This document shows, piece after piece, positions 1 through 64,000 of a DNA stretch of 64,000 nt. Both the position numbers and the translations under genes were made by a program. Source of the DNA: Acidovorax sp. NO-1 (GTDB lineage Bacteria > Pseudomonadota > Gammaproteobacteria > Burkholderiales > Burkholderiaceae_C); contig NZ_AGTS01000075.1 of the NCBI RefSeq assembly GCF_000238595.1, positions 1 to 64,000 on the forward strand. The letters run 5' to 3'. Under the pieces are notes generated by a model that was not told the DNA's origin, did not search any database, and saw nothing but the letters and a program-made list of their open reading frames with translations. The stretch's first letter is position 1. Every line of letters begins with the position of its first letter.

Positions 1-679
1 GGCTGGCCGGTGCCGGTGCGCGCGAGCCCGGGTGCTGCCAGGGAGGATCGTTGCTGTCGCCAGGGGCGGGCCGGGGCCGCGGAGGTGCAGGGCGGGCAGG
101 GGCGCTGGCCACTGCAGAGGGCGCCGCGGCCACCGCCGGGTCGGGTACCAGCGCAACCGCCGGTTCTGCCGGGGCGGGCCCTGCGGGTTCGGCCGCCTCC
201 GTGATGATGTCTTCATCGGGCGTTCGGGCCACCGTGGGGGCGGTGGCCTCCGCAGGAGCTGCCACCGGCACCGAAGCGGCCGCCGGCGCATCGCGCAGCA
301 GCCACCAGGCCAGCGCGCCCACCAGCGCAACACCGGCCACTGCCACCCCGGCATACAGAGCGGTCGGGCGGCGGGCGGGTAAGGTCTCTTCGAGGTCCTC
401 CACGCTCAGTGGCGCGTCTGGCTGTAGCCCAGCAGATGGCTGTTGCGCTCCGGGTAACACTGCTGGTGCTGGTGCTGGTGCTGGTGCTGGTGCTGGTGCT
501 GGTGCTGGTGCGGCAGCGGGCGGCGGCACGGGCTCCTGAACCGGCGCTTCCACGGCCGCTTCTGCGGGCGCGGGCACTGGCAACGGCAACGGCAACGCGC
601 CCAGCGTGCCTCCGCAGCTCTTGCAATGCCGGGCACCGTCCCGATTGACGGCCGTGCAGGCCGGACAGATCACACTCAT
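1..679 (-). CDS. Partial zinc-ribbon, single-TM protein (N-terminal part only)
   Basis: The gene leaves the window at its left edge, so about 226 N-terminal codons are visible with no stop. The ATG at 679 opens a zinc ribbon with Cys pairs C5/C8 and C19/C22 (CPAC, then CKSC). A Pro/Ala-rich stretch follows, including a pure Ala-Pro repeat at about residues 56-72. One membrane helix (about residues 105-127, ending in AWWLL) comes next, then a low-complexity Ala/Pro-rich region. This is the layout of a cytoplasmic zinc ribbon tethered to the inner membrane with an exported tail. A longer frame starting TTG at 683 is a shadow: only this frame gives the ribbon and the helix. I do not recognise a named family and function is unknown. 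Confidence 0.75.
   Translation of the reverse strand, partial: MSVICPACTAVNRDGARHCKSCGGTLGALPLPLPVPAPAEAAVEAPVQEPVPPPAAAPAPAPAPAPAPAPAPAVLPGAQQPSAGLQPDAPLSVEDLEETLPARRPTALYAGVAVAGVALVGALAWWLLRDAPAAASVPVAAPAEATAPTVARTPDEDIITEAAEPAGPAPAEPAVALVPDPAVAAAPSAVASAPARPAPPRPRPAPGDSNDPPWQHPGSRAPAPAS
461..511. repeat. Hexanucleotide microsatellite (TGCTGG)8
   Basis: Eight perfect copies of TGCTGG plus a partial ninth lie inside the partial zinc-ribbon gene and encode alternating Ala-Pro on the minus strand. Because the unit is 6 bp, gain or loss of copies keeps the reading frame and changes only the linker between ribbon and membrane helix by two residues per copy. Confidence 0.9.
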
Positions 680-1038
680 TCAATCCCCTTGTGGCCCAAG
701 AGCCAGGTCAAAGTCGTTTGGAGTCAGACAAAGAGAAGGCACGCGGCATGGAGCCTGTGCGCACCGGTTCACCGCACCGGGCAGTCCGCGCGGGGCGGGT
801 GGAGTCTATCGACCGAATGTTAGGGATTGGTAACAAGCGCAAGCGTGGCGTGAGCCGTGTTGCCAGCGCACGCAGGTTTCCGGCGCAATGCCGTCCACCC
901 GCAGCGCTGAGGTGCGCAGTGGCCGCCAGCCCCAGACCCATGCTGTAAACGCATAACCCGCAAACACTCCGGCCTTAGACAGCCTGCGGCGGCAGGCATA
1001 AGCTTTGTGGCTTGAACAGATCCCACAAGGAATTTCAC
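680..1038. other. Divergent intergenic region
   Basis: About 360 bp separate the zinc-ribbon gene (minus) from gdhA (plus), so it must hold both promoters. I see a short perfect dyad, GCCTGC-N4-GCAGGC at 982-997, about 40 bp before the gdhA start, but no convincing -35/-10 pair. No credible gene on either strand. Confidence 0.5.
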
Positions 1039-2358
1039 ATGTCTTCATCCACAGGCGCCGCCGGCACCACCCCCGCCAGCGCTGCGCACACCCTGCCGTC
1101 CTACCTTGACGCCACCCACCTCGGCCCCTGGGGCAACTACCTGCAGCAGGTGGACCGTGTCACGCCGTACCTGGGCAATCTGGCCCGCTGGGTGGAGACG
1201 CTCAAGCGCCCCAAGCGCATCCTGATCGTGGACGTACCGATCGAGATGGACAACGGCGCAATCGCGCACTTCGAGGGCTACCGCGTGCAGCACAACCTGA
1301 GCCGTGGGCCCGGCAAGGGCGGTGTGCGTTTTCACCAGGACGTGACGCTGTCGGAAGTGATGGCCCTGTCGGCCTGGATGTCGATCAAGAACGCGGCGGT
1401 GAACGTGCCCTACGGCGGCGCCAAGGGCGGTATCCGCGTCGATCCCAAGAAGCTCTCGATGGGTGAACTGGAGCGCCTCACGCGCCGCTACACCAGCGAG
1501 ATCGGCCTGCTCATCGGCCCCTCCAAAGACATCCCGGCCCCCGACGTGAACACCAACGGCCAGATCATGGCCTGGATGATGGACACCTACTCCATGAACG
1601 TGGGCGCCACCGCCACCGGCGTGGTCACCGGCAAGCCGGTGGACCTGGGCGGCTCGCTGGGGCGCGTGGAGGCCACGGGCCGAGGGGTGTACACCGTGGG
1701 TGTGGAAGCCGCCAAGTTGACCGGCCTGCCCATTGAAGGCGCGCGCATCGCCGTGCAAGGCTTTGGCAACGTGGGCGGTACTGCGGGCAAGCTGTTTGCC
1801 GATGCAGGCGCCAGGGTGGTGGCCGTGCAGGACCACACCGGCACCATCATCAACAAGAACGGCCTGGACGTTGCCGCCCTGCTGGACCACGTGAAGCAAC
1901 GCGGGGGCGTGGGCGGCTTTGCCGGCGCAGAGGCGCTGGCCAATGAAGACTTCTGGGCGGTGGACTGCGAGATCCTGATCCCTGCCGCGCTGGAAGGCCA
2001 GATCACCAAGGACAACGCGGGCAAGATCAAGGCCAGGATGGTGATCGAAGGCGCCAACGGCCCCACCACCACCGAGGCCGACGACATCCTGCACGACAAG
2101 GGCGTGCTCGTGCTGCCCGACGTGATCGCCAACGCCGGCGGCGTGACGGTGAGCTACTTCGAATGGGTGCAGGATTTCTCCAGCTTCTTCTGGAGCGAGG
2201 ACGAGATCAACGCCCGCCTGGTGCGCATCATGCAGGAGGCTTTCGCAGGCGTATGGAATGTGGCGCAGGAGCACAAGGTGAGCCTGCGCACGGCCACCTT
2301 CATCGTGGCCTGCCAGCGCATCCTGCATGCGCGCGAAATGCGCGGGCTGTATCCCTGA
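1039..2358 (+). CDS. gdhA: Glutamate dehydrogenase (Glu/Leu/Phe/Val dehydrogenase family)
   Basis: Cytosolic enzyme interconverting glutamate and 2-oxoglutarate plus ammonia, about 439 residues, normal for the hexameric small-subunit class. The dimerisation domain carries the catalytic-lysine motif PYGGAKGG near residue 125, preceded by the substrate-site run [10 protein letters not shown]. The Rossmann domain has GFGNVGG near residue 240. The ATG at 1039 is chosen because AAGGA lies about 8 bp upstream; an in-frame TTG at 1012 adds residues with no family counterpart. A palindromic 3' element begins immediately after the stop. Cofactor preference (NAD or NADP) cannot be read safely from the sequence. 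Confidence 0.95.
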
Positions 2359-2416
2359 CCCCCTGAGCGGCTGCGCCGCTTCCCCCGGAGGGGGACGCAC
2401 CCGGTGGCCTGGCAGA
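2359..2416 (+). repeat. 3'-flanking double-hairpin repeat, copy 1 (CCCCCTGAG type)
   Basis: Starts directly after the gdhA stop. Two small hairpins in a row: GAGCGGC/GCCGCTT and CCCCC-GGA-GGGGG, followed by GACGC. The same arrangement occurs in reverse at 6528-6602, directly after metH. Both sit just downstream of a gene in the direction of its transcription, so they may act as 3'-end structures of the mRNA. Confidence 0.7.
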
Positions 2417-2481
2417 GCCAGTTCCACGGGTGCGCTGGTTTTGGCGACGCTCCCTTTGCGTTGTCAGCGCCACACAAACCG

Positions 2482-2538
2482 CTCACGCTGAGCTTGTCGA
2501 AGCGCCGCGCAAGGCTTCGACGGGCTCAGCCCGAACGG
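2482..2538. repeat. Inverted repeat, CTGAGCTTGTCGAAG type
   Basis: Arms at 2487-2503 and 2514-2530 (GCTGAGCTTGTCGAAGC against GCTTCGACGGGCTCAGC, two mismatches) with a 10 bp loop. This is the look of a dispersed beta/gamma-proteobacterial palindromic repeat. A single copy in this window. Confidence 0.7.
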
Positions 2539-2587
2539 TAGGGATATGCATCAGGAGGGGTCTATCACCTCATTCAGGCAGACAGGA

Positions 2588-2638
2588 CCACAAACCACCG
2601 CCAGCCGCCGCGATCCGGCCCTGGCGGTTTTTTGTGGG
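2588..2638. terminator. Probable bidirectional terminator between gdhA and the 2659-3792 gene
   Basis: ACCGCCAG at 2597-2604 pairs with CTGGCGGT at 2621-2628, followed by six T. The symmetry extends outward (CCACAAA against TTTGTGG), so an A-rich left arm gives a weaker U-tract for the minus-strand gene. It lies between convergent genes, as expected. Confidence 0.7.
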
Positions 2639-2658
2639 CACGGTTGTTTGTTGCGTGG

Positions 2659-3792
2659 TCAGGCCGGCAGCGCCGGCCCCACCGGCTCGGGCGGCAGAAC
2701 CCCGCGCATCGCCAGGCAGAACGGCTGCACGCACGCAGCCCGCGCGGCGTAAGGGCAGCCCACCGTATCGCACAGGCCCGACGCACCATTGCGCGCACGC
2801 TCGTCCTCGCGCGGCACCTGGCCGCTGGCTTGCAGCACGGCCATCTGCGTCCAGGGGTCCAGCCGGCCTGTGGTCGCCTGCTGCAGCATCTCGCGGCCGT
2901 ACACGGCGGCAGCGAGTTGCGGTTGGAGATCCATGACCAGCAGCGCGCTGGTGCGCGGCGCAGCCGCCTCCATGCCCTGCAGCACCAGGGCCATCACTCC
3001 GGATTGCAGCGCCTGCCCGCCACCGGCAAAGGGCACCTGCAACGCACCCGCGGCGCTGGTCTGCGCCCCTGCCCCCAACCCTGCAGTCTGCGCCTGCTGC
3101 GCAGCGAGCCACGGGACCGGTGCGCGCAAGGTGAGCGCCATGCCACGTGGCCCCTCGGGCGTCAACACCACGCCCTGGCGCACCAGCCAGGTCTGCAGCG
3201 GCGGCTGATCGGCATCCAGCGCGCCACTCTCCAGCGCCTGGGCCATGCCGATGGGCCAGGGCTGCGCAGCCACCACGCGCTGCGGAACACCTGCCTGCGC
3301 CGTCACCTGCGCCACCAGCGCGCTGACCAGACGCAGCAGCGGTGCGCCCAGCCCTGACGTGGGCCAGGCCGCACCGCGCAGCGCCGACGCACCCGACGTG
3401 GTGGCCGAACCTGAAGGCTGCGACGCGGCTTGAGCACCGCTGGGCAGCGCCGGAGGTGCCGCCCGCAACGCGCCATCACCCCGCGCGCCCTGCAAACCGC
3501 TATTGGCTGCGCCGCCACCCCGTGGGTCAAACCCCGCAGCCAACTGCTCGCGCGCCTGCGGTGAAATGCTTGCCTTGTCGGCCGGTGTGGGCAGCGGCCC
3601 GGCGGGCGGACTGGGGGATGCGACCGAAGGCGGCGGAGCGCTGGGGTCGGCCCCCGAAAGCGGAGCGGGCGCTGCGACAGGCCCGGGTTTATCCGGCCCC
3701 AGCAAAGCAGACTGCCGCTGCAACGCCGCTTCTGCCAGGAACTGGGCTACGGGCGGCAGTGCGCTGCGGGACAGGTCGATGGGGATGGCCAT
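2659..3792 (-). CDS. Uncharacterised Ala/Pro/Gln-rich protein with Cys-containing C-terminus
   Basis: A 377-residue protein starting with ATG at 3792 (MAIPIDLSRS). The first 150 residues are low-complexity Ala/Pro/Ser-rich. The middle has a more regular segment (VVLTPEGPRGMALTLRAPVP, then a stretch ending LLVMDLQPQLAAAVYGRE) that reads as a folded beta-rich domain. The final 50 residues hold four cysteines, with the pattern GLCDTVGCPYAARAACVQPFC. The long disordered N-terminus followed by a compact domain recalls FliK-like hook-length or needle-length proteins, but no flagellar gene is nearby and I do not assign it. Coding use fits the neighbours, and opposite-strand frames look like shadows. 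Confidence 0.6.
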   Translation of the reverse strand: MAIPIDLSRSALPPVAQFLAEAALQRQSALLGPDKPGPVAAPAPLSGADPSAPPPSVASPSPPAGPLPTPADKASISPQAREQLAAGFDPRGGGAANSGLQGARGDGALRAAPPALPSGAQAASQPSGSATTSGASALRGAAWPTSGLGAPLLRLVSALVAQVTAQAGVPQRVVAAQPWPIGMAQALESGALDADQPPLQTWLVRQGVVLTPEGPRGMALTLRAPVPWLAAQQAQTAGLGAGAQTSAAGALQVPFAGGGQALQSGVMALVLQGMEAAAPRTSALLVMDLQPQLAAAVYGREMLQQATTGRLDPWTQMAVLQASGQVPREDERARNGASGLCDTVGCPYAARAACVQPFCLAMRGVLPPEPVGPALPA

Positions 3793-3840
3793 GCGGGATT
3801 CTGAAGCGAATCCACAGTAGTGAACAGCCCGCGCAAGGCA

Positions 3841-3908
3841 ATGCTGAAAAAGTCGCTCGCGCGCCGCGCATCGCTGCTTTGTGCAGTCCGCGGCGACTCA
3901 TTCAGCAT
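3841..3908. repeat. Intergenic long-arm dyad
   Basis: ATGCTGAA-AA-AGTCGC at 3841-3856 is mirrored by GCGACT-CA-TTCAGCAT at 3893-3908, with only the two-base bulges unpaired and a GC-rich 36 bp loop. It sits between the start of the 2659-3792 gene and the 3' end of trhP, both on the minus strand. It could be an mRNA 3' structure of trhP or a mobile palindromic element. No second copy was found here. Confidence 0.55.
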
Positions 3909-3912
3909 CGCC

Positions 3913-5355
3913 TCAGGCCAGCATCGCAGCCTCAGTCTTTCCTGCTCCGGGCTGCGACTCCACCACCCGCGCCAGCAGGGCCCCGCTGTAGCGCGCAGGC
4001 AGCGCAATCCACACACGCACGGGGCTGCCCTGGGCCACGTTCACCGGCTGGCCTTCCACATTGCGCATCTCCTGCAAGCGCACCGTGATGTTGCCGCTCG
4101 GGTGGACCACTTCAATGAGGTCGCCCACCGCAAAGTGGTTCTTCGTCTCCACCTGCACCCAGTCTCCTGACAGCCCCACATCGGCAATGCCTTCGGCACC
4201 CAGTACCTCGCCCACATACTGGCTGCGCTGCGTTGCTGAGTGCCCGTTGATGTAGTTCTGGTAATCGTTGCTCGGGCGGCGCTCCAGCAGGCCGCCGGTG
4301 TAGCCGCGGTTCGACAGGCCTTCCAATTCGATGAGCAGCTCGGGGTTGAACGGCCGCCCGGCCACGGCGTCGTCGATGGCGCGGCGGTAGACCTGGGCGG
4401 TGCGGGCCACGTAGTACAGGCTCTTGGTGCGGCCTTCGATCTTGAGCGAGTCGACGCCGATCTGCGTGAGGCGGGCCACGTGCTCCACCGCGCGCAGGTC
4501 CTTGCTGTTCATGATGTACGTGCCGTGCTCGTCTTCCATGATGGGCATCATCTGCCCCGGGCGGCCGGCCTCTTCGATCAGGTAGACCTTGTCGGCCTTG
4601 GGGTGGCGCTCGCCGTTGCCGGTGGTGGAGGCAAAGGCCTGCTCGGCCTTTTGCTGCGCGGCCTCGAAATTGAAGTCGCCTTCCATCTTCTGGGCAATGG
4701 CTTCGCCCGTGGTGGGGTCGATGTCGGCGTCGTGCGTGGCGTAGTTCCAGCGGCAGGCGTTGGTGCAAGTGCCCTGGTTGGGGTCGCGGTGATTGAAGTA
4801 GCCGCTGAGCAGGCACCGGCCCGAGTACGCAATGCACAGCGCGCCGTGCACGAACACTTCCAGCTCCATGTCGGGGCATTCCTGGCGGATTTTCTCGATC
4901 TCGTCCAGGCTGAGTTCGCGCGAGAGGATGATGCGCTCCACACCCATCTTCTGCCAGAACTTCACCGCCGCCCAGTTGGTGGTGTTGGCCTGCACCGAGA
5001 GGTGGATCACCTGCTCGGGCCACTTCTCCTTGACCATCATGATCAGGCCCGCGTCGGCCATGATGAGGGCGTCCGGCTTGCAGTCGATCACGGGCTCGAT
5101 GTCGCGCAGGTAGGTGCGGATCTTGTCGTTGTGGGCGATGAGGTTGCTGGTCACAAAGAACTTCTTGCCGCGCGCGTGGCCCTCGTCGATGCCTTGCTTG
5201 ATCTGCTCCAGCTTGAACTCGTTGTTGCGTGCGCGTAAGGAGTAGCGTGGCTGGCCGGCGTACACCGCGTCGGCACCGAAGTCGTAGGCGGCGCGCATCT
5301 TGTCGAGCGAGCCGGCGGGCAGGAGCAGTTCGGGGGCTTTGATGGGGGTGGTCAT
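3913..5355 (-). CDS. trhP: tRNA 5-hydroxyuridine modification protein TrhP (peptidase U32 family, YegQ)
   Basis: 480 residues. The family is needed for prephenate-dependent 5-hydroxylation of uridine 34 in tRNA. The N-terminus ELLLPAGSLDKMRAAYDFGADAV and VYAGQPRYSLR are diagnostic of YegQ. The U32 signature ELEVFVHGALC falls near residue 170, followed by the conserved cysteines in AYSGRC and CTNACRW that are expected to hold an iron-sulfur centre. The ATG at 5355 matches family length; a TTG 12 bp upstream would only add four residues. It is followed 35 bp upstream on the same strand by ttcA, another anticodon-loop tRNA modification gene, so the two may form one transcription unit. Confidence 0.93.
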   Translation of the reverse strand: MTTPIKAPELLLPAGSLDKMRAAYDFGADAVYAGQPRYSLRARNNEFKLEQIKQGIDEGHARGKKFFVTSNLIAHNDKIRTYLRDIEPVIDCKPDALIMADAGLIMMVKEKWPEQVIHLSVQANTTNWAAVKFWQKMGVERIILSRELSLDEIEKIRQECPDMELEVFVHGALCIAYSGRCLLSGYFNHRDPNQGTCTNACRWNYATHDADIDPTTGEAIAQKMEGDFNFEAAQQKAEQAFASTTGNGERHPKADKVYLIEEAGRPGQMMPIMEDEHGTYIMNSKDLRAVEHVARLTQIGVDSLKIEGRTKSLYYVARTAQVYRRAIDDAVAGRPFNPELLIELEGLSNRGYTGGLLERRPSNDYQNYINGHSATQRSQYVGEVLGAEGIADVGLSGDWVQVETKNHFAVGDLIEVVHPSGNITVRLQEMRNVEGQPVNVAQGSPVRVWIALPARYSGALLARVVESQPGAGKTEAAMLA

Positions 5356-5389
5356 GGGGTGGCCCAATCTAGAAATCGTCGGTGTCAGG

Positions 5390-6325
5390 TCAGCGCGGCA
5401 TCAGCGGCAGGCCCGCGAGCATGCCCACGGCCTGCGCAGGCAGTTCTTCGGCGTCAAAGGCCTTGTCGCCATCGGCATCCTGCACGCCGTTGGGCACCAG
5501 GCCCTTGAAGTCGAACTGGCGCGGGTCCATGAAGTGCGAGGGCACCAGGTTGCGCAGCGCCACGGCCATGTTCTCGATGCGGCCGGGGTACAGCTGCTGC
5601 CAGTCGCGCAGCATCTGGCCGATCTGCTTGCGCTGCAGGTTCTCCTGGCTGCCGCACAGCGTGCAGGGGATGATGGGGAAGTTGCGGTGCTCGGCCCAGC
5701 GGGTGAGGTCGTCTTCGGCCACGTAGGCCAGGGGGCGGATGATGAGGTGGTCGCCGCGGTCGCTCTGCACCTTGGGCGGCATGCCCTTGAGCTTGCCGCC
5801 AAAGAACATGTTCAAGAAGAAGGTCTGCAGCATGTCGTCGCGGTGGTGGCCGAGCGCAATTTTGGTGCAGCCCAGCTCGTCCGCCACGCGGTACAGGATG
5901 CCCCGGCGCAGGCGGCTGCACAGGCTGCACATGGTCTTGCCTTCGGGGATGTGCTCCTTAACGACGCTGTAGGTATCCTGCGTTTCGATGTGGAAAGGCA
6001 CGCCGACCTGGGTCAAATACTCGGGCAGCACATGGGCCGGAAAGCCCGGCTGCTTCTGGTCCAGGTTGACGGCGATCAGCTCGAACTTGTGGCCGTTGCG
6101 CTGCTGCAGCATCCGCAGCACGTCCAGCATGGCGTAGCTGTCCTTACCGCCAGACACGCACACCATCACCTTGTCGCCGTCTTCGATCAGGCCGAAATCC
6201 GTGATGGCTTGGGCGACCTGGCGAACCAGGCGCTTTTCAAGCTTGAGCGCGGCGTGGGCGGCGGCTTTTTGAGCAGCATCGTCGGCAGGTGCCGTGTCGG
6301 CGGGCAAGATAGCGTTGTCGATCAT
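5390..6325 (-). CDS. ttcA: tRNA 2-thiocytidine(32) synthetase TtcA
   Basis: 311 residues. Makes 2-thiocytidine at position 32 of certain tRNAs using ATP and an iron-sulfur cluster. The PP-loop ATP site CVSGGKDSY lies near residues 57-65. The cluster-binding pair CSLC near residue 133 and the later CTLCGSQ are both intact, as is the GHHRDD motif. N- and C-terminal extensions of 30-40 acidic or Ala-rich residues are common in Burkholderiales homologues. ATG at 6325. It lies upstream of trhP on the same strand. A palindromic repeat stands between it and metH. Confidence 0.95.
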
Positions 6326-6375
6326 GGTGGGCTGCCTGGAACGGCACTGCGTTGCCGCACTTCAGAGCGGCAACA

Positions 6376-6433
6376 ATTGCTACTAATTAGATAGCACCTG
6401 GCGCTTGACCATCAAGCGCCAGGTGCCAATTTT
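6376..6433 (+). repeat. TAGCTA/GCGCTTG palindromic repeat, copy R1
   Basis: Best-preserved copy of the family. Core arms are 14 bp and perfect, CACCTGGCGCTTGA at 6395-6408 against TCAAGCGCCAGGTG at 6412-6425 with a 3-nt loop. A left TTGCTA...ATAGC segment and a right CCAATTTT tail complete it. Located between the ttcA start and the metH 3' end. Confidence 0.85.
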
Positions 6434-6527
6434 CCTACAAACCGTTCATTCAGCGCGAATCTCTCACCCTTGGGTGGGCGTTGCAAAACCTGCAGCGCGC
6501 GAAACCGGCGCGGCCCAGACCAAAGGC

Positions 6528-6602
6528 CGCCGCGCAAGGGCCGCCCCGCCGCGCTGGCGGCGTCCCCCTTGGGGGAAGGCGCCGCAGGCGACTCAGGGGG
6601 GC
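6528..6602 (-). repeat. 3'-flanking double-hairpin repeat, copy 2
   Basis: Reverse-strand counterpart of 2359-2416. On the minus strand it reads CCCCCTGAG, a CGCC/GGCG hairpin, CCCCC-AA-GGGGG and GACGC. It begins a few bases after the metH stop, in the direction of metH transcription. Confidence 0.7.
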
Positions 6603-6609
6603 AGCTACT

Positions 6610-7674
6610 CTAGGCTTCTGCTGGGTAGAACATCTTGCGGGTGGGCACGTTCTCGACTGCCTTGGCGATGGCGCCAATATGGTCTGGCGTGGTGCCACAG
6701 CAGCCGCCCAGAATATTGACCAGCCCCTCGGCCGCGAACTCGTGCACCAGGCGGCTGGTGATCTCGGGGGTTTCGTCAAAGCCGGTGTCGCTCATCGGGT
6801 TGGGCAGGCCGGCGTTGGGGTAGCAGCTGATGAAGGTGTCCTCGGCCACCCGGTTCAGTTCCTGGATGTAGGGGCGCATCAGCGTGGCGCCCAGCGCGCA
6901 GTTCAGGCCGATGGCCAGCGGGCGCGAGTGGCGCACGCTGTGCCAGAAGGCGGTGACGGTCTGGCCGGAGAGGATGCGGCCCGATGCGTCGGTCACGGTG
7001 CCGCTGATGATCAGCGGCAGGCGCTCGCCGCTCTTGTCAAAGAACTCGTCAATCGCGAACAGCGCGGCCTTGGCGTTCAGGGTGTCGAAGATGGTCTCGA
7101 CCAGCAGCACGTCGGCGCCGCCCTCGACCAGCGCTTCGGTCTGCTCGTAGTACGCGGCGCGCAGCTGCTCAAAATCCACATTGCGCGCGCCGGGGTCGTT
7201 CACGTCGGGGCTGATACTGGCCGTCTTGGGCGTGGGGCCGAGGGCGCCTGCGACAAAGCGGGGCTTGTCGGGCGTGCTGTACTTGTCACAGGCGGCGCGG
7301 GCCAGCTGGGCAGATTTCAAATTCATCTCGCGCGCCAGGTGGGCCATCTTGTAGTCCTCCTGCGCGATGGTGGTCGCGCCGAAGGTGTTGGTCTCGATCA
7401 GGTCGGCGCCTGCGGCCAGGTAGCGCTCGTGGATGTCGCGGATCACATCGGGCCGGGTGATGCTGAGCAGCTCGTTGTTGCCCTTCACGTCACGCGGGAA
7501 GTCCTTGAACCGGTCACCTGCCCCATCCGGGCCGTTGTAGCCCTCGCCCCGGTACTGCGCCTCGCCCAGCTTGAAGCGCTGGATCATGGTGCCCATGGCG
7601 CCGTCGAGGATGACGATGCGTTGGGCGAGGATGTCGGGCAGTTGCGCGGCGCGCGTGTAGTGAAGGGCTTGCAT
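6610..7674 (-). CDS. metH: Methionine synthase, homocysteine-binding half (split MetH)
   Basis: 354 residues covering only the N-terminal homocysteine S-methyltransferase barrel of cobalamin-dependent methionine synthase. Zinc ligands are visible: C in GLNCALGA and the pair in [10 protein letters not shown]. The start [11 protein letters not shown] and the ETNTFGAT motif are typical. Full-length MetH is about 1,200 residues; the folate, B12-binding and reactivation domains are absent here and no second half flanks it. Split MetH is known in Burkholderiales and related groups, so the partner is expected elsewhere in the genome. ATG at 7674. Confidence 0.92.
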
Positions 7675-7720
7675 AGGGCGCTATTGTAGAAAGCCGGGCT
7701 AAACGGCTTTCTACCCTGGA

Positions 7721-8979
7721 CTAATTTGCCTTCATGTGTGCGAACAAGGAATGCGCCGCCCGCAGAGCTTCTTGGCGCACGGATTCATCCGCCGTGGGGA
7801 GTTCGATGCCATCCACCCCGTCTACGAACATGGGGCCACCCACATCGTCGTCGTAGCTGGAGCCATCCTCGTGAATAGCCCGGTAGTCGCCTTGGGTGAG
7901 ATCCTTACCCAGCAACTTGGCGTAGTGAAACCAGGTCCATACCTTGAGCGGATCGTCCGCGTGCCACGATTCCATCAGCTCGCGCATGGCCCGCATGTCG
8001 CCACGCTCGGCCGCCAATGCCAACCAGGCAGGCGTCCATTCATAGCGGCCTACGCGCTGCGCGAGTTCGGCGATCCACAAAGGGTCGGCACGAACCTGCG
8101 GCGCCTGCAGATCAAAGAAGCTGTCGTCGCCATAACGGTCCGCCAGCAACAGCAACGCATCGTGCTGGCCCAATGCGGCTGCGGCGTTGAAGTGGTCGCG
8201 GGCAGAGCTGCTGCGCGCGGCCCGCTCGCGCGACGCCGCAGCGCGACGCTGGACGCGCTCTGCATAGCCTCGGCCCATTCCAACTCGACGCCTGTCAGCA
8301 CCTCGCCCTTTTGCTGGCGTTCGTACCAATACAAGCCAGCCCGCGAATCGGGCACGTCGTCCATGTCTTCATCATCCTCATCGTCGTCTCCGTCCTGATG
8401 CCCCGCGTCCACGCGGGCTCCGCGCTCGATCAGAAGACCCAGCGCCAAGTGGGCGCGCCCCTCGCCCTGCTCAGCTGCCTTTTGCAAGGCTTGGCACACG
8501 AAGGGGCTATTTAGGCGCAAGGGTTCCGGATCTTCTGGCCAGGCGTGGGGGTCGTTGTCCAGCGCTGCTTCCAGTGCCTCGTAGTACGCATCGTCGCGCG
8601 GCGTTTCGCGGTACAACTCTTGGCTGCCAGAAAGCAGGACCTCGAGGATGTCTTCCCATGGCACCAGGCCCAGCGCATGCGCTGGCATGTCCGCGCACAG
8701 GGCCTGTGCCAATGGTCCGCTGCGCTCACGGGCCATGCCCAGCGCCTCGGCCCGCGCCGCGCAAGGCCCGGGATGCAAAGTGCCGTAGTGCGCCAACAGC
8801 GGCTGTGATGGCAGGGGGCACAGCAGGCCATGGGCCTTCAGCGCGGCATGGGAGCCGAGCCCCAGCGCAGCGGCCATCAGTTCATAGACGTGAGACCGCT
8901 TGACGTTGGCACGGTCGGCGCCTGCAATCGTTTGTAGGTGGGTTTGCGCCTGACGCGCAAACGAAGCGATGTTGTTCAT
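7721..8979 (-). pseudogene. Sel1/TPR-like hypothetical protein gene, apparently frameshifted
   Basis: Two overlapping minus-strand frames together read as one protein of about 418 residues. The first (ATG at 8979) begins MNNIASFARQ and includes RSHVYELMAAALG, then an Asp-run around DGDDDEDDEDMDD and Sel1-like helices (HLALGLLIERGA, GLYWYERQQKGE). It stays sensible to about EWAEA. The second frame then carries on with YAERVQRR, DHFNAAAALGQHDALLLLADRYG and ends LFAHMKAN. The switch falls at 8264-8271, where GAGGCTAT would restore the frame if it read GAGGCCTAT, implying one lost base. A sequencing error is equally possible. Sel1-like repeats mediate protein contacts; no specific role is assigned. 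Confidence 0.6.
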
Positions 8980-9195
8980 GTGAAACCTTTCTTCAGCGAG
9001 CGCGCAACGCCGGGAAAGTGCACACGTTTAAGCCACGGCAGCGCACTCTGTGAATAGAGGCCGCATGAAATCAATGAAGAGGAAGAAGAGAGAGCCTTTT
9101 TTGCTCGTGTGCAAGCAGGGTGGGCACCGTGCGGAATTGTAAGCCGGTGATTGGCAAGGCCCTCTTGATTTGACAGCATCACGCCACCCAATCAT

Positions 9196-9210
9196 ACTAG
9201 TCAGTCTAGT
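9196..9210. promoter_or_regulatory. Candidate toxin-antitoxin operator
   Basis: ACTAG-TCAGT-CTAGT is a perfect 5 bp inverted repeat 22 bp before the antitoxin start, in an AT-rich island. Phd-type antitoxins usually repress their own operon through such short palindromes; the assignment is by position. Confidence 0.5.
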
Positions 9211-9232
9211 CAGATCAATAAAAGGAGCCTTT

Positions 9233-9478
9233 ATGCATGCTTGGCAACTACAAGACGCCAAAAGCCGCTTTAGCGAACTGGTGGAGTGCGCACTGAATGA
9301 AGGCCCCCAACTGGTTACCCGGCGTGGCAACGACGCCGTGGTGCTGATGGCCGCGCCCGAGTACCGGCGGCTGGCGGGCGAGGATGCACTGGTGTCCCTG
9401 CTGTTGCAGGCGCCACGTGGGGAGCCGCTGGATACGGCACGGTCAGCCGAACCCATTCGCACGTTGGCGCTGGAGTGA
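9233..9478 (+). CDS. Phd/YefM-type antitoxin
   Basis: 81 residues, ATG at 9233 with AAAGGAG 6 bp upstream. An upstream in-frame start would include the promoter. The N-terminus (WQLQDAKSRFSELVECA, then GPQLVTRRGNDAVVLM) is the DNA-binding Phd fold of the prevent-host-death family; the C-terminal tail is presumably the toxin-wrapping part. The PIN toxin gene begins 6 bp after its stop. It should neutralise that toxin and repress the operon. Confidence 0.88.
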   Translation: MHAWQLQDAKSRFSELVECALNEGPQLVTRRGNDAVVLMAAPEYRRLAGEDALVSLLLQAPRGEPLDTARSAEPIRTLALE

Positions 9479-9484
9479 TCTGAA

Positions 9485-9919
9485 GTGAAGTACCTGCTGG
9501 ACACTTGCCTGCTGTCTGAATTGGTGCGGCCCGCGCCCAATCCCGCAGTGCTGGAGTGGATGGGCGCGCGCACGTCTGCCGACCTGTTTGTCTCAGCTCT
9601 GACACTGGCCGAGCTGGAGCGGGGCATTGTGCGACTGTCGCCTTCGCGCCGCCAGAGCGAACTGGCCACTTGGCTCGCCAGTGTGCAGGCGGGGTTTGGG
9701 CAGCGGACTCTGGCCTTCACACGGGATACGGCCGGATATTGGGCGCGCCTGTGCGCGCAGGCCGAGGCAGCGGGCAAGCCGATGGCGGCTTTCGACTCGC
9801 TGATTGCCGCGACGGCGCTGGAGCATGGCCTGGCCGTGGTCACGCGCAACGTGAGCGACTTTGCCAGCGCACCCGTGGTGCTGATCAATCCTTGGGACAT
9901 GGCACCCGGCGCACAATAG
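9485..9919 (+). CDS. PIN-domain ribonuclease toxin (FitB/VapC type)
   Basis: 144 residues starting GTG at 9485. The PIN acidic residues are visible: D6 in YLLDTCLLSE, E in TLAELERG, D in AAFDSLIAATA and the terminal VTRNVSDF. The closest style is FitB of FitAB. It should cleave RNA when freed from the upstream Phd-type antitoxin. Spacing of 6 bp implies one operon. This is a conventional type II system and is separate from the larger PIN protein at 24348. Confidence 0.88.
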   Translation: MKYLLDTCLLSELVRPAPNPAVLEWMGARTSADLFVSALTLAELERGIVRLSPSRRQSELATWLASVQAGFGQRTLAFTRDTAGYWARLCAQAEAAGKPMAAFDSLIAATALEHGLAVVTRNVSDFASAPVVLINPWDMAPGAQ

Positions 9920-9952
9920 GCCCCTTCGCGAGCGGGCACACTCGCCGCGAAA

Positions 9953-10015
9953 TTACTGGCCAAATTGGCCTCTAGCGCTTGATATACAAGCGCTATCAGC
10001 TATCAATTTCAGAGT
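9953..10015 (-). repeat. Palindromic repeat, copy R2
   Basis: Reverse orientation. Core TAGCGCTTG at 9973-9981 against CAAGCGCTA at 9987-9995, with GGCC to the left and AGCTATCAATT to the right. It fills the space between the toxin gene and recQ and ends about 7 bp before the recQ start codon. Confidence 0.8.
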
Positions 10016-10021
10016 ATTTGC

Positions 10022-11917
10022 TTGTCTTCCCGCCTGTCCCCCGCTTTGTCTCCCGCCCACACCGTCCTGCAGGACGTCTTCGGCTACGAACAGTTCCGCG
10101 GCCCGCAGCAAGCGATCGTCGAGCATGTGATTGGCGGCGGCGACGCCCTGGTGCTCATGCCCACGGGCGGCGGCAAGAGCCTGTGCTACCAGGTGCCGGC
10201 CATCGTGCGCCAGCAGCAGGGGCGTGGAGTGACCATCGTGGTGTCGCCGCTGATTGCGCTGATGCACGACCAGGTGGGGGCACTGCACGAGGCGGGGGTT
10301 TCTGCCGCGTTTCTCAACTCCACGCTGAGTTTTGACGAAGCGCAGGACGTGGAGCTGCGACTGCAGACCGGCGACATCACGCTGCTGTACGCTGCGCCCG
10401 AGCGGCTGAACACGCCGCGGTTCCTGGGCCTGCTCGACAGCCTGTACCAGGGCGGGCACCTGTCGCTGTTTGCCATCGACGAGGCGCATTGCGTAAGCCA
10501 GTGGGGCCACGATTTTCGCCCCGAATACCGCGCGCTCACGGTGCTGCACGAGCGGTATGCGGGCGTGCCGCGCATTGCGCTCACCGCCACGGCCGACGAC
10601 CTCACACGCGCCGACATCATCGAGCGGTTGCAGCTGGAAGACGCGCGCCTGTTCATCAGCAGCTTTGACCGGCCCAACATCCGCTACCGCATTGAGGAAA
10701 AGAAGGACGTCACCACGCAGCTGCTGCGCTTCATCGAACGCGAGCATGCGGGCGAGGCGGGCGTGGTGTATTGCCAGTCCAGGAAGCGCGTGGAAGAGCT
10801 GGCCGCCACGCTGTGCGACGCGGGCATCACGGCCCTGCCCTACCACGCGGGTCTGGACACGAAAGTGCGTCAGAAGAACCAGGATCGCTTCCTGCGCGAG
10901 GAAGGCATCGTGATGGTGGCCACCATCGCGTTCGGCATGGGCATCGACAAGCCCGACGTGCGCTTTGTGGCCCATGTGGACATGCCCAAGAACATCGAGG
11001 GCTACTACCAGGAGACGGGCCGCGCGGGCCGCGACGGGCTGAACGCCGATGCCTGGATGGCCTATGGCCTGAACGACGTGGTCAACCAGCGCCGCATGAT
11101 CGACGAGAGCCCGGCGGGCGAGGAGTTCAAGCAGGCGCTGCGCGGCAAGCTGGATGCGTTGCTGGCGCTGGCCGAAGCCACCGACTGCCGCCGCGTGCGG
11201 CTGCTGGCGTATTTTGGCGAGCAGTCCACACCCTGCGGCAACTGCGACAACTGCCTGAACCCGCCTGCGGTGTGGGACGCCACGGATGCGGCACGCAAGC
11301 TGCTCTCCACCATCTACCGCGTGAACCAGGCCAGCGGCATCAGCTTTGGCACGGGGCACATCATGGACATCCTGCGCGGCAAGAAGACCGAGAAGGTCGC
11401 GCAGTTTGGGCACGAAAAAATCTCCACCTTCGGCATCGGCGCGGACCTGACCGAGCCCCAGCTGCGCGGCGTGCTGCGCCAGCTGATCGCCACGGGCGCC
11501 CTGGGCCTGCAGAAGGTGATGCTGGACAGCGGCCACAGCTTTGACACCCTGTGCCTCACCGAAGGCTCGCGCGCCGTGCTCAAGGGCGAGGTGCCGGTGC
11601 AGTTACGCGAATCCACCGCCGCCGCACCGGCCAAGCGCACGCGCACCCGCAAGGGCACGGGCAGCGCCCCCCCGGCCGCCGCCGCCAACCTGGGGCCTGA
11701 TGCGCAGGTGCGCTTCATCAACCTCAAGGCCTGGCGCGCCGAGGTGGCCAAGGAGCACAACCTGCCCGCCTACGTCATTTTTCACGACGCCACGCTGGCC
11801 GCGATTGCCGAGCGCAACCCGGCCACGCTCGACGACCTGCAGGGCATCAGCGGGATGGGGGCGAAGAAGCTGGAGGCCTATGGGGCCGAGGTGCTGCGGG
11901 TGGTGGGCGCGGGCTGA
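10022..11917 (+). CDS. recQ: ATP-dependent DNA helicase RecQ
   Basis: About 631 residues. 3'-5' DNA helicase acting in recombination and fork repair. Walker [17 protein letters not shown] box [18 protein letters not shown], motif [12 protein letters not shown], the RQC zinc cysteines (C, then CGNCDNC) and a C-terminal HRDC domain (LPAYVIFHD to [13 protein letters not shown]) are all present. No ATG lies before the conserved region; TTG at 10022 is the most likely start, with another TTG at 10046. No strong ribosome site is seen, and the sequence just upstream is the end of a palindromic repeat. An Ala/Pro/Thr linker separates RQC from HRDC. Confidence 0.95.
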
Positions 11918-11931
11918 GGGCTTGCCCGACC

Positions 11932-13284
11932 TCAGCCGTGCAGGGCCGCCAGGGTGGCAGCATGGGCCTGTGCAATAGCCCGGAACTCTTCGGATACCCG
12001 GCCCTCACTGGCCACGGCACGCCAGAAAGCCCCTGCCAGCGCGCAGGCCTGCGGCCACACGTCGATCGTGGCCGCTGTGGGCGCCTTCTTGTGGAGGCCC
12101 AGGTCCTGCGGCACCAGTTCGCCCGCGATGGGCATGTAGAGCATGGGCAGCATGTCGTAGGTGGGGGACAGGCGCCAATCGTCGTCCACCAGCACCAGCG
12201 AGATATTGCCGTAGTGCCGGTCGGTGTTGCCGATCAGCACGCCGTAGGCCTCCAGCAGGCGCAGGGCGCGGGCGTCGTTGGCGGTCAGCAGGCCGCGGGC
12301 CTGCATGCGCTGCGCTGTGGCGGCCCAGTGGTCCATTTCGCCGACGTACTGCGCGTCATAGACCATCAGCGACACCATGCCGATGCGCCCGGGCGGTGCG
12401 CCCGCGGGGCCGCCTTGCCAGGGCGAGCAGCGGTCAAAGCGCTGGGATTCGAGAAAGACCCGGCCGTCGCGCACAAAGGCTTCGGTGTGCGCGGCGGGCA
12501 GGCCGGCCTGCGCCAGTACCTGCAGGGCCAGGTGCTCGCACAGCAGCAAGTCGCGCGTGCGCTGGTCGGCCGGGCTCACGCCTGCACTCGAAAACTTCAC
12601 GATCACGCTGCGCCCTGCGGTCACGCAGCAAAACTTGGGCTGCTCGCCCCCGGCGGATGAGCCCGGCAGCTGCCCCTGCAAAGCGCTGCGGGCCAGCGCA
12701 GGGTAGTCATCGGCCGAGGCGGCGCGCGCCAGGCGCGGGCCCAGCGCATGAAAGCGCGCCAGCGATGCCTGGCCCACCAGCAGGTTGCCCGGCAGGTCTT
12801 CGCCGCGCAGGGCCAGGGCGCGCAGCACGTCGTCGTCGGACCAGTGGCGCGGGTCCGTGTTCAGCGAGAGGTCGGGGTGCAGCTGCGCGAAGTTGCGGCC
12901 CATGAAGCCCTGGGGCCGCATGTCGGCCAGAAACCAGGGCAGGCTGTCGTGGCGCTCGCTCACGCCATCCTCCTCGTCCACCCAGTAGGCACCGCCCGCC
13001 AGGGGCACCATGCGGCCAAACGGCTGGGGTACGCCCTCCGTGTTGACCCGCAGGATGGGGATGTCGTCACCCACCTCGCCCACCGCGCGCGGCAGCAGGT
13101 AGCGCTGCGAGCGCGCCGCGCCCACCTTGCGCACCTGGCCCGCACGCACCAGCGGCATGAGGGCCCGCGACACCGTGGGCTGGCTCACGCCCAGGGCGGT
13201 GACCAGCTCGGCGCTGGTGGCGACACCGCCCTGGCGGCGCAGGGCCCGAAGGAGGTTCTCAGCGTGTGGGGAGGGACGGCTCAT
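11932..13284 (-). CDS. yjjJ: HipA-like kinase with fused HTH (YjjJ/HipH type)
   Basis: 450 residues. Residues 1-65 form a winged helix (GVSQPTVSRALMPLVRAGQV). The rest is a HipA-fold kinase: the ATP-loop-like GSSAGGEQPKF, the catalytic-loop aspartate in LIGNTDRHYGN and the metal site in SPTYDMLP. In two-gene HipBA the DNA-binding partner is separate; YjjJ-type proteins carry a helix-turn-helix in the same chain, as here, and no hipB lies nearby. E. coli YjjJ can be toxic when overproduced. ATG at 13284. Two direct repeats TGAATAGATA stand just upstream and may be its own operator. Confidence 0.88.
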   Translation of the reverse strand: MSRPSPHAENLLRALRRQGGVATSAELVTALGVSQPTVSRALMPLVRAGQVRKVGAARSQRYLLPRAVGEVGDDIPILRVNTEGVPQPFGRMVPLAGGAYWVDEEDGVSERHDSLPWFLADMRPQGFMGRNFAQLHPDLSLNTDPRHWSDDDVLRALALRGEDLPGNLLVGQASLARFHALGPRLARAASADDYPALARSALQGQLPGSSAGGEQPKFCCVTAGRSVIVKFSSAGVSPADQRTRDLLLCEHLALQVLAQAGLPAAHTEAFVRDGRVFLESQRFDRCSPWQGGPAGAPPGRIGMVSLMVYDAQYVGEMDHWAATAQRMQARGLLTANDARALRLLEAYGVLIGNTDRHYGNISLVLVDDDWRLSPTYDMLPMLYMPIAGELVPQDLGLHKKAPTAATIDVWPQACALAGAFWRAVASEGRVSEEFRAIAQAHAATLAALHG

Positions 13285-13295
13285 GAATCATTATA

Positions 13296-13350
13296 TGAAT
13301 AGATAAATTTACCAGGTATTCCTTTGTGGGTGGGAGTTTTTGAATAGATA
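13296..13350. promoter_or_regulatory. Direct repeats upstream of the HipA-like gene
   Basis: TGAATAGATA occurs at 13296-13305 and again at 13341-13350, 45 bp apart, in an AT-rich stretch between the HipA-like gene start and the 3' end of the decarboxylase gene. They are candidate sites for the fused HTH domain; no experimental precedent is claimed. Confidence 0.4.
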
Positions 13351-13367
13351 TTGCCGACTGTTTACGG

Positions 13368-15022
13368 TCAACCCGCTGTCGCCCGTGCCCGCAAGGCCCG
13401 GATGCCCTCGGAAAACCGCCGCAGCGTGGGCGTGCTGTCACCCGGCGGCACCATCAGCTCGATGAGCTGGAAGCGCCCGCGCTCGGCAAAGGCTGCGTCC
13501 AGCGCCGCCTTGAACTGGGCGCGGGTGTGTACGCGGTGGCCTCGCCCGCCCAGCGCATCGGCCGCCTGGGCCAGGTGCCAGTCGCCCAGGGCGGCGCAGC
13601 GCGATTCGGTCTGGAACGCGCGGATCATCTCCCAGGTCTGGTTGTTGAGCACGATGGCGATGGGGTCTAGCCCCAGGCGCGGGCAGTTGCCCAGCTCCCA
13701 GCCCGTCATCTGGAAGGCGCCGTCGCCCACCAGAATCAGGCTGCGCTGGCCCGTGGCCACCTGGGCGCCAATGCCGGCCGGCACGCCAAAGCCCATCGAC
13801 GCGTAGTAGCCCGGCGCCACCAGAGGCGTGGGCAGCAGCTCCATGGCGGCGAAGAGGCAGTCGCCGATGTCGGCCACGATGTTCATGGGGCCGTGGGTGC
13901 GGATGCGGTCGTTGAGGGCGCGGCTCAGGTCGGCGGCGCACACAGGGGTGTCGTCGGCCACCAGGCCGTCGGGGTAGGCGGGCGGGGGGGCAGCGTGCGC
14001 AGGGCCTGGCTGCCCGCGGCCGGGGCGCGCGCCAGCAGGGCCTCTACCAGCGCGGCCAGGGGGATGTCCTGGTACAGGTGGTGGCCTACGCGTGCCTCGC
14101 GGTGCGCGGCAATGAGCGCGCGACGGAAGTCCATGCGCTGGGCGCTCACACCAAAGTTGCTGTCCGACAGGATGGCGCCCAGCATCACGGGCAGGTCGGA
14201 GTCGTCCAGCAGCGCGCTGGTCTCCGGTGCGCCCGCCACGCCCAGGTAGGTGCCGTGGAAGGGCACGCCGGCATGCCCCGCATCCTCGGCCAGCAGGCCC
14301 CGGCCCATGAAGGTGGTGAGCACGGGCAGCTGAAGGCGGCGCGCGAGTTCGGCCACGCGGGCTTCCAGGCCAAAGCGGCGCACCTCCACGTCCACCACCA
14401 GCACGGGGCGCCGGGCCGCCTGGATGCGGGCCATCCATTCGTCGGCGCATTCGGCCACGGCGGCTGCGTTGAACGGGCTGGGGGGCAGCACCGGCACCTC
14501 GGCCATGGGGTGCAGCGTCATGTCGCGCGGCACCTCGATGAGCACGGGCTGCGAGTATTCGCGGCAGCTGCGCAGCACGCGGGCAAGGTCGGCTGGCGCG
14601 GTGGCGGGGTCGGACAGGCGCACTTGGTCGCAGGTGATCTCGCGGAAGATGCGCCACTGCGAATCGACATGGCGCACCTGGTGGTGCAGCACCAGGCCCG
14701 AGTGCGCCTCGACCTCGCCGGGGCAGCCGGCCAGCACCACCAGCGGCGAGCGCTCGGCATAGGCCCCCGCCACCGCGTTGACCACGTTGAGCGCGCCCGC
14801 GCCGTAGGTGACGGCCACCACGCCCAGCCCGCAGTGCATGCGCGCGGCGGCATCGGCGGCAAAACCCAGCGAGGGTTCGTGGCTGAGCGTGACCAGGGAC
14901 AGGATGCCGCTTTCCTCGATTTGCTTGAACAGGGGCAGGATGAAGTCGCCGGGGATGCCGAAAATTTCGCGCGCGCCGTGGGTTTTGAGCGCTTGCAGCA
15001 GCTGGAGGCCGAGGGGGTTCAT
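13368..15022 (-). pseudogene. ppdC: Phenylpyruvate (indolepyruvate) decarboxylase gene with frameshift
   Basis: TPP-dependent decarboxylase of about 550 residues read from two frames. From ATG at 15022 it opens MNPLGLQLLQALKTHGAREIF, then FGIPGDF, SHEPSLGFAADAAAR with the catalytic Glu, and VEVRRFGLEA, all typical of the Azospirillum-type enzyme making aryl acetaldehydes on the indole- or phenylacetate route. The frame breaks at a run of seven C (minus strand, about 13985-13991); one extra C would join it to AYPDGLVADD, IGDCLFAAME and the TPP site GDGAFQMTGWELGNC in the next frame. The stop is at 13368. Both halves keep normal codon use, so this is either a recent inactivation, a phase-variable tract or a homopolymer sequencing error. 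Confidence 0.75.
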
Positions 15023-15199
15023 GGAGGATTTCCTTGCTTGGTGGTGCCTGTGGGGCGATGGCAAGGATGGTCCATGCTGGTAGCGGAAATCACCTCTGAT
15101 GCGCATCAAAGCGTGTGCAACAACCGAAGTATTTGCAGATTCATTTCATGCAGGCCATTGCAACGCAGGAAATCTGCGCCCGGCGCTCACACCCGGCGC

Positions 15200-15937
15200 T
15201 TACACCCGGCGCAAGGTGAATCCGGAAAACAGCGCGGCCAGTTGCTGCTGGTGTGCGGGCGTAAGCGCCCAGGCCGGGGCGTCAAGCACGCGGCATTCCT
15301 GCAGCGCCCAATGCCGCACCCCGCGCGCGGCCAGGGCCTGGGCCAGTTCCAGCAGTTCGTCCACACCAAACAGGCCCGCGTGCCAGGTGGTGCGGCATTC
15401 GTGGTCGATGCCATGGGCCAGCATGGCATCGAGCGCGGCCCAGGCGCGCGCGCCGCTGCCGTGGGTGGCGGTGATGGCGTCGTAGCGCTGCGGCAGGGCC
15501 TTGATGTCCAGCCCCACCCAGTGGAGGCGCGGCAGCAGTGCCGCCAGCCGCCCGGGGTACATGCCGCCGGTGTGCAACGCAGTCTGCAGGCCCAGTGCGC
15601 GCACGGCGTCCACCGCAGCGGGCAGCGCGGCCTGCAGCGTCGGCTCGCCGCCCGAAAACACCACGCCATCGAGCAGGCCCCGGCGGCTGTGCAAAAACTG
15701 CAGCGCCTGGTTCCACGGCAACGCGGGAGGCGTGGTGGCGTCCAGCAGCCCGGGGTTGTGGCAATACCCGCAGCGCCAGGGGCACCCCTGGCAATAGAAA
15801 ACGGCCGCGAGGCGGCCGGGGAAATCGATGGTGGTCAGCGGTGTCATGCCGCCCAGGCGCAGGGCGGCGGCACTAGGCTCAGCAGCCGTTGCGGCTGGAG
15901 CCACGGTGCGTTTCGGCGAAGAAGCGGCGTTCGGCAT
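15200..15937 (-). CDS. nrdG: Anaerobic ribonucleotide reductase activating enzyme NrdG
   Basis: 245 residues. Radical-SAM enzyme that installs the glycyl radical on class III ribonucleotide reductase. The cluster motif CPWRCGYC (Cx3Cx2C) lies at about residues 52-59, and SGGEPTLQ follows for SAM binding. ATG at 15937 overlaps the upstream small glycyl-radical gene by 59 bp and has AGGG nearby, suggesting translational coupling; the first 30 residues are poorly conserved and an internal start at 15847 is possible. Confidence 0.92.
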   Translation of the reverse strand: MPNAASSPKRTVAPAATAAEPSAAALRLGGMTPLTTIDFPGRLAAVFYCQGCPWRCGYCHNPGLLDATTPPALPWNQALQFLHSRRGLLDGVVFSGGEPTLQAALPAAVDAVRALGLQTALHTGGMYPGRLAALLPRLHWVGLDIKALPQRYDAITATHGSGARAWAALDAMLAHGIDHECRTTWHAGLFGVDELLELAQALAARGVRHWALQECRVLDAPAWALTPAHQQQLAALFSGFTLRRV

Positions 15938-16091
15938 GTTCGCCCTGTTTGCCGGTGTTGAAGCTGGCCACGGGGCGGTGGTAGCCCATCACGCGGGTCC
16001 AGACCTCGCAGGGCTGGCGCTCGTCGTCGGTGAGCTGCACGGCGGCGGCGCTGGAGATGGCGGTGTGTTCGGTGGCGGAGAAATGGCTCAT
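15879..16091 (-). CDS. Separate glycyl-radical domain of anaerobic ribonucleotide reductase
   Basis: 70 residues, ATG at 16091 with AAAGGA 9 bp upstream. The sequence EVWTRVMGYHRPVASFN followed by GKQGEHAERRFF is the glycyl-radical C-terminus of NrdD (RVxGY motif with the radical Gly), which in most bacteria is the last 30 or so residues of one long NrdD chain. Here the main NrdD gene stops about 100 bp upstream, after its zinc site, and this short gene supplies the radical segment. It should assemble on NrdD much as the spare glycyl-radical protein YfiD docks on pyruvate formate-lyase. It sits between nrdD and nrdG, overlapping the latter. Confidence 0.85.
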   Translation of the reverse strand: MSHFSATEHTAISSAAAVQLTDDERQPCEVWTRVMGYHRPVASFNTGKQGEHAERRFFAETHRGSSRNGC

Positions 16092-16125
16092 GCCGGGGTC
16101 CTTTCGGGGGTGGAGGAAATGGTTT

Positions 16126-16190
16126 GCTTCTGTTTTGATAGCTGCTTGCGCTTGACCATCAAGCGCCAGGGCCACTTTTGCTCAAAATCT
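16126..16190 (+). repeat. Palindromic repeat, copy R3, between the nrdD parts
   Basis: Forward orientation: GCTTCTGTTTTGATAGCTG, then TTGCGCTTGA-CCA-TCAAGCGCCA, then a GGCCAC and CTCAAAAT tail. The nrdD stop codon (TAG on the minus strand, 16191-16189) lies on its edge. Its first 26 bases differ by one base from the copy inside aacS. Confidence 0.85.
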
Positions 16191-18207
16191 AGGCGACCAG
16201 ACGCCGCCGCTTGGCGTCCAGCCGCTCTTCGTCGCAGCGCGGGCAGAACGGGTGCTCGCCCGCCAGGTAGCCGTGTGTGGGGCAGATCGAGAACGTGGGC
16301 GTGACGGTGATGTAGGGCAGGCGAAAGCGCGTGAGCGCGCGCCGCACCAGATCGCGGCAGGCCGCACCGCTGGACAAGCGCTCGCCCATGTACAGATGCA
16401 GCACGGTACCGCCGGTGTATTTGGATTGCAGCGCCTCCTGCCGCATCAGGGCCTCGAACGGGTCGTCGGTGAAGCCGACAGGCAGCTGCGAGGAGTTGGT
16501 GTAGTAGGGCTGCTGCTCCGTGCCGGCCTGCAGGATGCCGGGCCAGCGCTTTTTGTCTTCCTTGGCAAAGCGGTAGGTGGTGCCTTCGGCGGGCGTGGCC
16601 TCCAGGTTGTAGAGGTGGCCGGTTTCCTCCTGAAAGGCCGTCATGCGCTCGCGCACGTGGTCGAGCAGGCGCACGGCAAACGCATGGCCCCAGTCGCTGG
16701 TGATGTCGTGCTGGTCCGCCGTGAAGTTGCGCACCATCTCGTTGATGCCGTTCACGCCCAGCGTGCTGAAGTGGTTGCGCAAGGTGCCCAGGTAGCGCTT
16801 GGTATAGGGGAACAGGCCCTGGTCCATGAGGCGCTGGATGAGCTTGCGTTTGGTCTCCAGGCTTTGTTTGCCCAGTTCCATCAGGCGGTCGAGCGCGGCG
16901 AGCAGGCCTGCTTCATCACCCGCATGCAGGTAGCCCAGCCGCGCGCAGTTGATCGTCACCACGCCCAGGCTGCCGGTCTGCTCGGCGCTGCCGAACAGGC
17001 CGTTGCCACGCTTGAGCAATTCACGCAAATCCAGCTGCAGGCGGCAGCACATGGAGCGCACCATGTTGGGCTCCAGCTCGGAGTTGATGAAGTTCTGGAA
17101 GTACGGCAGACCGTACTTGGCGGTCATGTCGAACAGCAGCTGCGCGTTCTCGCTCTCCCAGGGGAAGTCCTTGGTGATGTTGTAGGTGGGGATGGGGAAG
17201 GTGAACACGCGGCCCTTGGCATCGCCCGTGGTCATCACGTCGATATAGGCGCGGTTGATAAGGTCCATCTCGGCCTGCAGGTCGCCGTATGCGAAGGGCA
17301 TCTCTTTGCCAGCGATCACGGGCACCTGCTCGCGCAGGTCCTCGGGACAGGTCCAGTCGAAGGTGAGGTTGGTGAACGGCGTCTGCGTGCCCCAGCGCGA
17401 GGGCACGTTGAGGTTGTAGACCAGCTCCTGGATGCACTGGCGCACGGCGGCGTAGTCCATGGCATCGATGCGCACAAACGGTGCCATGTAGGTGTCGAAC
17501 GACGAGAACGCCTGCGCGCCCGCCCACTCGTTCTGCAGCGTGCCCAGAAAGTTCACGATCTGCCCCACGGCCGAACTCATGTGCTTGGGCGGCCCCGCCT
17601 CCACCTTGCCGGGCACGCCGTTCAGGCCCTCGTGCAGCAGCGTGCGCAGCGACCAACCCGCGCAGTAGCCGCTGAGCATGTCGAGGTCGTGGATGTGCAG
17701 GTCGCCGCTCCTGTGCGCATCGCCGATCTCGGGCGTGTACACGTGCGACAGCCAGTAGTTGGCCGTGACCTTGCCCGCGACGTTCAGGATCAGCCCGCCC
17801 AGCGAATAGCCCTGGTTGGCGTTGGCATTCACGCGCCAGTCGGCGCGCGTGAGGTATTCGTTGATGGAGCTTTCCACATCGACCAGCGTCTGCTTGTCCG
17901 CACGCAGCGTGGCGTGCTGCTCGCGGTAGACGATGTAGGCACGCGCGGTGGCCAGGTGGTTGGCGGCGATCAGCGTCTGCTCGGCCACGTCCTGGATCTG
18001 CTCGATGGTGGGCGCCTGGCCGTGGAAGCGGTGGATGAGCACCTTGGTGACCTGGGCGGTTAGCAATGCCGCTTCGTCGGCGCCGTATTCACCCGAGGCC
18101 TGCCCGGCGCTGGCCAGCGCGGCGCGGATGCGTTCGGCATCAAACGGAACGCGCTGGCCGCTGCGCAAAACGACTTCGCGGGGCAAGGTGGCAAGGGTGG
18201 ACGCCAT
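16189..18207 (-). CDS. nrdD: Anaerobic (class III) ribonucleoside-triphosphate reductase, main chain lacking the glycyl-radical segment
   Basis: 672 residues. Reduces ribonucleotides without oxygen. An ATP-cone occupies about residues 10-100 (VLRSGQRVPFDAERIR). The catalytic barrel follows with GGLILNVAGKVTANYWLSHV and the active-site cysteine loop VRSMCCRLQLD. The C-terminus carries the zinc site CPTHGYLAGEHPFCPRC, then stops at RRLVA without the RVxGY radical motif, which is encoded separately at 15879-16091. ATG at 18207 is chosen because the upstream GTG at 18243 falls in a NrdR box. Two NrdR boxes precede it. A palindromic repeat touches its stop codon. Confidence 0.93.
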   Translation of the reverse strand: MASTLATLPREVVLRSGQRVPFDAERIRAALASAGQASGEYGADEAALLTAQVTKVLIHRFHGQAPTIEQIQDVAEQTLIAANHLATARAYIVYREQHATLRADKQTLVDVESSINEYLTRADWRVNANANQGYSLGGLILNVAGKVTANYWLSHVYTPEIGDAHRSGDLHIHDLDMLSGYCAGWSLRTLLHEGLNGVPGKVEAGPPKHMSSAVGQIVNFLGTLQNEWAGAQAFSSFDTYMAPFVRIDAMDYAAVRQCIQELVYNLNVPSRWGTQTPFTNLTFDWTCPEDLREQVPVIAGKEMPFAYGDLQAEMDLINRAYIDVMTTGDAKGRVFTFPIPTYNITKDFPWESENAQLLFDMTAKYGLPYFQNFINSELEPNMVRSMCCRLQLDLRELLKRGNGLFGSAEQTGSLGVVTINCARLGYLHAGDEAGLLAALDRLMELGKQSLETKRKLIQRLMDQGLFPYTKRYLGTLRNHFSTLGVNGINEMVRNFTADQHDITSDWGHAFAVRLLDHVRERMTAFQEETGHLYNLEATPAEGTTYRFAKEDKKRWPGILQAGTEQQPYYTNSSQLPVGFTDDPFEALMRQEALQSKYTGGTVLHLYMGERLSSGAACRDLVRRALTRFRLPYITVTPTFSICPTHGYLAGEHPFCPRCDEERLDAKRRRLVA

Positions 18208-18239
18208 GGGTTCGACCAATCTGTGGAACGGGTTAAAAA

Positions 18240-18287
18240 ACACTACCTATGGTGTCTACGATACCCATCAAACACTATAGGTAGTTT
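18240..18287 (-). promoter_or_regulatory. Two NrdR boxes upstream of nrdD
   Basis: ACACTACCTATGGTGT at 18240-18255 and ACACTATAGGTAGTTT at 18272-18287 both match the 16 bp palindromic NrdR consensus (ACACTATATATAGTGT style). Their starts are 32 bp apart, three helical turns, the spacing usual for paired NrdR sites. They should let the dATP/ATP-sensing repressor NrdR control the anaerobic reductase operon. Confidence 0.85.
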
Positions 18288-18319
18288 GATTCAACACAAT
18301 TGGGGCGGTAAGCAGGGGT

Positions 18320-18346
18320 AAAAAAATGCCGGCACAGGGACCGGCA
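18320..18346 (-). terminator. Terminator after the hemerythrin gene
   Basis: On the minus strand GCCGG-TCCCTGTG-CCGGC is followed by AT7. It lies 80 bp beyond the hemerythrin stop and separates the norB operon from the nrdD promoter. Confidence 0.75.
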
Positions 18347-18426
18347 GAAAGGAAGGTGCCGTCAGGCCCTACCGATGGATCAGAGGTGCATGCGCAGGCA
18401 TGCAGTGGGGTGCAGGAGGGTGCTGC

Positions 18427-18855
18427 TCAATGGCAGGCGGTGGCTTCTTCCTCCTCGATGCGCGGATAGAAGTCATGGTTTTCGCGTTGCATGCGCTCGA
18501 ACACGCGGCGCAGCACCACGTTGGCCTCGTTGCGGAAACCCTGTGCATCGCGGCGCACGCCGTCGGCGGTGTTCCAGCGGCGCGCAAAGGCGTCGTAGGC
18601 GCTGGCGATGGAAGTCATCTCGCTCTGGTACTGGCGGCCCATGCGGGCCAGCTCGGCGTTGCCACCGCGCTGCAGCGCGGGGTACAGCACCTGGTCTTCC
18701 ACGGCCAGGTGCAGCTTGATGGTGCCGCTCATGGCCACGATGCCCTGGGCGATGGCGCTGGCGTTGGCCTCCACCCCCGATTGCGCCAGCGCGCGCAACA
18801 TGGCGATGCCGCGCAGGATGTCGGTGTGCTGGTGCTTGAATTTGTCGATGTTCAT
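18427..18855 (-). CDS. Hemerythrin-like domain protein
   Basis: 142 residues, ATG at 18855 with AAGGA upstream. Four-helix bundle expected to hold a di-iron centre; candidate ligands are the His in FKHQHTDIL, the HLAVEDQVLYP motif (H and E), and HDFYPRIEEEE near the end. It begins 75 bp after norB on the same strand and ends at a terminator, so it is probably the second gene of the norB operon. In that setting it is likely to bind O2 or NO or to serve iron repair under nitrosative stress, by inference from its neighbours. Confidence 0.85.
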   Translation of the reverse strand: MNIDKFKHQHTDILRGIAMLRALAQSGVEANASAIAQGIVAMSGTIKLHLAVEDQVLYPALQRGGNAELARMGRQYQSEMTSIASAYDAFARRWNTADGVRRDAQGFRNEANVVLRRVFERMQRENHDFYPRIEEEEATACH

Positions 18856-18930
18856 GGTCCGTCCTTGTGGGCTGCTCAGGGGTGTGCGCGGCTGCCGCTG
18901 GTGGCGGCTGCCGCGCACGGTGCATTGATT

Positions 18931-21222
18931 TCAGCGACGCGCTTGCGCCAGGTAAGGGCCCGCCTCTGCCGGTGCGCGCGAGCCGAACAGCCCGCTCACC
19001 ACCTGCCAGGCCATCGCCAGCGCGCCCACGATGAAGACCACGTCACCGAAGGTGCGCACCCAGCGCAAGGTCTGCATGAAGGGCTGCTGCATGAAGCCCT
19101 CGCCCCGGGCGTACCACAGGCCTTCGCTCACGCTGGCGTGGAACTGGAACAGGCCAATCGGCAGCAGGCTGGTGGCAATCATCAGCACCAGGCCGGCGTT
19201 GAGCCACCAGAAGCCCGTCTTCATGAGGCGTTCGCTGAACACCAGCTGCGGGCGGATATAGCGCAGCACCAGCAGCGTGAAGCCCAGCGCCAGGAAGCCA
19301 TACACACCGAACAGCGCAGCATGGGCGTGCACCGGCGTGGTGTTCAAACCTTGTAGGTAATACAGCGCGATCGGCGGGTTGATCATGAAGCCGAAGACGC
19401 CCGCGCCCAGCATGTTCCAGAAGGCCACGGCCACGAAGCACATCAGCGGCCACTTGAGGTTGGCCATCCACTTCGCGCGGTGCTGCAGGCGCCAGTGTTC
19501 CCAGGCCTCATGGCCCAGCACCACCAGGGGCACCACTTCGAGCGCGCTGAACGATGCACCCACCGCCATCACCGGCGTGGTGGTGCCGCTGAAGTACAGG
19601 TGGTGGAAGGTGCCGGGCACGCCGCCCAGCATGAACAGCGATGCCGAGGCCAGGCTGGCAGCCGTGGCCATGCGTGGCGACACGAGGCCCAGCGTGGAGA
19701 AGATGAAGGCCAGCGCCGTGGTAGCGAACACTTCAAAGAAGCCCTCGACCCACAGGTGCACCACCCACCAGCGCCAGTACTCCATCACCGACAGGTGGGT
19801 GCGCTCGCCGTAGAAGAAGCCCGCGCCGTAGAACAGGCCGATGGCCACCACCGACGCCGTGAGCAGCGCCAGCAGGTTCTTGTCGCCGGGCTGGCGGAAG
19901 GCGGGCACGATGCCGCGCAGCATCAGCACCAGCCAGAAGGCCACGCCGGTGAACTTGCCGATCTGCCACAGGCGGCCCAGGTCCACGTATTCATAGCCCT
20001 GGTGGCCCAGCCAGAAGTTCCACTCGGGCGGCATGATCTGCGCGATGGCCAGGTAGTTGCCGGCGAACGAGCCGACGACGACGACGACCAGCGCCCAGAA
20101 GAGGATGTCCACACCAAGCTTCTGGTAGGCCGGGTCCTTGCCACCGTTGATGAGCGGCGCGAGGAACAGCCCTGCGGCCAGGAACCCCGTGGCGATCCAG
20201 AACAGCGCGCTCTGGATGTGCCAGGTGCGCACCAGCGAATAGGGGAACCACTGCGACACGTTGATGCCGTAAAACTGCTGCCCCTCCACCGTGTAGTGCG
20301 CGGTAAAGCCGCCCAGCATCACCTGGAAGCTGAACAGCGCCACGATGAGGAACAGGTACTTGCCCAGGGCGCGCTGTGAAGGCGTGAGCGGGACGCGCGA
20401 GAGCGGGTCGTGCTTGGGCGGCTCGGGGTCGGCCTCATCGTGCTTGCGCAGGAAGGCCCAGCCCCACACCAGGAAGCCCACGCCCGCCATCATCACGACC
20501 ACGCTCATCACCGACCAGACCATGTTCTCGGCCGTGGGCTTGTTGCCGATCAGCGGCTCATGCGGCCAGTTGTTGGTGTAGGTGGCGCCACTGCCGCCCA
20601 CGTCGGCCGGGCGCTCGGTGGCGGCGGCCCAGGCGGTCCAGAAGAAGAAGCCTGTCATCTGCGCGCGCCGCTCGGCGCTGGGCAGGGTGTTCTCCTTCAT
20701 CGCAAAGTTCTCGCGCGTCTTTTGCATCTCGGGCGCATCGCTGAACAGCCGGTCGTAGTACAGCGCCGTCATCGATATCGCATCGGCCCGTGTGGACGAC
20801 ACCGTGGCCTCACCCGTTTCGGGGTTGTAGGTGTTGGTGCGGTATTCGGTCTTCATGCGGTCGCGCAGCACCGCCTGGTCGCTGGCGTCCAGCTCGGCAA
20901 ACGACTTGCCGTGCTTGCGCTCGGCGGCCACTTCCAGCCAGTTGAGCAGCTCGCGGTGCAGCCAGTCGGCCGTCCAGTCGGGTGCCTGGTAGGCGCCGTG
21001 GCCCCAGATGGAGCCCAGCTGCATGCCACCCACCGATTGCCAGGCGGTCTGGCCATCGAGGATGCTGTCGTGCGTGTACAGAACCTCCCCCCCAGCCGTC
21101 GTGATCTTTGCCGGGATCGGCGGCGCCGTGCGGTACACCTCGGCGCCGTAGTAACCCAGCAGGCTGAAAGTGACGATGAGCACGCCAATCAGCGTGAACC
21201 AGAGTTTTCGATAGTTACCCAT
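18931..21222 (-). CDS. norB: Quinol-dependent nitric oxide reductase (qNor)
   Basis: 763 residues, the size of single-chain qNor, which joins a NorC-like N-terminal domain to the catalytic NorB core. Inner-membrane enzyme reducing two NO to N2O with quinol electrons. The N-terminus has one helix and a soluble domain (SVGGMQLGSIWGHGAYQAPDW). The 12-helix core carries heme and FeB histidines, including RTWHIQ, WWVVHLWVEGFFEV, GTFHHLYF and HAHAALFGVYG. ATG at 21222. It is read from a sigma-54 promoter facing divergent norR, and a hemerythrin gene follows. Without nitrite or nitrous-oxide reductase genes nearby, NO detoxification is the likely role. Confidence 0.96.
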   Translation of the reverse strand: MGNYRKLWFTLIGVLIVTFSLLGYYGAEVYRTAPPIPAKITTAGGEVLYTHDSILDGQTAWQSVGGMQLGSIWGHGAYQAPDWTADWLHRELLNWLEVAAERKHGKSFAELDASDQAVLRDRMKTEYRTNTYNPETGEATVSSTRADAISMTALYYDRLFSDAPEMQKTRENFAMKENTLPSAERRAQMTGFFFWTAWAAATERPADVGGSGATYTNNWPHEPLIGNKPTAENMVWSVMSVVVMMAGVGFLVWGWAFLRKHDEADPEPPKHDPLSRVPLTPSQRALGKYLFLIVALFSFQVMLGGFTAHYTVEGQQFYGINVSQWFPYSLVRTWHIQSALFWIATGFLAAGLFLAPLINGGKDPAYQKLGVDILFWALVVVVVGSFAGNYLAIAQIMPPEWNFWLGHQGYEYVDLGRLWQIGKFTGVAFWLVLMLRGIVPAFRQPGDKNLLALLTASVVAIGLFYGAGFFYGERTHLSVMEYWRWWVVHLWVEGFFEVFATTALAFIFSTLGLVSPRMATAASLASASLFMLGGVPGTFHHLYFSGTTTPVMAVGASFSALEVVPLVVLGHEAWEHWRLQHRAKWMANLKWPLMCFVAVAFWNMLGAGVFGFMINPPIALYYLQGLNTTPVHAHAALFGVYGFLALGFTLLVLRYIRPQLVFSERLMKTGFWWLNAGLVLMIATSLLPIGLFQFHASVSEGLWYARGEGFMQQPFMQTLRWVRTFGDVVFIVGALAMAWQVVSGLFGSRAPAEAGPYLAQARR

Positions 21223-21296
21223 GGCGGGCCTCCCAATGCAGTGCGTGGCGTGAATTCATGGTTGTGGTTTCAGATAAAGCAAACACACGCTCTTGT

Positions 21297-21312
21297 TGCA
21301 AGCCACACGCCA
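21297..21312 (-). promoter_or_regulatory. Sigma-54 promoter of norB
   Basis: On the minus strand TGGCGTG-N4-TTGCA matches the -24/-12 consensus TGGCACG-N4-TTGCW with correct GG-GC spacing. Transcription should begin near 21286, leaving a leader of about 65 nt before norB. Confidence 0.82.
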
Positions 21313-21352
21313 GCACCGGTTGCCTTGCAAAACAATCACTTGCAGCATCCAG

Positions 21353-21410
21353 GGTGTTTTTTACCTTTTGTTTTGCGGGTACATTTCACCCGCAAAGGGT
21401 ATTTATCACC
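21353..21410. promoter_or_regulatory. Three NorR enhancer sites (GT-N7-AC)
   Basis: GGT-N7-ACC at 21353-21365, GGGT-N7-ACCC at 21377-21391 and GGGT-N7-ACC at 21397-21410 each fit the NorR core GT-N7-AC. They lie 40-100 bp upstream of the norB sigma-54 promoter, and the last touches the norR start, so NorR would activate norB and could repress itself. Three sites is the E. coli norR-norVW arrangement. Confidence 0.82.
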
Positions 21411-22976
21411 ATGACCGACACTCCCCTTCTGGCCGACCTCTCGACCGACCTGCCCCAGGCCGTGCGCCTGCAGCGGCTGGTGGACCACTTGCGGGCCCGC
21501 TTTCACTGCGGCGCTGTGGCGCTGCTGCAGCTGGAACAGGACCACCTGCGCCCCGTGGCCGTGGAGGGCCTGGTGCGCGAGGCGCTGGGGCGCCGCTTTG
21601 CCGTGGGCCAGCACCCGCGGCTGGCGGCCATCCTGGCGCGGCGCGAGGTGACCTGCTTTGACCACGACAGCACCTTGCCCGACCCCTACGACGGCCTGCT
21701 CGACACCCTGGTGGGCGAGCCCCTGCCCGTGCACGACTGCATGGGCGTGAGCCTGCAGGTGGACGGCCAGCCCTGGGGTGTGCTCACGCTCGACGCACTA
21801 CAGACCGGCACCTTTGGCGAAGCCGCACGCGCCGCGCTGGCCGACTGCAAGGTGCTGGTGGAGGCGGCCGTGCGCATCTCGCGGCTGGAGCGCGAGGTGC
21901 AGGCGCTGCGCAGCGCCCCCCCCACCCGCAGCGCCGACGACGGGCGCACCACCCGTGCAGGCGATGGCGACATGGAGATCGTCGGCCAGAGCGAGCCCCT
22001 GTTGCGCCTGCTGCACGAGCTGGAGGTGGTGGCGGGCTCGGACCTGCCGGTGCTGCTGCTGGGCGAGACCGGTGTGGGGAAGGAGCTTTTTGCGCGCCTG
22101 CTGCACCGCCAGTCGCCACGCGCTGCGCGCCCGCTGGTACACGTGAACTGCGCGGCGCTGCCGGAGTCGCTGGCCGAAAGCGAGCTGTTTGGCCACGTGC
22201 GCGGCGCGTTCTCGGGCGCAGTCACCGACCGGCCCGGGCGCTTTGAAGCCGCCGAGGGCGGCACCCTGTTCCTCGACGAAGTGGGCGAGCTGCCGCTGGC
22301 CGTGCAGGCCAAGCTGCTGCGCACGTTGCAGAACGGCGAGATCCAGCGCCTGGGCGCCGACCGCCCGCGCCGCGTGGACGTACGCGTGGTAGCAGCCACC
22401 AACCGCAACCTGCGCGAGCAGGTGGCTGCGGGCGACTTCCGCGCAGACCTGTACCACCGGCTCTCGGTGTACCCCGTGCCCATTCCGCCGCTGCGCGAGC
22501 GCGGCAACGATGTGCTGCTGCTGGCGGGCCGCTTTCTGGAGCTGAACCGCGCCCGGCTGGGCCTGCGCAGCCTGCGCCTGTCGCCCGGCGCGCAGGACGC
22601 GCTGCGCCGCTACCCCTGGCCTGGCAACATCCGCGAACTGGAACACGTGGTGAGCCGCGCCGCGCTCAAGGCCCTGAGCCGCGGCGCTGCGCGCAACGAC
22701 ATCGTGACCCTGGAGGCCGCCCTGCTCGACCTGGATGCCCTGCAAGGCCCCGGCACCCCGGGCACCTCACCGGCCCTGCCCCCCGTGGCGCCCGCCACCG
22801 GGCCCGCACCGGAGGCACCGGGCACGCTGCGCGACGCGGTGGATGATTGCCAGCGCCGTTGCATCCAGGCCGCCCTGGCCCGCCACGCCGGCAACTGGGC
22901 GCGCGCCGCGCGCGAGCTGGACATCGACGCCAGCAACCTGCACAAGCTGGCGCGCCGTCTGGCGCTCAAGGATTAG
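21411..22976 (+). CDS. norR: NO-responsive sigma-54 activator NorR
   Basis: 521 residues, ATG at 21411; the frame extends upstream through the enhancer region but that part is not plausible protein. The N-terminal GAF domain, which holds a mononuclear iron sensing NO, keeps the FDHDSTLPDPYDGL segment with its conserved acids. The AAA+ domain has Walker A GETGVGKE, Walker B LFLDEVGE and the sigma-54 loop as GAFSGA instead of the usual GAFTGA, a conservative change. The C-terminus is a Fis-type helix-turn-helix (GNWARAARELDIDASNLHK). Divergent from norB. The stop TAG lies in the first bases of a palindromic repeat. Confidence 0.95.
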   Translation: MTDTPLLADLSTDLPQAVRLQRLVDHLRARFHCGAVALLQLEQDHLRPVAVEGLVREALGRRFAVGQHPRLAAILARREVTCFDHDSTLPDPYDGLLDTLVGEPLPVHDCMGVSLQVDGQPWGVLTLDALQTGTFGEAARAALADCKVLVEAAVRISRLEREVQALRSAPPTRSADDGRTTRAGDGDMEIVGQSEPLLRLLHELEVVAGSDLPVLLLGETGVGKELFARLLHRQSPRAARPLVHVNCAALPESLAESELFGHVRGAFSGAVTDRPGRFEAAEGGTLFLDEVGELPLAVQAKLLRTLQNGEIQRLGADRPRRVDVRVVAATNRNLREQVAAGDFRADLYHRLSVYPVPIPPLRERGNDVLLLAGRFLELNRARLGLRSLRLSPGAQDALRRYPWPGNIRELEHVVSRAALKALSRGAARNDIVTLEAALLDLDALQGPGTPGTSPALPPVAPATGPAPEAPGTLRDAVDDCQRRCIQAALARHAGNWARAARELDIDASNLHKLARRLALKD

Positions 22977-23040
22977 CTACATATTTGATAGCTGTTTGCG
23001 CATGTCAGATAAGCGCTGTAGGCCGTTTTTATTCAAACCT
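22974..23040 (+). repeat. Palindromic repeat, copy R4, left of the ATPase-PIN-ligase operon
   Basis: Forward orientation: ATTAGCTAC...TTGATAGCT, a decayed core TTGCGC...AAGCGC, then GTAGGCC and an AT-rich tail. The norR stop codon is inside its first bases. It ends 25 bp before the ATPase gene. Confidence 0.75.
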
Positions 23041-23065
23041 GCACGCCGCGTAAGATGCCCTTGCC

Positions 23066-24355
23066 ATGATCGACCAACTCCACCTGCAGAACCTCAAGGC
23101 CTGGCGCGACAGCGGCCCGGTGCAACTGGCGCCCGTGACGATGCTGCTGGGCAGCAACTCGTCGGGCAAGTCCACGCTGCTGCAAAGCCTGCTGCTGCTC
23201 AAGCAGACCGTGGCCTCGCCCGACCGCACCATCCACCTGAACCTGGGCGGGGATGAGGCCAACGACTACTTTCACTTTGGCGGCTTTGATGCGGTGCTGG
23301 CACGCGGCGCGGCCGCACCGCGCCAGTTCTCCATCGCACTCAGCTTCCAGCGGCCCGAGGGCGAGCGTGTGCGCCACGGGCGCTTTGCCTGCAGCTACGG
23401 GCAGACGGCCAGCGGGGCGGTGGCCATCCAGGAATTGGAGCTGTCCACCGTGGCGCGGCGCTTCCGGGCTGTGCGGCGCGAGCGCGGCGCCTACGCGGTG
23501 TACGTGGACGACGAGCCCCGCCCGCGCGGCAAGGGCCCGCAGCTCGCGCCCGAGCGCTCCATCGCCCTCCCTGCCGAGGCCCTGGCCCTGCTGGGCAGCG
23601 ACGGCGCCCACCTGCAGGACCTGAGCCTGGCCCTGCGCCGCGAGCTGGAGGGCATCGTCTACCTCGGCCCGCTGCGCCGCCGCCCCGAGCGCGACTATGT
23701 GTGGAACAAGACGGCGCCCGGCGAGGTGGGCAGCGACGGCCACAAGGCCATCGACGCGCTGCTGGCCAACACCCTGCTGCCGTCCGAGCACCAGGGCAGC
23801 GTGCTGCGCAGCGTGTCGCACTGGCTGCAGCGCATGGGCATGGCCGAGCAGCTCAGCGTGCGCGCCGTGGGCCGATCGGGCCGCTACGAGGTGCTGGTGC
23901 ACCACGACGGCGTGGTGGCCAACCTGCGCGACGTGGGCGTGGGCGTGTCGCAGGTGCTGCCGGTGCTGGCCGTGGCCTACTGCGCACCGCCGGGCAGCAC
24001 CGTGCTGCTGGAAGAGCCCGAAATCCACCTGCACCCGCTGGCCCAGGCCGTGCTGGCCGAAATGTTTGCCGAGGTGAGCCAGCAGCGCCAGGTGCAGTTT
24101 CTCGTCGAAACCCATTCCGAGCACCTGTTCCGCCGCATGCAAACCCTGATCGCCCGGCGCCAGACCAGCACCGCGCAGTGCCGCATGCTGTTCGTCGAGC
24201 GCAAGGGGGCCGATGCCGTGCTGGTGCCGCTGGACGTGGACGAATTTGGCGCCGTGCGCAACTGGCCGCCGCGCTTTTTTGGCGACGCGATGGGCGAGGC
24301 GCGCGAGCAGGCCCGGGCACGCGCACTGCGTTTAAGGGAAACCGCCGATGGCTGA
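23066..24355 (+). CDS. ABC/SMC-type AAA ATPase (DUF3696-like), first gene of ATPase-PIN-ligase operon
   Basis: 429 residues, ATG at 23066. Walker A GSNSSGKST at residues 29-37, an ABC-like signature DVGVGVSQVLPVL near 289, Walker B TVLLEEPEIHLHP near 311 and the switch histidine in LVETHSEHL near 348. The middle (about 90-270) is a family-specific insert. The tail GAVRNWPPRFFGD resembles DUF3696. No TOPRIM or nuclease domain is fused, so it differs from OLD proteins and needs a partner effector. The PIN gene starts 8 bp inside its 3' end, implying coupled translation. Related solitary ATPases act as sensors or gates in bacterial defence pairs; that role here is inferred. Confidence 0.85.
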   Translation: MIDQLHLQNLKAWRDSGPVQLAPVTMLLGSNSSGKSTLLQSLLLLKQTVASPDRTIHLNLGGDEANDYFHFGGFDAVLARGAAAPRQFSIALSFQRPEGERVRHGRFACSYGQTASGAVAIQELELSTVARRFRAVRRERGAYAVYVDDEPRPRGKGPQLAPERSIALPAEALALLGSDGAHLQDLSLALRRELEGIVYLGPLRRRPERDYVWNKTAPGEVGSDGHKAIDALLANTLLPSEHQGSVLRSVSHWLQRMGMAEQLSVRAVGRSGRYEVLVHHDGVVANLRDVGVGVSQVLPVLAVAYCAPPGSTVLLEEPEIHLHPLAQAVLAEMFAEVSQQRQVQFLVETHSEHLFRRMQTLIARRQTSTAQCRMLFVERKGADAVLVPLDVDEFGAVRNWPPRFFGDAMGEAREQARARALRLRETADG

Positions 24356-24911
24356 GGCAGGAGCGATGCAGGCCCGCCTGGTGGACACCAATGTGCTCAT
24401 CGTCGCCAGCGCGGTCGACGAGGGCTCGCCCTTTCGCCAGGACGCCACCCCCGTGGAAGAAGCCGCGCTGCGCCAGCAGGTGTTCGACTGGCTCGAAGCC
24501 TTCGAGGCCGACCCCACGCGCCACGCCGTGCTCGACGTGGACTGGCATGTCTGCGGCGAATACCGCCACAAGCTCACCGAGCAGGACTACGGCTGGCTGG
24601 CCCTGATGCACAAGATGGATCGCGGCGAGGTGGTGTGGGTCGATGTGCTGCTCGACAAGAATGGCAACGCCGTGCTGCCGCCCGAGCTGGCCGAGGCCGT
24701 CACCGACCTGGCCGACCGCAAGATGGTGGCCGCCGCCCTCGCCGCGCTGGACGCAGGCCACGCAACCCAAATCACCAACGCCGCCGACACCGACTGGATC
24801 GACTGCCGCCAGGCCCTGCACGACGTCGGGCTGGAGGTGGAAAACCTGCTGCCCGACTGGTTGCAAGCCCGCTGGCGCCAGAAACACCCGCCCGCGCGGC
24901 GCGCAAAATAG
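24348..24911 (+). CDS. PIN-domain nuclease partner
   Basis: 187 residues, larger than a typical VapC. ATG at 24348 overlaps the ATPase stop and has AAGGGAAA upstream. PIN acidic residues: D13 in LVDTNVLI, E71 in HVCGEYRHKL, D120/D123 in VTDLADRKMVAAAL and D147/D149 in ITNAADTDW. These form the expected metal cluster of an endoribonuclease. There is no antitoxin gene; its partners are an ATPase upstream and an RNA ligase 7 bp downstream. By analogy with ATPase-gated anticodon nucleases it may cut a structured RNA such as tRNA when triggered. Target and trigger are unknown. Confidence 0.8.
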   Translation: MAEAGAMQARLVDTNVLIVASAVDEGSPFRQDATPVEEAALRQQVFDWLEAFEADPTRHAVLDVDWHVCGEYRHKLTEQDYGWLALMHKMDRGEVVWVDVLLDKNGNAVLPPELAEAVTDLADRKMVAAALAALDAGHATQITNAADTDWIDCRQALHDVGLEVENLLPDWLQARWRQKHPPARRAK

Positions 24912-24918
24912 AACACCT

Positions 24919-25599
24919 ATGTCCGAAGATTTCTTCCGCTTCCCCCACACCCCCCACATCGCCTGGCTGGCCACGGGCGAGCCGCGCGACGACAAAGTGC
25001 TCTCGCCCGCCGAGGCCGAGGACATCCTCAGCGGCCCTGTGGTGCTGGAGGAAAAGCTCGACGGCGCCAACCTGGGCTTCTCGGTCTCGCCCGACGGCGT
25101 GCTGCGCGCCCAGAACCGGGGCCAGTACCTGCCCCAACCCTTCCACGGCCAGTTCGCCCGCCTGGGCCCCTGGCTGGCCGCGCACGAAGACAAGCTGTTC
25201 GACGCCCTGGGGACGCACCTGGTGGCCTTTGGCGAATGGTGCGCCGCGCGCCACTCGCTCGACTACGCCACCCTGCCCGACTGGTGGATGCTGTTCGACG
25301 TGTACGACCGCCAGGAACAGCGCTTCTGGAGCACCCAGCGGCGCAACGCCTGGGCCGCGCAGATGGGCTTCAACACCGTGCCCTGCCTGTACGCGGGCGA
25401 GGTCACGCTGGACCAGCTGCGCGACTGGGTGCACGCCCACGACAGCCAGTTCCGCCAGGGCCACCTCGAAGGCATCGTGGTGCGGCGCGAAAACGCCGAC
25501 TGGCTGGAGAACCGCGCCAAACTGGTGCGGGCGGACTTCACGCAGACGATTGATGCGCACTGGCGCTCACGGGCGCTGGAGTGGAACCGGGTGGTGTGA
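24919..25599 (+). CDS. Rnl2-like ATP-dependent RNA ligase
   Basis: 226 residues, ATG at 24919, 7 bp after the PIN gene. Nucleotidyltransferase motifs in order: I EEKLDG with the AMP-accepting Lys46, Ia AQNRGQY near 65, III FGEW near 104, IIIa LFDVYD near 125, IV LEGIVVRR near 183 and V AKLVRADF near 200. The size equals the catalytic domain alone, without the C-terminal domain of T4 Rnl2. It should seal 3'-OH/5'-phosphate RNA ends. Position in a nuclease operon suggests it reseals RNA cut by the PIN protein or marks the operon as an RNA repair unit. The operon ends just before an inverted repeat copy. Confidence 0.85.
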   Translation: MSEDFFRFPHTPHIAWLATGEPRDDKVLSPAEAEDILSGPVVLEEKLDGANLGFSVSPDGVLRAQNRGQYLPQPFHGQFARLGPWLAAHEDKLFDALGTHLVAFGEWCAARHSLDYATLPDWWMLFDVYDRQEQRFWSTQRRNAWAAQMGFNTVPCLYAGEVTLDQLRDWVHAHDSQFRQGHLEGIVVRRENADWLENRAKLVRADFTQTIDAHWRSRALEWNRVV

Positions 25600-25651
25600 G
25601 GAAGGGAACGAACCCATCCGGCGTGCCAGCACGCCCAGCCGCTCGGGCGGC

Positions 25652-25722
25652 ATAAAGTTTTGGTCAAAACGGCTTCAAGCGCTTGCTCATCAAGCGCCAA
25701 TAGCTATTATTTTGGTAGCGCC
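25652..25722 (-). repeat. Palindromic repeat, copy R5, right of the ATPase-PIN-ligase operon
   Basis: Reverse orientation: AAAGTTTTGGTCAAAACGGC, core CAAGCGCTTG...CATCAAGCGCCA, then ATAGCTATTATTTTGGTAGCG. Together with R4 it brackets the three-gene operon as an inverted pair. Confidence 0.8.
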
Positions 25723-25770
25723 AGTTGAACAGTGGCCCGGCCCGCAGCATTCCCCGCCACAATGCCGGAC

Positions 25771-26970
25771 ATGATCACCCTTCAAGACATCCAGGCCGCC
25801 GCCACCCGCCTACAAGGCCAGGTGCTGGACACGCCGTGTGTGGAATCCCGCACGCTCTCGCAGATCGTGGGCGCGCAGGTGTTCCTCAAATTCGAAAATC
25901 TGCAGTTCACTGCCTCGTTCAAGGAGCGCGGCGCCTGCAACAAGCTCACGCTGCTCACGCCCGAGGAGCGCGCGCACGGCGTGGTGGCCATGAGCGCGGG
26001 CAACCATGCCCAGGGCGTGGCCTACCACGCGCAGCGGCTGGGCCTGCGCGCCGTGATCGTGATGCCGCGCTTCACGCCCGGCGTGAAGGTGGAGCGCACG
26101 CGCGGCTTTGGCGCCGAGGTGGTGCTGCACGGCGACACGCTGGAAGAAGCGCGCGCCCACGCCTACATGCTGTCTGACACACAGGGCCTGACTTTTGTGC
26201 ACCCCTACGACGACGAGGCCGTGGCTGCGGGCCAGGGCACGCTGGCGCTGGAGATGCTGCAGGCCGTGCCCGACCTGGACACGCTGGTGATCGCCGTGGG
26301 GGGAGGCGGGCTGATTGCCGGCGTGGCCACCGCCGCCAAGGCGATCCAGCCCGGCATCGAGATCGTCGGTGTGCAGACCGCACGCTTTCCGGCGATGGTG
26401 AACGCCGTCAAGGGCACGCACCACCCCCAGGGCACATCCACCATTGCCGAGGGCATTGCGGTGGGCACGCCGGGCAAGATCACGCAGGAGGTGGTCAGGC
26501 GCCTGGTGGACGACCTGGTGCTGGTGGACGAAGGCGACATCGAGCAGGCAGTGCTGATGCTGCTCGAAATCGAAAAGACGCTGGTGGAGGGTGCGGGGGC
26601 CGCCGGGCTGGCCGCACTGGTGCGCTACCCCGAGCGCTTCAAGGGCAAGCGCGTGGGCCTGGTGCTGTGCGGCGGCAACATCGACCCGCTGCTGCTGGCC
26701 GCCATCATCGAGCGCGGGATGGTGCGCTCCGGGCGCCTGGCGCGCATCAAGGTGAGCGCGCGCGACGTGCCCGGCGTGCTGGCACGCATCACCGCCACGG
26801 TGGCCGACGCGGGCGCCAATATTGAAGAGGTGCACCACCAGCGCGCCTTCACCATGCTGGCCGCGCAGAACGTGGAGATCGAACTGGTGCTGCAGACCCG
26901 GGGCAAGGCGCACGTGGATGAAGTGCTGGCCCAGCTGCGCACAGCCGGCATGCAGGCCGACCTGATCTGA
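25771..26970 (+). CDS. ilvA: Threonine ammonia-lyase (dehydratase) with C-terminal ACT domain
   Basis: 399 residues. PLP enzyme turning threonine into 2-oxobutyrate for isoleucine synthesis or catabolism. The PLP lysine is in TASFKERGA near residue 50; the phosphate loop VGGGGLIAG falls near 175. The last 80 residues are one ACT-like domain (VPGVLARITATVADAGANIEEV) in place of the two larger regulatory repeats of E. coli IlvA, so allostery may differ. ATG at 25771 is chosen; in-frame ATG at 25762 is 9 bp upstream. It could equally be a TdcB-type catabolic enzyme. Confidence 0.9.
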   Translation: MITLQDIQAAATRLQGQVLDTPCVESRTLSQIVGAQVFLKFENLQFTASFKERGACNKLTLLTPEERAHGVVAMSAGNHAQGVAYHAQRLGLRAVIVMPRFTPGVKVERTRGFGAEVVLHGDTLEEARAHAYMLSDTQGLTFVHPYDDEAVAAGQGTLALEMLQAVPDLDTLVIAVGGGGLIAGVATAAKAIQPGIEIVGVQTARFPAMVNAVKGTHHPQGTSTIAEGIAVGTPGKITQEVVRRLVDDLVLVDEGDIEQAVLMLLEIEKTLVEGAGAAGLAALVRYPERFKGKRVGLVLCGGNIDPLLLAAIIERGMVRSGRLARIKVSARDVPGVLARITATVADAGANIEEVHHQRAFTMLAAQNVEIELVLQTRGKAHVDEVLAQLRTAGMQADLI

Positions 26971-27056
26971 TCTGAAGTGATGCCGTGCGGGGTTTTGCAC
27001 TCCGCTCGCGCTGCCGCGGCTAGAATTGCGCAAGTTTTAAGCATCTGGAGCCCACC

Positions 27057-27203
27057 ATGTCTGACCACAACACCTCGCACTCCCCCGCAACGCCATCGAA
27101 CGACCCCGTGGAAAACGTGGTTCATCTGGTTCCCGTGGTGCTGCCGGTGGTCGGCGGCATCATGATGTTCCTGCTGGCCTTCATCGCCGTGACGATGGCC
27201 TGA
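27057..27203 (+). CDS. Small single-span membrane protein (48 aa)
   Basis: ATG at 27057 with GGAG 6 bp upstream. The first 20 residues are polar (MSDHNTSHSP, then NDPVENVV), followed by one hydrophobic helix VVLPVVGGIMMFLLAFIAVTMA that runs to the stop. A perfect terminator follows 35 bp later, so it is transcribed as its own unit or with ilvA. The composition looks like a real tail-anchored peptide. Function unknown. Confidence 0.7.
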   Translation: MSDHNTSHSPATPSNDPVENVVHLVPVVLPVVGGIMMFLLAFIAVTMA

Positions 27204-27237
27204 TCGGGCGGCCCCGGCAACCATCACCATCGCGCAC

Positions 27238-27261
27238 AGCCCCGCAATGCGGGGCTTTTTT
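27238..27261 (+). terminator. Rho-independent terminator after the 48-aa membrane protein
   Basis: AGCCCCGC-AAT-GCGGGGCT, an 8 bp perfect stem with a 3-nt loop, followed by six T. It separates the small gene from queC. Confidence 0.92.
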
Positions 27262-27293
27262 ACGTCCGCCCCATTTTTATCGCGAGAAGCTTC

Positions 27294-28004
27294 ATGAGAC
27301 CCGGACACGCACTCGTCCTTTTTTCTGGCGGGCAGGATTCCACGACCTGCCTGGCGTGGGCGCTGGAACACTTTGCCCATGTGGAAACCATCGGGTTCGA
27401 TTATGGCCAGCGCCACAGCGTGGAGCTGCAGGCCCGCCAGGCCGTGCTGGCCGCCTTGCGCGGGCAGTTCCCCCACTGGGCGGCCCGGCTGGGCGCGGAC
27501 CACATGGTGGATCTCGCCGTGCTCGGAAACATCAGCGATACGGCGCTGACCCGCGAGACCGAAATCCGGATGACCGAGTCCGGCCTGCCGAACACCTTCG
27601 TGCCCGGGCGCAACCTGCTGTTCTTCAACCTGGCGGCGGCCGTGGGCTACCGGCGCGGCCTGCACACGCTGGTGGGTGGCATGTGCGAAACGGATTTTTC
27701 AGGCTACCCGGACTGCAGGGACGATACGCTCAAGGCCCTGCAGGTAGCCGTGTCGCTGGGCATGGGGCAGCGGTTCACCTTCGAGACGCCGCTCATGTGG
27801 CTGGACAAGGCCGACACCTGGGAGCTGGCGCGGGCGATGGGAGGCGAGGCCCTGGTGGCGCTGATCGTTTCCGACACCCACACCTGCTACCACGGTGTGC
27901 GTGACACCCCCCACGCCTGGGGCTATGGCTGCGGCACCTGTCCCGCCTGCGAGCTGCGCAGGAACGGCTACGAACGCTGGCGGAGCGTCTCAAATCACGC
28001 ATAA
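27294..28004 (+). CDS. queC: 7-cyano-7-deazaguanine synthase QueC
   Basis: 236 residues. ATP-dependent conversion of carboxydeazaguanine to preQ0 in queuosine synthesis. PP-loop [10 protein letters not shown] near residues 10-19. The zinc site at the C-terminus has CYHG, then the cluster CGTCPAC. ATG at 27294. Other queuosine genes are not in the window. It lies alone between terminators and the pckG leader, on the same strand as pckG. Confidence 0.95.
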
Positions 28005-28270
28005 CCCCATGCATATTTTGCATGGATTTACCCCCTGTCTGACAGACAAGCCGGCGGCAGATTCATAAAATCGACATCCCAGCCGACCCGCGGAATCCGT
28101 GGAACTAGCCTCCACCCGTGGGGCTGATTCACGCTCCCGCCCGCCGACTGAGCACGAAAGCCGTTTTTTCAAAGGCAGCGCTCAGCACCGCAATTGCGCA
28201 AGGCCTTGCCGCGATCTCCCCCGGTCCGCTTCCTTTGAAAAAACTGTTTTTCAACTTAGGAAGCTCCCCG

Positions 28271-30142
28271 ATGAACGCACCCACCATGCAGGGCCTGAAT
28301 CTCAACGCCCCCGCTTACGTCAAAAACGCCCGGCTGCTCGCCTGGGTGGCCGACATGGCCGCCCTGTGCAAACCCGACACCATTTACTGGTGCGATGGCT
28401 CCAAGGAAGAGTACGACCGCCTGTGCCAGCAGCTGGTCGATGCTGGCACCTTCAAGAAGCTCAACCCCGCCAAGCGCCCTGGCAGCTTCCTGGCCTGGTC
28501 CGATCCATCGGACGTGGCCCGCGTGGAAGACCGCACCTACATCTGCTCGGCCCAAAAGGAAGACGCCGGCCCCACCAACAACTGGATGGCCCCCGCCGAA
28601 ATGCGCGCCACGCTGCAGCCGCTGTTCGACGGTTGCATGAAGGGCCGCACCATGTACGTGGTGCCCTTCAGCATGGGCCCGCTGGGCAGCCATATTGCCC
28701 ACATCGGCGTGGAGCTGACCGACAGCGCCTACGTGGCCGTAAACCAGCGCCTGATGACCCGCATGGGCAAGGCCGTGTACGACGTGCTGGGTGTAGAAGG
28801 CGAGTTCGTTCCCTGCATGCACACGGTGGGCGCACCCCTGGCCGAAGGCGAAAAGGACACGACGAGCTGGCCTTGCAACCCCAAGGTCAAGTACATCGTG
28901 CACTACCCCGAAACGCGCGAGATCTGGTCGTACGGCTCGGGCTACGGCGGCAACGCGCTGCTGGGCAAGAAGTGTCTGGCGCTGCGCATCGCATCCACCA
29001 TGGGCCGGGACCAAGGCTGGCTGGCCGAGCACATGCTCATCCTGGGCGTGACCAACCCAGAGGGCAAGAAGTACCACGTGGCTGCAGCCTTCCCCAGCGC
29101 CTGCGGCAAGACCAATTTCTCGATGCTGGTGCCACCAGAAGCTGGTTTCGCGGGCTGGAAAGTCACCACCATCGGTGACGACATCGCCTGGATCAAGCCC
29201 CATGCCGACGGCAAGATGTATGCCATCAACCCCGAAGCGGGTTACTTTGGCGTGGCCCCCGGCACCAACATGCACACCAACCCCAACTGCATGAAGAGCC
29301 TGGACAGGGACGTGATCTTCACCAACGTGGCCCTGACGGATGACGGGGACGTGTGGTGGGAAGGCATGGAAAAGGACACCGGCAAGCTGCCCGATCACCT
29401 GATCGACTGGCAGGGCAAGGACTGGACGCCCCAGATCGCCAAGGAAACCGGCGCCAAGGCTGCGCACCCCAACTCGCGCTTCACGGTGGCGGCTACCAAC
29501 AACCCTGCCCTGGATGCGCAGTGGGACGACGCTAACGGCGTGGCCATCGATGCCTTCATTTTTGGCGGCCGCCGCTCGACCACCGTGCCGCTGGTGACGG
29601 AAGCCCGTACCTGGACCGAAGGCGTGTACATGGCTGCCACCATGGGTTCCGAGACCACCGCCGCCGCCTTCGGCGCCCAAGGCGTGGTGCGCCGCGATCC
29701 CTTCGCCATGCTGCCCTTCTGCGGCTACAACATGAGCGACTACTTCCAGCACTGGCTGAACATGGAAGGCAAGGTCACTGCCACCGGCAAGGCTGCGCCC
29801 AAGATCTTCTGCGTGAACTGGTTCCGCAAGGACGAGGCCGGCAAGTTTGTGTGGCCTGGCTACGGCGACAACATGCGCGTGCTCAAGTGGATGATCGATC
29901 GCATTGAAGGCCAGGCCCCCGGCCAGGAGACCATGTTTGGCGTGGCTCCACAGTACGGCGAAATCAACTGGACGGGGCTGGACTTCAGTGCCCAGCAGTT
30001 CCAGGCTGTGACCAACATCGACAAAGCGGCATGGACCGAAGAGTTCAAGCTGCACGATGCCCACTTCGAGCAGCTGGCCTACCACCTGCCCAAGGCTCTG
30101 CTCGACACCAAAGCTGCCCTGGAGCAACGACTGGCAAGCTGA
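28271..30142 (+). CDS. pckG: Phosphoenolpyruvate carboxykinase (GTP)
   Basis: 623 residues. Converts oxaloacetate and GTP to phosphoenolpyruvate for gluconeogenesis. Kinase-1a loop [13 protein letters not shown], the mobile active-site Cys being the one in SACGKTN, then GDDIAWIKP and the guanine-pocket region [14 protein letters not shown] at 28271 with TTAGGAAG 7 bp upstream; upstream in-frame codons run through a leader with no family match. The 265 bp leader after queC contains a TTGAAAAA/TTTTTCAA dyad ending near the ribosome site. A strong terminator follows. Confidence 0.97.
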
Positions 30143-30166
30143 TTCCGCGCTTGCCTGATCCTGCCA

Positions 30167-30198
30167 ACCGCCCGTTCGATCCGACGGGCGGTTTTTTT
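30167..30198 (+). terminator. Terminator of pckG
   Basis: ACCGCCCGT-N8-ACGGGCGGT perfect 9 bp stem followed by seven T. Confidence 0.92.
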
Positions 30199-30226
30199 CG
30201 TCCACCGCAGAGCGCCCTGCCGCAAC

Positions 30227-30258
30227 AAAAAAGCCGTGGCGAGCAATCGCCACGGCTT
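30227..30258 (-). terminator. Terminator of the 30297-30737 gene
   Basis: Read on the minus strand, AAGCCGTGGCGA-N4-TCGCCACGGCTT is a perfect 12 bp stem followed by a T tract. It stands tail-to-tail with the pckG terminator. Confidence 0.9.
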
Positions 30259-30296
30259 CAGGTGCTGATCCGGTGGCGCCAGGGGCGCCGCACGCT

Positions 30297-30737
30297 TCAG
30301 TGATAAGGACGGATGTCTTGCACTGTGGCAACGCCCATGGCGTGGTGCAGTTCGGCCATGACACGCGGATCCCGGACTGCAACCTGCCACGTCCGCTCGT
30401 CTTCCGCCGCGCGGCGTCGGCCTTCCGCCCAGGCACGGGTTGCGACACGCAGCGCTGCCCCGGCACGGCGGGCCGGGGCGCTGAGCAAGGCCAGCGCCGC
30501 AAAAGCTACCAGCCACAGCACCATCCAGGCAGCCAGCAGGTGGCCTTCGCTCCAGGTGTCGATCATCTGGTTGGCCACCACCAGCAATGCCGAGACTACG
30601 GCTGCCAGCAAAAGGGTTGCGGCACCGCGCGCCCCATCGAAATTCGCGGCAATCTGCCGGAGCGCTGCGGCAGCGTTCTCCGCACGGACAACACCAGGAT
30701 GTTCGGCAGGATGGTCAACGTGGGCGAAGCTGGTCAT
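30297..30737 (-). CDS. Hypothetical two-helix membrane protein
   Basis: 146 residues, ATG at 30737. Two adjacent hydrophobic helices at about residues 38-56 (AATLLLAAVVSALLVV) and 68-88 (AAWMVLWLVAFAALALLS) with soluble, charged ends. The C-terminal 50 residues are Arg/Ala-rich (RRAAEDERTWQVAVRDPRVM). It is divergent from a LysR gene across 127 bp containing dyads, so it may be that regulator's target. I do not recognise the family. Confidence 0.65.
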   Translation of the reverse strand: MTSFAHVDHPAEHPGVVRAENAAAALRQIAANFDGARGAATLLLAAVVSALLVVANQMIDTWSEGHLLAAWMVLWLVAFAALALLSAPARRAGAALRVATRAWAEGRRRAAEDERTWQVAVRDPRVMAELHHAMGVATVQDIRPYH

Positions 30738-30828
30738 TTTTGATTTCCCTTTCTTGGCGCTGGGCTGGATTGCCGCGCGCTATGGGGGAATATTAGGGTT
30801 AACCCTTTGTTTGTTCAAGTTTATATTT

Positions 30829-30855
30829 TGAATCACTAATATTCATACCAGTGAT
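30829..30855. promoter_or_regulatory. Candidate LysR-type operator
   Basis: Two overlapping dyads in an AT-rich stretch: TGAAT-N7-ATTCA at 30829-30845 and ATCACT-N12-AGTGAT at 30832-30855. They lie between divergent promoters, 10-35 bp before the LysR gene, the usual place for autoregulation. Assignment is by position and symmetry. Confidence 0.5.
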
Positions 30856-30864
30856 AATTTGGCC

Positions 30865-31821
30865 ATGGACCCCATCAATTTCCGGTCTCTGGATCTGAAT
30901 CTCCTGCGTGTGTTCGATGAGGTCATGGCCGAACGCAGCCTGACGCGGGCAGCGCACAAGCTGGCGCTCACCCAGCCGGCGGTTAGCAACGCCATGCGGC
31001 GACTGCGGGATGTCATCGGCGACGAACTGGTGGTACGCAGCGGCCAGGGGGTGGAGCCGACACCGCGTGGGCTGGCCCTCTGGCCCCCGGTGCGCGAGGC
31101 CCTGGCACACCTTGAGCAGTGCCTGGCGCCGGGCCACTTCGATCCCGCCACCGCCGAGTCCACGTTCGTGCTGGCGATGGCCGACGCCACGGCCGCCACG
31201 CTGATTCCGGGCCTGGTGGAAACGATCGAGCGGGAAGCACCGGGCATTTCCATCCGGGTACTCCCCTTGACGACCCGCGACCCTCGTCGCCTGCTGGAGG
31301 AAGAGGCTGCCGACATGGCCGTGGGCTACTTTCCCTCGGTGCTGGCAGACCTGACCGCCCGCGCACAGACTGGCGGCGTTGTCGCTTTCGACAGCCGCCG
31401 CCTCTACGACGGCGAGTATGTGTGCGTGATGCGACAGGGCCACCCCCTGGCGAATGCCCCCCTGACCTTGGATGCCTATTGCGCAGCACGCCACATGCTC
31501 GTGAGCTTCTCGGGCCGCCCCTATGGATTCATCGACGAGGCGCTGGCCTCTTTGGGACGCGAGCGCAAGGTGGTCATCACGGTCAACCAGTTTTTCACCG
31601 CGGGGCGCGTGGTCTCCGGCTCGGACCTGCTCACGGTGCTGCCGCGTCACTTCGTTCCCGTCACCGGAATTGCAGACGCATTGGTGCAGAGGGCCCTCCC
31701 GTTGGATGTGCCTCCCGTACATGTGGACGCGCTCTGGCGCCGGCGCGGCCCCCAGCAGGCAGCGATGAACTGGCTGCTGCACGCCTTGGCGCGCTCCGCG
31801 CGGCGGACCTTCCCGGTCTAG
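30865..31821 (+). CDS. LysR-family transcriptional regulator
   Basis: 318 residues, ATG at 30865. The N-terminal winged helix (LNLLRVFDEVMAERSLTRAAHKL, then TQPAVSNAMRRLRD) and the effector domain (VLPLTTRDPRRLLEEEAADMAVG) place it in the NodD/NahR/DntR-like branch that opens RSLDLNLL. These often respond to aromatic or organic acids, but nothing nearby fixes the ligand. Divergent from the small membrane protein gene. Confidence 0.9.
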   Translation: MDPINFRSLDLNLLRVFDEVMAERSLTRAAHKLALTQPAVSNAMRRLRDVIGDELVVRSGQGVEPTPRGLALWPPVREALAHLEQCLAPGHFDPATAESTFVLAMADATAATLIPGLVETIEREAPGISIRVLPLTTRDPRRLLEEEAADMAVGYFPSVLADLTARAQTGGVVAFDSRRLYDGEYVCVMRQGHPLANAPLTLDAYCAARHMLVSFSGRPYGFIDEALASLGRERKVVITVNQFFTAGRVVSGSDLLTVLPRHFVPVTGIADALVQRALPLDVPPVHVDALWRRRGPQQAAMNWLLHALARSARRTFPV

Positions 31822-31847
31822 CGCCCTGCCCGTAGACTCAGCGGTGC

Positions 31848-32693
31848 ATGAACATTCAGCTGCTTTCCGACCTGCACCTTGAGGCGCATCCCCACTTCCT
31901 CCCTGAACCTGCGCCAGGCGCCGATGTTCTCGTCCTGGCCGGCGATGTGGGCTCATACCAGGAGGGTTCGCAGCTGGCCGATCAGGACTTTGGACTGGCC
32001 CGGTTCTCGCCTCTGCCACGAGGGGCCGGGTGGCCCACCCCGGTGCTTTTCGTACCGGGCAACCACGAATACGACGCGCAGGATTTTGATGAGGCCCACA
32101 CGCGGCTGCGCAGCACCTGCGATCGTCTGGGCATTGCATGGCTGGAGCGTGAAACACTGGTGGTGGGGGGCGTGCGTTTTGTCGGCACCACCCTCTGGAG
32201 CGATTTCGATGCGCTCGCAGACCATGAGGGAAACACCGACCTGGGCAGGCGGCTGAAACTGCGCGAGAAGGCCTTCAGGGCCGCAAATTTCTACCTGCGC
32301 AAGACGGGCAGCACCCGCAACGCCGAGCCCTTTCTGGCCGAAGCCATTCGTGACCAGGCACTGGCCTGCCAGCAGTGGCTGGCTGACGCGCTCGCCGCTC
32401 CTTTTGCGGGGCCCACTGTCGCGGTCACGCATTTCGCACCGAGCCTGCTGAGCGCTGACCCGCGCTACGGCCTGGTGCCCGGCACTGCGGGCTTTTGCAA
32501 CGCACTGGATCGCCTGCTGCCGCGCGCGCGGCTGTGGTTGCACGGGCATCTGCATGCCCCCAGCGACTACACGGTGCGGGGTGAGGCGCAAGACGGGACC
32601 CTGTGGCAGTGCCGCGTGGTGGCAAATCCCCTGGGCTATGCCCGCAAAGGCGAACAGGAGAGTTTCAAGCCCCAGTGCGTGATCGCCGTATGA
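31848..32693 (+). CDS. Calcineurin-like metallophosphoesterase
   Basis: 281 residues, ATG at 31848. All metal-site motifs are in order: DLHLE near residue 8, GDVG near 33, GNHE near 72, the lone His in VTHFAPS near 196, and GHLH near 227. Likely cytosolic, no signal peptide. Substrate cannot be told. It starts 26 bp after the LysR stop, so the two may be co-transcribed. Confidence 0.88.
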   Translation: MNIQLLSDLHLEAHPHFLPEPAPGADVLVLAGDVGSYQEGSQLADQDFGLARFSPLPRGAGWPTPVLFVPGNHEYDAQDFDEAHTRLRSTCDRLGIAWLERETLVVGGVRFVGTTLWSDFDALADHEGNTDLGRRLKLREKAFRAANFYLRKTGSTRNAEPFLAEAIRDQALACQQWLADALAAPFAGPTVAVTHFAPSLLSADPRYGLVPGTAGFCNALDRLLPRARLWLHGHLHAPSDYTVRGEAQDGTLWQCRVVANPLGYARKGEQESFKPQCVIAV

Positions 32694-32805
32694 TCGCGCG
32701 GCGGCGCCTTGGACACCGCCGCGCGCAGGACAAAAACCATGACTCAGGTCAAGACAACAGGACCCCGCGCAGAGTAGTCTGCCCCATCCCATTTCGGAGA
32801 ACCTC

Positions 32806-33228
32806 ATGAATATCCTGCTCGCTGTCGATGGCAGCGCCTACACCAAGAAGATGCTGGCCTACCTGGCCACCCACGAGGAGCTGCTGGCCGGCACCCACCA
32901 GTACACCGTGCTGACCGTACAGGCCCCGCTGCCAACGCGCGCGCGTGCAGCACTGGGCAAGGAAGTGGTCGACACCTACCACGCTGAAGAGGCCGAAAAA
33001 ATCCTCGCGCCCGTGGGCAAGTTTCTGGCGCGCCACGGCGTGGATGCCAAGCGCATTTTCAAGGTGGGCTCGGTGGGCGAGAACATTGCCAAGGTGGCTG
33101 ACACCGGCAAGTTCGATCTGCTGGTGATGGGCTCGCACGGCCACGGCGCACTCGCCACGCTGGTGATGGGCTCGGTGACGACGCAGGTGCTGGCGAACAG
33201 CAAGGTGCCCCTGTTGATCGTGCGCTAG
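32806..33228 (+). CDS. Universal stress protein (UspA family)
   Basis: 140 residues, ATG at 32806. Single Usp domain: LLAVDGSAYTKK at the start and the nucleotide-binding signature GSHGHGALATLVMGSVT near 108-124, so probably an ATP-binding member. Followed directly by a terminator whose left arm begins in the stop codon. Confidence 0.92.
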   Translation: MNILLAVDGSAYTKKMLAYLATHEELLAGTHQYTVLTVQAPLPTRARAALGKEVVDTYHAEEAEKILAPVGKFLARHGVDAKRIFKVGSVGENIAKVADTGKFDLLVMGSHGHGALATLVMGSVTTQVLANSKVPLLIVR

Positions 33229-33282
33229 CCCCGCGAGCGTTCAGCGCCCCAAGAAGCCCTGCCACCGCGGGGCTTTTTTTTG
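33227..33282 (+). terminator. Terminator after the universal stress gene
   Basis: AGCCCCGCG at 33227-33235 pairs perfectly with CGCGGGGCT at 33266-33274, followed by nine T. A shorter alternative stem AAGCCC/GGGCTT uses the same right arm and may be the working form. Confidence 0.8.
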
Positions 33283-33297
33283 CCCGTACGCGACCGA

Positions 33298-33349
33298 TTG
33301 GTTAATGTATAACCATGTGGTTTACTTTTAAACCAATTGGTTATACATT
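33298..33349. promoter_or_regulatory. Nested AT-rich palindromes upstream of the fasciclin genes
   Basis: A 52 bp island built of GGTT/AACC half-sites: GGTTA-N5-TAACC at 33300-33314, TGGTTTA-N4-TAAACCA at 33318-33335 and ACCAATTGGT at 33333-33342. AATGTATAACCA at 33304-33315 is also perfectly inverted as TGGTTATACATT at 33338-33349. It lies 55-105 bp before the first fasciclin gene and is far more AT-rich than its surroundings. It looks like a multi-site operator; the regulator is unknown. Confidence 0.55.
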
Positions 33350-33402
33350 CCCGACACGCCCATCCTGGCGTGCTTTTTTCCACCCAACCCGAGGTGCACC
33401 CC

Positions 33403-33858
33403 ATGAAGAAGACCCTGATTGCATTGGCCCTGACCGCAGGTGCCTCCCTGAGCGTGATGGCCCAGGACATCGTGGATACCGCCGTGAAGGCCGGCAACTT
33501 CAAAACCCTTGTGGCCGCCGTTCAGGCAGCGGGTCTGGTCGACACCCTGAAGGGCCCCGGCCCGTTCACCGTGTTTGCGCCGACCGATGAAGCCTTTGCC
33601 AAGATTCCCAAGGCAACGCTTGATGGCCTGCTGGCTGACAAGGCGGCCCTTACCAAAGTGCTGACCTACCACGTGGTGCCAGGCAAGGTGATGGCCAAAG
33701 ACGTGAAAGCCGGTGCCGTGAAGACCGTGCAGGGCCAGGAACTCACGTTGTCCACCAGCATGGGCGTGATGGTCGACCAGTCCAAGGTCATCGCAACAGA
33801 CGTTGCGGCCAGCAATGGCGTGATCCATGCCATCGACACCGTTCTGATGCCCAAATAA
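33403..33858 (+). CDS. Secreted fasciclin-domain protein
   Basis: 151 residues, ATG at 33403 with GAGG about 8 bp upstream. A signal peptide [20 protein letters not shown] is cleaved after about residue 20. One FAS1 domain follows, with the H1 box [15 protein letters not shown] and the C-terminal box [13 protein letters not shown]. Exported, likely periplasmic or extracellular, with an adhesion-like role by family. It is followed 48 bp later by a two-domain paralogue. Confidence 0.92.
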
Positions 33859-33906
33859 GCATCGCACCCACGCCCTTCACCCAACACCCTTTGCGAGGAG
33901 AAGCCC

Positions 33907-34848
33907 ATGAACACCGTATTCAACCGCCGTACCGTTTTGCTCGCCGCTGCGCTGGGCGCCAGCACCACCCTGCTACAGGCCTGTGGCGGCAGCGACGATG
34001 ACGAACCCCAGCGCAACATCGTGGAGCTCGCCCAGAGCAACCCCGACCTGAGCATCCTGGTGGAAGCCGTCGTGGCTGCGGGGCTCGCCCCCACGCTGAG
34101 CACCGGCAGCCTGACCGTCTTTGCGCCCACCAATGCCGCCTTCGCGGCACTGCTGGGGGAGCTGGGCGTCACCAAGGAGGCACTGCTGGCCGACAAGCCC
34201 CTGCTGACGGCGGTGCTGACCTACCACGTGCTGGGCAGCAAGGTCGTGCTGGCGGATGTTCCCGTGGGCAAGGCGATTGCGCCGGTGTCGGGTGGCTTCT
34301 TCAAGGTGGAGTCGTCGGGCGGCCTGAAGATCACCGATGGCCGCAACCGCGTCTCCACCATCACGGCCACCGACATCCAGGCCAGCAACGGCGTGGTGCA
34401 TCTGGTAGACCGGGTGCTGCTGCCGGCAGACAAGGACATCGTCGCCACCGCGTCGTCCATTGCGGACTTCAGCATCCTGGTGGAGGCGGTGGTGGCAGCC
34501 GGGCTGGCCAGCACATTGCAGGGGCCCGGCCCGTTCACGGTGTTTGCACCCACCAACGCGGCCTTTGCGGCCCTGCTGTCTGAGCTCGGGGTTACCAAGG
34601 AAGCATTGCTGGCCAACACGGCCCTGCTGACCAAGGTACTCACCTACCACGTGGTTCCCGCGCGGGTGCTCAAGGCCGAAGTACCCCTGAACACGGCCAT
34701 TGCGACCGTCCAGGGCCAGAGCTTCTCGGTGAACGCGAGCCTGGTCATCACCGATCAGAACATGCGCACCAGCAACATCACCACTGCCGATGTGTTCACC
34801 AGCAATGGCGTGATTCACGTGATTGACAAGGTGATCCTGCCCCAATGA
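33907..34848 (+). CDS. Lipoprotein with two fasciclin domains
   Basis: 313 residues, ATG at 33907 with GCGAGGAG upstream. The N-terminus has NRRTVLLAAALGAS and the lipobox LQAC (Cys25), so it is probably a lipoprotein, with RR suggesting possible Tat export. Two tandem FAS1 domains each have VFAPTNAAFAALL and the ends NGVVHLVDRVLLP and NGVIHVIDKVILP; they are close enough to reflect internal duplication. Same transcription unit as the single-domain gene, and a strong terminator follows. Confidence 0.92.
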   Translation: MNTVFNRRTVLLAAALGASTTLLQACGGSDDDEPQRNIVELAQSNPDLSILVEAVVAAGLAPTLSTGSLTVFAPTNAAFAALLGELGVTKEALLADKPLLTAVLTYHVLGSKVVLADVPVGKAIAPVSGGFFKVESSGGLKITDGRNRVSTITATDIQASNGVVHLVDRVLLPADKDIVATASSIADFSILVEAVVAAGLASTLQGPGPFTVFAPTNAAFAALLSELGVTKEALLANTALLTKVLTYHVVPARVLKAEVPLNTAIATVQGQSFSVNASLVITDQNMRTSNITTADVFTSNGVIHVIDKVILPQ

Positions 34849-34870
34849 TGCAGGCCTGGGTCTGAATGCG

Positions 34871-34900
34871 AGAAAGCCCGGCATGCCGGGCTTTCTTCTT
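34871..34900. terminator. Bidirectional terminator between fasciclin and TetR genes
   Basis: AGAAAGCCCGGC followed by its inverse GCCGGGCTTTCT gives a 12 bp stem with a minimal loop and a T-rich tail on both strands, between convergent genes. Confidence 0.85.
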
Positions 34901-34929
34901 TGGGGCTGCGGCGCAGAACGCGCCAGCTT

Positions 34930-35547
34930 TCAAGGGCGGGCGGCGAGCCCGTCGAAACACGTGCGCACCACCAGATCCACGATCTCCGCGTCCGAGTACT
35001 GGCCGCTTTCCTTGAGAAAGCTCACCACCGGATCACATGCGCGCGCATACAGGGTGTACAGCACCACCAGGGGTGGCAGTGTGGGGTTGATCACGCCCTG
35101 GGACTGGGCCAGCGTGATCCACTCGCCAATCTGGTCACTCACGGCGACCAGGCCGTTGAGGTAATCCTTGTTGGCCATCAGCACCGCCTGGAGTGTGGAG
35201 TTGCGGCTCGGCAGCAACGGCATTTCGTTGGCCAGCAACCGCTCCAGCGACCAGCGCACGAGCGCGTGGAGCTTGTCCACCGGCGGCATGGCCTCGGGCA
35301 GTTCGGCCAGGTACGCCTGTACGCGACCGAGGATCTGCACCATGGCGGCGCTGCACAGCTCTTCCTTGCTGGAGAAGTGCTTGTACAGACTGGCCTTGGC
35401 AATGCCCACGGCGTTGGCGACGTCGTCCATGGTCATGGCATCAAAGGCTTTTTCGCCCAGAAGCTGACATGTGGACTGCAGGATGGCTTCCTCCCGCGCC
35501 TGGTGCATCTGTTCTTTGAACGAAACTTTGGGTTGCGGCGTTTGCAT
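34930..35547 (-). CDS. TetR-family transcriptional regulator
   Basis: 205 residues, ATG at 35547; a longer frame to 35601 would run through the operator palindromes. The HTH is at about residues 30-60 (MTMDDVANAVGIAKASLYKHFSSKEEL). The C-terminal ligand domain is not informative. It is convergent with the fasciclin genes and preceded by two perfect palindromes, probably its own operator. Confidence 0.9.
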   Translation of the reverse strand: MQTPQPKVSFKEQMHQAREEAILQSTCQLLGEKAFDAMTMDDVANAVGIAKASLYKHFSSKEELCSAAMVQILGRVQAYLAELPEAMPPVDKLHALVRWSLERLLANEMPLLPSRNSTLQAVLMANKDYLNGLVAVSDQIGEWITLAQSQGVINPTLPPLVVLYTLYARACDPVVSFLKESGQYSDAEIVDLVVRTCFDGLAARP

Positions 35548-35555
35548 GGCCGCTA

Positions 35556-35602
35556 TTTTATACATTGCAGTATAAAAATAAATGACTAAGTTGCAATGCA
35601 AC
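35556..35602. promoter_or_regulatory. Candidate TetR operator pair
   Basis: TTTTATAC-N6-GTATAAAA at 35556-35577 is a perfect 8 bp inverted repeat 9 bp before the TetR start. GTTGCA-A-TGCAAC at 35590-35602 is a second, different palindrome. The first overlaps where a -10 would lie. Confidence 0.55.
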
Positions 35603-35679
35603 TACGTCGTTTACGATTTTAGTGGGCTCCGGGCGTTTAACGGCGCATCAGCGCCGTGGCCCCTTGCGCACCGTGCCAC

Positions 35680-36600
35680 CTAGGCAGCCGGCGCCTCCAG
35701 GGTCCGCCCAGCGGTGGCGGTCAGGGCGTCGGTCAGGGCGTCCAGCACGGCCGATTCCAGATTCCAGCAGTGCCAGTAGAGCTGGATCGGAAGCGAGTGG
35801 CCCGGTGCGAGGTTGACCACACTGCCGTCCGAGAGCGCGTCGCGCGCCATCAGTTCCGGGATCACCCCCACCGCCCAGCCTGCAGCCACCGCACGCATCT
35901 GCGCCTCGGAGCCCGGCACGAACAGATGGTTGAGTGCCACACGTTTGAGCCCGAACGCGCGCGCCACAAACTCGGCGGCCATATCGTCCTTGCGGTTGAA
36001 CGACAGAAACGACACGTCGCGAAAATTGTGCGGCGTAAGCCCTTGCGGCAGGTGCTGCTGCGCATAGCTGGCAGAAGCCACCGCCACGTAGTGCATGGCC
36101 CCCAGCGGCACCATCTTGCAGCCGCGCAGGGCCTGCTTGAGCGTGGTGACGCAGCCCAGCACCTGCCCTGAGCGCAGCCATTCCTGCGTGAAATCCTGGT
36201 CGTCCACGATGATTTCGAGCGGCAGGCGCTGGCGCACCAGGTCGTGCAGCGCGCCCATGGCCCATGTGGCGATGCTGTCGGCGTTGATGGCGATGGCAAT
36301 GCGCTCATCTTCCCGTGTACCCCCTGGCGCGCTCGGCGCCAGCTCGTGCAGGTCGCGCTCCAGGTCGGCGCGCAGCAGGCGCAGTTGTTTGGTGTGCTTG
36401 AGCAACAACTGCCCGGCCGAGGTGGGCCGCAGCGGGCGACTGCGCACGATCAGCACCGAGCCCACCTGGGCCTCCAGCGCGCGCAGGCGTTGCGATACCG
36501 CCGACTGGGTGACGTTCAGGCGCTGTGCGGCGCGCTCGAACCCCCCCTCTTCCACAATGGCGGCAAGGCATTCAAGGGCAGCAGGATCGTAGGAGCTCAT
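35680..36600 (-). CDS. argP: LysR-family regulator, ArgP/LysG type
   Basis: 306 residues, ATG at 36600. HTH QRLNVTQSAVSQRLRALEAQVG and the opening YDPAALECLAAIVEEGGF are characteristic of the ArgP/LysG branch, regulators that sense lysine or arginine and usually control the exporter LysE or ArgO. Here the divergent neighbour is dadA, 119 bp away, so the target may be amino-acid catabolism. The effector domain keeps the ArgP-like run SFLSFNRKDDM. The symbol is by family resemblance. Confidence 0.8.
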   Translation of the reverse strand: MSSYDPAALECLAAIVEEGGFERAAQRLNVTQSAVSQRLRALEAQVGSVLIVRSRPLRPTSAGQLLLKHTKQLRLLRADLERDLHELAPSAPGGTREDERIAIAINADSIATWAMGALHDLVRQRLPLEIIVDDQDFTQEWLRSGQVLGCVTTLKQALRGCKMVPLGAMHYVAVASASYAQQHLPQGLTPHNFRDVSFLSFNRKDDMAAEFVARAFGLKRVALNHLFVPGSEAQMRAVAAGWAVGVIPELMARDALSDGSVVNLAPGHSLPIQLYWHCWNLESAVLDALTDALTATAGRTLEAPAA

Positions 36601-36719
36601 GGTCGTCTCGGAAGCTGAAAATTGTGCCTGGCCAGCGCCCTCCATAAGGCACGCTGATGTTTTTGGATCAAGTTTAATTTTGCTTTTTATTGAAAGCAAT
36701 GTCACGCACACTGCGCCCC

Positions 36720-38057
36720 ATGAAAACCATTGTCTTGGGCGCCGGCATCATCGGCATCAGCACAGCGTGGCACCTGCTGGAGCGCGGTCATGACGTGACC
36801 GTCGTCGATCGCCAGCCCGATGCCGCCCTCGAAACCAGCTTTGCCAATGCTGCGCAGATTTCGGTGAGCTATTGCGAACCCTGGGCCAACCGCGAGGCTC
36901 CGCTCAAGGCGCTCAAGTGGATGTTCGACAAAGAGGCGCCGCTGCTGTTTCGCCCGCAGATGGACTGGCAGCAATGGCGATGGGGCCTGCAGTTTCTGGC
37001 GCAGTGCAACGACGCCGCGTTCGAGCGCAATGTGCAGCAGATCGTGGCGCTGGGCGCCTACAGCCATGCGGCCCTGAAGGACCTGGTGCATGCTACCGGA
37101 ATCGAATACAACCGGCTCGAACGCGGTATTGCCCACTTCTACACCGACCAGAAATCCTTTGACGCGGCGGGCCACGCCGTGGAGCTCATGCGCAAGCACG
37201 GCGTGCAACGCCGGCTGGTCAGCCGCGAAGAGCTGCTCAGGATCGAGCCGGCCTTCAAGGCCTACGGCGACCACATCACCGGCGGCACGTACACCAGCAC
37301 CGACGAGAGCGGCGACGCGCGCGTCTTCACCCAGGAACTGGCGCGCCGCTGCGTGGCACGCGGTGCCCAGTTTCTCTACGACCATGATGTGCTGCGCCTC
37401 AACAAGATCGGCAACGCTATTGATTCAGTAGCTGTCATGCATCGCCAGTCAAGCGCCGGAGGCAAAAAAGACTTCATACTAAAAGCCGATGCCGTGGTGG
37501 TGGCCTGCGGCTCGTACAGCGCGCCGCTGCTGCGCAGCGTGGGCGTGGATCTGCCCATCTATCCGGGCAAGGGCTACAGCGCCACCTTCCCGCTGCTCAG
37601 GCCCGAAGGCGCGCCCATGGTCTCCACCATCGACGACGGCAAGAAGATCGCCATGAGCCGCCTGGGCAACTTCCTGCGCGTGGCGGGCACCATCGAACTC
37701 AATGGCTGGGACCTGACACTCGACAGCGCCCTGGCCCGCGCCCGCTGCCACATGCTCTCGCGCCGCATCGAGGCCATCCTGCCCGGCGTGTGCGACACCC
37801 GCACGCCCGAACAGGGTGGCGACCCCCAGTACTGGACCGGCCTGCGCCCCGCCACACCCACCAACATCCCCTTCATCGGGCAGACGCGCGTGGGCAAACT
37901 GTGGGTCAACGCCGGGCACGGCACCCTGGGCTGGACGCACGGCGCGGGATCGGGCAAGGCCCTGGCAGAGCTGATCAGCGGCCAGGTGCCTGCCATGAAC
38001 TTCGGTTTCTGCGGCATGGACCATGGCCACAGCACCTTGTCGGCCAAGGCGGCCTGA
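36720..38057 (+). CDS. dadA: D-amino acid dehydrogenase, small subunit DadA, with translated repeat insertion
   Basis: 445 residues, ATG at 36720. FAD enzyme oxidising D-amino acids (D-alanine to pyruvate) and passing electrons to quinone. The N-terminal FAD loop VLGAGIIGIST is intact, and the C-terminal FAD region GLRPATPTNIPFIG and TLGWTHGAGSGK is typical. Residues about 231-256 (NAIDSVAVMHRQSSAGG and after) derive from an in-frame copy of the local palindromic repeat, adding roughly 20 residues before the strand KADAVVVACG. The insertion lies in the substrate-domain connection, away from FAD motifs, so the enzyme may still work. Divergent from the ArgP-like regulator. Confidence 0.93.
   Translation: MKTIVLGAGIIGISTAWHLLERGHDVTVVDRQPDAALETSFANAAQISVSYCEPWANREAPLKALKWMFDKEAPLLFRPQMDWQQWRWGLQFLAQCNDAAFERNVQQIVALGAYSHAALKDLVHATGIEYNRLERGIAHFYTDQKSFDAAGHAVELMRKHGVQRRLVSREELLRIEPAFKAYGDHITGGTYTSTDESGDARVFTQELARRCVARGAQFLYDHDVLRLNKIGNAIDSVAVMHRQSSAGGKKDFILKADAVVVACGSYSAPLLRSVGVDLPIYPGKGYSATFPLLRPEGAPMVSTIDDGKKIAMSRLGNFLRVAGTIELNGWDLTLDSALARARCHMLSRRIEAILPGVCDTRTPEQGGDPQYWTGLRPATPTNIPFIGQTRVGKLWVNAGHGTLGWTHGAGSGKALAELISGQVPAMNFGFCGMDHGHSTLSAKAA
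37414..37485 (+). repeat. Palindromic repeat, copy R6, inside dadA
   Basis: CGCTATTGATTCAGTAGCTG, then TGCATCGCCAGTCAAGCGCC, then GGAGGC and an A-rich tail. It fits the forward consensus (TTGCTA, TAGCT, CAAGCGCC, GGC), with a decayed left arm, and is translated in frame without stops. Confidence 0.75.
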
Positions 38058-38078
38058 GTCGCCCACGATGGGGTCGCT

Positions 38079-38765
38079 TCAGGCCACTGCCGGCATGTTG
38101 CTGGGCCCGGTGGCCAGCAGGATCGCAAGCCCCTGCAAGCCGCCTGCCAGCATCACCACCAAAGTGGCTGCCAGCACGAGACCCACCACCAGGGCGGCCG
38201 CCAACGCCGGGGCGCCCTGGCTTCGGGGCAGGTTCCAGTAAAGGGCACAGCCCACATGGGTGCACAGGGCCAGCACCGCCAGAAAGTAATACGGCCCGAA
38301 GAACCACTGCCAGGGCGGCGTGTGCATGCCCGCCGCCGCAAACTGCAAGTTGGTGTCCACCCCTTGCTGGCGCGCCACCAGCACGGCCGCCACATGGATC
38401 ATCAGGAACAGCGACAGGTACGCCCCCGATAGCGCCTGTGCCCACGCCACAACCCCCTTGCGCTGGCGCCAGCCGCGCCACAGCAGCGCAAGCCCGCTAC
38501 CCGCCTGGAACAACACACCGGCCAGCAGCAGCCCCTCGACCACCGGCTGGCGGTAGATGCTGCGCAGCGCTTCCAGCACGGCCTGGTGTGCGGCGGCCCC
38601 TGCCAGGCCTGCAAGGTGCCCGAGCACATGCGCACCCAGGAACAGGGCCAGCGCCATGGCACTGGCGCGGTGCAGCGTGCGCAGGGCCGGGCGCTGGCGC
38701 CACACCCAGGTACCCGCCAGGCCGATGGCCGTGGCGCCCAGGGCGAGCTGGGTGGTTTCATTCAT
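38079..38765 (-). CDS. Five-helix membrane protein, succinate-dehydrogenase-cytochrome-b-like
   Basis: 228 residues, ATG at 38765. About five membrane helices. Histidines fall in or beside helices in a heme-ligand pattern: LHRASAMALALFLGAHVLGHL, LSLFLMIHVAAVL and LALCTHVGCALYW. This resembles the membrane anchors of succinate or fumarate dehydrogenases, but no flavoprotein or iron-sulfur subunit is nearby. It may be an orphan b-type cytochrome. It is divergent from a TetR gene. Uncertain. Confidence 0.6.
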   Translation of the reverse strand: MNETTQLALGATAIGLAGTWVWRQRPALRTLHRASAMALALFLGAHVLGHLAGLAGAAAHQAVLEALRSIYRQPVVEGLLLAGVLFQAGSGLALLWRGWRQRKGVVAWAQALSGAYLSLFLMIHVAAVLVARQQGVDTNLQFAAAGMHTPPWQWFFGPYYFLAVLALCTHVGCALYWNLPRSQGAPALAAALVVGLVLAATLVVMLAGGLQGLAILLATGPSNMPAVA

Positions 38766-38866
38766 GTCTGTCTTCTCCGGGTGATGGGTTGGGTTGGTTA
38801 GGCCGATGGCGGCAGAATAGGCCGCCCCGGCCCCGCCGCCTACTCGCATTGCGCTCAGGTTTGCCC

Positions 38867-39517
38867 ATGCCCCCGACCACCCCAACCCCCCGCCGCACGC
38901 CCCGGCAGGAACGCTCCCAGGTCACCGTGGATGCCATCTTTGAGGCCGTGGCCCGCATCGTGGCCACGCAGGGCGAAGCTGCCCTGACCACCAACCGCAT
39001 CGCCGAGCGGGCGGGTGTGTCCGTGGGCTCGCTCTACCAGTACTTCCCCAGCAAGGAGGCCATCCTGGTGGCCATGCTGGACCAGCACTGCGACCGTGTG
39101 ATGCTGGCGCTGGACGCACTGCTGGCCCAGGCCCGCGCCGAGTGCTGGCCCCCCGAGCAGCAGGTGCGCCACTATGTGCGCCACTACCTGCAGGCGTTTG
39201 GAGGCGGGCCGCAGGAGCTGCGGGCGCTCGCCCGCCTGTCGTGGAAGCAGGACTACCGCGCCACCATGCTGGTGTCGGTGCGGGGCACCAGCGAACGCAT
39301 CGCCCTGCACCTGCAGCGTATGGCCGATGAGCACCACCTGCAAGCGCCGTCGGCCGCCCGGCTGTTCGTGCTCACGCGCGCCTTCATGGGTGCCGTGCGG
39401 GCCGCATCGCTGGAGCAGTCGCCGCTGCTGGACAGCGCAGAGTTTGAGGATGCACTGGTCGCGCTGTGCCTGGCGTACCTGCGGCCCGCGCAGGCCAGCG
39501 CTACGATCGCGCTATGA
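38867..39517 (+). CDS. TetR-family transcriptional regulator
   Basis: 216 residues, ATG at 38867; the frame stays open far upstream but this is the first start giving TetR. HTH at about residues 40-70 (TTNRIAERAGVSVGSLYQYFPSKEAI). Its stop overlaps the next start as ATGA, so it is translationally coupled to the FMN-reductase-like gene, which is its likely target and sits in its own operon. Divergent from the five-helix protein, 101 bp away. Confidence 0.9.
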   Translation: MPPTTPTPRRTPRQERSQVTVDAIFEAVARIVATQGEAALTTNRIAERAGVSVGSLYQYFPSKEAILVAMLDQHCDRVMLALDALLAQARAECWPPEQQVRHYVRHYLQAFGGGPQELRALARLSWKQDYRATMLVSVRGTSERIALHLQRMADEHHLQAPSAARLFVLTRAFMGAVRAASLEQSPLLDSAEFEDALVALCLAYLRPAQASATIAL

Positions 39518-40089
39518 CAACGCCGCCCACACCGCACTACCTGCTCCTCACCACCTCCACCCGCGCGCCCGGCCACATCGGCAACACCGAATGGCTGGCC
39601 CGCCAGGCGGCCGCTGCGCTGCCTGCAGGCACCCGGCAAACCTGGCACCACCTGGCACGCATGGACCTGCCGCCTTTTGTGGACCAGCGCCACACCACGG
39701 GCACCTACGCGCCCCCTGAGGGCGACATGAAAACGCTGCTCGATGCCACCCTTGCAGCCACCCACATCGTCTTTGTGGCACCCGTGTACTGGTACAGCAT
39801 CCCGTCGCCGCTCAAGACGTATCTGGACCACTGGAGCGCCTGGATGCGGGTGCCGGGCCTGGATTTCAAGGACGCGATGGGCCACAAGACGCTGTCGCTC
39901 ATCACCACCAGCGGCGACCGCACCAAGGCCCAGCCCATGATCGACTCGGTGGCGCTGTGTGCGCAGTTTCTGTCGATGGCCTGGGGCGGCGCCCTCTGGG
40001 GCAAAGGCGGGCCGCCGGGCGCGGTAGAGGCCGACGCACAGGCACTCACACAGGCCCGCGGTTTCCTGCGGGCGCACGCCGCGCCGTGA
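39514..40089 (+). CDS. NADPH-dependent FMN reductase / flavodoxin-fold oxidoreductase
   Basis: 191 residues, ATG at 39514, overlapping the TetR stop by 4 bp. Flavodoxin-like fold: LLLTTSTRAPGHIGNTEWLA for the FMN phosphate loop, then FVAPVYWYSIPSPLKTYLDH, the ring-contact loop typical of this family. Likely a quinone, azo or nitro reductase controlled by the coupled TetR. The substrate cannot be told. Confidence 0.82.
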   Translation: MTTPPTPHYLLLTTSTRAPGHIGNTEWLARQAAAALPAGTRQTWHHLARMDLPPFVDQRHTTGTYAPPEGDMKTLLDATLAATHIVFVAPVYWYSIPSPLKTYLDHWSAWMRVPGLDFKDAMGHKTLSLITTSGDRTKAQPMIDSVALCAQFLSMAWGGALWGKGGPPGAVEADAQALTQARGFLRAHAAP

Positions 40090-40124
40090 TGGGCAAGGCG
40101 CACCGGCGCCCCGCCGATCTCCCT

Positions 40125-40883
40125 TCAGGCGTTGAGTGACCAGCGCTGGGCGAGGATGCCCAGCCATTCATGCAGCGCCAGGCTGCTGTCGGCCAGCGCG
40201 GAGGCGCGGGGCAACACCCGGTAGAGCCTGCGCCCCTGCCCGCTTTTGAAGCCCATGGGCGCAGGCAGCACCTGAAGGCCCGCACGCTCGAAGGCCCGGA
40301 CCGCGCGCACCATGTGCCACCCGTGGGTGACCACCGCAACGCGCTGCACACCGGCAGCCTGGAGCAGGCGCGCGGATTTTTCCGCGTTGCCACGGGTGTC
40401 CAGGGATTCCACCTCCGTCCAGCGCACCCGCCCCCTGAACTCACGCTCCACCACCTCTTTCATCACCAGCGCCTCGGCCCGTGTGCCGCCACTGGAGCCG
40501 CCCGTGGCCAGCATGGGCAACCCCGTCTGCTGCTGCAGGTGCACCGCATAACGCACCCGTTCGCGCGAGCCCCTGCTGAGCATCTCCACCCCGTATTCCG
40601 GTGCCACGGTATCGGGGCCCCCGCCAAGCACCACGATGGCCTGGACCTGCGCCTGGGCCAGCTGCCGGGGCGTTACGGCGGGGTGACGCTCCAGGCTGCG
40701 CACCAGCGCACCCGAGACCGGCGGCCAGGACAGCGCCAGCACCGACAGCAACGACAGCACCACCACCGTGAGCCCGGTGCGCCGGTGGTAGCGCGCAAGC
40801 CACAGGCCCAGCAGCGCCAGCAGGATGCTCGACACCGGGGGCAGCAGCAGTGCAGACAGGACTTTTTTCAGGGCAAACAGCAT
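40125..40883 (-). CDS. DUF218 (YdcF/ElyC-like) membrane-anchored protein
   Basis: 252 residues, ATG at 40883. Two N-terminal membrane helices (about 10-30 and 37-55), then a DUF218 domain: AIVVLGGGPDTVAPEYG, TGGSSGGTRAEA, SLDTRGNAEKSARLL and VVTHGWHMVRAVRAFERAG. ElyC and SanA relatives act in envelope or lipid-carrier metabolism. The domain would face the periplasm. Confidence 0.85.
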   Translation of the reverse strand: MLFALKKVLSALLLPPVSSILLALLGLWLARYHRRTGLTVVVLSLLSVLALSWPPVSGALVRSLERHPAVTPRQLAQAQVQAIVVLGGGPDTVAPEYGVEMLSRGSRERVRYAVHLQQQTGLPMLATGGSSGGTRAEALVMKEVVEREFRGRVRWTEVESLDTRGNAEKSARLLQAAGVQRVAVVTHGWHMVRAVRAFERAGLQVLPAPMGFKSGQGRRLYRVLPRASALADSSLALHEWLGILAQRWSLNA

Positions 40884-40958
40884 GGGGTCAAACGGTGGAA
40901 ATCAAAATTGCGCACGCCTGCCGGGGTGCCCGGGCACGCGGCACACGCCCGAGTCGGC

Positions 40959-41747
40959 TCAATGCAGGGTGCGGCGCTGGGCCAGAAAGTCCAGCAGCAC
41001 GCCGTCGAAACCCTCCGGGTCTTCGAGCTGCGGCCAGTGGCCCACATGCGGCATGAGCACCATCGCCGCATCGGGCAGCACCTGTGCCAGCGCCTCCAGG
41101 GCCACGGGCGGCGTGCAGCGATCCTGCCCGCCCGCCACCAGCAGGGTGGGCATGGCCAGGCGCGCCAGTGCGGCCGCGCCCCGGTCGAACGTGGGCAGGG
41201 CCTGCAGGGCACGGCGGTAGGCGCCGGGATACACCTGCGCCAGCGCGTGGCCGGCCAGCCGCACTCCCTCGGGCAGTGCGCCGGTGCCGATGAACTGCGG
41301 CACCAGCGTCTGCGCCAGCTGTTCCATGCTGCCCCCCGCGTCCACCGCTTTGAGCGCGTGCAACCGGGGCGCCACCCAGTCCTGCAGGGCTGCGTCGTCC
41401 AGTGCCGGGCCACCGGCAACCAGCACCAGGCGGTGCACCAGCGCGGGGTGGCGCACCGCCAGCTCCAGCGCCACCATGGCGCCCATGCCGTGCCCCACCA
41501 GCGTGACCGGCCCGCTCTGCAGGGCGTCCACCAGGGCCACGGCGCTCTGGGCCAGGGCCTTGAAGGTGTAGGGCTCCACGGGCGCGCTGTGGCCATAGCC
41601 CGGCATGTTCCAGGCCACGGCACGGTAGCCCGCGGTGGCCAGGGTCTCCACCTGCGGCGCGAAGCTGAGGTGGCCCCCATCGGCGTCGTGCAGCATGAGC
41701 ACGGTGGGGCCCGAGCCCAGGGAGGAGAAGGTTGGTAGTGCAGACAT
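40959..41747 (-). CDS. Alpha/beta-hydrolase-fold protein lacking the nucleophilic serine
   Basis: 262 residues, ATG at 41747. The fold is clear: oxyanion strand VLMLHDADGGHLSF, cap, the acid loop GGQDRCTP and the final histidine in PHVGHWPQLEDPEGF. The nucleophile elbow, normally GHSMGG, reads GHGMGA: the catalytic Ser is Gly, confirmed in the DNA as GGGCACGGCATG. It is therefore either catalytically dead or uses another mechanism. A flavin reductase gene diverges from it 97 bp away, so the pair may belong to an aromatic or oxidative pathway. Confidence 0.85.
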   Translation of the reverse strand: MSALPTFSSLGSGPTVLMLHDADGGHLSFAPQVETLATAGYRAVAWNMPGYGHSAPVEPYTFKALAQSAVALVDALQSGPVTLVGHGMGAMVALELAVRHPALVHRLVLVAGGPALDDAALQDWVAPRLHALKAVDAGGSMEQLAQTLVPQFIGTGALPEGVRLAGHALAQVYPGAYRRALQALPTFDRGAAALARLAMPTLLVAGGQDRCTPPVALEALAQVLPDAAMVLMPHVGHWPQLEDPEGFDGVLLDFLAQRRTLH

Positions 41748-41844
41748 GGGGGGATGGGGGGTGGTAACCCCCGCTACAGCGCGGCGGTGGGTGGCGCCTG
41801 ATAATAGTTGCATCCCCCTGCTGCCCCCGCTGGCGCCGTTTTTT

Positions 41845-42366
41845 GTGAACCCTTTGCCCCCCCGTCCTGTTCTTGCCCTGCCGCCCAGTTTCTCTGCACG
41901 CGAGTTTCGCGATGCGCTGGGAATGTTTGCCACCGGCGTGACGATCGTCACCGCCCGCACCGCAACGGGCGAGCTGGTGGGGCTCACGGCCAGCTCGTTC
42001 AACTCGGTGTCGCTGGCACCGCCGCTGGTGTTGTGGAGCCTCTCGCACGGTGCCAGCACCCTGCCCACCTTTGCCGATGGCTCGCACTACGCCATCCATG
42101 TGCTGGCCGCAGACCAGAAGGCGTTGGCCGAGCGTTTTGCCACCCGTGGCATTGACCGCTGGGCGGGCCTCGCGCACCGGCCCGGCATCAGCGGCGCCCC
42201 TTTGCTGGCCGGCGCGGCCGCCACGTTCGAGTGCTTCAACCGCAGCCAGTACAAGGAAGGCGACCACACCATCTTTGTGGGCGAGGTCGAACGCTGCGAG
42301 CACCGCGAAGGCGCATCGCCCCTGCTGTACCACGGGGGCAAGTTCTACACCGAGCACCCGCTGTGA
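41845..42366 (+). CDS. Flavin reductase-like FMN-binding protein
   Basis: About 173 residues. FMN-binding split-barrel: FRDALGMFATGVTIVTAR, then GLTASSFNSVSLAPPLVL, both strong signatures of the flavin reductase (HpaC-like) family, and a C-terminal LLYHGGKFYT. It should supply reduced flavin to a monooxygenase. The start is uncertain: GTG at 41845 gives the family length but has no clear ribosome site; ATG at 41746 overlaps the divergent hydrolase start. Its stop overlaps the MOSC gene start (GTGA). Confidence 0.85.
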   Translation: MNPLPPRPVLALPPSFSAREFRDALGMFATGVTIVTARTATGELVGLTASSFNSVSLAPPLVLWSLSHGASTLPTFADGSHYAIHVLAADQKALAERFATRGIDRWAGLAHRPGISGAPLLAGAAATFECFNRSQYKEGDHTIFVGEVERCEHREGASPLLYHGGKFYTEHPL

Positions 42367-42953
42367 GCACCGCCACGGTGGTCGTGCGCCACGTGAACAT
42401 CGGCACGGCCCGGCGCCTCAAGGTGGGCGAACGATCGGTGCTCACCGGCATCGGCAAGGCGCCCGTCGCCGGCCCCGTGGCGGTGGGGCCGCTGGGCCTG
42501 GCGGGTGACGAGCAGGCCGACCTGATCGTGCATGGCGGCCTGGGCAAGGCCGTGTACGCCTACCCGGCCGTGCACTATGCGTTCTGGCAGGCCCAGCGCC
42601 GGGACCGGGGCGTGAGCCTGTTCGACGAGGCGCTGCCACCGGGTTTCATGGGGGAGAACCTCACCATCGACGGGCCCCTGGAACACGACGTGTTTGTGGG
42701 CGACGAATGGCATTTCCCCCACTGCGTGCTGCGCGTGACCGCGCCGCGCGAGCCCTGCTACAAGTTCAACGCCGTCATGGGGTTCGCCCAGGCGGGCCGG
42801 GCGATGGCCCTGGCCGGCTGCTGCGGCTACTACCTGGCCGTGGAACAGCCAGGCACCCTCGCGGCCGGAGAGACCGCCATCGTGGTGCCCGGGCAGCGCG
42901 GGCTGAGCATTGCGCAGGCGCTGGCCGGCAAGTGGGCAAAACACGCCCGCTGA
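42363..42953 (+). CDS. MOSC-domain protein (YiiM-like)
   Basis: 196 residues, GTG at 42363 overlapping the flavin reductase stop by 4 bp. The MOSC core shows LAGDEQADLIVHGGLGKAV, FMGENLTIDG, and the catalytic cysteine in APREPCYKF. YiiM-type proteins pair with flavoprotein reductases in reducing N-hydroxylated bases; the coupled flavin reductase fits that idea. The palindromic repeat R7 follows at once. Confidence 0.88.
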   Translation: MSTATVVVRHVNIGTARRLKVGERSVLTGIGKAPVAGPVAVGPLGLAGDEQADLIVHGGLGKAVYAYPAVHYAFWQAQRRDRGVSLFDEALPPGFMGENLTIDGPLEHDVFVGDEWHFPHCVLRVTAPREPCYKFNAVMGFAQAGRAMALAGCCGYYLAVEQPGTLAAGETAIVVPGQRGLSIAQALAGKWAKHAR

Positions 42954-42956
42954 TTC

Positions 42957-43026
42957 AATTGCTACCAAAACTGTAGCTACTAGCGCTTGCTGGATAAGCG
43001 CCAGCAGCCAAAATGACCCAAAATTT
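42957..43026 (+). repeat. Palindromic repeat, copy R7
   Basis: Forward orientation: AATTGCTACC...TGTAGCTAC, core TAGCGCTTG...TAAGCGCCA, then CAGCC and AAAATGACCCAAAATTTG. Lies between the convergent MOSC and minE genes. Confidence 0.85.
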
Positions 43027-43034
43027 GGAGCGAC

Positions 43035-43301
43035 CTAGCGCGCGGCCTCAGGCAGCTCGATCTTGACTTCCAGCACTTCCAGGTTGTCCTGGCGCTCCAG
43101 GTGCACCTTGAGGTCTTCGGGGTTGATCTTGACGTACTTGGAGATCACGGCCACCAGCTCGCGCTGCAACGCGGGCAGGTAGTCGGGCTCGGCAGCATTG
43201 CGGCCGCTGCGTTCGTGCGCCAGGATGATCTGCAGGCGCTCCTTGGCGACGCTGGCGGTCTTTTTCTTTTCGCCAAGCAGGAAGGACAGGAAAGAAGCCA
43301 T
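43035..43301 (-). CDS. minE: Cell division topological specificity factor MinE
   Basis: 88 residues, ATG at 43301. The N-terminal membrane-targeting helix ([31 protein letters not shown]) and MinD-contact region are typical; the C-terminal dimer domain ends in [10 protein letters not shown]. It drives MinCD oscillation so that division occurs at midcell. Third gene of minCDE, 3 bp after minD. Confidence 0.97.
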
Positions 43302-43304
43302 GGC

Positions 43305-44123
43305 TTATTTGCTCCCGAACAGGCGTTTGAAGAAGCCGGGCTTCTCGGCCTCGATAAAGCGCAGGGGTTTGTCGGTGGCGCCCAGGAAGCGGTCGATCAC
43401 GTCCTTGTAGGCTTCGGACACATCGCTGCCCTGGGCGTGGATCGCGGGCGTGCCCTGGTTGGACGACTGCAGCACCACCTCCGACTCCGGGATCACACCA
43501 ATCAGCTTGATGCGCAGGATGTCCTGGATGTCCTCCAGGCTCAGCATCTGGCCGTCTTCCACCCGGCTGGGGTTGTAGCGGGTGATGAGGAGGTGTTCCT
43601 TGATGGGTTCGCCGCCTTCGATGGCCCGCTTGGTCTTGCTGCCCAGCATGCCCAGGATGCGGTCGGAGTCGCGCACGCTGGACACCTCGGGGTTGGTCAC
43701 CAGCAGCGCCTCGTCGGCAAAGTGCATGGCCATGAGCGCACCGCTTTCGATGCCGGCGGGCGAGTCGCAGATGATGTATTCAAAGCCCATGCCGGCGAGG
43801 TCGTTCAGGATCTTCTCGACGCCGTCCTGCGTGAGTGCATCCTTGTCGCGCGTCTGGCTGGCGGCCAGCACGAACAGGTTGTCGCACTGCTTGTCCTTGA
43901 TGAGGGCCTGGTTCAGGTTGGCCTCGCCCTGGATCACGTTGATGAGGTCATACACCACGCGGCGCTCGCAGCCCATGATGAGGTCCAGGTTGCGCAGGCC
44001 GACGTCAAAGTCGATCACGGCGGTCTTGTGGCCGCGCAGGGCGAGGCCGGAGGCAAAGCTGGCGCTGGTGGTGGTCTTGCCCACACCACCCTTGCCGGAA
44101 GTCACAACAACGATTTTGGCCAT
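43305..44123 (-). CDS. minD: Septum site-determining ATPase MinD
   Basis: About 272 residues, ATG at 44123. Deviant Walker A GKGGVGKTT at residues 10-18, switch CDSPAGIE, and the C-terminal amphipathic membrane helix GFFKRLFGSK. Peripheral inner-membrane ATPase recruiting MinC and released by MinE. 4 bp after minC. Confidence 0.98.
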   Translation of the reverse strand: MAKIVVVTSGKGGVGKTTTSASFASGLALRGHKTAVIDFDVGLRNLDLIMGCERRVVYDLINVIQGEANLNQALIKDKQCDNLFVLAASQTRDKDALTQDGVEKILNDLAGMGFEYIICDSPAGIESGALMAMHFADEALLVTNPEVSSVRDSDRILGMLGSKTKRAIEGGEPIKEHLLITRYNPSRVEDGQMLSLEDIQDILRIKLIGVIPESEVVLQSSNQGTPAIHAQGSDVSEAYKDVIDRFLGATDKPLRFIEAEKPGFFKRLFGSK

Positions 44124-44127
44124 GGGT

Positions 44128-44922
44128 TTACTGAGTCTCTCTGGGGTTGATACGTACAGGGTTGCGCAGCGGCTCGATGATGAGCTTCTCGCCTTCCAGC
44201 CGCACCTGCGCCGGTTGGCCGGCCACTTCGGCGGCCAGCGCGGTTTCGGTGGTGCGGTAAATGCCGGCAATGGACACCAGCTGCGGCTCCATGCAGGTGG
44301 AAAAGATGCGGGCTTCGGTGTTGCCCCGTGCGCCGGCAATGGCACGGCCGCGCAGCGGGGCATACACATGGATGTTGCCGTCGGCAATGACCTCGGCGCC
44401 AAAGCTCACCACGGCCATCACCACCAGGTCGCCGCCCCGCGCATACACCTGCTGCCCGGAGCGCAGCGGCTTGTCGACCACCAGGGTGGCCGGGCCTGCC
44501 ACGGGCACTTCGCGCACCACTTCCACCTCGACCTCGCGGACCACCTCGCGCACCTCGGCGGCTGCGGGCGGCACATCGGCGCGGGCGGGCGGTGCGTCGG
44601 GGGCCGGGGCCAGCCCGGCGGCACGGGCCGCGTCCATCTGCGCGGTACTGCCGCCGCGCACGGCCACGGGCAGCGTGCTGTGGCGGCGCAGCGCGGCCAC
44701 GATGGCGGCAAAGTCGATGGGCGCCTCGGCCTCGCGCACGGCAGCCAGGTCGATCAGCACGGGGTCGCTGTCAAAAAAGCCCGGTGCATCGGCCACACGC
44801 TCGGCCAGATCGGCAGCGAACTGCGCGGCGTCGGTGGTTTTGAGCACCACGGCCACTACGGGCAGCGAGGCACTTTTGAGGTCAAAGCTGGTGCGGGCCT
44901 GGGCCGCCGTCGTAAGGGCCAT
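44128..44922 (-). CDS. minC: Septum site-determining protein MinC
   Basis: 264 residues, ATG at 44922. The N-terminal FtsZ-inhibiting domain (TSFDLKSASLPVVAVVLKT), an Ala/Pro/Glu/Val-rich linker with a VREVEVEVVREV run, and the C-terminal beta-helix (RSGQQVYARGGDLVVMA, IHVYAPLRGRA) that binds MinD. First gene of minCDE. Confidence 0.96.
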   Translation of the reverse strand: MALTTAAQARTSFDLKSASLPVVAVVLKTTDAAQFAADLAERVADAPGFFDSDPVLIDLAAVREAEAPIDFAAIVAALRRHSTLPVAVRGGSTAQMDAARAAGLAPAPDAPPARADVPPAAAEVREVVREVEVEVVREVPVAGPATLVVDKPLRSGQQVYARGGDLVVMAVVSFGAEVIADGNIHVYAPLRGRAIAGARGNTEARIFSTCMEPQLVSIAGIYRTTETALAAEVAGQPAQVRLEGEKLIIEPLRNPVRINPRETQ

Positions 44923-45118
44923 GAATGCGGGTAGGGGAGAGAAGGCGCGGAAAGCGGTTTCAGAAGGCGCAAAGTGTACCGTGGGCCCGTGTAAGCGCCT
45001 GTTTGGGCCGGGCGCACGGGACAGGCGGCCTGCAACAGCCCCGCACCAGGGCCGCTCGAAGCCGATCGAGGCCGCGCAGGCGACGCGCACCACCGGCAAG
45101 CCCTTTGATAATCGCCCG

Positions 45119-46045
45119 ATGCCTTTCACCCGCAAAACCCACCTCGACTCCCTCGCCGTTTCCCTGCTGCTGGCCTGCTGCATGTTCTGGGGTTTCCAGC
45201 AGGTGCTGGTCAAGGCCACGGTGGCCGAGGTGGCGCCGGTGTTCCAGGCGTTTGTGCGGTTTGCGCTGGCCACGGTGGCAGTTGCGGTCTGGTGCATGTG
45301 GCGCGGGGTGCAGCTGTCCAGCGCCGCGGAGCCCGCGGGTGCCCTGCGCGCCGGGCTGCTGGCGGGCGTGCTGTTTGCCGGCGAATTTGCCTGCATCTAC
45401 CTGGGCCTGCAGTACACCACCGCCTCGCGGCTCACGGTGTTTCTGTATGCCGCGCCGTTCTGGGTGGCCGTGCTGCTGCCGCGCTTCATCCCGGGCGAGG
45501 GCCTGAAGGGCTGGCAGTGGCTGGGCCTGGCCGCCGCCTTTGTGGGCGTGGGCCTGGCCCTGGGCGACGGGCTGCTGGGCCCCGCCAATGCGGCGCTGCC
45601 GCAGGCGTGGCTGGGTGATCTGCTGGGCCTGACGGCGGGCCTGATGTGGGCGCTGACCACGGTGGTCATCCGCACCACGCCGCTGGCGCGCGTGGCGCCC
45701 GCCAAGCAGCTGCTCTACCAGGTGGGGGTGAGCGCCGTCGCGCTGCCGTGGCTGTCGCTGGCGCTGGGAGAGCCGTGGAACTGGCAGTTCAGCGCATTTG
45801 CCTGGGGCTCGCTGCTGGTGCAGGCGCTGGTGGGTGCGTTTGTGAGCTACCTGGCGTGGATGTGGATGCTGGCGCATTACCCGGCCACGAAGATCTCGGT
45901 GTTTGTGTTTCTCACCCCCGTGTTTGCGCTGCTGTTTGGCGCCTGGTGGCTGGGCGAGCCCATCACCGCAGGGCTGGTGGCCGCGCTGGTACTGGTGGCG
46001 GCGGGCATCGTGCTGGTGAACCGGCGGCCAGCAGCGGGGGGCTGA
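45119..46045 (+). CDS. EamA/DMT-family permease
   Basis: 308 residues, ATG at 45119. Ten hydrophobic helices in two EamA halves: CCMFWGFQQVLVKATVAEVAP in the first and ALVGAFVSYLAWMWMLAHYPATKIS in the second. Inner-membrane drug/metabolite transporter, most often an exporter. Substrate unknown. Divergent from minC by 196 bp. Confidence 0.9.
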   Translation: MPFTRKTHLDSLAVSLLLACCMFWGFQQVLVKATVAEVAPVFQAFVRFALATVAVAVWCMWRGVQLSSAAEPAGALRAGLLAGVLFAGEFACIYLGLQYTTASRLTVFLYAAPFWVAVLLPRFIPGEGLKGWQWLGLAAAFVGVGLALGDGLLGPANAALPQAWLGDLLGLTAGLMWALTTVVIRTTPLARVAPAKQLLYQVGVSAVALPWLSLALGEPWNWQFSAFAWGSLLVQALVGAFVSYLAWMWMLAHYPATKISVFVFLTPVFALLFGAWWLGEPITAGLVAALVLVAAGIVLVNRRPAAGG

Positions 46046-46055
46046 TTCAGAAATA

Positions 46056-46121
46056 ATGGTTAAAAATGGGGCTAGCGCTTACCCATCAAGCGCCAGTAGC
46101 TATCTTATTTATAGCAATTTA
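46056..46121 (-). repeat. Palindromic repeat, copy R8
   Basis: Reverse orientation: TTAAAAATGGGG, core CTAGCGCTTACCCATCAAGCGCCAG (within it TAGCGCTT and AAGCGCCA), then TAGCTATC and ATAGCAATTTA. The TAA stop of the PhzF-like gene (46121-46119) falls on its last bases. Confidence 0.85.
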
Positions 46122-46961
46122 TTCATCGCTGCGCATCCACCGCGCCGTGCCCGACACACGGATGGAGCTGCCGGGCACCGGCCCGATCTCGGCCCGCAGG
46201 CGTGACCGCATGCCCATGTCTTCGCCCTGCACGACGTCGATGGCCCCGCCATGGGGCCAGCCCAGGTCGCGCAGGTAGCCCGCCAGCGCCGCCGTGGCAG
46301 CGCCCGTGGCGGGGTCTTCCAGCACCCCGCCCGAGGCAAATGCGTTGCGCGTGTGAAAGAGCTGGTCTGACTCCACCACCACCAGCACCACCGTGACCAG
46401 GCCGGATGCCAGCATCAGCGTGCGGCCCGCGTCCAGCGCGTAGTGCATGGCCGCCAGCCGTGCGCGGCTGTGCAAGGCCAGCACGGCGTGGTCTGCACCG
46501 CCGTGGATGAGCGCAGGCGGGATGCGGGGGTCAAGGTCGGCAGGTGCCAGGCCAAACAGCGCGAGGAGGCTGTCCAGCAGGCCGGCAGGCAGCGGCCCGC
46601 TGCGTGTGGGGGGCGACTGCAGTGCGGCCTGCACCAGGTCGCCGCTGCGGCGGCCTTCCACCGTGATGCGGGCGTGGGAGAGCGCCAGGTCAAACACCCC
46701 GTCGCCCTCACGCCGCGCCAGCGCTGCGCCCAGGGCAATGGTGGCGTGCCCGCAAAAGGGCACCTCGGTTTCAGGGGAGAAGTAGCGCACGCGCCAGCCG
46801 CCGCTGCCCTGCGGCGCGGCAAATGCGGTTTCTGAAAACCCCACCCCGGCTGCGATGCGCTGCATCTCGGCAGGCGGCGGCAAGGCATCGCCTGTCCACA
46901 CCCCGGCGGGGTTGCCGCCCACGGGGCCATCGGAAAACGCAGCGATCTTCTGCAGCGGCAT
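46119..46961 (-). CDS. PhzF-family isomerase-like protein
   Basis: 280 residues, ATG at 46961. Two DapF-like lobes with the family motifs GNPAGVW, FSPETEVPFCGHATIALG and EDPATGAATAALAGYL. PhzF proteins isomerise or epimerise small metabolites by acid/base chemistry; no phenazine genes are near, so the substrate is unknown. It ends inside repeat R8 and starts 10 bp after the phosphatidyltransferase stop. Confidence 0.9.
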   Translation of the reverse strand: MPLQKIAAFSDGPVGGNPAGVWTGDALPPPAEMQRIAAGVGFSETAFAAPQGSGGWRVRYFSPETEVPFCGHATIALGAALARREGDGVFDLALSHARITVEGRRSGDLVQAALQSPPTRSGPLPAGLLDSLLALFGLAPADLDPRIPPALIHGGADHAVLALHSRARLAAMHYALDAGRTLMLASGLVTVVLVVVESDQLFHTRNAFASGGVLEDPATGAATAALAGYLRDLGWPHGGAIDVVQGEDMGMRSRLRAEIGPVPGSSIRVSGTARWMRSDE

Positions 46962-46970
46962 GGTGGCGCC

Positions 46971-47597
46971 TCAGAGCTTGGGAATCCTGATGCGGCTGAT
47001 CATCAGCGAGCCCGACACCGCAAACACCAGCACCAGCGGGTGCAGCACAAAACCACCCAGCATCACCTGGCCAAACCACAGGTTCTCGCGCACAGCGCCC
47101 AGGTAGGCCGCCAGCGCCATCAGCCCCACCAGCACGATGGAGGTGGGGATGGGCGTGCCCTCAAAGTATTTGACCTTGCCATCATCGCCCGACAGCGTTT
47201 CGGCGGTGACGTTGTAGCGCGCCAGGCGCGACACCCCGCAGGCCACAAAGTAGGCCAGCACGATGCGGTCGTACAGCCCCTGCATGCCGCAGCCGTAGGC
47301 AATGATGGCGGGCCCCACACCGAACGAGATCACGTCGGCCAGCGAATCGAGTTCGCGGCCCATGGCCGAACTCTTCTGGCGCCAGCGCGCAATGCGGCCG
47401 TCGAACACATCGAAGATCAGCGCGGCCAGCACCAGCGCGCAGGCAAAGTACACGTGCCGCACGTCGCTGGTTTCCAGGTAGGTCATGGTCGAGAACAGCG
47501 CGCCCACGCCGCACACGGCATTGCCCAGCGTGAACCAGTCGGCCAGGTGGAACTCGCGGATCATCGAAAAACGCTTGGGGTGGGAAGGGGTGGTCAT
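46971..47597 (-). CDS. pssA: CDP-alcohol phosphatidyltransferase (phosphatidylserine synthase type)
   Basis: 208 residues, ATG at 47597. The CDP-alcohol signature reads FDVFDGRIARW...GRELDSLADVISFG, with all the conserved Asp/Gly residues. Several membrane helices. The opening KRFSMIREFHLADWFTLGN matches bacterial type-II phosphatidylserine synthases that make phosphatidylserine from CDP-diacylglycerol. The gene order with PhzF-like (10 bp) suggests co-transcription. The exact alcohol is inferred from family. Confidence 0.82.
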   Translation of the reverse strand: MTTPSHPKRFSMIREFHLADWFTLGNAVCGVGALFSTMTYLETSDVRHVYFACALVLAALIFDVFDGRIARWRQKSSAMGRELDSLADVISFGVGPAIIAYGCGMQGLYDRIVLAYFVACGVSRLARYNVTAETLSGDDGKVKYFEGTPIPTSIVLVGLMALAAYLGAVRENLWFGQVMLGGFVLHPLVLVFAVSGSLMISRIRIPKL

Positions 47598-47717
47598 GGG
47601 CAAGTCTCTCCTGCAGGGCGGGCGCGTGGCGGGGTCGCGCATTATGGCGGGGCGCAGCAGCGCACAGTCTGCCCCCACACGCGGCCCCTGCGTGTAGGTG
47701 ATGGCCGCCTGTCGGGC

Positions 47718-49802
47718 TCAGCCGGGCTGGCCCCCGCCCGCGGCATGGCGCTGGGCCGCAAACGCCACGTACCAGTCCAGGCACGCCGGGTTGGCCATGG
47801 CGTCCTTGTTCACCACCTTCTCGATGGGCTGGCCCAGCAGCAGCTTCTTGATGGGCAGCTCCTGCTTCTTGCCGCTCAGGGTACGGGGCACCTCGGCCAC
47901 GGCAAAGATGTCGTCGGGCACAAACCGCGGGCTCAGCGCCGTGCGCACCGCGCCGTTGATGCGCCCGCGCAGCGCGTCGTCCAGCACGCTGCCAGGGCGC
48001 AGCACCACAAACAGCGGCATGTAGCTTTCGCGGCCCAGGTATTCCAGGTCCACCACCAGGCTGTCGAGCACTTCGGGCAGTGATTCCACCGCGCTGTAGA
48101 TCTCGCTCGTGCCCATGCGCAGGCCGTGGCGGTTGATGGTGGCGTCGCTGCGGCCGTAGATCACGCAGCCGCCGTTGGCGCCGATCTTGAGCCAGTCGCC
48201 GTGGCGCCAGACCGCGCCCATGCTGGCGGGGCCGTCGCCTCCGCCGGGCTGTCGGCCGTGGCCTGCGGGGTACATGTCGAAGTAGCTCGACAGGTAGCGG
48301 CTGCCGTCCTTGTCGCCCCACAGGTAGAGCGGCATCGACGGAATGGGTTGCGCGCAGACCAGCTCGCCCACCTCGCTCATCACCGGCAGGCCTTCGGCGT
48401 TCCAGGACTCGACGGCAGCGCCCAGCATGCGGCACTGCATCTCGCCGGGCACCTGCGGCATCTCGCGGTTGCCGCCGATGAAGGCGCCGCAAAAATCGGT
48501 GCCGCCGGAGATGTTGTTCCACCAGATGTCATGGGTGCCCAGCGCCTCGAACTGCGCCGTGCCCCATTGCTGCACCTCGGGCGACAGCGGCGATCCCGTG
48601 GTGCCCAGCGCGCGGATCCGACTCAGGTCGCCGTAGTCGGCCAGCGTGATGCCCGCCTTCATGCAGTTCGCAAAAAACGCCGCGCCAGCGCCGAAAAAGG
48701 TCACGCCCGTTTCGGCCGCAAAGCGCCACAGCACGCCCCAGTCCGGGTGGTCCTTGCTGCCGCTGGGGTTGCCGTCGTAGATCACGCAGGTGGTGCCCGA
48801 GAGCAGGCCGCTGAGCTGCGCGTTCCACATCACCCAGCCGGTGGAGCTGTACCAGTGGTAGCGCTCGCCAAAGCTGTTGGGCGCGTAGCTGCAGCCGATG
48901 TCGTTGTGCAGCACCTTGAGCTGCAGCGCCACCAGCACCGTGCCGCCATGGCCGTGCACGATCGGCTTGGGCAGGCCGGTAGTGCCGCTGGAATAGACGA
49001 TCCACAGCGGGTGGTCAAACGGCAGCCACATCGGCTCGAACGCTGCGGTTTGAGCATCATTTTGGTCTGTAGCGCTTGCCCAGGTTGCGCAACCAGCTAT
49101 CAAAACAGAAGCATCAAGGTTGCCCAGCAGCACCACATGCTGCACGCTGGGCAGCGCGGCGCGCAGCTCGGCCAGCACGCCGGTGCGGTCGTGGTCGCGG
49201 CCGCCGTAGGTCACGCCGTCCACGCTGATCAGCGCCTTGGGTTCGATCTGGCGGAAGCGGTCGAGCACCGCGTGCGTGCCCATGTCGGGCGCGCAGATGC
49301 TCCACACGCCGCCGATGCTCACGGTGGCCAGGAAGGCGACCATGGCCTCGGGCACGTTGGGCAGGTAGGCGGCCACGCGGTCGCCGGGCTGCACGCCCTG
49401 GGCCTTGAGGTGCAGCGCAAGCGACGCGACCTGGCGGCGCAGCTCGGGCCAGGAGAGTTCGCGGTGCTGACCTTTTTCATTGCGGCTGATGATGGCGGGC
49501 AGGTCCGCGGCGTGCGCGGCATCCACATGCCGCAACACCTGGCGCGCGTAGTTGACCTGGGCGCCCGGAAACCACTGCGCACCGGGCATGGTGTTGTGGG
49601 CCAGCACGGCCGTGTGGGGCGTGGGCGACTCGATCTCGAAATAGTCCCACACGCTTTGCCAGAAGGCGTCCAGATCGGTGGTGGACCAGCGCCAGAGCGC
49701 GTCGTAGCTGTCGAACTGCAGGCCGCGCTGGTCGCGCAGCCAGTTCCGGTACAGGCGGATCTGGGGAATGAAGGGCGGGGTGGTGTGTGCTGTTGTCTCC
49801 AT
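47718..49802 (-). CDS. aacS: Acetoacetyl-CoA synthetase, with translated repeat insertion
   Basis: 694 residues, ATG at 49802. AMP-forming ligase activating acetoacetate. Markers: P-loop YSSGTTGLPKPIVHGHGG, the acyl-site region SSTGWVMWNAQ, and KKQELPIKKLLLG with the catalytic Lys at the C-terminus. About 40 residues longer than usual homologues. Part of that is residues about 231-251 (ASVLIAGCATWASATDQNDA), which is a copy of the palindromic repeat read in frame, between VVLLGNL and the conserved FEPMWLPFDHPLWIVYSSG. It should function in storage-polymer or ketone-body use. Confidence 0.93.
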   Translation of the reverse strand: METTAHTTPPFIPQIRLYRNWLRDQRGLQFDSYDALWRWSTTDLDAFWQSVWDYFEIESPTPHTAVLAHNTMPGAQWFPGAQVNYARQVLRHVDAAHAADLPAIISRNEKGQHRELSWPELRRQVASLALHLKAQGVQPGDRVAAYLPNVPEAMVAFLATVSIGGVWSICAPDMGTHAVLDRFRQIEPKALISVDGVTYGGRDHDRTGVLAELRAALPSVQHVVLLGNLDASVLIAGCATWASATDQNDAQTAAFEPMWLPFDHPLWIVYSSGTTGLPKPIVHGHGGTVLVALQLKVLHNDIGCSYAPNSFGERYHWYSSTGWVMWNAQLSGLLSGTTCVIYDGNPSGSKDHPDWGVLWRFAAETGVTFFGAGAAFFANCMKAGITLADYGDLSRIRALGTTGSPLSPEVQQWGTAQFEALGTHDIWWNNISGGTDFCGAFIGGNREMPQVPGEMQCRMLGAAVESWNAEGLPVMSEVGELVCAQPIPSMPLYLWGDKDGSRYLSSYFDMYPAGHGRQPGGGDGPASMGAVWRHGDWLKIGANGGCVIYGRSDATINRHGLRMGTSEIYSAVESLPEVLDSLVVDLEYLGRESYMPLFVVLRPGSVLDDALRGRINGAVRTALSPRFVPDDIFAVAEVPRTLSGKKQELPIKKLLLGQPIEKVVNKDAMANPACLDWYVAFAAQRHAAGGGQPG
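49048..49110 (-). repeat. Palindromic repeat, copy R9, inside aacS
   Basis: On the coding (minus) strand: GCTTCTGTTTTGATAGCTG, GTTGCGCAACCTGGGCAAGCGC, then AGACCAAAATGATGCTCAAA. The first 26 bases match copy R3 at 25 positions. It keeps the aacS frame open. Confidence 0.85.
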
Positions 49803-49925
49803 GGCGACGCAGCGTACCAGCCGGGCGGCGGGTGGGCCAGCCGGGTGCGTCGCGGGCTTGACAGGTCGCGCGGCACCGTGAGCTTGTGTTCTGTGGTCCT
49901 GACCCCGCTAGCGGGGTTGCACTGT

Positions 49926-49943
49926 TTCGCACGATTGTGCTAA
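49926..49943. promoter_or_regulatory. TetR operator upstream of its own gene
   Basis: TTCGCAC-GATT-GTGCTAA, an inverted repeat with one mismatch, 10 bp before the TetR start at 49953. It shares its half-site TTCGCAC with the perfect site at 50701-50718. Confidence 0.72.
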
Positions 49944-49952
49944 ATTGCGCCG

Positions 49953-50576
49953 ATGGACGCGAAAACCCAAAAGGCCGAACTCACCCGCGCCGCCATCGTC
50001 GGCGCCGCGCTGGACCTGGCTGCGGCCGAGGGGCTGGAGTCGATCACGCTGCAGGCGGTGGCGGACCGCGTCGGCTTGTCCAAGAGCGGCGTCTTCTCGC
50101 GTGCTGGCTCGCGCGAGGCGCTGCAGAAGGCGGTGATCGAGGAGTTTGGCCGGCGCTTTCTGGCCGATGTGTTCGTGCCCGCCATGCAGCAGCCCAAGGG
50201 CCTGCCGCGGCTCAACGACATCGTGCGGCGCTGGATCGCCCGCACGCGCGATGTGGAGGCCTTCACCGGCTGCATCTACACGGCCGGCGCCTTCGAGCTG
50301 GACGACCGCGAGGGCGAGCTGCGCGACCTGCTGCACAGCGAGATCACGCGCTGGCGCGCTGCGCTGCGCCGCACGGTGGTCCAGGCCATCGATGCCGGGC
50401 ACCTGCCCGCCGGCACACCGCCCGACCAGTTGGTGGGCGAGATCTATTCCATGATCATGGGCCTGCTGCACGACGTGCGCTTTTTGCGCGACCCGCAGGC
50501 CGTGCCGCGCACCGAGGCGTCGTGGGCGCGCCTGCTGAAAAGTTATGCCAACGACACCCCGGCCCCCGCTCGCTGA
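49953..50576 (+). CDS. TetR-family transcriptional regulator
   Basis: 207 residues, ATG at 49953. HTH QAVADRVGLSKSGVFSRAGSREAL at about residues 32-56; the FSRAGS segment replaces the usual YYHFGS-like turn. The C-terminal domain (CIYTAGAFELDDREGELRD) fits the YxaF/AcrR-like C-terminal class. Matching palindromes before itself and before the 50733-51859 operon indicate that it represses both. Opposite strand from aacS. Confidence 0.9.
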   Translation: MDAKTQKAELTRAAIVGAALDLAAAEGLESITLQAVADRVGLSKSGVFSRAGSREALQKAVIEEFGRRFLADVFVPAMQQPKGLPRLNDIVRRWIARTRDVEAFTGCIYTAGAFELDDREGELRDLLHSEITRWRAALRRTVVQAIDAGHLPAGTPPDQLVGEIYSMIMGLLHDVRFLRDPQAVPRTEASWARLLKSYANDTPAPAR

Positions 50577-50700
50577 ACCGCACCCGCGCTGGGTGCCGTA
50601 CCACCGAAACGCTGACCAGCGCGGTCGCGCAGGCCGCTGCTGACCTCCCTTTTTCTTTTGCTTCCCCACAACGATAGCCATCGTTTTTCTTCACCCAAAT

Positions 50701-50718
50701 TTCGCACAACCGTGCGAA
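50701..50718. promoter_or_regulatory. TetR operator of the small-protein/hydrolase operon
   Basis: TTCGCAC-AACC-GTGCGAA, perfect 7 bp arms with a 4 bp spacer, 15 bp before the ATG at 50733. Same half-site and spacing as the site at 49926-49943. Confidence 0.78.
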
Positions 50719-50732
50719 GAAAGGAGAGCCCC

Positions 50733-50858
50733 ATGTTGCCGATTTTTTGGACTGTGACCGCTGTCGCCGGGCTGGCCGCCCTGGCCTGCCTGGTGCAGCT
50801 GGTGCGCGCCACGCTGGCCCGGCTGCCGCGCAGCAACCGCGACTGGATCTTTTACTGA
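50733..50858 (+). CDS. Small single-span membrane protein (41 aa)
   Basis: ATG at 50733 with AAGGAGAG upstream, one of the clearest ribosome sites in the window. One membrane helix (FWTVTAVAGLAALACLVQLV), then a basic tail ending RSNRDWIFY. It is followed 53 bp later by an alpha/beta hydrolase gene under the same TetR-type operator. Function unknown; it may be an accessory peptide of a membrane process. Confidence 0.75.
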   Translation: MLPIFWTVTAVAGLAALACLVQLVRATLARLPRSNRDWIFY

Positions 50859-50911
50859 GCGCGGCCTGCCCGTGCGCCTGCCTTGTTCCCCCTTTTTTTT
50901 GGAGCCCCACC

Positions 50912-51859
50912 ATGACCTCCACCCCCTCCCCGTCTGCCGCCTCGGCCTTGCAGGCCACCTCCAGCTTTTACGGCGAGCACCCCGCCATGCGTCTGCTGCG
51001 CGCGGGCCTGGGCGCCACCGAGCGGCTGTGGCCTGCGCTGGCCGTGCGTGCGGCCTACCGGCTGTTCGGCACGCCGCTTCCGCTGCGCCGGCCCGGGCGC
51101 AGCGCGGCGCCGGGCGCAGACTGGCGCACCGAGCGCTGGCCGTTTGAAGACGCCGAGATCACCGTCTACACCCCGCGAGCCCAACCCCACGGCCCTGCCG
51201 TTCTGCTGCTGCACGGCTGGGGCGGCCATGCGCGCCAGATGCTGCCGCTGGCCCAGGCCCTGGCCGCGCGCGGCCTGCGCCCGGTGCTGCTGGATTTGCC
51301 CGCGCACGGCGGCAGCCGCGGCCGGGTCAGCAACCTGCCGCAGTTCGCCCGCGCCATCGAATACGCCACCGCCCGCCTGCATACGCAGGCATTGGCGCCC
51401 GCTGCCGTGGTGGCGCATTCGCTGGCCGCCAACGCCGCTGCGCACGCCGCCAGCCGGGGCCTGGCCACGGGGCGGCTGGTGCTGCTGGCACCGCCCGCAT
51501 CTCCGCACGAATACACGCGGCTGTTTGCGCAGGTGTTCGGGCTGACCGAGCGCACGCGCGCGGCGATGCAGCGGCGCATCGAGGCGCGGGAGGGCATCCT
51601 GATGCGCCAGTTCGAGCCCCCGGCCGTGGGCCCACGCATTGCATTGCCCACGCTGGTGGTGCACGACCGGGGTGACCGCATCAACCGCTTTGCCGATGGG
51701 GAGTCCTACCGCGACCACATTGCCGGCGCCACGCTGCTGGCCACCGAAGGCCTGGGCCACCGCAAGATCCTGCAGCAGGCCGAGGTGCTGCACGCGGTGG
51801 CCGGTTTTGTGGCCGACGGCGTGGCGTCCGCAGCGGCCCCGGCGGCCGCCGCCCGCTGA
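50912..51859 (+). CDS. Alpha/beta hydrolase
   Basis: 315 residues, ATG at 50912 with GGAG 8 bp upstream. Oxyanion region VLLLHGWGGHARQM, nucleophile elbow VVAHSLAA with Ser (AHSLA in place of GHSxG), acid loop VVHDRGDRIN, and His in EGLGHRKIL. A preceding N-terminal 90 residues include a short basic helix region. Likely an esterase or lipase-like enzyme induced by the TetR ligand, possibly a lipophilic compound. Confidence 0.86.
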   Translation: MTSTPSPSAASALQATSSFYGEHPAMRLLRAGLGATERLWPALAVRAAYRLFGTPLPLRRPGRSAAPGADWRTERWPFEDAEITVYTPRAQPHGPAVLLLHGWGGHARQMLPLAQALAARGLRPVLLDLPAHGGSRGRVSNLPQFARAIEYATARLHTQALAPAAVVAHSLAANAAAHAASRGLATGRLVLLAPPASPHEYTRLFAQVFGLTERTRAAMQRRIEAREGILMRQFEPPAVGPRIALPTLVVHDRGDRINRFADGESYRDHIAGATLLATEGLGHRKILQQAEVLHAVAGFVADGVASAAAPAAAAR

Positions 51860-52259
51860 CGGGCCCAACGTCCCTGCGCTTGACTGCGGTATTGCCCGCG
51901 TCGCAGCGCGCCTGTTGTCTACACTCGCCCCCCTCTTCATTGGCGCACGCCCCGCCGGGGCCCTGAGCCCCGCACACGGCGGGGCGCGCCAATGCCCTGC
52001 CTTGCCGCGCCGCTGGTCCCCAAGCGCGCATCGGCGCCGGGCCGCGTCCTCGCACTATCCTTGCGACACGGCCCGCTTTCACTCCGGAGCTGTGCAGTTG
52101 CCGCCGAAGTCGGCATCCGCCCCGTCCCGCCTTGCTGGCGTTCCGAGCCCCCACTGCGTCGATCCGGCCCCCGTGGCACGCTGCGCCCCGGGCCCTGCGC
52201 GGCGGGCGGCGGGGCCTGCGCATCTCCTGGTCGATCAAGCAGCAGAAGAAAGGTGATCC
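51860..52259. other. 400 bp intergenic region with long dyad before the BCCT carrier
   Basis: No gene on either strand is convincing. Its main feature is a long imperfect inverted repeat, ATTGGCGCACGCCCCGCC at about 51938-51955 against GGCGGGGCGCGCCAAT at about 51978-51993, with an inner GGGGCCCTGAGCCCC hairpin. No T tract follows, so it is not a simple terminator of the hydrolase gene. The rest is GC-rich leader up to AGAAAGGTGATCC before the BCCT start. Confidence 0.5.
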
Positions 52260-53819
52260 ATGGAACTTCTCATCTCGGCGGGGCTGATCCTCGCCATCGT
52301 GCTCTGGGGGGTGCTTGCGCCCGATTCGCTGGGCGCCGTGTTCGACACGGCCCTGGCGGCCATCACGCGCAACTTTGGCTGGTTCTACCTGTGGGTGGTG
52401 CTGGGGCTGGTGGTGATGGCGCTGGTGCTGGCCTTCAGCCGCTATGGCGACCTGAAGCTGGGCCAGGAGGACGACGAGCCCGAGTTCTCCATCGGCGCCT
52501 GGTTTGCCATGCTGTTTGCGGCAGGCATGGGCATTGGCCTGGTGTTCTGGGGCGTGGCGGAGCCCATCTCGCACTACGGTGCGCCACCGCCGGGCATTGC
52601 AGCCCACACGCCCGAAGCGGCCAACGCGGCCATGCGCTACAGCTTCTTCCACTGGGGGCTGCACCCCTGGGCGGTGTACAGCATCGTGGCGCTGGCGATT
52701 GCGTTCTTTCAGTTCCGCAAGGGCGGCTCGGCGCTGGTCAGCACCGCGGTCATGGCCCTGCCCTGGGCGCCGCTGCAGCGCATTGGCCCGCTGGTCAACA
52801 TCCTGGCGGTGATCGCCACCGCGTTTGGCGTGGCCGCGTCGCTGGGCATGGGGGCGCTGCAGATCAATAGCGGGCTGCACGGCGCGTTCGGGCTGCCGGT
52901 GGGGGCCGCGTCGCAGGTGGGCATCATCGTAGTGACCACGGTGCTGTTTCTGGCGTCGGCGGTGACGGGCGTGACACGCGGCATCAAGTGGCTGTCCAGC
53001 ATCAATCTGGTGGTGGCGTCGCTCTTGGCGCTGGCGGTGTTTGTGCTGGGGCCCACGGTGGCCATCATTGACACCTTCACCAACACGCTGGGCAGCTACC
53101 TCACCGAGTTTGTGCGCATGAGCCTGCGCATGACGCCCTTTCGCGACAGCGGCTGGGTGGGCGGCTGGACGGTGTTTTACTGGGCCTGGTGGGTGAGCTG
53201 GTCGCCGTTTGTGGGCCTGTTCATTGCACGCGTATCGCGCGGGCGCACCATCCGCGAATTCATTCTGGGCACCGTGCTGGCGCCCACGCTGGCGGCGTTT
53301 GTGTGGTTCTCGGTGTTTGGCGGCACGGCGCTGCACATGGAGATCATGCAGGGCATCCCGCTGGCCGAAGCCGTCAAGGCCGATGTATCGACCGCGCTGT
53401 TTGCCATGTTCAACGCCCTGCCCTGGGGCGCCGTGATGTCGTTTGTGGCCACGCTGCTGGTGCTGGTGTTCTTTGTCACATCGGGCGACTCGGCCACGCT
53501 GGTGCTGGGCATGATGAGCACCGGCGGGCAGGAGAACCCGTCGGCCCGCGTCAAGATCATCTGGGGCGTGCTGGTGTCCGGCATTGCCATCAGCCTGCTG
53601 CTGGCGGGCGGCGTGAAGGCGGTGCAGACCGCCACCATCGTGTTCGCGCTGCCGTTCACCGGCGTCATCCTGCTGATGGCGCTGGCACTGTGGCGCGGCG
53701 TGAAGGCCGACTGGGAAGCCGATGAACGCCGGGACCGCGCACTGCGGCGGCGCATGCGCGAGATGGTGGCAAGCCCCGGCAGCGAGGCACCCAACGCCCC
53801 CACCCGACGGGCGCCGTGA
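52260..53819 (+). CDS. BCCT-family transporter (betaine/choline/carnitine type)
   Basis: 519 residues, ATG at 52260 with AGAAAGG upstream. Twelve membrane helices. The BCCT signature reads FYWAWWVSWSPFVGLFIARVSRGRTIREF, with the Trp-rich substrate box WWVSWSPF, and FAAGMGIGLVFWGVAEP is the conserved Gly-rich helix. Secondary carrier for quaternary amines such as glycine betaine or choline, used in osmoprotection or catabolism; which amine cannot be read. Short N-terminus and a charged C-terminal tail that could sense osmolarity. Confidence 0.93.
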   Translation: MELLISAGLILAIVLWGVLAPDSLGAVFDTALAAITRNFGWFYLWVVLGLVVMALVLAFSRYGDLKLGQEDDEPEFSIGAWFAMLFAAGMGIGLVFWGVAEPISHYGAPPPGIAAHTPEAANAAMRYSFFHWGLHPWAVYSIVALAIAFFQFRKGGSALVSTAVMALPWAPLQRIGPLVNILAVIATAFGVAASLGMGALQINSGLHGAFGLPVGAASQVGIIVVTTVLFLASAVTGVTRGIKWLSSINLVVASLLALAVFVLGPTVAIIDTFTNTLGSYLTEFVRMSLRMTPFRDSGWVGGWTVFYWAWWVSWSPFVGLFIARVSRGRTIREFILGTVLAPTLAAFVWFSVFGGTALHMEIMQGIPLAEAVKADVSTALFAMFNALPWGAVMSFVATLLVLVFFVTSGDSATLVLGMMSTGGQENPSARVKIIWGVLVSGIAISLLLAGGVKAVQTATIVFALPFTGVILLMALALWRGVKADWEADERRDRALRRRMREMVASPGSEAPNAPTRRAP

Positions 53820-53840
53820 AGGTGGCAAGGGGTGTGTGCC

Positions 53841-53907
53841 AAGGTTTGAAGTGTTTCAGGCCCCTGGCGCTTTACCAGCAAGCGCTGGCAGCTATTAAAA
53901 GCATAGT
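53841..53907 (-). repeat. Palindromic repeat, copy R10
   Basis: Reverse orientation: AAGGTTTGAAGTGTTTCAGGCCCC, core TGGCGCTTTACCAGCAAGCGC, then TGGCAGCTATTAAAAGCAT. 22 bp after the BCCT stop. Confidence 0.8.
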
Positions 53908-54045
53908 GCGTTTCGATCCCGGAAACAACGCGCTCCCGCGCTGGCCGGGTTGCCAGCCGCAGCGTCTATCATCCGCAGCCACACCCGCCGTGCGCCACCG
54001 GCGCGCGGTGCCTTTTCTTCACCTGCTGCGACGTCAGACCCTCCC

Positions 54046-54480
54046 ATGCACATGCTCATCTCCGCCTGGCCCGCACTGGTCTGGCTGCTGCCCGCGCTGG
54101 CGCTGGTGTCGGCCCTGTACTTTCTGGTCAAGGGCGACCGGCGGGCCCTGGGCCATCTTCTGGTGCTGCTGGCGTGTTTTGTGGTGGGCGCGCTGCTGAT
54201 GGAGTTCTTCATCTTCATGGCCGCACGCATGGCGCGCTCGGGCAGCGCGCAGGCCAACCCGGTGCTGGGCACGGGCACGCTGCAGCTTCTCATGACCATC
54301 GCCAACCCGCGCTCCCTGACGGCGGCGCCGGGTTCGCTGGCCTGGGTGGCGGCGTGCGGCGTGCCGCTGTCGTACCTGTGGCTGGTGGTGACCTGGGCGC
54401 TGCATCTGCGCGGGCCCCGGAAGTCGTCCCCCGCACGCAGGAAGGCCGCCAAGGCCCCGCGCAAGACAGCCAGGGCCTGA
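54046..54480 (+). CDS. Small three-helix membrane protein
   Basis: 144 residues, ATG at 54046 (ATG at 54052 possible). Helices at about 8-27 (LVWLLPALALVSALYFLV), 34-54 (LGHLLVLLACFVVGALLMEFF) and 100-118 (GVPLSYLWLVVTWAL), then a Lys/Arg-rich tail. No family recognised. It is bracketed by repeat copies R10 and R11 in the same orientation. Confidence 0.65.
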   Translation: MHMLISAWPALVWLLPALALVSALYFLVKGDRRALGHLLVLLACFVVGALLMEFFIFMAARMARSGSAQANPVLGTGTLQLLMTIANPRSLTAAPGSLAWVAACGVPLSYLWLVVTWALHLRGPRKSSPARRKAAKAPRKTARA

Positions 54481-54510
54481 GAAACTGGCACTGCGCTGGC
54501 CACTGCCAGG

Positions 54511-54580
54511 AATTCAAGTGTTTTTGGCCTCCAGCGCTTTTCCATCAAGCGCCAAAAGCTCTTTTATTGATAGCAAAATT
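54511..54580 (-). repeat. Palindromic repeat, copy R11
   Basis: Reverse orientation: AATTCAAGTGTTTTTGGCCTC, core AGCGCTTTTCCATCAAGCGCC, then AAAAGCTC and TATTGATAGCAAAATT. Lies between the three-helix protein and ubiM. Confidence 0.85.
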
Positions 54581-54669
54581 CCCCAAGGCATTGCCGGTTG
54601 ACGCAGGGCAAAACCCGCGCCAGTGCGCCCGCCCACAATGGCACGCTCCGCCATTGCGTTGTTCTTGCC

Positions 54670-55944
54670 ATGACCCCTCACAGCGACGTTCTCATCGTCG
54701 GCGCCGGCCCGGCAGGCCTGTCGCTGGTCATTTCCCTGGCGCAGGCCGGTTTCACCGCCACGGTGGTGGAGCAGCAGGCCGACACCGCACTGGCGCAGCC
54801 CGCACCGGACGGGCGCGAGATTGCGCTGACCCACCCCAGCCGCGCCACGCTGCAGCGGCTGGGCACCTGGGCGCACCTGGCCCACCACGAGGTGGGCCAG
54901 ATCGCCCAGGCCCAGGTGCACGACGGCCCGCTGGGCCACCACAGTGCGCTGCAGCTGGACGCGGCCAGCGGCTCCCACGGTGGCGCGGCGGAAACGGCGC
55001 CCGGCGCGCTGGGCTTCATCGTGCCCAACCACGCACTGCGCCGCAGTGCCTACGCGGTGGCAGCCCGCACGCCGGGCGTGCGCATCATTACCCGCGCCCA
55101 GGTTACCCGCGTAGCCACGCTGGGTGCGCAGGCCGAGTTGGATTACGTGGCGGCCGACGACAGCGCCGCCGCGCCCCGGCGCCTGTGTGCCCCGCTGCTG
55201 GTGGCGGCGGACAGCCGCTTCTCTGCCACGCGCCGCCAGCTGGGCATGGGCGCGCAGATGACCGACTTTGGCCGCACGGTCATCGTCTGCCGCATGCGCC
55301 ACACCCTGCCCCATGGCGGTGTGGCGCATGAGTGTTTTGGCTACGAACGCACGCTGGCCGTGCTGCCCCTGCCCGACGACCCGGTGGGCGGGCACCCCTT
55401 GTGCTCGGTGGTGGTCACGGCCGCTGCCGCCGACGCCGCCGCGCTGATGGCGCTCAGCCCCGAGGCCTTTGCGGCGCAGGTGCAGGCCCAGTTCGGCGCA
55501 CGGCTGGGGCCCATGCAGCTGGAGGGCGAGCGCCACGCCTACCCGCTGGTCGCCGTGTATGCCCAGCGATTTGCCGGCCCGCGCTGCGCCCTGCTGGGCG
55601 ATGCCGCCGTGGGCATGCACCCGGTGACGGCCCATGGCTACAACCTGGGCCTGGCGGGGGTGGAGCGGCTGACCGCCGCCCTGGTGGACGCCCGCCAGCG
55701 CGGGCAGGACATCGGCAGCGCCGACGCGCTGGCCGCGTATGCCCGCGCCCACCACCGCCACGCCTGGCCCATCTACCAGGGCACCAACGCCATCGTGCGG
55801 CTGTACACCGACCCGCGCCCCGTGCCGCGCCTGCTGCGCCAGTGGGTGCTGCAGGGCGCGCGGCGCCTGCCGCCGCTGCAGGCCGCCATCGTGGGGCAGC
55901 TGACAGGGCGCCCGCCGGCCTGGGCGCGGTGGCTGGCGCCGTAG
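54670..55944 (+). CDS. ubiM: UbiM-type FAD monooxygenase (ubiquinone ring hydroxylase)
   Basis: 424 residues, ATG at 54670. Class A flavin monooxygenase of the UbiH/Coq6 group: FAD loop LIVGAGPAGLSL, then DGREIALTHPSR, VAADSRFSATRRQLG and VCRMRH, and the second FAD motif GDAAVGMHPVTAHGYNLGL. That last form, with TAHGYNLG instead of GQGLNLG, is characteristic of UbiM, a promiscuous hydroxylase of ubiquinone synthesis with patchy distribution. It stands alone, not in a ubi operon, consistent with UbiM being gained by transfer in several lineages. Confidence 0.85.
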   Translation: MTPHSDVLIVGAGPAGLSLVISLAQAGFTATVVEQQADTALAQPAPDGREIALTHPSRATLQRLGTWAHLAHHEVGQIAQAQVHDGPLGHHSALQLDAASGSHGGAAETAPGALGFIVPNHALRRSAYAVAARTPGVRIITRAQVTRVATLGAQAELDYVAADDSAAAPRRLCAPLLVAADSRFSATRRQLGMGAQMTDFGRTVIVCRMRHTLPHGGVAHECFGYERTLAVLPLPDDPVGGHPLCSVVVTAAAADAAALMALSPEAFAAQVQAQFGARLGPMQLEGERHAYPLVAVYAQRFAGPRCALLGDAAVGMHPVTAHGYNLGLAGVERLTAALVDARQRGQDIGSADALAAYARAHHRHAWPIYQGTNAIVRLYTDPRPVPRLLRQWVLQGARRLPPLQAAIVGQLTGRPPAWARWLAP

Positions 55945-55984
55945 CGACCACAGGGGCCGTGGTCGCCGGAGGATTTCCGCGGTT

Positions 55985-56914
55985 TCAGCGGTCGGCGTCC
56001 ACCCCGAGTGTGGCCATGCCATAAAGCGGCGCGCCCAGCCAGGGGCGCCACAGCATGTCCAGCGCAATGCCTGTCCAGCCGTAGCACTCCGCCACGCTCT
56101 GCTCGCGCAGCAGCGTCAGGCGCGGGTGCACCTGTTCCAGCTCGGCCATGCGGCCCACGCCCCAGCAGAATTCTGCGCCCGTGCGCCCCACGCTGGGGTG
56201 GGTGGCTGCATGCCCCACGGCCTGGCGGGTGAGCACGTCCAGCACCATGCGCGAGCCCGGCGGCGCGCACTGCGCAAACTCTGCCAGCACGGCCTGCACC
56301 TGCCCGGGCTGCAGGTACATCAATACGCCCTCGCACACCAGCAGCACCGGGTGCGTGCCGGCTTTGCCGGGCAGCCCCAGCCGCTTCCACCAGCCGGGCT
56401 GCGCCAGATCCACGCGCGCCTGCTGCGCACGCGGGCAGTGCAGTGGCAGCAGCTGCTCGCGCAGCGCCATCACCTCGGGCAGGTCGGCATCGAGCCAACG
56501 GTTGGCGCCCGTGTCGAGCCACTGAAAATAGTGCGTCAGCCCACAGCCCAGGTTGACGCCCAGTGCCTGCGGGTGCTCTGCAAAGAAGGCACGCCCGGCC
56601 TCCTTGATGGCGCGCGTGCGCCACAGCACGTTGAGCACGGTGGGCAGGTCGTCCAGGTACGCATTGACGTTGGCCCCCAGCCCGGCCAGCAGGCGGGTGG
56701 CCACCGCGTCCTGGCAAGCCAGCCAGGCAAAGTACCGCCCGCCATGCGCGCGGGCGGCCAGGGGGATGAGCAGGGTGCTGGGTACCGCGTGGAGCTGGGC
56801 GCGCTCCAGCAGGCAGGGTTGGTCGGTGCCGCAGTCACCGTGTTGCGCGGGGGTGGCCCGTGCGCGCTGCGGGTGGGCGGGGCGGCGTCGGCTCGGGGGC
56901 GGCGGCTGAGGCAT
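55985..56914 (-). CDS. Leucine-carboxyl-methyltransferase-like SAM methyltransferase
   Basis: 309 residues, ATG at 56914 with GAGGAG 7 bp upstream; the first 35 residues are Pro/Arg-rich. SAM region ALGVNLGCGLTHYFQWLD, acid loop RWLDADLPEV, and LLVCEGVLMYLQPGQVQAVL are the hallmarks of the PPM/LCM (TcmP-like) O-methyltransferases. Substrate unknown; in bacteria these modify small metabolites. Not in an operon. Confidence 0.85.
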   Translation of the reverse strand: MPQPPPPSRRRPAHPQRARATPAQHGDCGTDQPCLLERAQLHAVPSTLLIPLAARAHGGRYFAWLACQDAVATRLLAGLGANVNAYLDDLPTVLNVLWRTRAIKEAGRAFFAEHPQALGVNLGCGLTHYFQWLDTGANRWLDADLPEVMALREQLLPLHCPRAQQARVDLAQPGWWKRLGLPGKAGTHPVLLVCEGVLMYLQPGQVQAVLAEFAQCAPPGSRMVLDVLTRQAVGHAATHPSVGRTGAEFCWGVGRMAELEQVHPRLTLLREQSVAECYGWTGIALDMLWRPWLGAPLYGMATLGVDADR

Positions 56915-57106
56915 GGGGCTCTCCTCGGGTGGCGAGAAGGCGCCACGGTGGGTGGGATGCGGGTGGCCCTGGGCACAGGCCTGCCCCATTGTGGACGCCA
57001 TCGCCCCGCGCGTGGGCAATTTCCGCGCCCGGCAATCATGTATGGCGCGGCCCGCGCGGCGATCTACTGCAGCGCGAGCGACCCCGGAGGCTGAGACGCT
57101 AGCCTC

Positions 57107-57865
57107 TCAGTGGCTTCTGGTTTTGATCAACGCCCAGACCATCTCCACCCCCGCCGCCAGCAGGTCGCCCGTGAACCCGGCATCCGCAGCGCTGGCAGTG
57201 TGGCCGAACGCATTTTTATGCCGCTCGCGCTCTGCCCGCGTGCGGTCGCGCTCCAGCGCCACCAGGGCGTCGCCAATATCGACGGAGGGCGACGATGGCG
57301 TGCCAGCGTGCGCGCGGGTGCTGGCCTGCGCGTAGCCCTCCATTGCGCGCACCACGGCCTGCGGGTCGATGAGCGAAAACGCGGCGCGGCAGTAGGGGCA
57401 GGCGTGGTCTTTGCGGATGTCCACCGGCGCGCCGCAGCTGGTGCAGTAGATGGCGCCCACGCGCTGGGCGAGGTCGTCGATCTCGGGGCGCGTCATGTGG
57501 CGCACAAAGCCCTTTTCGACCATGAAGGACGAGAAGGCGCTGAAACGTCCGTGCTGGCGCCCGCACCGGTAGATCATGTAGCGCCCGCTGCGCACCACGT
57601 CAAAGCCCTTGGCCAGCGTGGTGTTGCAGCGCGGGCAGGCCATGGGGTCGGCCAGTGGCTGGTGCTGGTCGGTGCGGTGTTCGTGCAGCACGCGGAACAG
57701 CTCCACCACCGATGCGGGTGAAAGCTTGAGGTTCTCGTGCCGGTCAAACCACAGGCCTTGGCAGGCAAAGCAGATGTCCAGCTCCAGCGGTTCGCCCTGG
57801 TTGCTGGTGAACCGGTGGATCTGCATGGGCTGGCGGCAGGAGGGGCAGGACGGGGCAGAGGTCAT
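57107..57865 (-). CDS. Multi-zinc-ribbon protein (TFIIB-like zinc finger)
   Basis: 252 residues, ATG at 57865. Several ribbons: CPSC with CFAC near residues 7-33 (the form CxxC...DICFACQGLWFD of zf-TFIIB proteins), CPRC near 75 with a lone Cys, and CTSC with CPYC near 140-155. The C-terminal 80 residues are helical and charged (RDRTRAERERHK) and end with a hydrophobic segment. Probably a nucleic-acid- or protein-binding scaffold. Function unknown. Confidence 0.7.
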   Translation of the reverse strand: MTSAPSCPSCRQPMQIHRFTSNQGEPLELDICFACQGLWFDRHENLKLSPASVVELFRVLHEHRTDQHQPLADPMACPRCNTTLAKGFDVVRSGRYMIYRCGRQHGRFSAFSSFMVEKGFVRHMTRPEIDDLAQRVGAIYCTSCGAPVDIRKDHACPYCRAAFSLIDPQAVVRAMEGYAQASTRAHAGTPSSPSVDIGDALVALERDRTRAERERHKNAFGHTASAADAGFTGDLLAAGVEMVWALIKTRSH

Positions 57866-58051
57866 GGGCGCCGATGCTAACCCGCAGCGGCCAGGGGTCA
57901 TCGGCGCCCTGCGTGCGGTGGCCACGCACCGGGGCTGCGCTTCTCAGGCAGAGCCGGGCACCGCATGATTTCAGGGTAAACCCGTAGTGGGCCAGGGCGG
58001 CTTGTTACGATGGAGGCTTTGCTGAACGAACCCCACGGAGCGCGCGCGCCT

Positions 58052-59569
58052 ATGTCTTTCGCCGATCGGGTGCTGTACCCAGACTTTCTTTCCCGCACCA
58101 TGTCCGCCGACGAGGCCGCGGCGCTGATCCCTGCCGGAGCCCATGTCGGCATGAGCGGCTTCACCGGCGCGGGCTACCCCAAGGCCGTCCCCGGAGCGCT
58201 GGCCCGCCGCATCGAGAGCCTCAACGCCCAGGGCAAGGGCTTCAAGATCGGGCTGTGGACAGGCGCCAGCACCGCGCCCGAGCTGGACGGCGCCTTGGCG
58301 CAGGTGGACGGCATCGAAATGCGCCTGCCCTACCAGTCCGACCCCACGGTGCGCCGCCAGATCAATGCGGGGCACATGCAGTATGTGGACATTCACCTGT
58401 CGCATGTGGCGCAGTTTGTGTGGTTCGGTTTTCTGGGCAAGCTCGACGTGGCCGTGGTCGAGGTGGCGGGCGTGCTGCCCGACGGGCGGCTGATCCCCTC
58501 GTCCTCGGTGGGCAACAACAAGACCTGGCTGGACCAGGCCGACAAGGTGATCCTGGAAGTCAACGCCTGGCACAACCCGGGCCTGGAGGGCATGCACGAC
58601 ATCTATTACGGCACCGACGTGCCCCCCCACCGCAAGCCCATCCCGATGACGGAGCCCAACCAGCGCATTGGCGAGCCCTACCTGCACTGCGACCCGAGCA
58701 AGGTGATGGCCGTGGTGATGACCAACCAGCCCGACCGCAACAGTGTGTACGCCGCGCCCGACGACACCTCCAACCGCATCGCGGGCCACATCATCGAGTT
58801 CCTGCAGCACGAGGTAACGAAGGGCCGCCTGCCCAAAGACCTGCTGCCGCTGCAGTCGGGCGTGGGCAACATCGCCAATGCGGTGCTGGCAGGGCTGAAC
58901 AACGGGCCGTTCGAGAATCTCACGGCCTACACCGAGGTGCTGCAGGACGGCATGCTGGACATGCTGCGCTCGGGCACGCTGGCCAGCGCCTCGGCCACCG
59001 CCCTGTCGCTGAGCCCCGCGGCGATGCAGGACTTCAACGAGCGCATCGACTTCTACAAAGAGCGCATCGTGCTGCGCCCGCAGGAGATCAGCAACCACCC
59101 CGAGCTGATCCGGCGCATGGGCCTGATCGCGATGAACGGGATGATCGAGGTCGACATCTACGGCAACGTGAATTCCACGCACATCATGGGCTCGGCCATC
59201 ATGAACGGCATCGGCGGATCGGGCGACTTTGCGCGCAATGCCTACCTGTCGATCTTCATGACGCCGTCGCTGGCCAAGAACGGCGCCATTTCGTGCATCG
59301 TTCCCATGGCCTCGCATGTGGACCACACCGAGCACGATGTGCAGATCCTCGTCACCGAGCAAGGCCTGGCCGACCTGCGCGGCCATTCGCCCTCGCAGCG
59401 CGCCGAGATCATCATCGAACGCTGCGCGCACCCGGACTTCCGGCCCGAGCTGCACGACTACGTGGCCCGCGCAAAACGCGGCGCGGTGGGCCAGCACACG
59501 CCGCACCTGCTGAACGAGGCGCTGTCGTGGCACCAGCGCTATGTGGAAACGGGCAGCATGCGCCTGTGA
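58052..59569 (+). CDS. Acetyl-CoA hydrolase / CoA-transferase (succinyl-CoA:acetate type)
   Basis: 505 residues from ATG at 58052; an in-frame ATG at 58010 would add 14. Class I CoA-transferase fold: GMSGFTGAGYPKAVP near the start, the catalytic Glu in VILEVNAWHNPGLEG near 180, and GSGDFARNAYLS and GLADLRGHSP toward the end. The family moves CoA between succinate, acetate and propionate; SucCoA:acetate transferase is the closest recognisable form. Cytosolic. Not in an operon with TCA genes. Confidence 0.9.
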   Translation: MSFADRVLYPDFLSRTMSADEAAALIPAGAHVGMSGFTGAGYPKAVPGALARRIESLNAQGKGFKIGLWTGASTAPELDGALAQVDGIEMRLPYQSDPTVRRQINAGHMQYVDIHLSHVAQFVWFGFLGKLDVAVVEVAGVLPDGRLIPSSSVGNNKTWLDQADKVILEVNAWHNPGLEGMHDIYYGTDVPPHRKPIPMTEPNQRIGEPYLHCDPSKVMAVVMTNQPDRNSVYAAPDDTSNRIAGHIIEFLQHEVTKGRLPKDLLPLQSGVGNIANAVLAGLNNGPFENLTAYTEVLQDGMLDMLRSGTLASASATALSLSPAAMQDFNERIDFYKERIVLRPQEISNHPELIRRMGLIAMNGMIEVDIYGNVNSTHIMGSAIMNGIGGSGDFARNAYLSIFMTPSLAKNGAISCIVPMASHVDHTEHDVQILVTEQGLADLRGHSPSQRAEIIIERCAHPDFRPELHDYVARAKRGAVGQHTPHLLNEALSWHQRYVETGSMRL

Positions 59570-59618
59570 CGAGGCGTCCGCCCTTCACGCGGTGCGGCGC
59601 GTGTGCGGGTCAGTCCTT

Positions 59619-62525
59619 TCAACTGAACCAGTGCGCCGCCGGCGCGGGGCGGCCGAAGTGGTACCCCTGGCCGTATACGCAGCCCATGGCCAGGAGCACC
59701 TGGCGCTGGGCATCGGTCTCCACGCCCTCGGCGACAACGTCCAGGTTGAGCGCCCGCCCCAGGCTGAGCACCGCATCAATGATGGCCACACTGCGCGACG
59801 GCTGGGCCTTGTCCAGCTCGCCGGTAAAAGAGCGGTCGATCTTGATCATGGACAGCGGGAACCGGTGCACATGGCCCAGTGATGAATAGCCGGTGCCAAA
59901 GTCATCCAGCGCCGTGCCCACACCTGCGTCCTTGAGGCGCTGCAGGATCGCAGCCACGGCAGCGGGGTCGCCCAGCAGCGTGCTTTCGGTCACCTCGATG
60001 TGCAGCCTGGCCGGATCAAAACCCGTGCGCCGCAACAGCGCCAGGAGCGACCGGTCGAAGTCGCCATTGGCAAAGTGGCGCGCCGATACGTTCAGGGTCA
60101 GGAAGCCCCCTTCGTGCACCAGGGGTGCACCGGCCTCGCAGGCCAGGCCGTACAGATGCCAGTCCACTGATTCGATGAGCCCGGTCTGCTCGGCAATCGG
60201 CAGGAAGTCGCCCGGGGCCAGCAAGCCCCGCACCGGATGTTGCCACCGCACCAGCGTCTCATAGCCCACCACCTGACCATCTGCCAGGCGCACGATGGGC
60301 TGGAAATGCGGCACGATCTGCGCGGTCTGCAGCGCATCGCGCAGCTCCTGCTCCACCTGCAGCACGTCCATCGCAGCGCGCTGCTCGCGGTCATCAAACA
60401 GCACAAACCGCTGGCGCCCGCCCTCCTTGGCGCGGTACAGCGCCACATCGGCGTCGTGCAGCAGCTCGTCGATGGTCTTGTGGTGCGTCTTGCCCACTGC
60501 GATGCCGATGCTGACCGACAGGCGCAGGGCACGATCGCCCACCTGCACCATCTCCTGCATGCAGGTCTGGATGCGCTGCGCGATCTTGCAGGCCGTGGCC
60601 GGCTGCGGGCCGTCCTCCAGAAGAATGGCGAACTCGTCGCCCGACAGGCGGGCGGCCACGTCGGGGGTGCGCACGCACTGCAGCAGGCGGCGCGCCACCT
60701 CGCGCAACACGATGTCGCCAGCCTGGTGGCCCAGGCTGTCGTTGAACAGCTTGAATCGGTCCACGTCCAGGTACAGCAGCGCAAAGCCGCGTTGCGGATC
60801 GCGCCGGTGGGTGGCCAGCGCCCGCTCCAGCCGGTCGCGCAGATACACCCGGTTGGGCAGGCCGGTGAGGGGGTCGTGCATCACCTCGTGCTGCAGACGC
60901 GCTTCGACCTGCTCGCGCATGGCAATTTCCTGGCGCAGCTCCTGGGTGCGCTGCTGCACCCGCTGCTCCAGTTCGCTGTTGAGCGCGTGCAGGGCCTCCG
61001 CCTGCTGGCGGCGCTGCACGCTGGTGGCGATCTGGTGCGACACAAAGGTCAGCAACGCGGCATCCTGCTCCCCAAACATCAGGTCGGGGCGGTAGCTTTG
61101 CACCGTGACCACGCCCATCACGCCCTGGGCACCCAGCAGGGGCGCGCCCAGCCAGCACACCGTGGCCGTTGTACCTGTTTGCGACTGGATCGCCACCTCA
61201 CCGCTTGCGCGCAGCTGCTCAAGCCGGCCCGTGTCCACCAGCTGGGTTTGCCCCTGGCGCATGACGTATTCGCTCAGGCCGCGCGCCATGGGGCGGGTCT
61301 TCCCGCCCTCGCCCGCCACATCCACGCAGTAGGGAAAGTGCAGGGTGCTGCCGTCGTCCGACACCAGGGCAATGTAGAAATTCTCGGCGTTGATCAGCTC
61401 GCCCACGGCCGCGTGCAGGCTGCGGTAGAACTGGTCATCACTTTCCTGGCCATTGGCCAGTGCGGCGATGCGGTACAGCGTGGCCTGCAGGTGGGCGGCA
61501 CGCTCGCGCTCGGCCACCTGCGCCTGCAGTTGCTGGTTGGCAAAAGCAAGTTCGCGCGTGCGTTCCTGCACACGCCGCTCCAGGGCCTGACGCCCGTGTT
61601 TGCGCTCCAGCGCGGTCAGCACATGTTCGGCCACAAAGCCCAGCACCGCGCTGTCCGATTCGGTATAACCCAGCCCTTCGCGGTAGCTTTGCACCGCAAT
61701 GGCGCCCAGCACCTCTGCGCCCCGGCGCATGGGAACCCCCATGAAGTCCACCGACGGTGTGCCGACCACGGGGCCCCGCACGATACCGAGCTGGCGTGCC
61801 ACCTCCCATGCCGGGCCGCGCACGGAGCGCGCCTGCCGGATGATGGCCAAGGTGAAACTTTCCTTGAGATCGGCAGCGGGAATCTCCCGCTCGGGGTCGT
61901 ACATGCCCTCGTCCACCTCGTCCGCAAAATAGATGAAACGCAGGCTGTCACGCTGCGGCTCATACAGCGCAATGAAGAAGTTGCGGGCATACATCAGCCT
62001 GCCGATGATGTCGTGCAGGCCGCGCAGCATGCTGTCCATGTCCTGATCGGAAGAGGCGAGGTCCGCCATGGCAAACAGCGCCTGCTGCAACTGGCGCGAC
62101 TGCTCCAGGTGCTGCACCGAGGCCTGCAGGTTTTGCAGCGTCAGCAGCTCTGCCAGCCGCTGTGTGCACAGGCGCAATACACCTGCCGCCGCTGGGCTGA
62201 TCTGGCTGAGCGAGTCTGGCGCCGCCACCAGCACGGCCTGCGGGCCATCGGCGTCAGAGTGCAAAACGTGGCAAGACACTCCTTGCGCCTGGAGCAGCGC
62301 GGCCAGCGTGGACGGGAGCGGCAATGGCAATACCGCCGTGGTGGGCTCGCATGCCACATGATCCCCAGTCTGCCAGAGCACCGCATCGGCGTGCAGTCCA
62401 CACTCGGCAAGGCTGCTCAGTATTGCACTGGCAGCTGCAGGCACGGTGGTGGCCGCCAGCACCTGCAGTGCGCAAGCCGCCAGATCAGGCCCTGAGCCGT
62501 CCCTATCTTTCGCCATCCGATCCAT
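59619..62525 (-). CDS. GAF-GAF-GGDEF-EAL signalling protein
   Basis: 968 residues, ATG at 62525 with AAAGG upstream. Two GAF sensor domains (about residues 150-310 and 350-510) separated by coiled coils with RRVQERTRELAFANQQLQ, then a GGDEF domain (about 550-700) and an EAL domain (about 720-960). The cyclase signature is SGDEF, and RTPD five residues before it fits the product-inhibition I-site. The EAL signature is ETL, but the later metal residues (DDFGTGYSSL, KIDRSF, AEGVET) are intact. It probably makes and/or breaks cyclic di-GMP in response to a small molecule bound by GAF. No membrane helices, so cytosolic. Confidence 0.92.
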   Translation of the reverse strand: MDRMAKDRDGSGPDLAACALQVLAATTVPAAASAILSSLAECGLHADAVLWQTGDHVACEPTTAVLPLPLPSTLAALLQAQGVSCHVLHSDADGPQAVLVAAPDSLSQISPAAAGVLRLCTQRLAELLTLQNLQASVQHLEQSRQLQQALFAMADLASSDQDMDSMLRGLHDIIGRLMYARNFFIALYEPQRDSLRFIYFADEVDEGMYDPEREIPAADLKESFTLAIIRQARSVRGPAWEVARQLGIVRGPVVGTPSVDFMGVPMRRGAEVLGAIAVQSYREGLGYTESDSAVLGFVAEHVLTALERKHGRQALERRVQERTRELAFANQQLQAQVAERERAAHLQATLYRIAALANGQESDDQFYRSLHAAVGELINAENFYIALVSDDGSTLHFPYCVDVAGEGGKTRPMARGLSEYVMRQGQTQLVDTGRLEQLRASGEVAIQSQTGTTATVCWLGAPLLGAQGVMGVVTVQSYRPDLMFGEQDAALLTFVSHQIATSVQRRQQAEALHALNSELEQRVQQRTQELRQEIAMREQVEARLQHEVMHDPLTGLPNRVYLRDRLERALATHRRDPQRGFALLYLDVDRFKLFNDSLGHQAGDIVLREVARRLLQCVRTPDVAARLSGDEFAILLEDGPQPATACKIAQRIQTCMQEMVQVGDRALRLSVSIGIAVGKTHHKTIDELLHDADVALYRAKEGGRQRFVLFDDREQRAAMDVLQVEQELRDALQTAQIVPHFQPIVRLADGQVVGYETLVRWQHPVRGLLAPGDFLPIAEQTGLIESVDWHLYGLACEAGAPLVHEGGFLTLNVSARHFANGDFDRSLLALLRRTGFDPARLHIEVTESTLLGDPAAVAAILQRLKDAGVGTALDDFGTGYSSLGHVHRFPLSMIKIDRSFTGELDKAQPSRSVAIIDAVLSLGRALNLDVVAEGVETDAQRQVLLAMGCVYGQGYHFGRPAPAAHWFS

Positions 62526-62717
62526 TGACCGCCTTTCGCTGGTTGACCGCCACAGGCCCACACGGGCGCCAAAATCATGGCGCAAGCCGGGTCATCAAGG
62601 TTGAACAAATTGTATGCACCGGTGCGCTGCCTCCATTCCTGGCCCACCCACGCGCGCCCAATGCTTGGGCACAATAACCTCCTTTGCAAGACTCTGGCCC
62701 CGCGCAGCCCTCCCGCC

Positions 62718-63140
62718 ATGCCCATCTGGAAAAAACCCGCCACCCTGGCCATCATCAACGCCGCCAACCACAACACCGCTGCCGAGCACCTGGGCATCGA
62801 GATCACCGAGCTGGGCGATGACTTTGTGCGGGGCCGTGTTCCGGTGGACCACCGCACGGTACAGCCCTTTGGCCTGCTGCATGGCGGGGTGAGCGTGGTC
62901 CTGGCCGAGACGCTGGGCTCCATCGGCGCCTACTACGCCAGCCCCGAAGGCCACCACGCGGTGGGCCTGGACATCAACGCCAACCACCTGCGCTCGGCCA
63001 CCAGCGGCTGGGTCACGGGCACCGCGCGGCCCGTGCACGTGGGCCGCACCACCCACGTGTGGCAGATCGAGCTGGCCAACGATGCGGGCGAGCTGACCTG
63101 CGTGTCGCGCCTCACGATGGCGATCCTGGCGCCCCGCTGA
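62718..63140 (+). CDS. Hotdog-fold acyl-CoA thioesterase (PaaI/YdiI-like)
   Basis: 140 residues, ATG at 62718. Single hotdog domain: PFGLLHGGVSVVLAETLGSIGA with the catalytic acid on the long helix, then DINANHLRS and GWVTGTARPVHVGRTTHVWQIE. Close in style to the MenI/YdiI group. In a ubiquinone-using beta-proteobacterium it is more likely a general or PaaI-type thioesterase. Divergent from the GGDEF-EAL gene. Confidence 0.88.
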   Translation: MPIWKKPATLAIINAANHNTAAEHLGIEITELGDDFVRGRVPVDHRTVQPFGLLHGGVSVVLAETLGSIGAYYASPEGHHAVGLDINANHLRSATSGWVTGTARPVHVGRTTHVWQIELANDAGELTCVSRLTMAILAPR

Positions 63141-63203
63141 TCCTGCGACGCCCAGCCCGCGCCACGCGTCTTTTCCTGCGCCTTGGCGCCGCTCGGGCAG
63201 CGC

Positions 63204-64000
63204 CTAACCCGACGTGATCGAGCGCATGGGAGCCGGCGCTGGCAAGGTGTGCAGCGCTTCGCCATCGTCCGCCTGCGACAGCTTGAACACCTGCACCGCC
63301 CCGGCCAGGCGCGTGGCCTGCTCGCGCAGGCTTTGTGCGGCGGCGGCGGATTCCTCCACCAGCGCGGCGTTCTGCTGCGTCATCTGATCGAGCTGGTTGA
63401 CGGCGGTGTTGACCTGGCCGATGCCGTCGGACTGCTCGCCCGAGGCCGCAGTGATCTCGCCAATGATGTCGCCCACCCGTTTGACGGACCCCACGATCTC
63501 GTCCATCGTGCTGCCCGCGTTCTGGACCAGGCGCGCGCCCGACTCCACCCGCTCCACCGACGCGCCGATCAGCGCCTTGATCTCGCGCGCGGCCTCGGCG
63601 CTGCGCCCGGCCAGCGAACGCACCTCGCTGGCCACCACCGCAAAGCCCCGGCCCTGTTCACCCGCGCGGGCGGCCTCCACGGCCGCATTGAGCGCCAGGA
63701 TGTTGGTCTGGAACGCGATCGAGTCGATCACGCCGATGATGTCGGCGATCTTGCGCGAGCTCTGGTTGATGTCGCCCATGGTGGTCACCACCTCGCCCAC
63801 CACCTTGCCGCCGCGTGCGGCCACCTCGGCGGCGGTGCTGGCCAGCTGGTTGGCCTGGCGTGCGGCGTCGGCCGACTGGCGCACGGTGGCGGTGAGCTGG
63901 TCCATGCTCTGCGCCGTCTGCGCCAGGCTGCTGGCCGTGGCCTCGGTGCGCGCTGACAGATCCTGGTTGCCGCTGGCAATCTCGGCGCTGGCGGTGGTGA
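63204..64000 (-). CDS. Methyl-accepting chemotaxis protein (C-terminal part only)
   Basis: The gene enters from the right edge; about 265 C-terminal codons are seen, TAG at 63204-63206. The signalling hairpin tip [43 protein letters not shown] is intact and coupled to CheA/CheW in the family. The end ([10 protein letters not shown]) lacks the NWETF-type CheR tether, so adaptation enzymes may be recruited by other receptors. The sensor and membrane parts lie outside the window. Confidence 0.95.

Follow-up and report, generated by a model that had tools for sequence, protein, structure and literature searches.

The stretch of DNA that we analyzed (the window) spans 64 kb of contig NZ_AGTS01000075.1 from Acidovorax sp. 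NO-1 and carries three genes in a row on the + strand, which encode an ATPase, a PIN nuclease, and an RNA ligase, in that order. The ATPase and PIN genes overlap by 8 bp and a gap of 7 bp separates the PIN gene from the ligase gene, in agreement with the original prediction of three overlapping or near-touching genes. The features are listed below. The names of the ATPase residue blocks and of the ligase motifs, along with the adenylation role of ligase K46, are those customary for these families.

23066..24355, + strand: ATPase (P0001), 429 aa, ABC/SMC-like AAA_21/AAA_15 with C-terminal DUF3696; top PADLOC match HEC-03B
23150..23176, + strand: presumed Walker A loop of the ATPase, residues 29-37; G29, N31, G34, K35, and S36 in 80/80 aligned trio loci
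24005..24022, + strand: presumed Walker B of the ATPase, residues 314-319; E316, P318, and E319 in 80/80 aligned trio loci
24107..24124, + strand: presumed switch-His region of the ATPase, residues 348-353; E348, H350, S351, and E352 in 80/80, H353 in 79/80
24176..24310, + strand: DUF3696 segment of the ATPase, residues 371-415; Pfam E 1.4e-7
24348..24911, + strand: probable PIN nuclease, 187 aa, alternative start at 24366; PADLOC HEC-03A, conserved acids, profile-profile match
24384..24386, + strand: PIN acid D13 (DTN motif); 68/68 family members, 79/80 aligned loci
24558..24560, + strand: PIN acid E71; 68/68 family members, 80/80 aligned loci
24705..24716, + strand: PIN acids D120 and D123; 68/68 family members, 80/80 aligned loci
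24919..25599, + strand: RNA ligase (PF09414), 226 aa, nucleotidyltransferase domain without a separate C-terminal domain
25054..25056, + strand: presumed adenylation lysine K46 of the ligase (KxDG); 50/50
25234..25236, + strand: ligase E106 (FGEW motif); 50/50
25468..25473, + strand: ligase E184-G185; 50/50
25519..25521, + strand: ligase K201 (KLVR motif); 50/50

The row is flanked by norR and ilvA, with no defense island at that site. No tRNA genes were found in the 64-kb window, and an Rfam scan returned three matches, each under its own gathering score.

The predicted ABC/SMC-like ATPase with Walker A, Walker B, and switch histidine was borne out. Its only Pfam matches over the cutoff were AAA_21, AAA_15, and DUF3696, it matched the PADLOC profile HEC-03B with an E value of 1.1e-84, and its key positions were invariant across the 80 aligned loci. 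The second protein had no Pfam match above the cutoff, and 13 of the 68 members of its family gave weak matches to PIN_3 (E up to 0.1, best 0.0039). Its probable assignment to the PIN nucleases rests on profile comparison. Specifically, the family matched picked PF13470 homologs with 96.9% probability (E 1.6e-10), in a comparison set drawn from 30 loci and comprising 26 open frames, at least two of which are not PIN-like, and two unrelated profiles used as controls gave 0.2% and 0.5%. The PADLOC profile HEC-03A matched the window PIN (E 1.1e-7) and all 68 family members; a PDB sequence search with the PIN gave no meaningful match. The original prediction described an intact acidic cluster and hinged on its conservation. 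Five acids (D13, D63, E71, D120, and D123) were invariant in 68/68 family members, and L085 was the sole row in the 80-locus alignment without D13. Since nothing lies between the ATPase and PIN genes or between the PIN and ligase genes, the unit itself contains no antitoxin gene, as had been stated.

The ligase matched PF09414 with an E value of 2.8e-34 over residues 40-203 of 226. Residues K46, D48, G49, R67, E106, F126-D127, E184-G185, and K201 were invariant in 50/50 ligases, so that the conservation of Lys46, on which the prediction had also depended, is confirmed. The label "Rnl2-like" was apt for the nucleotidyltransferase motifs and loose in other respects. In the T4 Rnl2 family a C-terminal domain follows the nucleotidyltransferase domain; the window ligase shares the motifs of the latter and lacks the former. 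PDB sequence searches with the ligase gave weak matches (best 3qwu, E 6.6e-6), none of them named T4 Rnl2, and PADLOC had no match for it. Given the lack of a separate C-terminal domain, full sealing activity is uncertain.

The three genes recur together in other genomes. Of 272 ligase matches in genomes, we kept the best 80 for neighborhood counts, orienting loci and calling open reading frames with a simple script, and some neighbors are possibly misread frames. Among these best 80, the PIN gene was directly upstream of the ligase gene in 80/80 loci, an order that is more than chance, and a P0001-like ATPase was present in 61/80. Homologous neighborhoods thus usually keep the three genes, as the prediction required. 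Spacing was 25 bp or less for 81/89 ATPase-PIN junctions and 100/101 PIN-ligase junctions, with a median gap of 0 bp for the latter; these counts left out L092 and the same rows as the PIN tree, namely duplicates (L032, L033, L034, and L132), interrupted loci (L115 and L116), and PIN rows shorter than 150 aa. Distance tests further left out L092, L051, L052, L055, and incomplete loci.

Neither the ligase nor the ATPase is universal. In a PIN-led sample of 17 other carriers, the ATPase was adjacent in 17/17 and the ligase was present in 11/17 (absent from 6/17), which makes the ligase a frequent third gene on the listed pair HEC-03. Conversely, the PIN tree contains a clade of 14 PIN-ligase loci without the ATPase (support 100/99), and 13 ligases from ATPase-less loci form one clade in the ligase tree. 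An ATPase acting from elsewhere was rejected, because the 10 genomes with ATPase-less loci held no full-length copy of the P0001 family: four of them had six partial matches, two of which share one 561-codon frame (best E 6e-18, 65.5 bits), and the other six had none. With 6/17 pairs lacking the ligase and a clade of 14 lacking the ATPase, there is no fixed three-part mechanism everywhere. The idea of trigger, cutter, and resealer in one operon consequently holds in part: the trio recurs, but its ligase is optional and its ATPase is missing from one clade.

The trio makes up a unit that is both conserved and mobile. Close full-length ligases were found in its own genome and in 10 of 298 other genomes of the family, and in two genomes of the same genus without a ligase match (G085 and G262) norR adjoins ilvA with no trio between them, leaving empty sites. 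Remnants were also seen, and some trio loci are on Aeromonas conjugative plasmids. As a query against plasmids, the window PIN had no match and its Aeromonas relative retrieved 12 records; Lelliottia trio DNA had no match in E. coli genomes. Among viral contigs, the ligase query yielded three confirmed loci, one with the whole trio, against 272 in genomes, both searches being pattern-led, while the PIN profile gave 47 pattern matches of which 0 were confirmed. One phage contig (L130) has the ligase but neither PIN nor ATPase in the 16.6 kb examined, and 15 of 50,697 phage records contain distant ligase relatives, all below 60% identity.

Parts of the unit also appear to move separately. Two ATPase-PIN types with 33% and 24% identity to each other have ligases that remain about 60% identical, the ligase phylogeny is not matched to PIN type, and in one pair of loci the differences are essentially confined to the nuclease and the ATPase tail. 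On the evidence of these sequences, cassettes are evidently exchanged between loci. As one kind of ligase accompanies PINs that differ greatly, the cut RNA is a more likely target for it than the PIN itself.

Relatives of the trio keep company with defense genes in a minority of cases. Any of six defense queries, methylase, helicase, and HNH among them, matched in 26/80 loci (the best 80 of 272) and in 0 of the control DNA. Methylase relatives occurred in 22/80 loci, in 12 of them at most 150 bp upstream of the ATPase, and HNH relatives in 21/80 but not at the window. The remaining 54/80 had none of the six queried families, a count to be read with the fact that just 48/80 extend for 5 kb in both directions from the ligase. 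A neighbor test used 37 of 40 loci (L081, L093, and L107 were dropped for short flanks) and scanned 73 of 148 picked neighbors, the nearest on each side. The relatives L041 and L105 sit in helicase-methylase clusters, where the helicase of L041 is a better match to DpdE and DrmD than to HmaA, and the trio loci on Aeromonas plasmids adjoin AbiE and a GTPase-associated system. At L034, a locus without the ATPase, the surrounding genes were read as housekeeping. Clustering with defense genes, which the original prediction proposed to check, thus applies to a minority of loci (26/80 by the six queries) and to the conjugative plasmids of Aeromonas, but not to the window copy between norR and ilvA.

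From sequence we read the protein families, their pairing, the catalytic residues, the tight order, the defense neighbors of relatives, and the exchange of cassettes; cutting, sealing, and protection by the trio are what we infer. On balance, we lean toward the view that the trio forms a mobile module, probably directed against phages and made up of the HEC-03 pair and a dedicated RNA ligase that would reseal the cuts of the PIN. The ATPase would hold the PIN inactive and free it on a phage cue. The PIN would then cut host or phage RNA, perhaps tRNA, by metal-dependent hydrolysis that leaves a 5'-phosphate and a 3'-hydroxyl. The ligase, which belongs to a class that requires just such ends, could reseal the cuts without a kinase or phosphatase, and such resealing would make leaky cutting harmless and arrest reversible. 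A review describes VapC as leaving 3'-OH and 5'-phosphate ends (PMC7180214), and the ligase class of the trio is described as needing a 5'-phosphate and a 3'-OH (PMC7824862). Contrary to this, another report has VapC products carrying 5'-OH (PMC6459853), ends that would not be directly sealable by such a ligase, and a further one describes induction of the Rtc operon upon expression of VapC, tied there to cyclic-phosphate tRNA fragments (PMC7790460).

Several other readings can be weighed against this module. Tentatively, the conserved ligase might neutralize rapidly exchanged PINs by resealing what they cut, with the ATPase as a swappable trigger whose DUF3696 segment docks the matching nuclease. 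The ATPase stretch containing DUF3696 is the one that co-varies best with the PIN, and the docking idea draws on one clean exchange (L110/L125) and on a correlation that DNA closeness could also yield. A related proposal, somewhat doubtful in our estimation, makes PIN and ligase the core toxin-antidote pair, the ligase serving as a repair antitoxin and the ATPase as an added trigger. It is favored by the well-supported clade of 14 PIN-ligase loci, by the 10 ATPase-less genomes with no full-length copy elsewhere, and by a ligase phylogeny unmatched to PIN type. Yet ATPase-PIN pairs without the ligase are common (6/17), and in the midpoint-rooted PIN tree one half has four such pairs at its base, so that control by the ATPase may be the older arrangement.

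It seems unlikely that the ligase guards the host against RNA damage in general and is linked to HEC-03 through shared defense islands. Exchange of the ligase between ATPase-PIN types, the solitary ligase of phage contig L130, and the distant relatives in phage records would fit such a role, but a PIN directly upstream in 80/80 loci at a median gap of 0 bp, ATPase-less clade included, is too tight for island sharing alone. We consider it improbable that the trio is a housekeeping or stress RNA processing unit with no defense role, even with the window copy between norR and ilvA and L034 among apparent housekeeping genes: its occurrence is sparse (its own genome and 10/298 in the family), and it comes with conjugative plasmids, defense neighbors, remnants, and empty sites. 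That sparse and mobile distribution led us to reject a vertically inherited housekeeping gene. Least probable of all, and by our judgment very much so, is that the ligase is a phage-captured counter-defense gene against the anticodon nucleases of rivals and no partner of the PIN, as L130 with its ligase alone might hint, given three confirmed viral-contig loci (one a whole trio) against 272 in genomes from pattern-led searches.

If the proposed module is right, a single gene row encodes both the enzyme that cuts an RNA and the one that mends it, and reversible RNA cleavage in phage defense becomes directly testable in a laboratory strain. Natural nuclease swaps beside a little-changed ligase provide ready pairs for asking whether the ligase recognizes the RNA or the nuclease. 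In the ATPase-less clade, cutter and mender stand as a pair on their own. Were the ligase a repair antitoxin, the antidote would mend damage instead of binding the toxin, within one defense operon.

Among known systems, the closest is HEC-03, a PADLOC candidate (Hma-embedded candidate) in which HEC-03B and HEC-03A correspond to the ATPase and the PIN and are adjacent as they are here. The original prediction that no named system applied must thus be corrected, as PADLOC already lists this pair. The name originates from an Hma-type helicase-methylase cluster, and such embedding does not enter into the profile match. Some relatives have helicase and methylase genes next to them, the window copy is not in such a cluster, and PADLOC has no match for the ligase. 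The texts searched yielded no account of what HEC-03 does. We regard the novelty of the ligase-bearing trio as provisional, since PIN-ligase operons may already be mentioned in a 2016 survey that covers systems for RNA damage and repair in conflicts.

The other candidates share single components. With VapBC the trio has the PIN fold and acids in common, but the partners of its PIN are an ATPase and/or a ligase and not an antitoxin; a classic VapBC was rejected, since no VapB-type gene lies inside a unit in which the PIN gene overlaps the ATPase gene and the ligase gene follows 7 bp later. Septu (PtuAB) likewise joins an OLD/ABC-like ATPase to a nuclease, and the ATPase matched PtuA models weakly (E 1.3e-5 and E 5.1e-10). 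PtuB, however, is an HNH DNase, and Septu was set aside because the partner here is a PIN. In PrrC/RloC and T4 Pnkp/Rnl1, an ATPase-gated RNA cutter is opposed by an RNA ligase, which resembles the trio in concept. The nuclease of PrrC/RloC is of the HEPN type and fused to the ATPase, with the repair enzymes on the phage side, whereas the trio has a PIN, separate genes, and the ligase in the same row. The ATPase of the window has no HEPN domain among its Pfam matches, and HEPN-type cuts require end healing, so the analogy drawn originally makes a poor model.

A sister ligase group of the same Pfam family (about 32-36% identity) is followed by an HD + AAA_33 protein in the 5/5 loci examined. 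We read this protein as a putative end-healing enzyme, in contrast to the nuclease that accompanies the ligase of the trio, and its relatives were absent from all 80 trio loci, from another 15 loci, and from the window. RtcB, which is reported to reverse MazF cuts, differs from the trio in ligase class and end chemistry and does not share one operon with MazF; the likeness is that of a ligase undoing toxin damage. Finally, the DefensePredictor text describes DS-3 and DS-5 as PIN nucleases whose catalytic residues are required for phage defense, and the word "ligase" is absent from it. DS-3 is one protein and DS-5 combines a PIN with a DUF5830 protein, whereas the trio combines a PIN with an ATPase and a ligase.

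The three genes at the window locus lie on one strand, with an 8 bp overlap between ATPase and PIN genes and a 7 bp gap between PIN and ligase genes:

These features are, in order,
23066-24355, + strand, ATPase (AAA_21/AAA_15, C-terminal DUF3696)
24348-24911, + strand, PIN protein (assigned by comparing its relatives' profile with PF13470 homologues)
24919-25599, + strand, RNA ligase (PF09414)

The window PIN protein has no Pfam match above the cut-off. When its family profile was compared with PF13470 homologues from other loci, the match reached 96.9% (E 1.6e-10), and unrelated control profiles gave 0.2% and 0.5%. The trio sits between norR and a threonine dehydratase gene resembling ilvA; both flanking genes were named by reading their translations. 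This norR-ilvA junction (window 22977-25773) is an insertion site, occupied here and empty in three relatives (L214, L215, L220): norR adjoins ilvA with no trio between them in these three of the six same-genus ilvA loci read, and in the other three norR falls outside the stretch examined. In several other carriers, additional DNA separates the trio from ilvA.

The order of these genes is tight. The ATPase-PIN gap has a median of -4 bp (at most 25 bp in 81 of 89), and the PIN-ligase gap a median of 0 bp (at most 25 bp in 100 of 101). A search of 299 genomes of the family gave a ligase match in 29, namely the window's own, 10 with a close full-length ligase, 2 with fragments only, 15 with a sister-group ligase, and 1 weak match. 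In all 10 other genomes with a close full-length ligase, PIN lies directly upstream of it, and 8 of them also carry an ATPase like that of the window (P0001). A collection of 84,980 species genomes contains 272 stretches encoding a ligase relative; among the best 80 of these, PIN is directly upstream in all 80 (a contig end truncates one copy, and two have interrupted frames) and the ATPase was found in 61, being absent from 14 of the 72 loci that have at least 1.5 kb upstream of PIN. Named carriers include Betaproteobacteria, Gammaproteobacteria, Desulfuromonadales, MAGs labelled Chlorobiaceae and Verrucomicrobia, and a Rhodococcus plasmid. Because the 80 loci were selected by their ligase as the best of 272 and are partly redundant, they overstate the linkage of the ligase. 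As a corrective, a PIN-led sample of 369 genomes of the class and 398 of the phylum, two sets that overlap, yielded 17 distinct carriers in addition to the window's genome, with the ATPase in all 17 and the ligase in 11. In the class sample, PADLOC's own profile and our PIN profile recovered the same 5 other genomes.

The family occurs in three architectures: ATPase-PIN-ligase, ATPase-PIN without ligase, and PIN-ligase without ATPase. The 14 loci of the last kind form one clade of the PIN tree (support 100/99), and 13 ligases from ATPase-less loci likewise form one clade of the ligase tree; no full-length ATPase of the P0001 family was found elsewhere in the 10 ATPase-less genomes searched. 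In the PIN tree, which has 105 rows, absence of the ligase (7 rows) requires 5 changes, and under midpoint rooting the ligase-less L149, L150, L177, and L178 sit at the base of one half. At L149, the upstream neighbor is an open frame of 949 aa whose start resembles a helicase, and the downstream one is a frame of 1072 aa read as a methylase; a ligase-less Acinetobacter soli plasmid has, as annotated neighbors, a helicase and an N-6 methylase, with an HNH gene on the downstream side. Individual copies also vary. The PIN reading frame is broken in two Nitrococcus MAGs (L115 and L116, the latter with no ATPase detected either), PIN has G at the otherwise invariant D13 in an Accumulibacter MAG (L085), and a Methylococcales MAG has its ATPase spread across three open frames (L092:5875-7471).

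The genes of the trio are exchanged as cassettes. At a fully supported branch, the PIN tree divides into type A, which includes the window, and type B. Across the 80 loci with a complete trio (34 of type A, 46 of type B), ATPase identity averages 0.57 within types and 0.33 between them, PIN identity averages 0.52 and 0.24, and the ligase average is 0.60 in both cases. The ligase tree was built by a quick method, with long branches noted and weak support for 34 of 92 inner branches; on it, the A/B label requires 15 changes, at least 5 of them forced by starred branches. Overall, ATPase and PIN distances are correlated (rho 0.85), but ligase distances barely are, reaching 0.17 against the ATPase and 0.13 against PIN (null maxima, 0.13 and 0.14). 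Within types, all three proteins are correlated (0.37-0.53 in A, 0.68-0.75 in B), and therefore the units have been co-inherited for a time and then exchanged. For example, L077 and L123 share 89% identity in the ligase, 34% in the ATPase, and 22% in PIN, and their DNA similarity begins at the ligase start; the thresholds used admitted 18 such pairs.

The nuclease has been swapped cleanly in only one pair among the 80, L110 (Pigmentiphaga) and L125 (Thauera), with 92% identity in the ATPase, 96% in the ligase, and 30% in PIN. Measured in 100-base steps, DNA identity runs at 0.87-0.96 as far as 7300, drops to 0.61 over 7301-7500 and to 0.45-0.52 across the rest of PIN, and returns to 0.84-0.98 from 8001 to 9000; the first blastn match stops at 7413 and picks up again at 8003. 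The swapped piece takes in the ATPase C-terminal DUF3696 segment. Over the full trios (L110:6131-8687 and L125:6135-8696), ATPase and ligase are >90% alike, and the nuclease and this C-terminal segment differ. Of seven ATPase segments, DUF3696 correlates best with PIN in both type A (0.57 versus 0.38-0.48) and type B (0.78 versus 0.44-0.67). This correlation could also stem from closeness on the DNA, and in type B the same segment is also the best correlate of the ligase.

Some carriers lie in defense neighborhoods. At L041 and similar loci, the trio follows a 1,300-1,425 aa methylase and a helicase and precedes an HNH protein, all in operon-like order. Scanned for domains, the L041 and L105 copies gave an Eco57I/DrmMI-like methylase, a DpdE/DrmD/HmaA-like helicase, and HNH_2. 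Among the best 80 of 272 loci, methylase relatives occur in 22, HNH relatives in 21, and any of six defense queries in 26 (16 of 40 less redundant loci); the 80 include the query sources L105 and L117 themselves. In 12 of the 80, the methylase match ends at most 150 bp upstream of the ATPase. A PADLOC scan of the 73 nearest neighbors from 37 loci matched 152 models in all, with 6 members matching methylase models and 6 matching HNH models; among 73 control genes from the window's genome, none matched a methylase or HNH model, and 23 models, helicase models included, were matched once each. Neither 100 kb from the window's own genome nor eight ilvA loci from relatives matched any of the six queries, and the window copy lies outside any methylase/helicase/HNH-type island. 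Elsewhere, L117 has a DrmD/DrmA-like gene downstream, L105 has two Dsr1-like genes nearby, and Aeromonas conjugative plasmids carry the trio between AbiE/Hok genes and a GTPase-associated set. In the flanks of the 37 loci, two neighbor proteins match prokaryotic Argonaute models and two a ZorD model. At L042 (1981-10567), a cluster of methylase, AAA ATPase, DUF4276, and helicase genes ends in a ligase remnant; the cluster resembles a type III restriction set that includes an AbiL-like pair, all names except DUF4276 coming from reading.

We infer every step of the mechanism for the trio. If PIN leaves 5'-phosphate and 3'-OH ends, as passages of one review have it for VapC (PMC7180214), its cuts could be sealed without end healing, given that ATP-grasp RNA ligases are described in another review as requiring just these ends (PMC7824862). 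RNase P enzymes, the PIN-like form included, are likewise stated to leave them (PMC10652100). Yet passages of other papers hold that VapC products bear 5'-OH (PMC6459853), or that VapC expression activates the Rtc operon, with cyclic-phosphate tRNA fragments taken as the signal (PMC7790460). The sister ligase group is followed by an HD + AAA_33 protein, read as a phosphatase-kinase, in all five loci examined, of which four belong to the 15 family genomes and one to a plasmid. These ligases (L044, L045, L046, L047, and L136; ~32-36% identical, 286-350 aa) look like part of a two-gene repair set. No HD + AAA_33 relative was found in the window, the 80 trio loci, or 15 additional loci, with flanks of varying length. 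Sister ligases paired with a putative healing enzyme, and trio loci without one, would fit healing-free sealing of PIN cuts. An IMG/VR phage contig (L130) encodes a ligase alone (7998-8663, 49-51% identical) amid small phage-like genes, and the 16.6 kb examined revealed neither PIN nor ATPase; this lone ligase would fit counter-defense by resealing as one possibility.

Our search of the literature, which was thin on subscription papers and lacked the 2016 RNA-repair-system survey, found no description of the trio or its parts. The ATPase and PIN have a listed counterpart in HEC-03, a PADLOC candidate defense pair. The ATPase is matched best by its ATPase profile, HEC-03B (E 1.1e-84), followed by PDC-M55A and NsnB, and the window PIN by its PIN profile, HEC-03A (E 1.1e-7), which matches all 68 members of our PIN alignment; the ligase has no PADLOC match. 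HEC-03 is not described in the literature passages that we consulted, and the word HEC is absent from the text of the original PADLOC paper. Taken together, we rate the trio as a listed candidate pair joined by an unlisted, conserved third gene, with a striking pattern of exchange.
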